A stretch of DNA of 35,364 bases from Acholeplasmataceae bacterium (GTDB lineage: Bacteria > Bacillota_I > Bacilli_A > Acholeplasmatales > Acholeplasmataceae): assembly GCA_016934015.1 (NCBI GenBank), contig JAFGTQ010000020.1, positions 1 through 35,364 on the forward strand. The letters are read 5' to 3'. The notes under the pieces were generated by a model. That model worked only from the letters and a program-made list of their open reading frames with translations, did not search any database and was not told the DNA's origin. Numbering within the stretch: the stretch's first letter is position 1; each line of letters opens with the position of its first letter. Both the position numbers and the translations under genes were made by a program. Shown here piece by piece: positions 1 through 35,364 of the stretch.

Positions 1-840
1 AATAGCAGCGAATACAAAGTTGATGGTGAATTCTTAGCTTATGAAGCTCAAGTTCACACAAATGGTACAATGATGGTTACGACGGTGTCTGTAACTATAG
101 AAAAAGGTAAGATTGTTGACTTCAACATTGATGCACTTCAAAGTACAAAAGTTCAAAATGAAGAAACTCTAGCATGGACTTATACTTGGAATGCAAAGAC
201 TAAAAAGGAACTTGGCGATGACTACAACATGGTAGAATTCGGTGGAGCAATTTCTGAATGGTATGTTCAAGCCGAACTTATCGAAGCTTTCTGGTTAGAA
301 AATGGTGTTGATGCAGTGACTACGAATGCAGAAACTCATGTGATTGACAACGTTTCTGGTGTAACAATCAAAGATGGTGGTTACATTGCATTAGCTCAAG
401 AAGCTGTTCAACTTGCTAAAGAAGGTAAATTCCAATCAATTTACTGTTCAGGTACTAACCTATACAGTGCACACATGGTTGTTACAACAAAAGGTGAAAT
501 CGAATCATTAATGTTAGACACATTACAAATGAACCGTGCATCTACAACTTCTGGTACTTTTGAATGGAATGCTAAGACTAAGCAAGAATTAGGATTTGAA
601 TATAAGATGCATTATGGTGCTTCAGGTGCAGCAGACTTAACAGCATACCAAGCATGGTTAACTGCAAATAACAAGTTAGAATGGTTCCAACAAGCAAACT
701 TAATTACTGATGAAATCATTGAAAATGGTTGGAGTACAAGTGCAGCAGAAAACATTCCTGCAGGCGTTACAATCTCTACTGAAGATTATTTCGTAGTATT
801 AGCTGATTTATTTGCATTTGCTGGTAGTTCAGTTAAATAA
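1..840 (+). CDS. Repeat protein with FMN-binding-like domains (5' end outside window)
   Basis: The reading frame is open from base 1, so this is the C-terminal 279 residues of a longer protein. Two copies of a unit of about 125 residues are visible. Each has a beta-rich part (MVTTVSVTIEKGKI; MVVTTKGEIESLMLDTLQ), a W-N-A-K-T-K-x-E-L-G motif, and a helical part ending in SGVTI or AGVTIST. The layout and the last motif recall FMN-binding domains (PF04205), where S-G-A-T-x-S/T carries covalently bound flavin, but here Val replaces the Ala. A secreted or lipid-anchored location is likely for such proteins; the N-terminus that would show it is not in the window. No transmembrane segment is visible. 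A rho-independent terminator follows directly. The domain assignment is tentative; it could simply be a surface repeat protein. Confidence 0.6.
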   Translation, partial: NSSEYKVDGEFLAYEAQVHTNGTMMVTTVSVTIEKGKIVDFNIDALQSTKVQNEETLAWTYTWNAKTKKELGDDYNMVEFGGAISEWYVQAELIEAFWLENGVDAVTTNAETHVIDNVSGVTIKDGGYIALAQEAVQLAKEGKFQSIYCSGTNLYSAHMVVTTKGEIESLMLDTLQMNRASTTSGTFEWNAKTKQELGFEYKMHYGASGAADLTAYQAWLTANNKLEWFQQANLITDEIIENGWSTSAAENIPAGVTISTEDYFVVLADLFAFAGSSVK

Positions 841-856
841 TTAACTTTAAAAGATT

Positions 857-886
857 AAGGAACATCTCTGGATGTTCCTTTTTTTT
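857..886 (+). terminator. Intrinsic terminator of the repeat-protein gene
   Basis: A 10-bp perfect stem AAGGAACATC / GATGTTCCTT with loop TCTG is followed by a run of T, 17 bases after the stop codon. Confidence 0.93.
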
Positions 887-895
887 AATCAATAC

Positions 896-927
896 AAATA
901 AAAAGAGTTTATATCCATAAACTCTTT
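896..927 (-). terminator. Intrinsic terminator of the CNNM operon
   Basis: An 11-bp stem AAAGAGTTTAT / ATAAACTCTTT with a 4-base loop lies just past the stop of the minus-strand gene. The T-tract on the minus strand is interrupted (TTTATTTG). It lies back to back with the plus-strand terminator at 857-886. Confidence 0.8.
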
Positions 928-941
928 ATGTCTTCATTCAA

Positions 942-2201
942 TTAATCTTCAATCTCATCATCAGTAATTGGTATAACTTCAATCATAACCTCTAATACTT
1001 TTTTAGCATCAGCACTCATGATATCCACCAATAAATTGTGATATTTGAAGTGATCACCTATAGTTGGTATCTTACCTAATTCATCAGTAACCCAACCATT
1101 AACAGTAGAAACATCAAGTTCTTCATTAATACCAATTGTTTCAAACAAATCTTCTAAATCAGCATTTCCTTTAACCTTATAATGTGTATCATCAATTTTT
1201 ATGATTTGTTCGATAATCTCATCATGTTCATCCCAAATGTCACCAACAAGTTCTTCTAATATATCCTCCATAGAAACTACCCCTAATGTTCCACCATATT
1301 CATCTTTAACAATGGCTAAATGGGCTTTATGAGCTTTTAAAAGGTTTAATAGATGTGATACACGCATGTACTCTGTAACAAACACAGGAGGCTTAATAAT
1401 ATTTTCTAAAGGTTCTTTATCAATTAAGACTAAGTTGTAGAAATCTTTATGATTAATCGTTCCTATAACATGGTCTATATTTGTATCATAAATTGGTAAT
1501 CTAGAATATCCAGATTGTTTAAATGCTTTAATAATCGATTTTGTATCACTATTGACATCAACGGCAACCACATGAACTCTCGGCGTAAATATTTCTTCAA
1601 CAAGTAGGTCATCAAAATCAATGACACTACGAATAAGATTCCCTTCGTTTTCATTGATACCACCTTCTTGTTGTACCTCATGGACATAAGTCAACAATTC
1701 TTCTTCGGTAATCGTATCGTTATGATGAAATTTGAATGTCTTATTCATCAATCTTTGCCATAGACTAAATAAGTAGATGAATGGGAATAGTAACCATGTA
1801 AAGAAAATCAAAAATGGTGTTACAACAATTGCGTATCTTTCAGGAATTTTTTTAGCTAAGGTTTTTGGAGTGATTTCACCAAATATTAAAACTAAGGTTG
1901 TCATGACAGCTGTGGATAATGTTACCCCAATATTTCCAAAATTTCTGACGAAAAACACAGTTGCAATCGATGCGGATGTGATATTCACAATATTGTTACC
2001 AATTAAGATGGTTGTTAATAGTTTTTCAAATTTCAAAGATAAATGATAGGTTCTCTCCGCTCGCACATCACCTTTTTGGATCATGTGTTTGAGTTTAATC
2101 TGATTGATTGAGGAGAAAGCTGTTTCTGAAGACGAAAAAAATGCAGATAATAAAATCAATCCAATGAGAATAATGATTTGAGTAATGTCTAGTTGAGTCA
2201 T
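942..2201 (-). CDS. CNNM/CorC-HlyC family membrane protein with CBS pair (second gene)
   Basis: A 419-residue protein of the CNNM (DUF21)-CBS-CorC_HlyC family, linked to Mg2+ (and other divalent cation) export or Na+/Mg2+ exchange at the cell membrane. Domains: CNNM transmembrane domain at about 5-150 with SSSETA (23-28), a GNN motif (68-70) and GEITPK (108-113); two CBS modules at about 205-262 and 268-325, with FTPR at 205 and EYGGT at 301; and a CorC_HlyC domain at about 338-412. The residues expected around the cation site (Ser near 23-25, Asn70, Glu109) are kept here, unlike in the upstream paralogue. The start ATG overlaps the stop of that paralogue as ATGA, so the two are translationally coupled and probably act together. 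Annotations as 'hemolysin' for this family are historical. The transported ion is inferred from family only. Confidence 0.93.
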   Translation of the reverse strand: MTQLDITQIIILIGLILLSAFFSSSETAFSSINQIKLKHMIQKGDVRAERTYHLSLKFEKLLTTILIGNNIVNITSASIATVFFVRNFGNIGVTLSTAVMTTLVLIFGEITPKTLAKKIPERYAIVVTPFLIFFTWLLFPFIYLFSLWQRLMNKTFKFHHNDTITEEELLTYVHEVQQEGGINENEGNLIRSVIDFDDLLVEEIFTPRVHVVAVDVNSDTKSIIKAFKQSGYSRLPIYDTNIDHVIGTINHKDFYNLVLIDKEPLENIIKPPVFVTEYMRVSHLLNLLKAHKAHLAIVKDEYGGTLGVVSMEDILEELVGDIWDEHDEIIEQIIKIDDTHYKVKGNADLEDLFETIGINEELDVSTVNGWVTDELGKIPTIGDHFKYHNLLVDIMSADAKKVLEVMIEVIPITDDEIED

Positions 2202-3511
2202 AGGTCTTCATTTTCCTTATCTTGATCACTTGAAGGTTTCGTTATTCTGACACGTGATATCACTTTATCTTCAATCGATAAAACTTCAAATTTATATCCT
2301 TCATATACGATGACAACTTCTTCGTTTTCTTCTGGGAATCTTCCAAGTTGTCCTAATATAAAGCCACTAACGGTATCATAATCTTCAACCGGCAATCCAG
2401 CTTCAATAATATCTTCAACATCATGAATATTGGATAAGCCATCAACTTCAAATGTATGGTGATCGACTTGTTTAATTTCTTCCTCTTCATCATCATACTC
2501 ATCAAAAATATTACCAACGATTTCTTCGATTAAATCTTCAATCGTTACAATTCCAGCAGTCCCACCATATTCATCTAAAACGATAGCAATATGGTTTTTT
2601 TGTTTTTGCATTTCTCGAAATAGTTCACTAGTTTTCTTAGAATCCGGAACAAAGTATGGGGGTCTAAGTAAAGCCTTAACGGAGAATTTTTCTTCAGGGT
2701 TATCAATATATCTGAGTAAATCTTTGACGTGCACTGTTCCAATAATGTGATCAATATCACCATCATATACAGGAAATCTTGTAAACTGTTCAGCTCTAAC
2801 ATAATCTAAAACCTGTTTTTTTGTTGATTTCACACTGATTGCTGCAACTTCTGTTCGATGTGTCATCACTTCATCAACAGTGGTATCACCAAATTCGAAT
2901 ATATTTTGAATCATTTCTGATTCTTCTTCATCAATATCACCGGTTTTACTACTTGCTTCAACGATGGTCATAATTTCTTCTTCAGTCACTTTTCGGTCTC
3001 CTTCATTTGGATGAAGTCCAAAAAGTCTACCAAAAACAGACGATAGATAATTAATAACCCAGTATAGTGGTTTAAATAATTGAATCCAGAATGAAACAAA
3101 CCCAATGGTTTGATAAATGACTCGACTTGGGTATTTATTGGCCAATCTTTTTGGAATTAAATGACCAAATACCATATGTAAAATGAGTAAAATAAGTGAA
3201 ATAATAATAAATGAGATAACATTCAAGTATACATTATTATCGGCATTAAGCCATAACCTGACATCATTTTGAAAAGTGTCTAGTGCGATACCTCCGTTAA
3301 CTAAGATGATTAATGTCAAAATCATATGAATCGTTACGGTAAATATCTTTTCATTTTGTTGATATGCTAATACTCGTTTTGCACGTTTATTACCATCTTC
3401 TGCGTCGCTTTCAACTTTGTTGTCCGAAATAGCGACAATTGCTGTCCCTGAGGCGTTTAAAATCGCATAAATGATGATTAATAATGCCATAGAAATTAAT
3501 GGGATTGTCAT
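2198..3511 (-). CDS. CNNM/CorC-HlyC family membrane protein with CBS pair (first gene, divergent paralogue)
   Basis: A 437-residue paralogue of the next gene with the same order: CNNM domain (about 1-165), CBS pair (about 215-275 and 281-340, EYGGT at 314-318), CorC_HlyC (about 346-420), then a charged tail. The start is fixed by GGAGGTGA, nine bases ahead of the ATG. Within the CNNM domain the usual E of S-E-T-A is absent (SGTAIVA at 21-27) and G-E-x-x-P-K reads GHLIPK (116-121). It may therefore bind ions differently, or serve as a partner subunit to the intact paralogue; this is inference. It is first in the operon and is preceded by a leader with its own promoter, an upstream ORF whose stop overlaps this start, and a terminator-like hairpin. 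Confidence 0.92.
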   Translation of the reverse strand: MTIPLISMALLIIIYAILNASGTAIVAISDNKVESDAEDGNKRAKRVLAYQQNEKIFTVTIHMILTLIILVNGGIALDTFQNDVRLWLNADNNVYLNVISFIIISLILLILHMVFGHLIPKRLANKYPSRVIYQTIGFVSFWIQLFKPLYWVINYLSSVFGRLFGLHPNEGDRKVTEEEIMTIVEASSKTGDIDEEESEMIQNIFEFGDTTVDEVMTHRTEVAAISVKSTKKQVLDYVRAEQFTRFPVYDGDIDHIIGTVHVKDLLRYIDNPEEKFSVKALLRPPYFVPDSKKTSELFREMQKQKNHIAIVLDEYGGTAGIVTIEDLIEEIVGNIFDEYDDEEEEIKQVDHHTFEVDGLSNIHDVEDIIEAGLPVEDYDTVSGFILGQLGRFPEENEEVVIVYEGYKFEVLSIEDKVISRVRITKPSSDQDKENEDL

Positions 3512-3621
3512 TTAATGTCACCTCCAAGATAACAAAAAAAGACACATAAAAAACGAGAAGCTTTAATGTCTTTAGGTAACGGTATGTTGGGATCTTCGAT
3601 CCTACTGCTTGATTCTTCCAT
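3508..3621 (-). CDS. Candidate 37-aa leader peptide of the CNNM operon (upstream ORF)
   Basis: This ORF is too short for routine gene calling. It starts at the first ATG of the predicted CNNM transcript, 14 bases after a GGAGG (3636-3640), and its TGA overlaps the ATG of the first CNNM gene (ATGA). The peptide begins MEESSSRIEDPNIPLPKD, acidic and proline-rich, then becomes hydrophobic with Cys (FLCVFFCY), and ends GGDIK. Enterobacterial MgtL, an Mg2+-sensing leader peptide, also has an early acidic D-P-x-P-x-P-type stretch that destabilises the ribosome at low Mg2+. By analogy this could be a sensor ORF, although MgtL controls an importer and this would control CNNM proteins. The SD-to-ATG distance is long, so translation is unproven. 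No function is claimed beyond candidate regulatory peptide. Confidence 0.45.
   Translation of the reverse strand: MEESSSRIEDPNIPLPKDIKASRFLCVFFCYLGGDIK
3532..3573 (-). terminator. Possible attenuator hairpin in the CNNM leader
   Basis: On the minus strand AAAGACA (3573-3567) can pair with TGTCTTT (3544-3538) and the latter runs into a tract of seven T, just upstream of the GGAGG of the first CNNM gene. The inner part of the stem is AU-rich with bulges, so it is weak. It lies inside the upstream ORF, as expected for a translation-coupled attenuator. Confidence 0.4.
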
Positions 3622-3660
3622 GTTAATGCTTATGTCCTCCACAATTAAATTGCTGATATC

Positions 3661-3689
3661 ATCATACAATAGAAACCCTAAAAAGTCAA
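3661..3689 (-). promoter_or_regulatory. Promoter of the CNNM operon
   Basis: TTGACT (3689-3684), 17-base spacer, TATGAT (3666-3661). The predicted transcript starts near 3654 and carries about 140 bases of leader before the first CNNM gene. Confidence 0.8.
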
Positions 3690-3723
3690 GTTGGCCTATC
3701 TTTCAGATAGCCTTTTAACATGC

Positions 3724-3752
3724 TTGAGTATTCACATAAACTATGATAGAAT
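3724..3752 (+). promoter_or_regulatory. Promoter of the yybP-ykoY riboswitch/antiporter transcript
   Basis: TTGAGT (3724-3729), 17-base spacer, TAGAAT (3747-3752); the predicted start near 3758 falls at the 5' edge of the aptamer. It diverges from the CNNM promoter, with the two -35 boxes 34 bases apart. Confidence 0.65.
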
Positions 3753-3756
3753 ATCA

Positions 3757-3842
3757 AGGAAGGGGAGTAGTTTCTCTAAATTAGTCGTCAATACGGTGTA
3801 ATAACCCGGTTAATTTCAAGGATTCCTTGTAACGAGACCTTC
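3757..3842 (+). ncRNA. yybP-ykoY (Mn2+) riboswitch aptamer
   Basis: The two hallmark strands of the family are present: AAGGGGAGTAG at the 5' side (3760-3770, counting the leading AA) and TTGTAACGAGACCTTC at the 3' side. The base helix P1 forms between GAAGG (3759-3763) and CCTTC (3838-3842). The family senses Mn2+ (established for several members). The ACC of the P1 3' strand is also the foot of the following terminator, so aptamer and terminator exclude each other. This fits an ON switch in which bound metal allows read-through into the cation antiporter. Confidence 0.92.
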
Positions 3843-3876
3843 AAGATTTTTAATCTTGATGGTTTTTATTTTATTT
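3837..3876 (+). terminator. Expression-platform terminator of the yybP-ykoY riboswitch
   Basis: ACCTTCAAGATT (3837-3848) pairs with AATCTTGATGGT (3852-3863) with one T-T mismatch and a 3-base loop, followed by TTTTATTTTATTT. It uses the 3' strand of riboswitch helix P1. Confidence 0.88.
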
Positions 3877-3912
3877 AAAACAATCAGATTAAACAACACA
3901 AAGGAGCAACTC

Positions 3913-4902
3913 ATGGATATTTTATTGTATGTTATATTACTTCTTGTTGGTTTTGTCTTTTTAATTAAAGGAGCGGATTTTTTCGTTGTATCATCAAGTT
4001 CAATCGCTCATAAATTCAATGTATCACCTTTAGTCATTGGGTTAACACTTGTTGCCTTTGGTACATCACTTCCTGAACTTGCTGTAAGTTTTGCGGCTGC
4101 CTTATCCGTTCAACCTGGTCAAACTGCAGATATTGCTATGGGAAACATCATCGGTTCTAATATTGCGAACTTGACACTGATTTTAGGTGCGAGTGCCGTA
4201 GCTTTACCAATAATTGTGAAGAAGAGCATGAGTAGAAAAGAGTTCCCATTTTTAATTGGAATGACCGTACTTATAGCAATCTTAGGTTTCTTCTTTCAAG
4301 CGGATGCTCAAATTGTTTGGTGGGAAGCTTTAATTCTATTGATTGTTTTCGCTTATTACATGTATTTGATGTTAACTGGTGAAAAAGAAATACCGACTGA
4401 AGAAATTAAGGTAATCGATATGAAGAAAGCGATTCTTCTATTATTTATTGGGATTGCTGGCGTTTCCATTGGTGGCACTATGGTCACGAGAGGTGCAGAA
4501 TACATCGCAATTAACGGTTTAGTAACTTTTGCTGGGATGAGCATCACCAAAGCTACCACACTTGTTGGATTAAGTGTCGTTGCACTTGGAACTTCACTAC
4601 CTGAACTTGTAACTTCAGTTGTAGCTGCAAAAAAAGGCGAAAGTGAAATCGCCTTAGGAAATGTTGTTGGATCCAATGTATTTAATACACTCTTCATTGT
4701 GGGTTTATCTGGAATTGTCACACCATTAGGGTTAAACGGTGATGTTTTAATTGACATGATCATATTAATTGCTATCACGTCAGTTATGATCATCTTTTCA
4801 ATTTCAAAGAACAAGATTACAAAGGTTGAAGGGTGGATACTACTTACTATTTATATCTTCTATATCACTTATATAATCTTTCGTGCATTAGGTCATTTTT
4901 AA
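3913..4902 (+). CDS. Ca2+/cation antiporter, YrbG-type (CaCA family)
   Basis: A 329-residue polytopic membrane protein with the duplicated CaCA architecture: alpha-repeat 1 with GTSLPEL (50-56) and GNIIGSN (77-83), and alpha-repeat 2 with GTSLPEL (226-232) and GNVVGSN (249-255), whose acidic residues bind the cation. The start is the ATG at 3913, preceded by AAGGAG seven bases away. An upstream in-frame TTG/ATG at 3856 lies inside the riboswitch terminator and is rejected. Members of this family exchange Na+ or H+ for Ca2+. Control by a Mn2+-type riboswitch suggests that the physiological substrate here is, or includes, Mn2+; that is inference. The stop codon shares TTAA with the stop of the convergent hydrolase gene. 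Confidence 0.93.
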   Translation: MDILLYVILLLVGFVFLIKGADFFVVSSSSIAHKFNVSPLVIGLTLVAFGTSLPELAVSFAAALSVQPGQTADIAMGNIIGSNIANLTLILGASAVALPIIVKKSMSRKEFPFLIGMTVLIAILGFFFQADAQIVWWEALILLIVFAYYMYLMLTGEKEIPTEEIKVIDMKKAILLLFIGIAGVSIGGTMVTRGAEYIAINGLVTFAGMSITKATTLVGLSVVALGTSLPELVTSVVAAKKGESEIALGNVVGSNVFNTLFIVGLSGIVTPLGLNGDVLIDMIILIAITSVMIIFSISKNKITKVEGWILLTIYIFYITYIIFRALGHF

Positions 4903-5555
4903 TCAAAAAAATTAAGTAAATCATTAATGAAAGTTCGATGATTATTCAGATGACTTCCATGATCTAAACCTGGATAAATTTTAAGTGCTCCATACTTAAG
5001 ATTTGAGATAATTGATTTTGTATGACTTCTTGTAATTAAATCATACTCACCAAGCGTGAGTAAAACAGGAATTTGAATTTTATTTAAGTCTTTATCTTGG
5101 ATGTTTGGTTGATCCATCATCATTTTGAGATAAGGGCTTTTATTTTTTTCATATGTCTCAATGATCTCTTTCATAAGATTTTTCTTTAATCCTGAAGGAT
5201 GAACATTAACGCCTGAAACCATGAGTTTTTTCACCATTTGAGGGTACATGTACGAAAGCATGAATCCAATAATTCCGCCATCGCTATATCCATAAAAATA
5301 TACAGATCCTAAATTTAACTTTTCGATGTATGAAGCTATATCTTCCGTCATCGTTTTAAATGTAAAGTCTTCAGTTTTCTCACTATCACCATGGTTTCGT
5401 GAATCAATTAAATGAACTTCATATTTTTTGGATAATTCATCTTTAATCATATCAAAAATATGGTAATTTTCTTGATTACCATGTAGTAAAATCAAAGGCT
5501 TTCCGTGTCCAATGATTTCATGATTCAACGTAATTCTATTCACATTAATTTTCAT
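4899..5555 (-). CDS. Alpha/beta hydrolase
   Basis: A 218-residue single-domain alpha/beta hydrolase. The oxyanion-hole motif LLHGN is at 23-27. The nucleophile elbow GYSDG places Ser91, and Asp172 (GEYD) and His199 (LDHGS) complete a plausible catalytic triad. The lid is short. No signal peptide is seen, so it is probably cytosolic. The substrate cannot be told from sequence; esterases, lipases and prolyl-peptidase-like enzymes share this fold. GGGAGGAAAG lies just ahead of the ATG and immediately after the rnpB terminator, so the gene either depends on rnpB read-through or on a promoter that I do not see. Confidence 0.88.
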   Translation of the reverse strand: MKINVNRITLNHEIIGHGKPLILLHGNQENYHIFDMIKDELSKKYEVHLIDSRNHGDSEKTEDFTFKTMTEDIASYIEKLNLGSVYFYGYSDGGIIGFMLSYMYPQMVKKLMVSGVNVHPSGLKKNLMKEIIETYEKNKSPYLKMMMDQPNIQDKDLNKIQIPVLLTLGEYDLITRSHTKSIISNLKYGALKIYPGLDHGSHLNNHRTFINDLLNFFD

Positions 5556-5569
5556 CTTTCCTCCCTAGC

Positions 5570-5590
5570 AAAAAGGCCCATAAGGGCCTT
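5570..5590 (-). terminator. Intrinsic terminator of rnpB
   Basis: AAGGCCC / GGGCCTT with loop TTAT, then TTTG, directly after the P1 3' strand of the RNase P RNA. Confidence 0.9.
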
Positions 5591-5593
5591 AAA

Positions 5594-5937
5594 GTGTCAT
5601 CGTGCATAAGCCATGTTCTGTTCCCTTAAAAAGGGTGTGACCATTTATCTCTACATTAAGTAGCATGTGTTTACTTCAATTCGTATTCACATGTGCCCCT
5701 ACCAAAATTTGGGTTTCTAGCTTGAGGGGTTTACCGCGTTTCATCAATCAATTTCTTGATTGCTCGTCTCTGTGGCACATTAAGTCTAGGCCATAGTTTC
5801 CCTTAGGCCATCAAACGCCGTTACGATACATCGTACCCTAAGTTATTTTTTCCTTAGGCACAAACACTACATCCATCTCAGGATGTGCTAGCATGGACTT
5901 TCCTAACCGTTAAGGCTCGGTCACCTTCCAACGACAT
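5594..5937 (-). ncRNA. rnpB: RNase P RNA, type B
   Basis: Catalytic RNA that matures tRNA 5' ends. Read on the minus strand it holds the conserved GGAAAGTCCATGC near the 5' end, TAGTGTTTGTGCCTA, GCGGTAAACCCCTC, GAAACCCAAATTTTGGTAGG and ACAGAACATGGCTTA near the 3' end. The P15-region strings match the Bacillus subtilis type B RNA almost word for word. Helix P1 closes between TGTCGTTG (5936-5929) and CGATGACA (5602-5595). The length of about 344 bases is a little short for type B. A consensus promoter and a terminator frame it. Confidence 0.96.
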
Positions 5938-5942
5938 GTTAA

Positions 5943-5971
5943 ATTATAACATGAAACTATTCGTTTGACAA
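5943..5971 (-). promoter_or_regulatory. rnpB promoter
   Basis: TTGTCA (5971-5966), 17-base spacer, TATAAT (5948-5943); the -35 box lies in the last codons of rplY. The predicted start at about 5936 matches the first base of helix P1. Confidence 0.88.
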
Positions 5972-6556
5972 TGATTCTTCATTTTCAGTTTCAGCCATCA
6001 CAGGAGCTTTTTCTTCAGTTTCTTCTTCATGAGCTTTAGCTTCCTTAATGATGACAATCGTTTGATTCAAATCTTCTTTAATTTCTAAGCCTTCGAGATT
6101 TAAATCACTTAATTTCTTTTCATCATGTAATTCCATCTTTGAAACGTCAACAACTAATTTTGCATGTCCACCGACTGGTGAATAAGTTGCTAAAATTTCA
6201 TGTTTGAGAAGTTCAGCAAAGATATGTTGATTGTAAAATACTTCTTGTCCAACCATTTCAATTGGAACCATACCTGTGACAAGTTCTTTTTCAGTCACAC
6301 GGTGCAAATCAAAGTGAATGATTTCGTGTGGTTTCAAAATGTTCGATTGGACTGCTTTAAAATAAACATGATGATACTTATCATCTAATCTTACTTTAAA
6401 CGTCTCAGTTCTTCCATATTCTTTTAGAGCAGATAAAACATCATTCAAATCTGCTTGAATAGAGATGGAGTCAATCGAACGACCATACATTACTCCTGGC
6501 ACCTGGTGTGCCGCACGTACCACTCTTAGTGGTTCTGTTCTTAATGTTACTTTCAT
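5957..6556 (-). CDS. rplY: 50S ribosomal protein bL25, long (Ctc/TL5) form
   Basis: A 199-residue 5S-rRNA-binding ribosomal protein of the long Ctc type. The N-terminal L25 domain (about 1-88) contains PGVMYGR and the VHFDLHRV-like segment. A beta-rich TL5 C-terminal domain (about 90-175) is followed by an acidic tail rich in Glu. The start is set at the ATG at 6556, preceded by GGAGG eight bases away; the in-frame ATG at 6571 overlaps that SD and is rejected. It has its own extended -10 promoter and follows the pnp terminator. The rnpB promoter begins inside its 3' end. Confidence 0.94.
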   Translation of the reverse strand: MKVTLRTEPLRVVRAAHQVPGVMYGRSIDSISIQADLNDVLSALKEYGRTETFKVRLDDKYHHVYFKAVQSNILKPHEIIHFDLHRVTEKELVTGMVPIEMVGQEVFYNQHIFAELLKHEILATYSPVGGHAKLVVDVSKMELHDEKKLSDLNLEGLEIKEDLNQTIVIIKEAKAHEEETEEKAPVMAETENEESLSNE

Positions 6557-6579
6557 TTCTATAACCTCCATTTGACTTA

Positions 6580-6588
6580 ATTATACCA
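6580..6588 (-). promoter_or_regulatory. Extended -10 promoter of rplY
   Basis: TGGTATAAT on the minus strand; no good -35 box is visible. Confidence 0.6.
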
Positions 6589-6651
6589 CAAATGAAGAAT
6601 ATGACGTTATTTAAAGCATTTATACAGGCATAAAGACTGCTTAAATGGCAT

Positions 6652-6674
6652 AAAAAAAGAGGCTATGCCTCTTT
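6652..6674 (-). terminator. Intrinsic terminator of pnp
   Basis: AAAGAGGC / GCCTCTTT with a 3-base loop and a following T-run, seven bases after the pnp stop codon. Confidence 0.92.
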
Positions 6675-6680
6675 AATCAT

Positions 6681-8810
6681 TTATTTAACTAATGCATCTT
6701 TTCTGGATAAATCAATCCGACCTTTTTCGTCTATTCCGATACATTTCACTAAGATAATATCGCCAAGTGAAACAACACTTTCGACTTTTTCAACACGTTC
6801 TTTCGCAAGGCGTGAAATGTGAACTAAACCATCAGTACCTGGCCATAATTCAACAAAACATCCAAACTTTTCGATACGTGTGACTTTACCTTCATAGATT
6901 TTTCCGACTTCAGCTTCTCTTGCAAGATCTAAGATCCGTTTTGCTGCACTTTCAATCCATTTAGATTCCATATGCATTAAGAAGACACGACCATCTTGTT
7001 CAATATCAATCTTGACATTGTCATTATCTTCAATAATTTGAGTGATAATCTTACCACCACCACCAATAACATCACGAATCTTATCAGGATTGATTGTAAT
7101 CATCTTCACTTTTGGAGCATATTTAGAAAGTTCAGGACGAACTGCTGGAATCGTTTCTAACATATGGTTTAAAATATGTAGTCTACCCAAACGTGCTTGT
7201 TCTAAAGCTTCTCTTAAGATCGTTTCAGTAATTCCTGAAATCTTAATATCCATTTGTAAGGCTGTGATACCATCTTTCGTTCCAGCAACTTTAAAATCCA
7301 TATCGCCTTCATGGTCTTCCATACCTTGAATATCCGATAAAATCGTGTAATATTCGCCTTCTTTAATTAAGCCCATCGCGATACCAGCTACGGGTGCTTT
7401 GATTGGAACACCTGCAGCCATTAAAGCCATCGTACCCGCACAAATGGTTGCTTGAGAGGATGAACCGTTAGACTCTAAGACTTCAGAAACGACACGAATG
7501 GTATATGGGAATTCTTCTTCGGTTGGTAATACTTGAAGTAATGCGCGTTCACCAAGTGCACCATGGCCAATTTCACGACGTCCTGGAGAACCATAACGAC
7601 CTGTTTCACCAACACTAAATTGTGGGAAATTATAATGGAGCATAAAACGTTTTGTATCTTCTAATCCAAGACCATCAATAATTTGGTTTTCACCAAGTGC
7701 ACCTAAAGTGACAACACCTAATGCTTGTGTTTGTCCACGAGTAAATAGTGCAGAACCATGAGGTCTAGGAAGAATATCAATCCGTGATTCTAGTGGTCTA
7801 ATTTCATCGACTTTACGGCCATCAGGACGAACCTTATCCACTGTAATTAAACGTCTAACTTCAGCAGTCACGATACCATCTAAAATCGCTTTTACTTGTT
7901 TTAAGTAATCTTTATGTGTTTCTTCATCAAATACTTTCACACCATCGATATCTTTAAAGAATGATGTAGATTTGAAATGTTCAACTGTTTCTTCACTGAT
8001 TTCATCAATCGCATGATAACGTTCTAACTTATCATAAATTGATACTGCTTTAATTAAGCGATCATACGCATAATCATGAACAGTTTTTTTAACTTCATCT
8101 TGAATTGTAAAAGCTTCAAAATCCATTTTTGGAGTATTGAAGTCATTGTAAATTGTTTCTTGGAATTCAACAAGTTTTTTAATTTCTGCATGCCCAAACA
8201 TAATGGCAGCAAGCATATCTTCTTCAGAGACTTGTTTCGCACCAGCTTCAACCATATTAATTGCGTCTTTCGTTCCTGCAACCACGAGTTCAATGTCACT
8301 TAGTAGTGCTTGTTCTTGGGTAGGATTAACAATGAGTTCACCATTCACTCTACCGACTTGAACACCAGCAACTGGTCCATTGAATGGAATGTTTGACATT
8401 CCTAAAATGATGGAAGATCCAATTAAACTTGCCATTTCTGATGTGCAATCTGGATCGGATGATAATACGGTATTAATAATTTGCACTTCATTCTTAAAAC
8501 CTTCTGGAAATAAAGGACGAAGTGGACGGTCAATTAAACGTGAAGTTAATGTTTCATGTTCACTTGGACGACCTTCTCTTCTTAAAAATCCTCCAGGAAT
8601 TTTTCCTGCAGCATATAACTTCTCTTGATAGATGACCATCAAAGGAAAGAAATCTTGCCATGACGGTTGATTACTCGCTGTCACAGCACTTAAAACTGTA
8701 GAGTCTCCATACATGATCATCGCTGCCCCTGCGGCTTGTTTCGCGACTTCTCCAATCTCAACTCTCAGGACTCTACCACCGAGTGTTGTTTCATAAATCT
8801 TTTTTGGCAT
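6681..8810 (-). CDS. pnp: Polynucleotide phosphorylase
   Basis: A 709-residue 3'-5' phosphorolytic exoribonuclease (RNA + phosphate to nucleoside diphosphates), a trimer in the cytosol and a main mRNA-decay enzyme. Order: first RNase PH domain (about 10-140, with [11 protein letters not shown]), helical linker (about 145-230), second catalytic RNase PH domain (about 315-540, with [14 protein letters not shown] and the acidic [14 protein letters not shown]), KH domain with GGGGK (about 555-610), and S1 domain (about 618-690, with GCFVEL and DGLVHIS). The length is normal for the family. AAGGAG lies ten bases ahead of the ATG. It follows rpsO, whose terminator lies between them, as in Bacillus, and has its own -10 element. 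Confidence 0.98.
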
Positions 8811-8870
8811 AATATAAAATCTCCTTCATTTTATACTTTCTATTTCTTAGTATTTTATTTAACCTTTTGA

Positions 8871-8879
8871 ATTATACCA
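8871..8879 (-). promoter_or_regulatory. Extended -10 promoter of pnp
   Basis: TGGTATAAT on the minus strand, about 60 bases ahead of the pnp start. The -35 region is poor. Confidence 0.55.
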
Positions 8880-8904
8880 CAGTTTGCAAAAATTGTATAA
8901 TGAA

Positions 8905-8934
8905 TAAAAAAAAAGGACACTTTCGTATCCTTTT
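8905..8934 (-). terminator. Intrinsic terminator of rpsO
   Basis: AAGGATAC / GTGTCCTT (one G-U pair) with a short loop and a run of nine T. It overlaps the rpsO stop codon. Confidence 0.9.
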
Positions 8935-9202
8935 AGCGACGCAATCCGAGTCTTTGAATTAAAGCTTGGTATCTTTCGACATCTTTATTACGAAGATAGC
9001 CGAGTAAACGTCTTCTTTGTCCGATCATTTGGTATAGACCGCGACGTGAATGGAAATCATGAATGTGTGCTTGAAGATGAGTGTTGAGTTCGTTAATTTG
9101 TGCTGTTAAAACTGCAATTTGAACTTCTGGTGAACCAGTGTCTCCATCTTTTAATTGGAAGTCTTTAATGATTTCGTTCTTACGTTGTTTTGTAAGTGCC
9201 AT
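8933..9202 (-). CDS. rpsO: 30S ribosomal protein uS15
   Basis: An 89-residue primary 16S-rRNA-binding protein of the small subunit; full length for the family. Typical motifs are [10 protein letters not shown] (about 21-30), [19 protein letters not shown] (about 46-64) and LLGYLRNKD (66-74). AAAGGAT precedes the ATG. A promoter sits in the end of darA and a structured leader of about 65 bases precedes the gene, possibly a binding site for S15 itself. A strong terminator separates it from pnp. Confidence 0.98.
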
Positions 9203-9210
9203 GTTTTCAT

Positions 9211-9267
9211 ATCCTTTCTCGATTAACTAAAGAATGGGTTTGGCATTCCCGTATCCTTGTTATCGCC
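9211..9267 (-). promoter_or_regulatory. Structured rpsO leader, possible S15 autoregulatory site
   Basis: CGATAAC (9265-9259) pairs with GTTAATCG (9227-9220, one bulged A). Inside, GAATG pairs with CATTC and is flanked by possible G-U pairs (GG opposite TT). The outer helix ends next to the SD (9217-9211). S15 proteins are known to repress their own mRNA through leader structures with G-U/G-C motifs; assigning that role here is inference. Confidence 0.4.
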
Positions 9268-9273
9268 TTTTAT

Positions 9274-9301
9274 ATTGTAGCATTTATTTATAAAAATGCA
9301 A
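9274..9301 (-). promoter_or_regulatory. rpsO promoter
   Basis: TTGCAT (9301-9296), 16-base spacer, TACAAT (9279-9274) with an extended TG. It overlaps the start of the intergenic region at the darA stop. Confidence 0.75.
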
Positions 9302-9625
9302 CTATATTTTAACAAATTGGTCGACATTAACCACGAAAACGGTTGCTCCACCAACTTCAACTTCAATCGGTAGTGCAGAAAATGAACCAAATTCATTGAC
9401 AATTGTATTTGGGACAAGTTTCGTACGTTTTTTACTATGCGCTTCAATGATTTCTAGTGCTTGAGGAACTTTTTCATCATTAACTCCAATGAGGAAAGTA
9501 ACGTTACCTGCACGTAAAAATCCACCGGTTGTTGACAGCCGTGTTGAGAAAAAATGATCTTTTACAAGTGCTTTTTGAACCTTATTCGCATCATCATTCG
9601 ATACGATAGCAATTATGAGTTTCAT
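9302..9625 (-). CDS. darA: Cyclic-di-AMP receptor, DarA/PstA type
   Basis: A 107-residue PII-like cytosolic signal protein of the DUF970 family that binds cyclic di-AMP as a trimer. The family signature TTGGFLRAGNVTFLIGV is present at about 32-48, and the start MKLIIAIV is typical. Binding of c-di-AMP is established for homologues in Bacillus, Staphylococcus and Listeria; the downstream target is generally unknown. GAGGTGAT lies ahead of the ATG and an extended -10 (TGATATAAT) lies between it and ribF. Its place between ribF and rpsO differs from Bacillus, where it lies near tmk and holB. Confidence 0.94.
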   Translation of the reverse strand: MKLIIAIVSNDDANKVQKALVKDHFFSTRLSTTGGFLRAGNVTFLIGVNDEKVPQALEIIEAHSKKRTKLVPNTIVNEFGSFSALPIEVEVGGATVFVVNVDQFVKI

Positions 9626-9643
9626 AGGATCACCTCTACTTAG

Positions 9644-9652
9644 ATTATATCA
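9644..9652 (-). promoter_or_regulatory. Extended -10 promoter of darA
   Basis: TGATATAAT on the minus strand between ribF and darA. The -35 region is weak. Confidence 0.5.
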
Positions 9653-9658
9653 TAAGAT

Positions 9659-10552
9659 TTATGATTTGGAGAGTTTTCGAACTTCTAGTTCATCTTTTTT
9701 CAATTGCTTAATGAGTTGACGTTTATTTTTCATTTTCATCTCAGGTCGTAAGTATTGAAAAAAGACAATATTAAGCATATCTCCATAAATTGTTTTCTTA
9801 AAATTAAGAATATAAATTTCTAGTCGCTTCTCTGATGTAAAGTTTAGTGTTGGGTTATTTCCGATATTTGCCATAGCTGCATACCATTTGTCTTTATGAA
9901 ATACACGGACATAATAGACACCATTTTTAGGCAATAAATAGTTATCATAATCAATGTTAGCGGTTGGGAATCCTAATTTATGACCAATGTGGTTACCATG
10001 AACAACGATTCCTTTAATGCTGTATTGACGATTTAATAACATTCTTGCTGATGTCAAGTCACCATTTTGAATGAAATCTTTGATGTATGTTGTTGATACT
10101 CTTGTATGATTAAAAATTAGATCATCAACGATATCAACATAAAAATATTTGCGTAAATCTTGAATAGTTCCTTCGCCGCGAAATCCAAATCTTGCATCAC
10201 GACCAATAACGAGTCTCTCAACTTTGATTGATCGTAAAAATTCGATGAATCCCATAACCGATAATTCAGAAAATTCTGGATTAAAATCAACGATGAACGC
10301 GTAATCAAGCGGATAACTTGAAAATAATTGAATTTTATCTTCTTTTTGGGTTAGCGTTCTAAACTTTTGGTTTCTTAAAATGGTTGAGGGATGTGGGTCA
10401 AATGTTAGGACTGCATGTTTTGTGTCCCGAAATGAAATGACTTTTTCAATTAATTGTTGATGACCCAGATGGAGCCCATCAAAATTACCCATGGTTATCG
10501 TAATGGGCTCATCATTTTTCATTTCCTTGTAATTGCCTTGTATAATCTTCAT
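9659..10552 (-). CDS. ribF: Bifunctional riboflavin kinase / FAD synthetase
   Basis: A 297-residue enzyme making FMN from riboflavin and ATP, then FAD from FMN and ATP. The N-terminal adenylyltransferase domain (about 1-160) has TMGNFDGLHLGHQ (about 20-32) and GRDARFGFRGEGT. The C-terminal kinase domain (about 165-295) has GIVVHGNHIGHKLGFPTANI-type sequence and the PKNGVYYV strand. GAGGTAAATT precedes the ATG, eight bases from the truB stop, so the two are co-transcribed as in Bacillus. It would supply cofactor for any flavoprotein, including the FMN-binding-like product at the left edge if that truly binds flavin. Confidence 0.96.
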   Translation of the reverse strand: MKIIQGNYKEMKNDEPITITMGNFDGLHLGHQQLIEKVISFRDTKHAVLTFDPHPSTILRNQKFRTLTQKEDKIQLFSSYPLDYAFIVDFNPEFSELSVMGFIEFLRSIKVERLVIGRDARFGFRGEGTIQDLRKYFYVDIVDDLIFNHTRVSTTYIKDFIQNGDLTSARMLLNRQYSIKGIVVHGNHIGHKLGFPTANIDYDNYLLPKNGVYYVRVFHKDKWYAAMANIGNNPTLNFTSEKRLEIYILNFKKTIYGDMLNIVFFQYLRPEMKMKNKRQLIKQLKKDELEVRKLSKS

Positions 10553-10560
10553 AATTTACC

Positions 10561-11409
10561 TCAAAAAACAATAATTGGTTTATATTTGTTTGGTTCAATG
10601 ACCTCATAATAAGCAATGAAATCACCTTTTTCATTAACTACAATAAAAGGATTTTCAGTTATTAACTGTCTTTCGTCAAGATAAACACCATTTCTGACTA
10701 AATTGATCATATAATCGTTTAATAAAACTCGAGGGAATCCTTTAAAATAAGTGTTTAATGGCATAATATCTTCTAACTTAATGTCATCAAGTTGATGCGC
10801 ATCTAAAACAGATATGTCGCATACTTTTGTTCTTTTTAAAGCACTTAAAGCAGCGATGTGATTCATTTTTTCAGCTAAATCAACTGCCAAACTACGAATA
10901 TATGTTCCTTTTGAAACTGAAACAGCGAAGTTTACCGAGTTATCGATTAACCCAGAAGTAATTTCAAATGAGTGAATATGAACCTCTCTTTTTTCACGTT
11001 CGATATCCATGCCTTTTCGAGCAAGCTCATAAAGCTTTTGACCATCTTTTTTGATTGCTGAATACATGGGAGGCAGTTGATTATATGTACCAACCATGGA
11101 TTTCATGGCATTTTCAATTTCATGGAGTTCAATATGTTTATCTGATATTTCTAAAAGTTTTCCAGTCACATCATAAGTATCATAGTGCACACCAAAATGC
11201 ATCGTACCGGTATATGTTTTATCACAATTAGAAAAAAGATAGGCTAGTTTTGTAGCCTTACCGACACATAAGATCATGAGTCCACTCGCAAAAGGATCAA
11301 GTGTCCCAGTATGTCCAACTTTATCAAGTTTTAATTTTTTTTTGACGATAGCTACAACATCATGCGATGTCATACCAACCGGTTTATCGACATATAAAAA
11401 ACCGTCCAT
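10561..11409 (-). CDS. truB: tRNA pseudouridine-55 synthase
   Basis: A 282-residue enzyme converting U55 of the tRNA T-loop to pseudouridine. GFLYVDKPVGMTSHDVV at 3-19 and GHTGTLDPFASG (32-43) with catalytic Asp38 identify TruB. Start choice: the ATG at 11409 matches other TruB N-termini and has GGTGAT just ahead. In-frame ATGs further up (11424, 11457) lie within or upstream of a TATAAT box and are unlikely to be transcribed from that promoter. It is the first gene of truB-ribF. Confidence 0.95.
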   Translation of the reverse strand: MDGFLYVDKPVGMTSHDVVAIVKKKLKLDKVGHTGTLDPFASGLMILCVGKATKLAYLFSNCDKTYTGTMHFGVHYDTYDVTGKLLEISDKHIELHEIENAMKSMVGTYNQLPPMYSAIKKDGQKLYELARKGMDIEREKREVHIHSFEITSGLIDNSVNFAVSVSKGTYIRSLAVDLAEKMNHIAALSALKRTKVCDISVLDAHQLDDIKLEDIMPLNTYFKGFPRVLLNDYMINLVRNGVYLDERQLITENPFIVVNEKGDFIAYYEVIEPNKYKPIIVF

Positions 11410-11424
11410 ATCATCACCATTCAT

Positions 11425-11430
11425 ATTATA
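11425..11430 (-). promoter_or_regulatory. Possible -10 box of truB-ribF
   Basis: TATAAT right after the trxA terminator; the expected -35 position falls in the terminator's T-run and has no good match. If used, the leader is only about ten bases. Confidence 0.4.
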
Positions 11431-11447
11431 CACGGTTTTAAATAATA

Positions 11448-11469
11448 AAAAAAGCACAACTGTGCTTTA
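11448..11469 (-). terminator. Intrinsic terminator of trxA
   Basis: AAGCACA / TGTGCTT hairpin followed by a T-run on the minus strand, at the trxA stop codon. Confidence 0.88.
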
Positions 11470-11470
11470 A

Positions 11471-11779
11471 TTATTTGAATTGGTTAATCCAAGCTTCAAC
11501 GCGTTCTTTTGGTTGATATCCGCTTGTGCGATCAACTTCTTCACCGTCTTTGTATAATACAACAGTTGGAACACTCTTAATACCAGCTTCAATTGCTTGT
11601 GCTCTAAATAAATCGATGTCTGAACGATAGAACTTAACATCTTGCATTTCACCACTGATTGCTTCTAAAACTGGTTTCAACATTTTGCATGGTCCACACC
11701 ATGTTGCAAAATATTGTACTACTACTAAACCTTGTTGACCAATCACTTCTTGATAAGGTTGACCTTGATAATCAATCAT
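11471..11779 (-). CDS. trxA: Thioredoxin
   Basis: A 102-residue cytosolic dithiol-disulfide oxidoreductase. The active site is WCGPC with Cys28 and Cys31. The following KMLKPVLEA helix and the cis-Pro segment VPTVVLY are typical. GAGGAAAA is ahead of the ATG. It sits downstream of mutS2 with its own consensus promoter and terminator. It can serve as electron donor to MsrA encoded in this window; that pairing is inference. Confidence 0.97.
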   Translation of the reverse strand: MIDYQGQPYQEVIGQQGLVVVQYFATWCGPCKMLKPVLEAISGEMQDVKFYRSDIDLFRAQAIEAGIKSVPTVVLYKDGEEVDRTSGYQPKERVEAWINQFK

Positions 11780-11818
11780 TAAATTTTCCTCATTTCTTTA
11801 TCTTTTTTTTACACTTTC

Positions 11819-11847
11819 ATTATAAGTGTTATTTAAAATCTTTTCAA
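11819..11847 (-). promoter_or_regulatory. trxA promoter
   Basis: TTGAAA (11847-11842), 17-base spacer, TATAAT (11824-11819), in the gap after mutS2. Confidence 0.8.
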
Positions 11848-11857
11848 GTCAAAAGCA

Positions 11858-14179
11858 TTATTTTAATGTAATTATGGTGACACCATTTAAACCTTCACCT
11901 TCACCACCGAAACGTGATGAATCGATATAAGGTGATTGTTTAATGTATTGATAGACTGCTTTACGAACCGCACCACTTCCAAATCCATGGATGATTCTCA
12001 TTTGATGCAAATTTGATAACATCGCTTGATCGATGGCTTGATCCATGGCATCTTTAACTTCTTCAAATCTAAAACCACGTAAATCAAGTTCAAAGTTTCC
12101 ACGTTTTTCTATGACATTAGATGTTTCTGATGTTATTTTTCGTAATTCTTTTTTAGGTTTAACTCTTGAAGCATCTTTTCTTAAATCTTGAGCACCAAAA
12201 GATAAATCAAATTTACCAAACACAACTCGATATTGATCGTTTTTAATGTCTTTAATAATCCCTTGTTGTTGATATGGGAGTATGAATACTTCATCACCAA
12301 CTTTTAGATCGTCATCAAAGAGAGGGGATGTTTGATCAGGTAAAGATTGATTTAATTGAAATTTTAATTGTGCAAGTTCTGGTTTTGATAACTCTTTTTT
12401 TTGCTGAAGTGTACGGATTAACTCTCTTACTTCTTCTTTTAAATCTTCCCATTTGCGTTCTTCTTTTTCACGTATTTTAGCCAATAAGTCATCCTGTTCA
12501 CGAAGTAACGTTTCTTTTGCTTTTCTAAGTTCCATCTTCTCGTGTCGAGCGCGTTCTTGTTCACTTAAAAGTTTCTCTTTTTGACGTTCAACATAGACTC
12601 TCTCATCATTAAGTTTTTCCATGATGCGGCCTAAATCAGTTTGTCTACCTTCATAAATGCTCTGAGCATCAAGAATAATTTCATCTTTCAATCCCAAACG
12701 TTTCGCAATCAAGAATGCATGAGACGAACCAGTGGTTCCCATTTGAAGATAATATAAGGGTTTTAATGATTTCTTATCAAATGCGACACTTGCTGTCGTC
12801 ATATGTGTTTCTTCGTATGCATAACTCTTAAGCTCTGAATAATGGGTTGTTACCATCATTCTTAAATTAATCTTTTTAAAATAATTTAGAATAGCAATAG
12901 CCAAACTGACACCTTCATTTGGATCGGTCCCACTTCCGAGCTCGTCAAGTAAGATAAGTGAATTAGTGCTGACATTTTCAGCCATTTGAATAATCTTCGC
13001 TAAATGTGAACTAAAAGTTGATAGTGATTGCATGATGGATTGTTCATCACCAATATCAGCAAACACCTGATCAAAGATCGCAAGATTCGTTCCTTCTTTT
13101 GCAGGAACGAGTAAACCAGATTGCATCATAATAGTCAGCAATCCCACTGTTTTTAAAGCGACTGTTTTACCACCAGTATTAGGTCCGGTAATAAGCATAA
13201 TCCGATCATTATCATTGAGTTCCAAACTGATGGGAACCGCTGTTTTTTGGTCCAATAAGGGATGTCTTGCATGAATTAAACTAATGACGCCTTCTTTATT
13301 GATTGAAGGTTTAATCGCATCAATTTTTCTAGCGTATTGGGCTTTGCAAGATAACAATTCCAAAGCTAGATAAATGTCCAAGTTTTCTTTTAAACTATCA
13401 CTATAATTATGAACTTCATCAGTCATTAAAGCGATAATGCGTTGAATTTCTTTCTCTTCTTCAAGTCTGTTACTTTCAATTTGAGCGGTAATTTGTCGTG
13501 TTTGTTCAGGTTCAATATAAATAGTTTGTTTACTCGCTGACATATCATGGATAATACCTTTAACTTTATGTTTATAAGTATCCTTAATAGGTATACAAAA
13601 CCGTTCATTACGCATCACAATGACAGATTCATTTAAATAGGGTGAAAAATCAGACAAAAGTTTTTGTAATTTATCTTGAAGACTTTTTTGAAGTCTAGAT
13701 TTTTCATGTCTAATTTTTAAAAGTTGAGGGGTAGCATCATCTAAAATTTGACCATCAGGATCAAGCTTTGACTCTAAATATTCTAACAATTTTCCATGTT
13801 GATGTAATCCGTTAAAATAATCTAGGAGTGAACCTAAATCAATTTTTTGACGTTGACTTTCAATCTTGTATTGTAATATTGCTCTTTCCATTCGTAAAAA
13901 AAGCATGACATACAGAAAATCTTGAATATTTAAGAGTCGATCTAAACTGACATATTTTAAGAGTTCATGAATGTCATAATCCTCATATAAAGGTAAAACA
14001 CCGAGCCTTATAATTAGGCGTAACATATCCTCAGTTTCTATCAATTGACGCTTAATTTCATCAAGATCAATGCTTGGTTCAAGCATGGTAATTTCACGCC
14101 GAATCGTATCCGTTTGAGCAAATAATTCCATTTCTTTCAAGATTGTAGGAAATTCTAAAGTTTTCATCATGAATCGCAT
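11858..14179 (-). CDS. mutS2: Endonuclease MutS2 / ribosome-rescue ATPase
   Basis: A 773-residue MutS2 with no mismatch-recognition domain. MutS core and lever helices at about 1-310; ATPase with Walker A GPNTGGKT (332-339) and Walker B LILLDELGSG (408-417); a long charged coiled coil at about 510-610; and a C-terminal Smr nuclease domain (about 690-773) with LDLRG and IIHGFGSGAVR. MutS2 was described as an anti-recombination nuclease, and in Bacillus as a factor that splits collided ribosomes. AAGGTG lies seven bases ahead of the ATG. It is divergent from rnhC, a common neighbour in Firmicutes. Confidence 0.96.
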   Translation of the reverse strand: MRFMMKTLEFPTILKEMELFAQTDTIRREITMLEPSIDLDEIKRQLIETEDMLRLIIRLGVLPLYEDYDIHELLKYVSLDRLLNIQDFLYVMLFLRMERAILQYKIESQRQKIDLGSLLDYFNGLHQHGKLLEYLESKLDPDGQILDDATPQLLKIRHEKSRLQKSLQDKLQKLLSDFSPYLNESVIVMRNERFCIPIKDTYKHKVKGIIHDMSASKQTIYIEPEQTRQITAQIESNRLEEEKEIQRIIALMTDEVHNYSDSLKENLDIYLALELLSCKAQYARKIDAIKPSINKEGVISLIHARHPLLDQKTAVPISLELNDNDRIMLITGPNTGGKTVALKTVGLLTIMMQSGLLVPAKEGTNLAIFDQVFADIGDEQSIMQSLSTFSSHLAKIIQMAENVSTNSLILLDELGSGTDPNEGVSLAIAILNYFKKINLRMMVTTHYSELKSYAYEETHMTTASVAFDKKSLKPLYYLQMGTTGSSHAFLIAKRLGLKDEIILDAQSIYEGRQTDLGRIMEKLNDERVYVERQKEKLLSEQERARHEKMELRKAKETLLREQDDLLAKIREKEERKWEDLKEEVRELIRTLQQKKELSKPELAQLKFQLNQSLPDQTSPLFDDDLKVGDEVFILPYQQQGIIKDIKNDQYRVVFGKFDLSFGAQDLRKDASRVKPKKELRKITSETSNVIEKRGNFELDLRGFRFEEVKDAMDQAIDQAMLSNLHQMRIIHGFGSGAVRKAVYQYIKQSPYIDSSRFGGEGEGLNGVTIITLK

Positions 14180-14206
14180 ATTAAAGCACCTTTTTCTTAA
14201 AAAATG

Positions 14207-14215
14207 TGATATAAT
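14207..14215 (+). promoter_or_regulatory. Extended -10 promoter of rnhC
   Basis: TGATATAAT, 23 bases ahead of the rnhC start; no convincing -35 box. Confidence 0.55.
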
Positions 14216-14238
14216 TAAATAGATAGGAGCGTAATTTA

Positions 14239-15096
14239 ATGAAACATTACACGATTTCCGTCAGTCAAAATGAACTTGAAATACTACAACAAGTCTATCA
14301 ATATCACACCATCGAAGCAAGTAATCCCTACCTGCTTTTTCATGCTGTTCATAATGACGTGGAAATTTTAGCCTATAAAACTGGGAAAGTCTTACTTCAG
14401 GGTAAGGAAGTAACTCCTGAATTAATCGCCATCAAACAACATTTAAATCGTGAAGATTATGCAGCGATTGGTTCTGATGAAGTTGGTACTGGCGACGTGT
14501 TTGGTCCAGTGGTTGTTTGTTCACTTTATGCATCGAGTGATGACATTGAATATTTAGAATCACTCAATGTGAGAGACTCAAAAAACATGTCTGATAAACA
14601 AATTATTCAGATTGCTCCAAAAATTGCAAAGAAATTAATTCATTCACTTTTAATCTTAACACCTAAAAAATATAATGAACTTGTCCGTAAGGGCATGAAC
14701 ATGAATAAGATAAAAGCATTACTACATAATCAAGCAATTATTAAGACATCATCTAAGCTTGAAAACACCGTTCCAGTCATCTTAGACCAATTTTGCACAC
14801 CTCAATTATACTTTAATTATATTAAAGATGAAACACTAATCTACCGTGACATTGATTTTCATGTCAGAGCTGAGCAAGTTCACTTATCGGTTGCTGCTGC
14901 TTCAATTATTGCGCGATATGCTTATTTGGTGAAAATGAGTGAGTATTCGGAGAAACTTGGAATTGAGTTATTAAAAGGCGCCAGCAAAGATGTCGACACC
15001 CAAATTAAAGAACTCCATCAACTCAAAGGAATGAATGGTTTAAATTTAATTGCAAAAATGAATTTTAAAAATATTACAAAGCAGAATTTAGTCTAA
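14239..15096 (+). CDS. rnhC: Ribonuclease HIII
   Basis: A 285-residue enzyme that cuts the RNA strand of RNA-DNA hybrids. An N-terminal TBP-like substrate-binding domain (about 1-70) precedes the RNase H fold. GSDEVGTGD at 78-86 supplies Asp80-Glu81, the DE pair typical of HIII, and VRDSKNMSD supplies Asp113. AGGAG lies ahead of the ATG. The last 23 bases overlap the 3' end of the convergent pseudouridine synthase gene. Confidence 0.96.
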   Translation: MKHYTISVSQNELEILQQVYQYHTIEASNPYLLFHAVHNDVEILAYKTGKVLLQGKEVTPELIAIKQHLNREDYAAIGSDEVGTGDVFGPVVVCSLYASSDDIEYLESLNVRDSKNMSDKQIIQIAPKIAKKLIHSLLILTPKKYNELVRKGMNMNKIKALLHNQAIIKTSSKLENTVPVILDQFCTPQLYFNYIKDETLIYRDIDFHVRAEQVHLSVAAASIIARYAYLVKMSEYSEKLGIELLKGASKDVDTQIKELHQLKGMNGLNLIAKMNFKNITKQNLV

Positions 15097-15991
15097 GTTC
15101 ATCAAGTTTTTCTTTAAAACGAATGGGTAGATCGACTTCAAAAGTCATCTGCTCTTTTTTAATCGGATGAATAAAACTAAGCTTAAAAGCATGTAGGTAT
15201 TGACCACCATCATGACAATCATCTTTTAATCCATAGAGAGGATCACCAATGATGGGATGTTTGATATAGGCCATATGCACGCGAATTTGATGTGTTCTTC
15301 CTGTTTCTAATCGGCATTCGACGAGTGTGACACGATCAAATCTTTCTTTTACTGTAAAATGAGTGACAGCATGCTTTCCTTCGTCTTGAACACTCATTTT
15401 TAGTCTATTTTTCGGGTGTCTCGATATAGGAGCATCGATGGTACCATTGTTTTCAGCGATGTTTCCATGTACAAGTGCAACATAAAACCGTTGAATCTCG
15501 TGTAACTTAAGATCATCCGATAAAATTCGATGTGCCTGGTCAGTTTTCGCTACAATTAACAATCCTGATGTGTCTTTATCAATACGATGAACAATCCCAG
15601 GACGAATGGTCCCGTTAATTGAACTTAGTTTGTCAGCTTCAAATAAAAGTCCATGAACGAGTGTAGGTTCATGATAACTTGATGCTGGATGAACCACCAT
15701 GCCTTGAGGCTTATTAATCACAAATAAGTCTTCATCCTCGTAGACGATATCTAAATCGAGGTCAACAGGCTTTAAGTCTAGCTCTTTTTCTTCTAAATCA
15801 AGTATCGTAATGGTTTCATGACCTTTAATTATATATCCCGTTTTTACGGTAATGCCATCGACTAAAATATTACCAGATTTAATGCGTGATTGAATGTGAT
15901 TACGACTTTGATCACTTAAGATTTCTTTCATTAAGTACTGGTCAAGACGTAATCCTTTATCATTTTCTCTTGGTTTGTAAGTTTTAGGCAT
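15074..15991 (-). CDS. rluD: RluA-family 23S rRNA pseudouridine synthase (RluD-like)
   Basis: A 305-residue enzyme with an N-terminal S4 RNA-binding domain (about 12-70) and a catalytic domain containing HRIDKDTSG (135-143), where Asp138 is the nucleophile. RTHQIRVHMAY and GDPLYG are also typical. The order lspA-rluD is conserved in Firmicutes (ylyA/ylyB region of Bacillus). The start overlaps the end of lspA by 8 bases. The exact target uridines are not predictable; RluD-like is by architecture. It is the last gene of the nine-gene T-box operon. Confidence 0.93.
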   Translation of the reverse strand: MPKTYKPRENDKGLRLDQYLMKEILSDQSRNHIQSRIKSGNILVDGITVKTGYIIKGHETITILDLEEKELDLKPVDLDLDIVYEDEDLFVINKPQGMVVHPASSYHEPTLVHGLLFEADKLSSINGTIRPGIVHRIDKDTSGLLIVAKTDQAHRILSDDLKLHEIQRFYVALVHGNIAENNGTIDAPISRHPKNRLKMSVQDEGKHAVTHFTVKERFDRVTLVECRLETGRTHQIRVHMAYIKHPIIGDPLYGLKDDCHDGGQYLHAFKLSFIHPIKKEQMTFEVDLPIRFKEKLDELRLNSAL

Positions 15992-16487
15992 CTGTTCCCA
16001 CTTTCTTTCTTTTTGGCTCTAAAAAGAATAATTCGATAAAAAATAATACAATGGCAGCTGATAAATACATATCAGCCCAGTTATTATAAAAATTGCTAAT
16101 ATTTAATGGTGTCAGTATAAATGATAAAAACGGATAATGCATAAAATCAATGACATAACCAAGTAAGGCACGATCAATTGCATTCCCTAGTGTACCTGCA
16201 ATAAACATGACGATTGAAAAGCTATAAACTTTCTTATGTTTAAAATCAACATCCAAAAATAAATATCCAAAGATACCTAAAGCAATCAATGTGACAATCA
16301 TTAATATGATTATTTGGCCATCAAGAATGCCGAGGGATGCTCCTGTGTTTTCATGATAACTTAGCTCGAAAACACCTGGAATCCATTTGACATGTTCATT
16401 CAAACCTTCCAAAAAAAACTTTGCAGTATATTTCGTGATTTGGTCAAAGCTAACCAATAGAAAAATGATTAAAAATCCAAAAAACAT
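15984..16487 (-). CDS. lspA: Lipoprotein signal peptidase (signal peptidase II)
   Basis: A 167-residue membrane aspartic protease cutting the signal peptide from prolipoproteins after lipidation. Four transmembrane helices are evident. Conserved motifs: FDQITK (14-19), HENTGASLGI (45-54), GNAIDR (101-106, catalytic Asp105) and NNWADMY (135-141, catalytic Asp139). AGGAGGAAACC precedes the ATG. Its presence shows that the organism makes lipoproteins, expected for a wall-less or Gram-positive cell. Confidence 0.96.
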   Translation of the reverse strand: MFFGFLIIFLLVSFDQITKYTAKFFLEGLNEHVKWIPGVFELSYHENTGASLGILDGQIIILMIVTLIALGIFGYLFLDVDFKHKKVYSFSIVMFIAGTLGNAIDRALLGYVIDFMHYPFLSFILTPLNISNFYNNWADMYLSAAIVLFFIELFFLEPKRKKVGTDA

Positions 16488-16498
16488 GAGGTTTCCTC

Positions 16499-16894
16499 CT
16501 AAAATATGACTGAGACTACAATTATCCCTAAAACAAATAAAAAGAATGATACAGATGTTCCTTCAATGAGTTTGGGGAGTTTTACATTGACATGTTCTAA
16601 TTCAGTCTCATATGATTTTAACAACGTGTAATAAAAATGGAAAAACAAGAATCCCCAACTTGTTAAAATGAAAAGTAAAACAAATGATAAAATGAGGTCA
16701 AGTTTATTATAAATAAACAAGTTAACCGTAACTAAAACGGGGATTAAGACAATCAATAAAGAAATTAAAAGTGAGAAAAGTACGGACTTAATCACAATTT
16801 TAGTTGAAACTTTTGAATCGATAATCTTTAAGATATTACGATATCGATGATAGATACGATAAACTTGATCAATCCATTTACTCAAAGTTTTCAT
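16499..16894 (-). CDS. Small membrane protein of unknown function
   Basis: A 131-residue protein not recognised. A basic N-terminal stretch rich in Tyr/Arg (about 8-35) is followed by three hydrophobic helices at about 37-62, 68-92 and 113-131, the last reaching the C-terminus. Between helices 2 and 3 is a polar loop ETELEHVNVKLPKL. The start lies inside the 3' end of the upstream protease gene (17-base overlap), with GGTG ten bases ahead of the ATG. Such tight coupling to a membrane protease and to lspA suggests a membrane role, but no function is assigned. Confidence 0.75.
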   Translation of the reverse strand: MKTLSKWIDQVYRIYHRYRNILKIIDSKVSTKIVIKSVLFSLLISLLIVLIPVLVTVNLFIYNKLDLILSFVLLFILTSWGFLFFHFYYTLLKSYETELEHVNVKLPKLIEGTSVSFFLFVLGIIVVSVIF

Positions 16895-17876
16895 GGAGCC
16901 AATTCACCGCCTCTTCTATGGTGCTTACTGCGACCATTTCATATGGGAATGATAGGTTAGGAATATCGGAAATATGACCAGAAGGATATATGAATATGTC
17001 TGCCTTTTCATCCATTGCAGTATACAATTTTTGAACAATTCCACCAATTTTTCCAATGGATCCATCAATTTCAATCGTCCCTGTTCCGGCAATTTTAACA
17101 TCACCAAAGTTTAAATTTAGTAAACCTGAATAAATGCTTAAAGTTTGAATCATTCCACCGCTTGGACCACCAATCCATGGATTTTCATTGGTGTACTCAA
17201 TCTTTGGTTGAGTGTTTACAATGTCATATTTTGGATAAAAATACATCCAGGATTCATCATCAAGTTTCTGGTACTCAATCGTTTTTGTTATTTTTCCTGA
17301 ATCGATATTGCGTGAAATTTCGAGTGATACGGTTGATAAACTGTAAAAGAGATTGATAAATTGAGTATAAGACATATCTAAAAGAGATTGACCATTGATG
17401 GCGACGACTACATCACCAATTTCAAGATCTTCAATCCGAGATGGGCGGTAATAAACATAAGCACCTTGGTAAGTGTATTCAACTCTGATTGAATCATCTT
17501 TTAAGTGAGCCAATTCATAAGCTTTTATCACGGAAGTATTTAAAGAGACTTCTTTCGTGATTTGACCTTGTAAATATTGCTCTTTCCATGAAGTGTCTTC
17601 CTCGGTTTTAGTCATTCTTGTGACACTAATACGTTCAGAAACATCAGATACCATTTTTTGAAATGGCGTCATTGGATGATAGGATACTACGTAAATTGTA
17701 TAAAAATTTTGTGAGATATCTTTTGTTTCAATCATGACATTTTCATAAACTGGTGTTAAACCACCAGGTGCTGTCAATGAAAACTTAGTGGGAGTAACCA
17801 GTAAAAATAACAAAAATAAATAAGGGAAAAAGAGGATGATTAAGATTTTTTGATGATCTTTCATCCATTTATTCAT
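16878..17876 (-). CDS. PDZ/Lon-type membrane protease, YlbL/SepM-like
   Basis: A 332-residue membrane-anchored protease. One N-terminal transmembrane helix (about 9-29), a PDZ domain (about 132-205, with [12 protein letters not shown]) and a C-terminal Lon-like catalytic domain (about 225-325). The Ser-Lys dyad is Ser239 in GGPSGG and Lys283 in GGIVQK. The catalytic part should lie outside the cell. Homologues process peptides (SepM of Streptococcus) or the division inhibitor YneA (YlbL of Bacillus). The start overlaps the dCMP deaminase end by 8 bases. Confidence 0.93.
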
Positions 17877-18333
17877 AATTTAACTTCCCAACTTCGATTT
17901 GTCGATAAGTGACACCTGCTGATTTTAGCATTTTGGTTGCTGCTTGGTGTTCTTTACTATCTTGATACTTATTAGATTCATAAATTATTTCTTTAATACC
18001 ACTTTGAATAATGAGTTTCGCACACTCGTTACATGGAAAAAGTGTGACATAGATACTTGAATTTTTCAAGTTTTGTGTCGCATTTAATATCGCATTCGCT
18101 TCAGCATGCACAACATAGGGGTATTTCGTATCAATATAGTCACCTTCGCTATTCCAAGGGAATGCTTGGTCGTCACATCCAGCTGGTAATCCATTATAAC
18201 CAATGCCAACGATGCGTTTATCAGAATTAATAATGCAAGCACCAACTTGAGTGTTTGGATCTTTGCTGCGCATAGCTGATAATTTCGCAACACCCATGAA
18301 ATATTGATCCCATGAGATATAGTCCTTACGCAT
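17869..18333 (-). CDS. dCMP deaminase (ComEB type)
   Basis: A 154-residue zinc deaminase converting dCMP to dUMP for thymidylate supply. Zinc ligands are His76 in HAEAN (catalytic Glu78) and Cys101 and Cys104 in PCNEC. The start is taken at 18333 with GAGGAG eight bases upstream; it shares a base with the msrA stop (TAATG). A longer in-frame form from 18378 would run back into msrA and adds a non-conserved extension. Confidence 0.94.
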
Positions 18334-18830
18334 TATTTTTTCTCCTCTTTTTTTGCTAGTCCAAGATTCACATGACAATAACCATTCGGATTTTTAACTA
18401 GATAATCTTGGTGATATGCTTCAGCTTCATCATAGTCTAAACAAGGTTTAACCTTAGTTTGAACTTTGTTATAGTCATTTTTGAAATAGTCTCGCATAAA
18501 TTCATGAATCTTTTCTTCATCTTCTTGATCTAAAAAATAGATACCTGAACGATATTGTCTACCAACATCATGACCTTGTCGATTCAAGCTAAAAGGATTA
18601 ATAATTCTAAAAAATTGATCAAGTACTTGATCTAAATGGATAAGATTCGGATCATAGGTTACCATACATGCTTCTGCATGCGTAGCTGTTCCGTGACATA
18701 CCTCTTCATATGTCGGATTTTTCTTATTACCATCAACGTACCCTACCGATGTATCGATAACACCCTTTAATTGCGCAAAATAGGCTTCAACACCCCAAAA
18801 ACATCCACCAGCTAATACTATTTTTTTCAT
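18333..18830 (-). CDS. msrA: Peptide methionine (S)-S-oxide reductase
   Basis: A 165-residue enzyme reducing methionine-S-sulfoxide in proteins, with thioredoxin as usual electron donor. The catalytic motif [11 protein letters not shown] gives Cys10. The [11 protein letters not shown] and [10 protein letters not shown] segments are typical. The start overlaps the aspS stop as ATGA (18827-18830), so it is translationally coupled to aspartyl-tRNA synthetase, an unusual neighbour for an oxidative-repair enzyme. No MsrB domain is fused. Confidence 0.96.
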
Positions 18831-20545
18831 GATTTGTCCACCTTTATCATTAAGTCATTTAATTGATTAATATCTACTTCAGAAGGAGCTTGCATCATTA
18901 AATCCTTTGCACTTTGTGTTTTAGGAAATGCAATGACATCCTTAATATTTGACGTATGTGTCATAAGCATGACAATACGGTCAAGCCCAAGAGCTAATCC
19001 TCCATGTGGAGGTGTTCCATATTTAAGTGCATCCACGAAGAACCCAAATCGTGTTTCAATATCATGTTTTGATAAACCAAGTGTATCAAACATGAGTCTT
19101 TGAACTTCTTGATTGTGAATACGAATCGACCCACCACCAATTTCATATCCATTTAAAACGATATCATATGCTTTCGCCATCGCATGTTTTGGATCATTTT
19201 TCAAAACGTTCGCATCTTTCGGGGCAGTAAATGGGTGATGCATCGCGTAATAACGCTTTTCTTCTTCGTTATATTCTAGGAGTGGCCAATCAGTAACCCA
19301 TAAAAATTTATATTCATTTTCTGGTATTAATGATAATTCTTCTGCTAAAGCAATTCTCAAACTTGATAAAGCTGACGATGTATTTTCAAATGTTCCCGGA
19401 ACAAAGAAAATCATTTCTTGATCACTTAAATTCAAGTCTTTTATGACATCTGGTGTAAAATATTTAGCAACGCTTCCCGTTAATGCTTGATCTGCAAATT
19501 TAATATAAGCAAGGGCATCTCCATGATTTTTCTTGACAAGTTCTGTGAGTTGATCAATACGCTTTCTTGTAATACTTGAAGCGTTTTTAATTCTTAAGCT
19601 TCGAACAAACTCTTTTCCTTCAAATAAAGGAATATTTAATGGTTTCAATGTGTTTGTAAAGTTTTGAATTTTTAAATCATAACGAAGGTCAGGTTTATCA
19701 GTGCCATATTGTGTCATTGCATCCAAATAGGTCATTCTTAAAAAAGGTGTCTCTATCTCAATATTTAAGACATCATGGAATAAATTTTTCATTAATTTTT
19801 CAATCACATTTTGAATATCTTCTTCATCAATAAAAGACGCTTCAACGTCGATTTGTGTAAATTCTGGTTGACGATCTGCTCTTAAGTCTTCATCTCTGAA
19901 ACAACGGGCAATTTGAAAATACTTTTCAAATCCAGCAACCATAAAGAGCTGTTTATAGATTTGTGGCGATTGAGGAAGCGCGAAAAATGTCCCTGGATAC
20001 AGTCTAGAAGGCACCAAATAGTCTCTTGCACCCTCAGGTGTAGATTTACCTAGGATTGGTGTTTCAAGCTCATAGAAACCCGATTCCACTAATGTTCTTC
20101 GAATCGACTGCGTAATCTCATGACGTTTAATTAAATAATTTTGCATCACTGGACGACGTAAGTCTAAATAACGATATTTTAATCTGGTTTCTTCTAAAGC
20201 ATCCGACTCATCAGAAATCATGATGGGTGGAGTTTCTGCAGTTGATAAAATCGTTAAGTTTGTGATATCCACTTCAATATCACCCGTATGCATCAATTTA
20301 TTTTTACTTTCTCTTTCAATCACAAGTCCTTCAATATCAATGACATATTCATTTCTAATTTTCAATGCAGTTTGATAATTCGAATTTTCAGGTTTGCACA
20401 AAAGTTGTGTGATACCATATCGGTCTCTTAGGTCGATAAAAAGTAATCCACCAAGGTTTCTTACTTTTGCGACCCAACCTTTTAAATGGACAGATTCATT
20501 CAAATTTTTTAATGTTAATTCACCATTATGGTGCGTGTATTTCAT
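18827..20545 (-). CDS. aspS: Aspartyl-tRNA synthetase
   Basis: A 572-residue class IIb synthetase charging tRNA-Asp. N-terminal OB-fold anticodon-binding domain (about 15-105, with GWVAKVRNLGGLLFIDLRDR), catalytic core with motif 2 FRDEDLRADRQPEFTQ, the bacterial GAD insertion (about 290-410), and motif 3 GLALGLDRI near the C-terminus. One base separates it from hisS. Whether it also charges tRNA-Asn cannot be told from this window. Expression depends on the T-box ahead of the acetyltransferase gene. Confidence 0.98.
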   Translation of the reverse strand: MKYTHHNGELTLKNLNESVHLKGWVAKVRNLGGLLFIDLRDRYGITQLLCKPENSNYQTALKIRNEYVIDIEGLVIERESKNKLMHTGDIEVDITNLTILSTAETPPIMISDESDALEETRLKYRYLDLRRPVMQNYLIKRHEITQSIRRTLVESGFYELETPILGKSTPEGARDYLVPSRLYPGTFFALPQSPQIYKQLFMVAGFEKYFQIARCFRDEDLRADRQPEFTQIDVEASFIDEEDIQNVIEKLMKNLFHDVLNIEIETPFLRMTYLDAMTQYGTDKPDLRYDLKIQNFTNTLKPLNIPLFEGKEFVRSLRIKNASSITRKRIDQLTELVKKNHGDALAYIKFADQALTGSVAKYFTPDVIKDLNLSDQEMIFFVPGTFENTSSALSSLRIALAEELSLIPENEYKFLWVTDWPLLEYNEEEKRYYAMHHPFTAPKDANVLKNDPKHAMAKAYDIVLNGYEIGGGSIRIHNQEVQRLMFDTLGLSKHDIETRFGFFVDALKYGTPPHGGLALGLDRIVMLMTHTSNIKDVIAFPKTQSAKDLMMQAPSEVDINQLNDLMIKVDKS

Positions 20546-20546
20546 G

Positions 20547-21815
20547 TTATTTACCTACTTTTTCCTTAAGATATTGTGTTATTTCTGAAATCTTTATATT
20601 TTCTTGCACTTCTGTTTGTGTATCCTTAATTCCTACAAATCCTTGTTGATATTCATCTTGACCGATAATGACTAAATATCTTGCTTCCATCTTTAAAGCG
20701 TGTTTGAGTTGACCCTTAAAGCTTTTGAACGAATAATTAATATCACTTTGTAAATCTTGATGTCTTAAATCGTATAAAACTTTTGATGCGAATGTTTTAA
20801 GAGAATCATCAAGAACTAAGATATATGCATCAAGTGATTTTTCTTTAACAAGTTCGATATGTTCAGCTTCTAGAGCTAATAATAATCTTTCCATGCCACA
20901 TGCAAAACCAATACCACCTAAATCAGGTCCACCAAGTTCTTTCACTAAGCTTTGGTATCGACCGCCACCACCCAAAACATTTTGAGCACCAAAACCTTCA
21001 ATATCTGCTTCAATTTCAAATACTGTGTGACTATAATAATCGAGACCTCTCACCAATTTAGGTGCAATTTCATAAACAATTCCCACAGCTTCTAAATGTT
21101 TTATAACTTCATCAAAATAAGCTTTTGATTCACTATTTAAGTGATCCAGTGGAACTGGTGCTTTTTTAACAGCTACGTGGTGTTGATCAATCTTACAGTC
21201 TAGAATCCGAAGTGGATTCTTATCAATTCTTTCTTGGCAATCTCGGCATAAAGTATGCACATGAGGTCTAAAATGAGACTCCAAAGCTTCTTGATAGGCT
21301 CTTCTTGATGCATCATCACCAAGCGTATTGATTCTAACTCTTACACCTTTTAATCCAAGGCGACGGATAAAATCATAAGCAAGGATAATCATTTCACTAT
21401 CAAGTTGTGGATTTACTGTACCAATGGCTTCAACACCAAATTGATAGAACTGACGATATCTGCCTTTTTGAGGGCGTTCATAACGAAAATTAGGACCAAT
21501 ATAAAATATTTTTTCGAGTTCTTGAGAAGCATATAATTTATTTTCGACATAACTGCGAATGACACCTGCAGTTCCTTCAGGTCTTAAAGTTAATTTGCGA
21601 TCTCCACGATCTAAAAAATCATATGTTTCTTTAGTTACCATGTCAGATAATTCAGATTGGCGATGAAAAACTTCGCTATATTCCATCATCGGAGTACGCA
21701 TTTCTTTATAGTTATATAATGTTAATGTTTTACGGATAATATCCTCTAAAGCTTGCCATTTATAAGATTCTTGGGGTAAAACATCATAGGTTCCTTTGAC
21801 TCTGTTGATACTCAT
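20547..21815 (-). CDS. hisS: Histidyl-tRNA synthetase
   Basis: A 422-residue class II synthetase charging tRNA-His. KGTYDVLP at the N-terminus, TLRPEGT (motif 2 region), YRQFYQFGVEAIG, the histidine-A motif GLDYYSHTVFE, and motif 3 GIGFACGMERL are present; the C-terminal anticodon domain runs from about 325. AAGGAGG lies ahead of the ATG, inside the 3' end of the acetyltransferase gene (32-base overlap). Confidence 0.98.
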   Translation of the reverse strand: MSINRVKGTYDVLPQESYKWQALEDIIRKTLTLYNYKEMRTPMMEYSEVFHRQSELSDMVTKETYDFLDRGDRKLTLRPEGTAGVIRSYVENKLYASQELEKIFYIGPNFRYERPQKGRYRQFYQFGVEAIGTVNPQLDSEMIILAYDFIRRLGLKGVRVRINTLGDDASRRAYQEALESHFRPHVHTLCRDCQERIDKNPLRILDCKIDQHHVAVKKAPVPLDHLNSESKAYFDEVIKHLEAVGIVYEIAPKLVRGLDYYSHTVFEIEADIEGFGAQNVLGGGGRYQSLVKELGGPDLGGIGFACGMERLLLALEAEHIELVKEKSLDAYILVLDDSLKTFASKVLYDLRHQDLQSDINYSFKSFKGQLKHALKMEARYLVIIGQDEYQQGFVGIKDTQTEVQENIKISEITQYLKEKVGK

Positions 21816-22377
21816 CGTATTCCTCCTTGGTTAATTCATAATTCTTTAATGTGACCAAACGTTTATCACGCAATTTTTTTAATTGAAACAAAGTTTCTTC
21901 CGTAAATCGAAACGGTGTTTTTTTGATAATTTTTTCTGATGCGACATTATCGAGCATATGTCTAATTCTTAATTTTTTATATTCAAAATGATGAAATCCT
22001 AAATCAATCATGTATTGAAGCGCATGGCTCATAATGCCTTGATTCCAATAATCTTCATGGAGTGCGTAACCAATTTCTACACTTTGATCTTTATCATGCT
22101 TCGTGTGATAGTCAATCGTACCAATCATTTTATGTTTTTTTAGATCAACTATCGCATAACCAATGGGTAAACCCCTTTTTAATCGAGGCATGAAGATGAA
22201 CTTTATTGATCTTTTCGCTTCAACTGGAAGTACAAATGGTCCCCAATTCAAGTACTTCGTGACTTCGGGATTTGATCCATACTCAAACATATCTTGATAA
22301 TCTTTCACTTCGATTTCGCGAAGCAGATAGTCTCCAAACTCATGATTTGGTAGACGAAGCTTTTTCTTATCTCTCAA
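21784..22377 (-). CDS. GNAT-family N-acetyltransferase (RimJ-like)
   Basis: A 197-residue acetyltransferase of the RimJ/RimL type that moves the acetyl group of acetyl-CoA to a protein N-terminus or small amine; the substrate is unknown. Typical features are EVTKYLNWGP, VEIGYALHEDYWNQGIMSHAL (acetyl-CoA region) and RHMLDNVASEKIIKK. Start choice: TTG at 22377 has GAGG six bases ahead. An in-frame GTG at 22389 overlaps that SD and has only terminator sequence upstream. It is the first gene after the T-box terminator and overlaps hisS. Confidence 0.85.
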   Translation of the reverse strand: MRDKKKLRLPNHEFGDYLLREIEVKDYQDMFEYGSNPEVTKYLNWGPFVLPVEAKRSIKFIFMPRLKRGLPIGYAIVDLKKHKMIGTIDYHTKHDKDQSVEIGYALHEDYWNQGIMSHALQYMIDLGFHHFEYKKLRIRHMLDNVASEKIIKKTPFRFTEETLFQLKKLRDKRLVTLKNYELTKEEYDEYQQSQRNL

Positions 22378-22390
22378 TTTCTTCCTCACA

Positions 22391-22424
22391 ATATAAAAAC
22401 GTCCTTAAAAACATCTAAGGACGT
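22391..22424 (-). terminator. T-box terminator
   Basis: ACGTCCTTA (22424-22416) pairs with TAAGGACGT (22407-22399), followed by TTTTTATAT. The 5' strand overlaps the antiterminator 3' strand CCTTAG (22420-22415). Confidence 0.92.
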
Positions 22425-22544
22425 ATAATTACGCGGTACCACCTTAGTTCTAGAAATATCTAGCCCTCAATTTGTGAATGTCTCAAAGGGTGTCACCTCT
22501 TATAATATGCATTATAAAGCCCTTATCACAGACGATGAAATTCT
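22391..22544 (-). ncRNA. T-box leader of the acetyltransferase-hisS-aspS operon, small Stem I
   Basis: The T-box sequence CTAAGGTGGTACCGCG (22447-22432) forms the antiterminator with CCTTAG (22420-22415), mutually exclusive with the terminator. Stem III is CTAGA/TCTAG (22463-22450). Stem I is only about 58 bases (22530-22473): TGTGA/TCACA, then AAGGG/CCCTT, then a TTATAAT/ATTATAA hairpin. Two 3'-side internal loops contain GACAC (22494-22490) and GACAT (22482-22478). In each, an Asp codon (GAC) overlaps a His codon (CAC or CAT). Uncharged tRNA should promote read-through, as known for T-boxes. Confidence 0.93.
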
Positions 22545-22550
22545 AATACA

Positions 22551-22579
22551 ATCATATCTTAAAATCGTATTTTTGTCAA
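22551..22579 (-). promoter_or_regulatory. Promoter of the T-box operon
   Basis: TTGACA (22579-22574), 17-base spacer, TATGAT (22556-22551), directly after the dtd stop; predicted start near 22544. Confidence 0.88.
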
Positions 22580-23014
22580 TTATAATTCAATTTGAATGGT
22601 GACTGGACCATCATTTTTTGATGAAACAACCATATGACTTCCAAAAATACCGGATTTCACTGGATGGTGTAGACTTAAACGCTCAATGAAGGCCTCATAA
22701 AGAGGAATGGCTGAGTCTGGTTTTGCAGCTTCTATAAATGAAGGACGATTATTGCCTTTGGTATCACCATACAATGTAAATTGTGAAATCACTAAGATTT
22801 CTCCATTAATTGTCTTTAAATTTAAGTTCATCTTCTCATTTTCATCTTCAAATATACGTAAATTATGAATCTTATCTGCCATTTGATATGTCTTTTTCAA
22901 ATCATCATCGATATGAATCCCTAAATAAATAAGATAGCCTTGACTTATAGATGCATAGATACTTTGATCAATTTCAACAGACGCTTCTTTTACCCTTTGG
23001 ATGATAGCTCTCAT
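22580..23014 (-). CDS. dtd: D-aminoacyl-tRNA deacylase
   Basis: A 144-residue homodimeric enzyme that removes D-amino acids (and glycine from tRNA-Ala) from tRNA. The MRAIIQRVKEASV start, SQFTLYGDTKGNNRPSF (about 78-94) and the cis-Pro motif NDGPVT (about 134-139) are typical. The start overlaps the rel stop as ATGA. It is the last gene of apt-rel-dtd, the same order as in Bacillus. Confidence 0.97.
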   Translation of the reverse strand: MRAIIQRVKEASVEIDQSIYASISQGYLIYLGIHIDDDLKKTYQMADKIHNLRIFEDENEKMNLNLKTINGEILVISQFTLYGDTKGNNRPSFIEAAKPDSAIPLYEAFIERLSLHHPVKSGIFGSHMVVSSKNDGPVTIQIEL

Positions 23015-25188
23015 TTGAAATCCCTCTCAACTAAATAAACATCGGTGACTTTTCGAAGATTCACCATCAATGTTTCTAAAGCTTGTGCGCTTGTAATTGA
23101 GACCTTGATTTTAATGATATTTTCTAATTGTTGTGTAATCATCGCGCTAATTTCTGCAATAGCAATCGATGATGCGTTGACTGTCGTAATCACATCAGGA
23201 ACTAACGTTGGACGATTTGTTCCAATAATCTTAATCCAAGTGGCATATTTTCTCGTAATGTTTGGTGACCAAAAAGCTTCAATCAAACGATTTTCTTCAA
23301 ATTGTTTACAGTTTGGACAAAACGTTGCGTGAATCACAATACCCGATTGTTTACTAACGTAACCAATAATTGGGTCTCCAGGAATCGGTAAACAACAATT
23401 TGCAAGTTTTAATTGTGGAGATGATAATCCTTCAATGACAACGCCAGTTTCACTGTGTGTCGTTAGTTGTCTTGATGCTTTTTCCATTTGACGTTGTAAA
23501 AGCATTTCGCGGTCTGTTTCTTGACCAAGCACTTTACTAACAACTGTCTTTGTACTTAAATTTCCTTTACCAATTTCAAGATGTAGCTCAGTAACCGTTA
23601 ATATCATATTTTTTTCAAAATGTTTTTTAACAAAAGCATCATCGATTGAATCCGTAATTTTATTTGCTGTAAATTCTCTTTCGAGTTGTTCTTTACCCAT
23701 TTGAATCAATCGATCGCGATTGAGCATGTTCAAATAACCCTTAATCTTATGTTTTGCGTGTGAAGATTTAACAATCTTCAACCAATCTTCAGAAGGGCCA
23801 AAAGAATTTTTATTAATTTTAACACTGACTATATCCCCAGTATTTAACTCATATTCCAATGGTACAATTCGATTATTTACAAGAGCTCCAACCATTTTAT
23901 TTCCAACATCGGTGTGAATTCGGTAAGCAAAATCAATCGGTGTTGATCCTTTAGGTAACTCAATAACTTCACCTTTTGGCGTGAAGACGTAAACATTCGC
24001 ATCCAAAATATCGCCTTTAACGGTTCCAACGAATTCTTCAGCACCACCGCCAGTTTCATCAGTGTCCTCACTCATTTTTAAAAGTTCGCCATACCACTTC
24101 AGCTTTTGAGCAATTTCAAATTGCTCTCTTTCTTTAGAGTATTGTTTATTTTCTTTATAAGCCCAGTGTGCTGCAATCCCATATTCAGCAATATCATCCA
24201 TTTCAGTGGTTCGAATTTGAACTTCGAAAAGAGTTCCTTCTTCAGACAAGACTGTCGTATGAAGGGATTGATACATATTTGGTTTTGGAACTGCAATATA
24301 ATCTTTAAATCGTCGAGGAATTGGCGTGAAATTTGCATGGATAATCCCTAATGCTTGATAACAAGTTTCAATCCGATCGACAGTAATTCTTACGGCTAAT
24401 AAGTCGTAAATATCTTCAAATTCACGTTCATCTCGAACCATTTTTTTGTAGATACTGTAAATATTTTTAATACGTCCTTTGATTTCAAAGTTTTTTAATT
24501 CGGAGTCTTCAAATAAACCATTGATGTGTTCAATAACTTTATTAATTGATTTTTCACGTTCAGATTTTTTTGCTTGAATTAAATTGGACACACGATAATA
24601 CATCGGTGGATCAGTATATCTTAAAGCTTTATCTTCAAGCTCCGCTTTAATTCTAAATATCCCAAGACGATGAGCAAGTGGTGCATAAATTTCAAGAGTT
24701 TCTGTCGCAATCTTATACTGTTTTTCTGGACTCATAGAGTCTAAAGTCCGCATGTTATGCAAACGATCTGCAATCTTTATTAAGACGACACGAATGTCTT
24801 TTGCCATGGCTAATAACATTTTTTGATGATTATCGGCTTGAGATGCTTTGGTATTAAATGATAATTTACCAATTTTAGTTACACCATCAACGAGTTGAGC
24901 AATATCTGTACCAAACATTTTTTCAACATCTTTCAATGTTAATGCGGTATCTTCAACCGTATCATGGAGTAATGCAGCAATAATTGTTGCAGGTCCACTA
25001 TGTAACTCAGTTAATATTTTAGCAACCGCAACAGGATGGGTAATATAAGGTTCTCCACTCTTTCGTGCTTGTCCTTCGTGTTTATCCTTCGCTAAAAAAT
25101 AAGCCTTTTCAATCAGCTTAATGTCCGATTCGCGTTCAATATATGAACGAAAAGATTCACAAAGGGAAGTGTATAGTGGATCTGTCAT
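23011..25188 (-). CDS. rel: Bifunctional (p)ppGpp synthetase/hydrolase
   Basis: A 725-residue long RelA/SpoT homologue making and degrading the alarmone (p)ppGpp. N-terminal HD hydrolase domain (about 30-185) with intact HDTVEDT, synthetase domain (about 235-350) with RRFKDYIAVPKPNMYQSLHT, TGS domain (about 395-455), helical and zinc-finger part with CCLPIPGDPIIGY, and C-terminal ACT domain (about 650-720). Hydrolase residues look intact, so it is probably bifunctional like the Bacillus enzyme. It lies ten bases after apt, linking purine salvage to alarmone control. Confidence 0.97.
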   Translation of the reverse strand: MTDPLYTSLCESFRSYIERESDIKLIEKAYFLAKDKHEGQARKSGEPYITHPVAVAKILTELHSGPATIIAALLHDTVEDTALTLKDVEKMFGTDIAQLVDGVTKIGKLSFNTKASQADNHQKMLLAMAKDIRVVLIKIADRLHNMRTLDSMSPEKQYKIATETLEIYAPLAHRLGIFRIKAELEDKALRYTDPPMYYRVSNLIQAKKSEREKSINKVIEHINGLFEDSELKNFEIKGRIKNIYSIYKKMVRDEREFEDIYDLLAVRITVDRIETCYQALGIIHANFTPIPRRFKDYIAVPKPNMYQSLHTTVLSEEGTLFEVQIRTTEMDDIAEYGIAAHWAYKENKQYSKEREQFEIAQKLKWYGELLKMSEDTDETGGGAEEFVGTVKGDILDANVYVFTPKGEVIELPKGSTPIDFAYRIHTDVGNKMVGALVNNRIVPLEYELNTGDIVSVKINKNSFGPSEDWLKIVKSSHAKHKIKGYLNMLNRDRLIQMGKEQLEREFTANKITDSIDDAFVKKHFEKNMILTVTELHLEIGKGNLSTKTVVSKVLGQETDREMLLQRQMEKASRQLTTHSETGVVIEGLSSPQLKLANCCLPIPGDPIIGYVSKQSGIVIHATFCPNCKQFEENRLIEAFWSPNITRKYATWIKIIGTNRPTLVPDVITTVNASSIAIAEISAMITQQLENIIKIKVSITSAQALETLMVNLRKVTDVYLVERDFK

Positions 25189-25197
25189 AAATACCTC

Positions 25198-25710
25198 TTA
25201 ATAGGTAATGAGTGTTAAAATATCGTGGTTATGTAATTTATCTCGACCGTTTAAGTCGGATAGTTCAATTAAAAATGCTAAACCTACAACCTCGCCACCT
25301 AGTTTTTTGACGAGTTCAATGGTTGCTTCCATAGTACCACCAGTTGCGAGTAAATCATCAATAATCAGCACACGATCGCCTTTTTTAACGGCATCTGCGT
25401 GCAAGCATAAAGTATTTGAACCATATTCTAAGTCATATTCTACTGCCACTGCTTCTCTTGGGAGTTTACCAGGTTTTCTTACAGGAGCGAACCCTATACC
25501 TAAAGTTGCAGCAACTGGGCATCCAAAAATAAAACCTCGAGCTTCAGGTCCTACAATGACAGTTGCTTTTTTCTCTTTTGCAAATGCTGTGAATTGATCT
25601 GCAGCATATTGATAAGCTTTCCCATTTAACATGAGAGGGGTAATGTCTCGAAATAAAATGCCTTCTTTCGGAAAATCAGGTACATCTGCGATGTATTTTT
25701 TTAAGTCCAT
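25198..25710 (-). CDS. apt: Adenine phosphoribosyltransferase
   Basis: A 170-residue purine-salvage enzyme: adenine + PRPP to AMP + PPi. The PRPP-binding motif [13 protein letters not shown] and the N-terminal [14 protein letters not shown] are typical. The start at 25710 has AGGAAGG upstream. The longer in-frame ATG (25761) directly abuts the -10 box, so it cannot be in the transcript from that promoter. It is the first gene of apt-rel-dtd. Confidence 0.96.
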
Positions 25711-25761
25711 ATTGTATTCCTTCCTTGGCTTAAGATAAAAAAAGCCGTTGTCTACCCTCAT

Positions 25762-25790
25762 ATTTTAACTGATTTTATCGATTTATACAA
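25762..25790 (-). promoter_or_regulatory. Promoter of apt-rel-dtd
   Basis: TTGTAT (25790-25785), 17-base spacer, TAAAAT (25767-25762); it lies back to back with the rarA promoter. Confidence 0.7.
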
Positions 25791-25793
25791 GTA

Positions 25794-25802
25794 TGCTATA
25801 AT
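25794..25802 (+). promoter_or_regulatory. Extended -10 promoter of rarA
   Basis: TGCTATAAT on the plus strand, 17 bases ahead of the chosen rarA start. Confidence 0.6.
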
Positions 25803-25818
25803 GGATTCGGGTGAGAAC

Positions 25819-27051
25819 ATGAAACCTTTAGCATACCGCTTAAGACCAACAGAATTTAAGCAAGTCTATGGCCAAGATCATTTAGTTGGACCAGATGGTG
25901 TTTTAACACAAATGTTAAATAAAAAACAGTTTTTGTCGTTTATTCTCTATGGGCCTCCAGGAACTGGAAAAACGACAATTGCGAATATATTTGCAACTAA
26001 ATCAGGTTTAGATACCTATTTTTTTAACGCATCAACAGATTCGAAAGCAAAACTTAAAAGTATACTAGACACCACTTCATATCATAATATATTGATTGTT
26101 GTGGATGAGATTCACCGGATGAAAACGGATATTCAAGATTACCTTCTACCATTTATGGAAAATGGGAATGCCACTATCATTGGAATTACCACATTAAATC
26201 CTTATCAAAGCATTAATATGGCAATTCGATCACGATGTCATTTATATGAAGTGAAAAAACTCGATGATGAAGCGATTAAATTAGCTGTAAAAAATGGTTT
26301 ATCAGCACTTGATATTGATTTAAAAATTGAAAATCAAGCATTAGATTTAATTGTAAGATACTCAAACCATGAAATTAGAACAGCATTAAACTTGCTTGAA
26401 AGTGCTTCTTTAGTACTCGAAGATGGTGATATGATTAAATCACAAACCATCTCAAGAATCGCTGGGAAAATGCATCATGATTTAGATGACCATGAAGACC
26501 ATTTTTATGACTTATTGAGTGCACTACAAAAATCAATTCGAGGTTCTGATGTGGATGCTTCAATCCATTATTTAGCACGACTCATTGCGTTAGGTGACCT
26601 ACCATCCATTATCCGAAGACTTTTAGTTATTGCCTATGAAGATATCGGATTAGCCAACCCATTGATGGGAGGGAAAGTGTTATCCGCATGCGATGCAGCT
26701 TTAAAAGTAGGATTTCCAGAAGCGAGAATCATGCTTGCCAATATCGTCATTGATTTAGCCATATCACCAAAATCAAATACTGCAATAACTGCCATTGATT
26801 TAGCCTTAAGTGATTATGAACAAACAGATACAGGTGTTATTCCCGATCATGCAAGTAATCGAAAGATTCAGTTGAAACCTGAAATATATCATTATCCTCA
26901 TAACGATATTAATAGTATCAACGATCAAACATATCTTCCAGATAAAATCGTTGATAAAACTTATTATCACCCTAAAGAAGAGTCAAGTTATGAGAAAGCT
27001 CTAGCTCAAAGACTTAAAGAAATTGATAAAGTGAAGCATAAAAAAAGATAA
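25819..27051 (+). CDS. rarA: Replication-associated recombination protein A (MgsA/RarA ATPase)
   Basis: A 410-residue AAA+ ATPase acting at stalled forks, related to clamp-loader subunits. Walker A GPPGTGKT (45-52), Walker B VVDEIHR (94-100), sensor-1 segment GITTLNPY, and the C-terminal tetramerisation region (from about 240) with YEDIGLANP. The start is set at the ATG at 25819 after GGTGAG; the in-frame ATG at 25801 overlaps the TATAAT box and is rejected. A terminator follows, also usable by the convergent RNase J gene. Confidence 0.95.
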   Translation: MKPLAYRLRPTEFKQVYGQDHLVGPDGVLTQMLNKKQFLSFILYGPPGTGKTTIANIFATKSGLDTYFFNASTDSKAKLKSILDTTSYHNILIVVDEIHRMKTDIQDYLLPFMENGNATIIGITTLNPYQSINMAIRSRCHLYEVKKLDDEAIKLAVKNGLSALDIDLKIENQALDLIVRYSNHEIRTALNLLESASLVLEDGDMIKSQTISRIAGKMHHDLDDHEDHFYDLLSALQKSIRGSDVDASIHYLARLIALGDLPSIIRRLLVIAYEDIGLANPLMGGKVLSACDAALKVGFPEARIMLANIVIDLAISPKSNTAITAIDLALSDYEQTDTGVIPDHASNRKIQLKPEIYHYPHNDINSINDQTYLPDKIVDKTYYHPKEESSYEKALAQRLKEIDKVKHKKR

Positions 27052-27077
27052 AGAACCAAATGATTGGTTCTTTTTTA
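27046..27077. terminator. Bidirectional terminator between rarA and the RNase J gene
   Basis: AAAGAACCAA / TTGGTTCTTT with loop ATGA; T-runs lie on both strands (TTTTTT after it on plus, TTTATCTTTTTTT on minus). Confidence 0.9.
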
Positions 27078-27098
27078 TCGTTTTACATTATATTATGG

Positions 27099-28772
27099 TT
27101 ATATTTCAGTCGATATAATGACAGGTATTGTGATTGGGCTTCTTCTTGTTTGTTGGTAAATGAAATGGTTGATTTCATTTCTAACATCACGCTTGTAGTC
27201 ATTCCAATTGATATATTTACTTTCCAAGTGTTTTTTACTGATTTTTTGGAATAATTCTTTTACTTGGTTCAAGAGCTCTTCAGACTCTTGGACGTATACA
27301 AATCCCTTCGTTACAATTTTAACATCTCCTAAAATTTGTTTTGTTTTAGGATTGATATGTGAAACGATGAGTAATGCACCATCTTCTGCGAGTAATTCAC
27401 GATCTTTCATGACAAAATCATTAACATCACCAACAGCAGTTCCATCAATTAAAATTTCACCTACATTGATATCATTTTTAGAAACATAAGTGTCTTTTCC
27501 ATCAAATGTCAAAACATCACCATTATCCATTAAAAAGACATCTTCGCTCTTATATCCGATTTCTAAAGCAAGCCGTTTTAATCCATATTGATGGCGATAT
27601 TCACCAATCGTTGGGACTACATATCTTGGTTTAAGTAAATTCATCATCATTTTGAGTTCATCGGCTGTGGCATGAGCTGAAGTCAATAAACGTTTATCGA
27701 TTTGTTTCACTTGAGCATCACTTCTAAATAATACATCCAGTGTTCTTGCTGCCATTTTTTCAGTTCCTGGTACAGGAGGTGTCATTAAAATCACTGTATC
27801 TTCAGGTCCAATATGAATGAGTCGGTCAGCCTTCTTACACATGCGTTGAAGCATATAAAATGGTTCGTGCCGATTACCTGTGACTAATGCGACAATGTCT
27901 TTATCATCATTTTTGTTTTTATCATCAATAAATCTTAAGCTAACTAATGATTCTTGAGGAATATTTAAATAGCCACTTTGAATCGCAATATCAACAATGC
28001 GTTGAGCTCGTCTACCGATAATCGCAATCTTTTTATGGTGAGCCAAGGAAATATCCACAATGCGTTGAATCTTTCTTAAGTCCGATGAGAACAATGTTAC
28101 AATGATGCGTCCTTCAGCATTGGTATAAATGCTATTTAATTTATGTTTTAAAGTTGAACTAACACCACCATTTAGTTCTAATGTTGAACCTAATGATTCC
28201 GAAAGTAACATCAATACGTTTTTTTCAGCGATTTCATTAATCTTTCTGAAATCAGTTTGATACATTAAATCACTACTTTGATCAAATGTGAAATCAGAAG
28301 TATAGACGATTACACCATCAACCGTGTGAATAGCGATACCAACAGATTCAGGGATTGAATGCGTCGTATTAAAGAAGGTCACTTTAACATTCCCGAATTT
28401 AATGATTGAATTTTGAGTAATGGTGTGAAGTTTTAACTTATCAATCGAAATATCTTCTTCTTTTAACATATCTAAAACTATTTGCATCGTAAAATTAGAA
28501 GCATAAACTGGAACATTCATGTCTCTTAAAATATGTGGGATTGCTGCAATATGGTCTTCATGTGCATGCGATAAAAAGATGCCTTTAATCCGATCTTTTG
28601 CACGGATTAACATCCGGTAATCTGGAACGATTTCATCGACACCATATAATTCTTGTCCAGGGTATTTTATCCCTGCATCTAGTATAAAAAGTTGTTGGTC
28701 TACTTCGACCACATACATGTTTTTTCCGTTTTCACCAAGGCCACCCAAGGCAAAAAAGCGTATTTGACTCAA
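27099..28772 (-). CDS. rnj: Ribonuclease J
   Basis: A 557-residue metallo-beta-lactamase/beta-CASP nuclease with endo- and 5'-3' exoribonuclease activity, central to mRNA decay. The metal motif SHAHEDH is at 68-74, with further motifs in the FNTTHSIPES and GDVLTFD regions; a C-terminal domain follows. Bacillus has two paralogues (J1, J2); only one is in this window. The start codon is TTG at 28772 with AGGATG ahead, an uncommon start for such a gene. A TTGAGT/TATAAT promoter lies upstream. Confidence 0.95.
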   Translation of the reverse strand: MSQIRFFALGGLGENGKNMYVVEVDQQLFILDAGIKYPGQELYGVDEIVPDYRMLIRAKDRIKGIFLSHAHEDHIAAIPHILRDMNVPVYASNFTMQIVLDMLKEEDISIDKLKLHTITQNSIIKFGNVKVTFFNTTHSIPESVGIAIHTVDGVIVYTSDFTFDQSSDLMYQTDFRKINEIAEKNVLMLLSESLGSTLELNGGVSSTLKHKLNSIYTNAEGRIIVTLFSSDLRKIQRIVDISLAHHKKIAIIGRRAQRIVDIAIQSGYLNIPQESLVSLRFIDDKNKNDDKDIVALVTGNRHEPFYMLQRMCKKADRLIHIGPEDTVILMTPPVPGTEKMAARTLDVLFRSDAQVKQIDKRLLTSAHATADELKMMMNLLKPRYVVPTIGEYRHQYGLKRLALEIGYKSEDVFLMDNGDVLTFDGKDTYVSKNDINVGEILIDGTAVGDVNDFVMKDRELLAEDGALLIVSHINPKTKQILGDVKIVTKGFVYVQESEELLNQVKELFQKISKKHLESKYINWNDYKRDVRNEINHFIYQQTRRSPITIPVIISTEI

Positions 28773-28809
28773 TCTAACACATCCTAACGTATCGTTTTTA
28801 ACTGTTGCT

Positions 28810-28837
28810 ATTATACCATGTTTTTTGTATTACTCAA
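28810..28837 (-). promoter_or_regulatory. RNase J gene promoter
   Basis: TTGAGT (28837-28832), 16-base spacer, TATAAT (28815-28810) with extended TG. Confidence 0.8.
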
Positions 28838-28856
28838 TGAATTTACATTCATTATA

Positions 28857-28865
28857 TGCTATGAT
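28857..28865 (+). promoter_or_regulatory. Extended -10 promoter of recU
   Basis: TGCTATGAT on the plus strand, 17 bases ahead of the recU start; no clear -35. Confidence 0.5.
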
Positions 28866-28882
28866 GATAGTAGGTGAAAATA

Positions 28883-29464
28883 ATGATTAATTATCCAATA
28901 AAGCGTGCGCCACAACAAAAACAAACTAATTATGCAAACCTTGGAATGACTCTAGAAAGCGACATTGAATCGACAAACCTTTTCTATCTAAATCAAAAGA
29001 TTGCTGTCATCCATAAAAAGCCTACTCCAGTCCAAGTGGTCAATGTAAGCTATCCAGCAAGAAACAAAGCTAAAATCACAGAAGCTTACTACAAAACTCC
29101 TTCAACTACTGATTTTAATGGTGTATTTGAAGGTAAATATATCGATTTTGATGCGAAAGAAACTAATTCAAAAACATCAATGCCACTTAAAAATATTCAT
29201 CCTCATCAAATGGAACATTTAGAAAATGTATCTTTACAAGGTGGTATCGCATTCTTAATCGTTCATTTTAAACAATATAATGAATATTATCTTCTTCCAT
29301 TTCATATTCTAGAGATGTATTGGAAACAACAATATGATAAAGAAAAGGGACGAAAATCCATCCCTTATAATGTCTTTAAAGAACAAACCTATTTGATTCC
29401 TTTTGGTTACCAGCCGCGCCTAGATTATTTAAGTGTTGTCAAAAAATATTTGATAAAGTCTTAA
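28883..29464 (+). CDS. recU: Holliday-junction resolvase RecU
   Basis: A 193-residue nuclease that resolves four-way junctions in Gram-positive bacteria and Mollicutes. NYANLGMTLESDIESTN near the N-terminus, the active-site segment TDFNGVFEGKYIDFDAKET (Asp, Glu and Lys ligands) and HPHQMEHLENV are typical. The start is the ATG at 28883 after AGGTGA; an upstream GTG overlaps that SD. The usual partner ponA is absent, in line with a cell without peptidoglycan, though this is inference. The stop shares TTAA with the thiT stop. Confidence 0.95.
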   Translation: MINYPIKRAPQQKQTNYANLGMTLESDIESTNLFYLNQKIAVIHKKPTPVQVVNVSYPARNKAKITEAYYKTPSTTDFNGVFEGKYIDFDAKETNSKTSMPLKNIHPHQMEHLENVSLQGGIAFLIVHFKQYNEYYLLPFHILEMYWKQQYDKEKGRKSIPYNVFKEQTYLIPFGYQPRLDYLSVVKKYLIKS

Positions 29465-30027
29465 ATAAGTTTATAATCGGTTGCGAGTTGCTTAATCAGT
29501 GGTCTTGTGAGTAATCCAATTACGAGTGTAATAGCTGTTGAGGATGCCATATAAGGTAGATTATAAACGATAAATGAATAATACCATGGGTTCATACCTT
29601 CAGGGGCAAATTCAGCGAATATAATCGCACCACCAATTGAATGTGAAAGATATCTTAAGAAACCAGCTAATAAAACAGCAATCGCGAAAACAACAGGTTT
29701 ATCAATGCCTTTTCTGAAAAATCCTGTGATTCCGATTATACCAAATGCGATTACATAATCAGAAAATAATGATGCCCAATGATAAAACCCACCATCAAGT
29801 AAAACAGATGCTAAGCCATACATTGCACCACCTATAAATCCATATTTTGGACCTGCGAGCATACCGATTAAAACAATCGGTAACATCGAAAATCCAAAAA
29901 CGGCACCACCTTGTGGCATTTGTAAATTTAACCCAGGTATAAATTTAGTCATCATCCCGAAAACGACAGCCAAAGCTGTAAAAATAGATGTGATCGTCAA
30001 ACGTTGTAATTCCTTTGAATGGTACAT
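29461..30027 (-). CDS. thiT: Thiamine ECF transporter substrate-binding subunit
   Basis: A 188-residue S component with about six transmembrane helices. The motif MPQGGAVFGFSMLPI near 37-51 and WASLFSDYVIAF are typical of ThiT (YuaJ), which binds thiamine and works with the shared EcfAA'T module (not in this window). GGAGG precedes the ATG. The gene is preceded by a TPP riboswitch, which independently supports thiamine as the substrate. Confidence 0.95.
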   Translation of the reverse strand: MYHSKELQRLTITSIFTALAVVFGMMTKFIPGLNLQMPQGGAVFGFSMLPIVLIGMLAGPKYGFIGGAMYGLASVLLDGGFYHWASLFSDYVIAFGIIGITGFFRKGIDKPVVFAIAVLLAGFLRYLSHSIGGAIIFAEFAPEGMNPWYYSFIVYNLPYMASSTAITLVIGLLTRPLIKQLATDYKLI

Positions 30028-30040
30028 GATTTTTCCTCCA

Positions 30041-30072
30041 TATAAAATAAAAATTTCTATGGATTACCAAAG
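30041..30072 (-). terminator. Terminator of the TPP riboswitch
   Basis: ATTTCTTTGG / CCATAGAAAT with loop TAAT and one mismatch, followed by TTTTATTTTAT, between the aptamer and the thiT SD. Confidence 0.75.
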
Positions 30073-30096
30073 AAATAGGAGTTGAGTGATTATCAA

Positions 30097-30177
30097 CTAT
30101 CCCTACGCTGGTATGATCCAGATCAGGTTCGCGGGTCGACTTTTGGTCCTCTCAGCTTATAGCTCCCCGTATTGATC
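30097..30177 (-). ncRNA. TPP riboswitch (THI element)
   Basis: On the minus strand the conserved elements appear in order: ACGGGGAGC, GCTGAGAGGA, GAACCTGATCTGGATCATAC and CAGCGTAGGGAT. It lies between a promoter and a terminator ahead of thiT, so high TPP should shut off thiamine uptake by termination. Confidence 0.97.
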
Positions 30178-30183
30178 ACCTAT

Positions 30184-30211
30184 AGTTTACCATAATTTAT
30201 TTTATAATCAA
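30184..30211 (-). promoter_or_regulatory. thiT promoter
   Basis: TTGATT (30211-30206), 16-base spacer, TAAACT (30189-30184) with extended TG. Its -35 overlaps a plus-strand TATAAT (30203-30208) that could serve the SPFH gene. Confidence 0.65.
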
Positions 30212-30235
30212 CAATTACACATGAAGGAGTAACTT

Positions 30236-30667
30236 ATGAATGAAATTGTTAGAGCAATTCTAGTCTTAATATTGCTCGTTATCCTAGTGATGATTCCTAA
30301 TATAAAAATTGTTACAAAAAACCATGCGATGGTCATTGAACGTTTTGGTAAGTTTCATCGCATCATCAATCAACCAGGTATTCATATATTAATTCCACTC
30401 TATGAAAGAGCAGTTGAGACCGTATCACTTGAACCTATAAAGAATCACTTTTCACTGGATGACGATATTAGGATTGACTATATCTATCAAATTGTTGATA
30501 TTAAAACCTTTGTTTATCAAGCACTAGACAGCATCCATGCATTCCACGAAGAATTAATCAATCATTCGATCCATGACAACGTCATTGATTTAATGGATAC
30601 TATGAATGATATTGCGCAACATTATGGCTTTAAAGTCAATCAATGCAAAAATAATAATCAAAAATAA
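30236..30667 (+). CDS. Short SPFH/Band 7-like membrane protein without coiled coil
   Basis: A 143-residue protein: one N-terminal transmembrane helix (about 5-22), then an SPFH/Band 7-like domain (about 26-135) with HAMVIERFGKFHRI, PGIHILIPL and a C-terminal HYGFKVNQCK that matches the GIKVNRVEVK end of the domain in the full-length SPFH protein at 31553-32491. The central part aligns only loosely, and the long coiled coil that drives assembly in this family is missing. It may be a decayed or specialised paralogue. AAGGAG lies seven bases ahead of the ATG. No terminator separates it from the next gene, which has its own promoter. Confidence 0.75.
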   Translation: MNEIVRAILVLILLVILVMIPNIKIVTKNHAMVIERFGKFHRIINQPGIHILIPLYERAVETVSLEPIKNHFSLDDDIRIDYIYQIVDIKTFVYQALDSIHAFHEELINHSIHDNVIDLMDTMNDIAQHYGFKVNQCKNNNQK

Positions 30668-30682
30668 TTATATGTAATTTAC

Positions 30683-30710
30683 TTGCACTTAAAATAATTT
30701 GATGTATAAT
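30683..30710 (+). promoter_or_regulatory. Promoter of the 124-aa gene/nfeD/SPFH operon
   Basis: TTGCAC (30683-30688), 16-base spacer, TATAAT (30705-30710). Confidence 0.8.
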
Positions 30711-30733
30711 AATAAGTGTAAGGAGTGATACAT

Positions 30734-31108
30734 ATGGAAATATCTTGGTTTAATGAAAAGCCAAAAGATTGTATTGTCACAATATATTCGGGAAATCTAA
30801 CGCTGAACAAAATGGCAACCACTTACTTTGAAAATGCTTATAGCGTCATGCTAGGTATTCAAAAAGATGAAAAGATGATTGTCATTAAACCACTTTTAAA
30901 AGCGGAAGCTCAGAGTCATGCCATCCCAGACAACAAAAAGTATCGTATTACCGTAAGAAGTTCTTACAGTCGTGTCACAAACAAGGCATTTGTTGATGAA
31001 ATTGCGGAGTTATTTGCAATTGATATCACAACAAATCCAAAAAAATTTGTCGCTAACTGGCATTCAAAAGAACAAATCTTAACGGTTAATTTGAAGGAGG
31101 AACTCTAA
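30734..31108 (+). CDS. Conserved-looking protein of unknown function ahead of nfeD
   Basis: A 124-residue soluble protein not recognised. The N-terminal half (LTLNKMATTYFENAYSVMLG followed by ...MIVIKPL) recalls a small module found in many archaeal and bacterial proteins (a pattern of Leu-Asn-Lys, then a V-x-L-G strand, then I-x-I-K-P), but this is only a visual likeness. No membrane helix or signal peptide. The start is the ATG at 30734 after AGGAG; an in-frame GTG at 30725 lies in the SD. It ends exactly where nfeD begins (TAATG), so the two are co-expressed, and it may work with the NfeD/SPFH pair. Confidence 0.7.
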   Translation: MEISWFNEKPKDCIVTIYSGNLTLNKMATTYFENAYSVMLGIQKDEKMIVIKPLLKAEAQSHAIPDNKKYRITVRSSYSRVTNKAFVDEIAELFAIDITTNPKKFVANWHSKEQILTVNLKEEL

Positions 31109-31533
31109 TGGATTGGTTTTTATGGTTATGGTTAGGCATATTTGTCATTGCACTTCTCATTGAGTTTATCACCGCAGACATGGTGAGCATTTGGTTTTCA
31201 ATTGCTGCTATTCCTAGTTTTATTCTTGCATTGTTGAGTGTACAACCAGTTGTTCAAATTATGGTCTTCGTCGTATTTGCAATTGTCCTTCTTGTGCTTA
31301 CAAGACCAGTTGTAATGAAGTATTTTAAAACCAACGAGATCAAAACGAATGTCGATGCAATCATTGGTTCTATTGGAACATGTACTGAAAAGATTGTGAT
31401 CAACGAAATTGGGCACGTAAAAATTAAGAATCAAATATGGTCAGCAATCAGTAATCAAACCATTGAAATTGATGATCATGTCCGAGTACTTGATGTTGAA
31501 GGTGTTAAATTAGTTGTTGAAAAAATTGATTAA
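31108..31533 (+). CDS. NfeD-like membrane protein
   Basis: A 141-residue short NfeD: transmembrane helices at about 4-22, 25-45 and 48-68, then a C-terminal OB-fold domain (about 80-140) with IGSIGTCTEKI and VRVLDVEGVKLVVE. No serine-protease domain is present, so this is the short class. NfeD proteins partner with SPFH proteins in membrane microdomains (family knowledge). AAGGAGGAA lies ahead of the ATG, and the SPFH gene follows after 19 bases, the classic pairing. Confidence 0.94.
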   Translation: MDWFLWLWLGIFVIALLIEFITADMVSIWFSIAAIPSFILALLSVQPVVQIMVFVVFAIVLLVLTRPVVMKYFKTNEIKTNVDAIIGSIGTCTEKIVINEIGHVKIKNQIWSAISNQTIEIDDHVRVLDVEGVKLVVEKID

Positions 31534-31552
31534 AAAGAAAAGGAGATAAAAT

Positions 31553-32491
31553 ATGAAATTATTTGAATTGTTGATTAACCCTGTTGCTTTCGGGGCTTTA
31601 GAGATCACATTGATCATTGTTGGTGTTGTTATTCTTGCGGTTATTGCAGCAAGTTTCCGCTTAGTAACACAAACGAAAAAAGTTGTTGTTGAAAGACTTG
31701 GTGGTTATCATACAACATGGGGTGTAGGTATTCATTTCTTAGTTCCAATTGTTGATCGTATAGCTAGCACTGTTTCGCTTAAAGAACAAGTAAAAGACTT
31801 TGAACCACAACCAGTGATTACGCGTGATAATGTGACGATGCAAATTGATACAGTCGTATTCTTCCAAATTACCGATCCTAAGGCTTATACATATGGTGTT
31901 GAAGATCCAATGAGTGCGATTGAAAATATATCTGCAACAACACTTCGTAATATCATTGGTGACTTAGATTTAGATGAAACGCTAACTTCACGTGATTTAA
32001 TTAATACAAAAATGCGTTTAACTCTTGATGAAGCGACTGACCCATGGGGAATTAAAGTTAACCGTGTTGAAGTTAAAAACATCGTTCCACCAAAAGATAT
32101 CCGTGATTCTATGGAAAAACAAATGCGTGCTGAACGTGAAAAACGTCAAACCATTTTGATTGCTGAAGGTGAAAAGAGAGCAGAAATTCTTCGCGCTGAA
32201 GGTGAAGCTGAAGCGGTATTATTACGTGCTGAAGCAAATAAACAACAACGTATTCTACAAGCTGAAGGTGAAGCTTCTGCCATATTTAAGATTAAGGAAG
32301 CTGAAGGCCTAGGTATTGAAATTATTAAAAAGGCTGGAGCAGACCAAGCAGTTCTTACTTTAAAATCTTTAGAAGCTCTTGCACAAGTTGCAAATGGTCA
32401 AGCGACAAAGATTGTTGTTCCAACCAATATTACGGACATTGCTTCAACTGTCTTAATGGCAGCTGAAATTGCAAAAGACAACAAAAAATAA
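31553..32491 (+). CDS. SPFH/Band 7 (stomatin/QmcA-like) membrane scaffold protein
   Basis: A 312-residue protein: N-terminal membrane anchor (about 15-38), SPFH domain (about 42-190, with VVVERLGGYHTTWGVGIHFLVP and WGIKVNRVEVKNI), then a long Glu/Ala/Arg-rich coiled coil (about 195-265) with AEGEKRAEILRAEGEAEA repeats, and a C-terminal segment VVPTNITDIAST. It should form large rings at the membrane that organise lipids or guard proteases. AAGGAG precedes the ATG. A strong terminator follows. Confidence 0.95.
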   Translation: MKLFELLINPVAFGALEITLIIVGVVILAVIAASFRLVTQTKKVVVERLGGYHTTWGVGIHFLVPIVDRIASTVSLKEQVKDFEPQPVITRDNVTMQIDTVVFFQITDPKAYTYGVEDPMSAIENISATTLRNIIGDLDLDETLTSRDLINTKMRLTLDEATDPWGIKVNRVEVKNIVPPKDIRDSMEKQMRAEREKRQTILIAEGEKRAEILRAEGEAEAVLLRAEANKQQRILQAEGEASAIFKIKEAEGLGIEIIKKAGADQAVLTLKSLEALAQVANGQATKIVVPTNITDIASTVLMAAEIAKDNKK

Positions 32492-32515
32492 TTAAAGGAT
32501 TTAATTCAAAAAAAA

Positions 32516-32551
32516 ATAGCACCCTATCAATTTGATAAGGTGCTTTTTTTA
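32516..32551. terminator. Terminator between the SPFH gene and the phosphodiesterase gene
   Basis: AGCACC..TATC / GATA..GGTGCT with loop AATTT and one mismatch; TTTTTTT follows on plus and AAAAAA precedes, so it may serve both strands. Confidence 0.88.
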
Positions 32552-32559
32552 TATTTATT

Positions 32560-33675
32560 TTATTTGTGGAAAATGATTAGAGGTACTTCCATTTCACCTT
32601 GAGTTAATCCAGCATGATGTGCTTTAAACTTTGACTTTTCTTTCATATTAAACATATATTTATTTGTTGCAATTGCCACATAATCACCAAGACATTCATT
32701 TGTCATCGGGTGCATTTTTCCATATCCTAAGAGGTTTGATTGAATAAGCTCATCTTTGGAAAACAGTTTGAAAGCATGTCCATATTTTTGTTGAAAATGT
32801 ATTTCAAATTGCTTTTTCATGTTTGGTTTAATGAAAAAGTTAGTTGATCGTGGCTCTATGGATGGCTTTCTTAGATACATTGATTCGATTTCTTCATCCA
32901 AAAATAAATCAATACCTTCTACATCGACTAAACCATGATCAGCAATCACAATCATCAGGGTATCATCATTCATCGTTTTTGAGAACGTCGTCAATTGATC
33001 ATTTAACGCTTTTAAAACTTCTTTTGTTTCATGACTAGAGATACCAAAGTCATGTTCAGTCATATCTGGATCTGTCCAATACACATAGGTGAAGTTTTGT
33101 TCTTCTTGATTGATAATAATTGATAAAGCTTCGAGTTGTGCTGAAAATGAGGCATAGCCATTTTCCCGAAATGAAGGAAATAATTCATAAGTTTTCACTT
33201 GAGGTGAGGCTTTTTTGATCTGATTATAAATGGTCTCATAAGATAAGTATTTATCTCTAAGAAGTTCTTGAAACACTCTTTCAGGTTGATAAAAATCATG
33301 ATTCAAAAACACAACACATTGTGTATTTTCATTCTTAAAATATTGAACCCAACCTAGATACCCTGTTTCAAGAGGTGATTTAGCCGCTAAAACAGCGTTT
33401 GTCGCAGCAACAGTAGTTGGTGGATATACAGATGAAATGGTTTTCTTTTGATGTTTTCTTAAGAAATCATCTGGATTTAAATGCTCCGATAATATATTAG
33501 TCCCCATACCATCTAGTAACATTAAGACAACATGTTTTTTGTTCAGTTTAAGCTTTTCATCTATAATAGAAATCTTCTTATAGGAATTAACTCCTCCATA
33601 ATATTGAACAATTGTCGAAGATACATTAAGTATGGAATTTTCGTAATCAGGATGTTGAACTGGATATTTTTTCAT
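32560..33675 (-). CDS. Alkaline-phosphatase superfamily enzyme, nucleotide pyrophosphatase/phosphodiesterase type
   Basis: A 371-residue enzyme of the type I phosphodiesterase/NPP family (PF01663). Metal and catalytic residues are visible: Asp55 in LLDGMG, the Thr nucleophile at 87-88 in YPPTTVAAT, the TDPDMTEHDFG motif, ADHG, and a C-terminal HHAG. No signal peptide or transmembrane segment, so it is probably cytosolic. The substrate is unknown; nucleotide or nucleotide-sugar diphosphates are family substrates. One base separates the pdp stop from its ATG (TAAAATG) and no SD is evident, suggesting termination-reinitiation coupling. Confidence 0.9.
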   Translation of the reverse strand: MKKYPVQHPDYENSILNVSSTIVQYYGGVNSYKKISIIDEKLKLNKKHVVLMLLDGMGTNILSEHLNPDDFLRKHQKKTISSVYPPTTVAATNAVLAAKSPLETGYLGWVQYFKNENTQCVVFLNHDFYQPERVFQELLRDKYLSYETIYNQIKKASPQVKTYELFPSFRENGYASFSAQLEALSIIINQEEQNFTYVYWTDPDMTEHDFGISSHETKEVLKALNDQLTTFSKTMNDDTLMIVIADHGLVDVEGIDLFLDEEIESMYLRKPSIEPRSTNFFIKPNMKKQFEIHFQQKYGHAFKLFSKDELIQSNLLGYGKMHPMTNECLGDYVAIATNKYMFNMKEKSKFKAHHAGLTQGEMEVPLIIFHK

Positions 33676-33676
33676 T

Positions 33677-34972
33677 TTACTTAATGGTTTTCTTAATCAA
33701 CACAACTTCTTTTTGATGTTGTCCGATTGTCAAAGCATTTAAAATGAGATTTTTGGCTTCTTCTATACCTTTATCTCTCACATAGAGTGTAGCAAGCACA
33801 TCACCTTTTTCAACTTTCGAACCAATTTTATGGTGCAAGTCAATACCCACTTCCATATAAATTTGATCCTCTTTGGTCTCTCTACCCGCTCCAAGTCTCA
33901 TGGCTGCTTTACCCATTTCTAAAGCATTAATATCTTCAATGTAACCTGACTCTTTAGCATAGACATATTCTAATTTTTTAGATAATAAAAGTTCTGGCTG
34001 CTTAATGACGTTTGTATCGCCACCTTGTACTTTAACCAGTTCAATAAATTTATGATATGCTCGACCATCATTTAATGCTTGGTGTAACAATATTTTAGCT
34101 TGATTAAAATCTTTTTCGATATTCGCATCACCTAGAAGATGAGCACCTATTTCAACGGTCACATCCACTAAATCTTTAGGCCCTTTACCATGGAGTGTTT
34201 CGATTGCTTCATAAATTTCTAATCCATTACCAATTTTATGACCGAGAGGTTCATCCATACCAGTAAGGATTGCTGTCATTTTTCTTCCAGATAAACGACC
34301 GATTTCAACCATAAGTTTTGCAAGTTTTTCAGCTTCTTCAAGAGTCTTCATGAAAGCACCATGACCCACTTTAACATCTAAGACAATCGCATCTGCTCCA
34401 CTCGCTAATTTTTTACTCATAATGGATGATGCGATCAATGGAATAATATCCACGGTTGCTGTGACATCACGAAGCGCATATAATTTTTTATCTGCAGGGG
34501 CGACATCACCAGTTTGTCCAACAATTGCGATGCCAATGTCTTTGACTTGTTTCATGAAATCTTCAACTTTGAGTTCTACATTATAACCTGGAATACTTTC
34601 GAGTTTATCAATAGTACCACCCGTATGTCCAAGTCCACGACCACTCATTTTCGCAAATTTAGCGCCAACTGAAGCTAAAAGAGGGCCTAAAATTAACGTC
34701 ACTTTATCACCAACACCACCAGTTGAATGTTTATCAACTTTAATGCCTTCAATGGATGATAAATCAATCATGTCACCTGAATGTGCCATGGCATTTGCTA
34801 AATCTTTCGCTTCTTCATCATTCATGCCTTTAAAATAGATGGCCATCAGTAAAGCACTGATCTGATAATCAGGAATTTTTCCTAGAGTATAATTTTCAAT
34901 TAAATATTTTATTTCTTCTTGAGATAATGCGTGACCTTCACGCTTTTTCATAATTATATCTACTGTATGCAT
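33677..34972 (-). CDS. pdp: Pyrimidine-nucleoside phosphorylase
   Basis: A 431-residue enzyme of the thymidine/pyrimidine-nucleoside phosphorylase family: pyrimidine nucleoside + phosphate to base + (deoxy)ribose-1-phosphate. KHSTGGVGDKVTL and KMSGRGLGHTGGTIDKLE (about 81-127) form the phosphate and base site; the C-terminal PYNP domain is at about 340-425. In Mollicutes it feeds nucleotide salvage. AAGGAGATGTG lies ahead of the ATG and an extended -10 (TGTTAGAAT) is upstream. It is co-transcribed with the phosphodiesterase gene. Confidence 0.96.
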   Translation of the reverse strand: MHTVDIIMKKREGHALSQEEIKYLIENYTLGKIPDYQISALLMAIYFKGMNDEEAKDLANAMAHSGDMIDLSSIEGIKVDKHSTGGVGDKVTLILGPLLASVGAKFAKMSGRGLGHTGGTIDKLESIPGYNVELKVEDFMKQVKDIGIAIVGQTGDVAPADKKLYALRDVTATVDIIPLIASSIMSKKLASGADAIVLDVKVGHGAFMKTLEEAEKLAKLMVEIGRLSGRKMTAILTGMDEPLGHKIGNGLEIYEAIETLHGKGPKDLVDVTVEIGAHLLGDANIEKDFNQAKILLHQALNDGRAYHKFIELVKVQGGDTNVIKQPELLLSKKLEYVYAKESGYIEDINALEMGKAAMRLGAGRETKEDQIYMEVGIDLHHKIGSKVEKGDVLATLYVRDKGIEEAKNLILNALTIGQHQKEVVLIKKTIK

Positions 34973-34994
34973 ATATTCACATCTCCTTATATCT

Positions 34995-35003
34995 ATTCTA
35001 ACA
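34995..35003 (-). promoter_or_regulatory. Extended -10 promoter of pdp
   Basis: TGTTAGAAT on the minus strand; poor -35. It diverges from the promoter at 35022-35030. Confidence 0.5.
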
Positions 35004-35021
35004 TAAAATCATTTATAACTA

Positions 35022-35030
35022 TGTTATAAT
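35022..35030 (+). promoter_or_regulatory. Extended -10 promoter of the histidine-phosphatase gene
   Basis: TGTTATAAT on the plus strand, 25 bases ahead of the start codon. Confidence 0.55.
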
Positions 35031-35055
35031 AGAGCATGTGAAATGAGGGGATATC

Positions 35056-35364
35056 ATGATCATTACAATGGTAAGGCATGGTCAAACAGATGCCAATTTC
35101 AATCGAATCATTCAAGGACGAATTGATAATCCATTAAATGATGTAGGTAGAAAACAAGCACAAGAAGTTGGACAACATTTAAAATCACTGGGATATACAT
35201 ATGACTTAATCGTATCTTCTCAACTTTCCAGAGCTCTTGAAACAGCAAACATCATAAAAAACTACATTCAAACTGAGTCTCATATTCTAATATCACATCA
35301 CCTTGTTGAAAGAGAATTTGGACATTTAGAAGAAAAACCATTTGAAGATGCTATTCATTATATT
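35056..35364 (+). CDS. Histidine phosphatase / phosphoglycerate-mutase-like protein (3' end outside window)
   Basis: The first 103 residues of a histidine-phosphatase-superfamily enzyme. The catalytic RHG is at 7-9 in MIITMVRHGQTDAN. GRIDNPLNDVGRKQA, the second conserved Arg in SSQLSRALETA, and the phosphate-site Glu in EREFGHLEEKP fit the family. GAGGGG lies ahead of the ATG. Members include cofactor-dependent phosphoglycerate mutases, alpha-ribazole phosphatases and broad sugar phosphatases; the visible part does not decide between them. Confidence 0.93.
   Translation, partial: MIITMVRHGQTDANFNRIIQGRIDNPLNDVGRKQAQEVGQHLKSLGYTYDLIVSSQLSRALETANIIKNYIQTESHILISHHLVEREFGHLEEKPFEDAIHYI

Follow-up and report, generated by a model that had tools for sequence, protein, structure and literature searches.

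A candidate minimal transcriptional T-box for tRNA-Asp without an elbow-binding arm in Acholeplasmataceae

The window, the whole stretch of 35,364 nucleotides analysed here, carries on its minus strand the gene run GNAT-hisS-aspS-msrA-deaminase downstream of a leader that separates it from dtd (Table 1). A sequence-only reading of this DNA had proposed a transcriptional T-box with a miniature Stem I at 22450-22544. The site was right; the whole feature, from promoter through terminator, is larger and spans 22579-22395 on the minus strand. The near-perfect promoter that had been described is present, TTGACA-17-TATGAT being near-consensus. Since the GNAT gene lies between the T-box and hisS, it is predicted to be under tRNA-Asp control as well, as a member of the same operon.

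Table 1. Features of the leader, its operon and other structured RNAs of the window (window coordinates)
Feature	Coordinates	Strand	Remarks
Terminator-type T-box	22395-22544	-	between dtd and the GNAT-hisS-aspS operon
dtd stop	22580		adjoins -35 box
-35 box TTGACA	22574-22579	-	directly 3′ of dtd stop codon; position kept in relatives
-10 box TATGAT	22551-22556	-	17-nt spacer; predicted start near 22544
Stem I	22480-22533	-	54 nt in total; long-form members of the family have 92-95 nt
Base helix, 5′ strand GUC	22531-22533	-	partner GAC 22482-22480
K-turn, bulge UGU + GA	22526-22530	-	tandem GA 22527-22526 against GA 22484-22483
Helix AAGGG above K-turn	22520-22524	-	partner CCCUU 22490-22486
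Short distal hairpin, 8 bp	22499-22518	-	22518-22511 with 22506-22499, loop GCAU; replaces elbow-binding arm
Specifier bulge GUGACA	22491-22496	-	complementary to tRNA-Asp anticodon-loop positions 33-38 (UGUCAC)
Specifier codon GAC (Asp)	22492-22494	-	next base purine A22491; GAC invariant
Linker, Stem I to Stem III	22464-22479	-	16 nt; 3′ end is purine run GAGGG
Stem III CUAGA-UAUU-UCUAG	22450-22463	-	
Antiterminator	22415-22447	-	CUAAGG / bulge UGGUACC (22441-22435) / GCG ... CGU CCUUAG
Intrinsic terminator CGUCCUUAGAUGUUUUUAAGGACG + U-run	22395-22423	-	hairpin 22423-22400
GNAT acetyltransferase (PF13302)	21784-22389	-	first gene of regulated operon
hisS	20547-21815	-	
aspS	18827-20545	-	
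TPP riboswitch	30082-30179	-	62.6 bits
Class B RNase P RNA	5602-5932	-	264.8 bits

The switching half of the leader has the expected parts of a transcriptional T-box. The T-box core AAGGTGGTACCGCG is found in the leader, the T-box sequence with its UGGN bulge reads AAGGUGGUACCGCG, antiterminator helices A1 and A2 are conserved, and the UGGU of the bulge is the complement for the NCCA end of a tRNA. The segment CGUCCUUAG is common to terminator and antiterminator, making the two folds mutually exclusive as in the transcriptional class, and the terminator has a folding energy of -14.3 kcal/mol (z -6.05). Stem III shows its hallmark arrangement of a preceding purine run and a 3′ AA (GAGGG-Stem III-AA). 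Stem I, previously estimated at about 58 bases and thus only slightly overstated, bears a 3′ bulge, AGGUGACA, which holds GAC at 22494-22492, and the K-turn columns UGA and GAG are invariant in the alignment of relatives. The TTATAAT/ATTATAA hairpin thought to stand in for the distal arm was found with a GCAT loop; its sequence varies widely between genera, and it is missing in one genome (G013). No elbow-binding motif was detected in the window's Stem I, and neither a Stem II nor a Stem IIA/B pseudoknot in its leader, where the linker before Stem III leaves no space for them. By itself, Stem I has an unremarkable folding energy (z -0.16), and single-sequence folding of the full leader did not return it, another fold being preferred; Stem I is therefore established by comparative evidence. 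A competing helix in the window's leader, CCCUUUG/CAAAUUGAGGG, was rejected as not conserved on inspection by eye.

The covariance-model check suggested by the sequence-only reading gave a match below threshold. At the gathering threshold, Rfam reported no T-box in the window. Under an E-value threshold, RF00230 matched 22555-22414 on the minus strand with 54.2 bits (E 3.3e-11), below its gathering score of 93, as would be expected for an element without most of Stem I; this score overlooks short T-boxes such as the present one. Among the 12 credible T-boxes of the same genome (83% complete), the window's element has a match of 142 nt, shorter than any of the others at 171-239 nt, and the remaining 11 all possess conserved elbow-binding loop sequences as judged by eye.

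Leaders of the same operon were compared, as that reading had also proposed, at the hisS loci of 40 relatives and with a model (R1) built from 12 short elements and run over 88 Acholeplasmataceae genomes. The R1 search and the hisS loci yielded 31 short elements, one intermediate and four long ones, 36 in all, each before hisS and with the GUGAC motif; named carriers include Peloplasma aerotolerans M4Ah (L076), which is cultured and has a short element, and Tenericutes bacterium MO-XQ (L090). Short elements, with a Stem I of 36-59 nt, precede the same operon in 31 genomes of eight genera. The extreme case (L204 in G013, 2359-2394, minus strand) has a Stem I of 36 nt that lacks a distal hairpin and carries its specifier in the apical loop. 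The intermediate element (L201 in G061, 211-284, plus strand) has a Stem I of 74 nt whose long distal hairpin is devoid of the elbow-binding motif, and is perhaps a step in arm loss. The four long elements, with a Stem I of 92-95 nt and AGCGA...GUGAAAG arms, come from one of the short-form genera. Absence of the elbow-binding arm, as had been noticed for the window, is thus shared by 31 short and one intermediate element. The further strong R1 matches inspected in the family proved to be T-boxes of ordinary length whose Stem I the alignment had treated as deleted, and R1, a lineage-specific model, gave no strong match outside Acholeplasmataceae in 395 genomes of the class and 392 of the phylum.

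Substitutions within Stem I follow the proposed pairing. In its helices 92.5% of cells are paired and four pairs have changed on both sides, the number of both-sided cells being 14 as compared with 3.9 after shuffling; covariation is 0.209 versus 0.114 in shuffled and at most 0.121 in slid versions, the shuffles leaving relatedness among genomes in. A change from U-A to C-G in the base helix occurs in eight relatives, and the MAFFT alignment of the distal hairpins was too shifted for pair counts. A different conserved fold, which the sequence-only reading had named as an observation that would speak against it, is contradicted by this covariation. Whether Stem I is short or long, about 17 nt separate it from the -10 box in almost every one of the 36 genomes; the exceptions include two in which the best-scoring promoter box pair lies 27-28 nt from Stem I. 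Judging from these sequence comparisons, the layout in the window is not a product of chance: the same arrangement recurs in 31 genomes of eight genera, with covariation in Stem I and a fixed promoter distance. The sequence-only reading had made no mention of this family-wide spread, of the missing Stem II, or of the Asp specificity and GUGACA extension described below.

GAC is invariant in all 31 short elements and fits an operon that contains aspS. The overlapping His codon CAC is broken in five of them, by GACAA in G013, G052 and G053 and by GACGC in G019 and G100. By pattern search, CUGUCAC was detected as the tRNA-Asp anticodon loop in 32 of the 40 genomes, including that of the window, whose tRNA-Asp copy is not fully readable and is probably cut off by a contig end; the discriminator, read in three relatives, is G73 and fits UGGU/UGGC. 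On this conservation, the specifier is GAC (Asp) and not a His codon. Two other hisS leaders carry GGC at the specifier position: that of G010 (L212, GUGGCACC), with a long Stem I and GGC instead of GAC despite hisS downstream, a possible change of specificity, and that of G104 (L304, AAGGCACUUC), from another family of the order.

The two bases that precede the codon are conserved as well. GUGAC followed by A or G occurs in 32 of 32 arm-less elements and complements the tRNA-Asp loop at positions 33-38. Most long Asp elements of the order have GGGACA, AAGACA, UAGACA or a similar sequence instead, and GUGACA is found in six out of 41. These six carriers rule out GUGACA as an exclusive mark of short forms, and GUGACA alone is therefore no cause of arm loss. 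Fisher's exact test gives p 1e-14 (31/31 short versus 6/41 long Asp elements), the related genomes being non-independent; corrected for relatedness, arm loss and GUGAC are not significantly associated, with three independent pairs on the hisS tree, about two for and none against. Duplexes with the loop have a predicted energy of about -7 kcal/mol for GUGACA versus -4.2 kcal/mol for the usual GGGACA. Because the purine after the codon is reported to stack and to form no pair with U33 (PMC7583486), five base pairs plus a 3′ purine are likely, with six pairs possible if the A pairs with U33; the anticodon loop may be strained when C38 is paired.

On the hisS tree, which has several long branches, the short forms require several state changes. 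Placing them in one clade was rejected by the AU test (p 1e-47 overall and 2e-4 within the inner clade), which speaks against a single origin. Repeated loss of the arm is the simplest reading because regain is unlikely, and the arm was probably lost repeatedly in Acholeplasmataceae, the number of losses being uncertain given the long hisS branches. It is also possible that short forms spread by exchange of hisS together with its leader. GUGACA in the long members of one short-form genus suggests that there the extension preceded arm loss.

The reading that we consider likely, with fair confidence, is a minimal tRNA-Asp transcriptional T-box in which extended anticodon-loop pairing takes the place of the elbow contact and whose arm was lost repeatedly. 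The terminator-type T-box would sense uncharged tRNA-Asp and control the GNAT-hisS-aspS operon, its Stem I, reduced to a K-turn stem without an elbow-binding arm, serving to present the specifier. The tRNA would be held at two sites only, the specifier bulge and, through its NCCA end, the antiterminator bulge. The 5′-GU-3′ before GAC would add A37 and C38 of the tRNA-Asp loop to the codon-anticodon helix, and this stronger grip on the specifier would probably substitute for the elbow contact, making the arm dispensable and allowing its loss several times. We infer tRNA binding, the extra base pairs, compensation, and repeated loss as against gene exchange from the sequences compared. A broader formulation, to which we give even chances, is that of a distinct T-box subclass defined by an extended specifier:anticodon-loop helix of 5-6 bp together with the NCCA contact and by the lack of both elbow arm and Stem II, in which the extension came first and arms were then lost repeatedly, down to the 36-nt Stem I of G013.

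An alternative which we regard as unlikely, while deserving of attention, accepts the minimal T-box but takes the invariant GU as structural, for instance shaping the specifier bulge against the K-turn stem or surviving from the GUGAA strand found in the classical specifier loop, with tRNA affinity that is weak or aided by a protein. GUGAA does precede GAC in distant Asp T-boxes (L096, L098), six long forms carry GU without needing it, and the phylogenetically corrected test, with its three independent pairs, is underpowered. Yet short forms retain little or nothing of the 5′ strand of the classical specifier loop while GU persists in 32 of 32, and long relatives have other dinucleotides (GG, AG, CA) despite the same tRNA loop. 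Loss of both known accessory tRNA contacts, together with a Stem I that is not favoured in single-sequence folding of the leader, could also point to a T-box in decay that has ceased to bind tRNA and serves only as a constitutive attenuator; we hold this to be very improbable, as specifier, K-turn, Stem III purines, T-box bulge, antiterminator and terminator are kept in 31 genomes and Stem I covaries.

A response to tRNA-His, alone or together with tRNA-Asp, through the overlapping GAC and CAC of GACAC would suit an operon that encodes both synthetases, and GACAC is present in 26 of the 31 short elements, the window's included. Against it, conservation extends to GAC and not to CAC, so that dual reading was rejected, and UGGU/UGGC fits the G73 of tRNA-Asp, whereas tRNA-His normally carries C73; we rate this reading a shade lower still. 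Least probable of all is a longer Stem I supplied by a transcript that starts inside dtd, the other observation that the sequence-only reading had named against itself. Read-through from dtd could occur, and no positive support for such a start was found; Stem I is closed at 22533 by the base helix and K-turn, and the promoter stands at a nearly fixed 17 nt from Stem I across 36 genomes, the same for long forms. This constant distance, in short and long forms, leaves no hidden upstream Stem I.

Returning to the minimal tRNA-Asp T-box, its layout departs from what is established for the class. Transcriptional T-boxes generally require the elbow-binding arm, a Stem I without the arm barely binds tRNA in the absence of Stem II, arm-less translational T-boxes need Stem II, and all known T-box varieties form three codon-anticodon pairs (PMC7583486). 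A literature search of limited reach returned no description of a transcriptional T-box devoid of both elbow arm and Stem II. The conserved natural element described here departs from the arm-required and Stem II-required rules and may break the three-pair rule. If functional, it would rank with the smallest RNAs of the T-box kind that suffice to sense tRNA, and the requirements for rapid tRNA capture by a co-transcriptional T-box would become directly testable.

The glyQS-type T-box shares with the window's element the terminator/antiterminator switch, the K-turn, the short linker to Stem III and the lack of Stem II and IIA/B; it differs in its long Stem I with an elbow arm and its GGC specifier, where the window has an armless Stem I and GAC with the GU extension. 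The ultrashort translational ileS T-boxes of Actinobacteria, to which the sequence-only reading had compared the element, are an apt parallel in size, with a truncated Stem I, no elbow motif and a retained K-turn, and the G013 element resembles them further by its specifier in the apical loop. The parallel fails in mechanism: ileS T-boxes act on translation, whereas the window has a terminator hairpin and U-run and no ribosome-binding-site sequestration, and their tRNA binding depends on Stem II and the IIA/B pseudoknot (PMC7583486, PMC10651847), both missing here. Closest are the long-Stem I Asp T-boxes before hisS-aspS in Acholeplasmatales (L025, L202, L209), which have in common with it the operon, GAC, Stem III, the antiterminator, promoter spacing within the family and, in the f1/f5 members inspected, the lack of Stem II, but which differ by a Stem I of 92-95 nt with its arm and mostly by GGGACA or other dinucleotides in place of GUGACA. 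Long, intermediate and short versions are all found in the same operon of close relatives.
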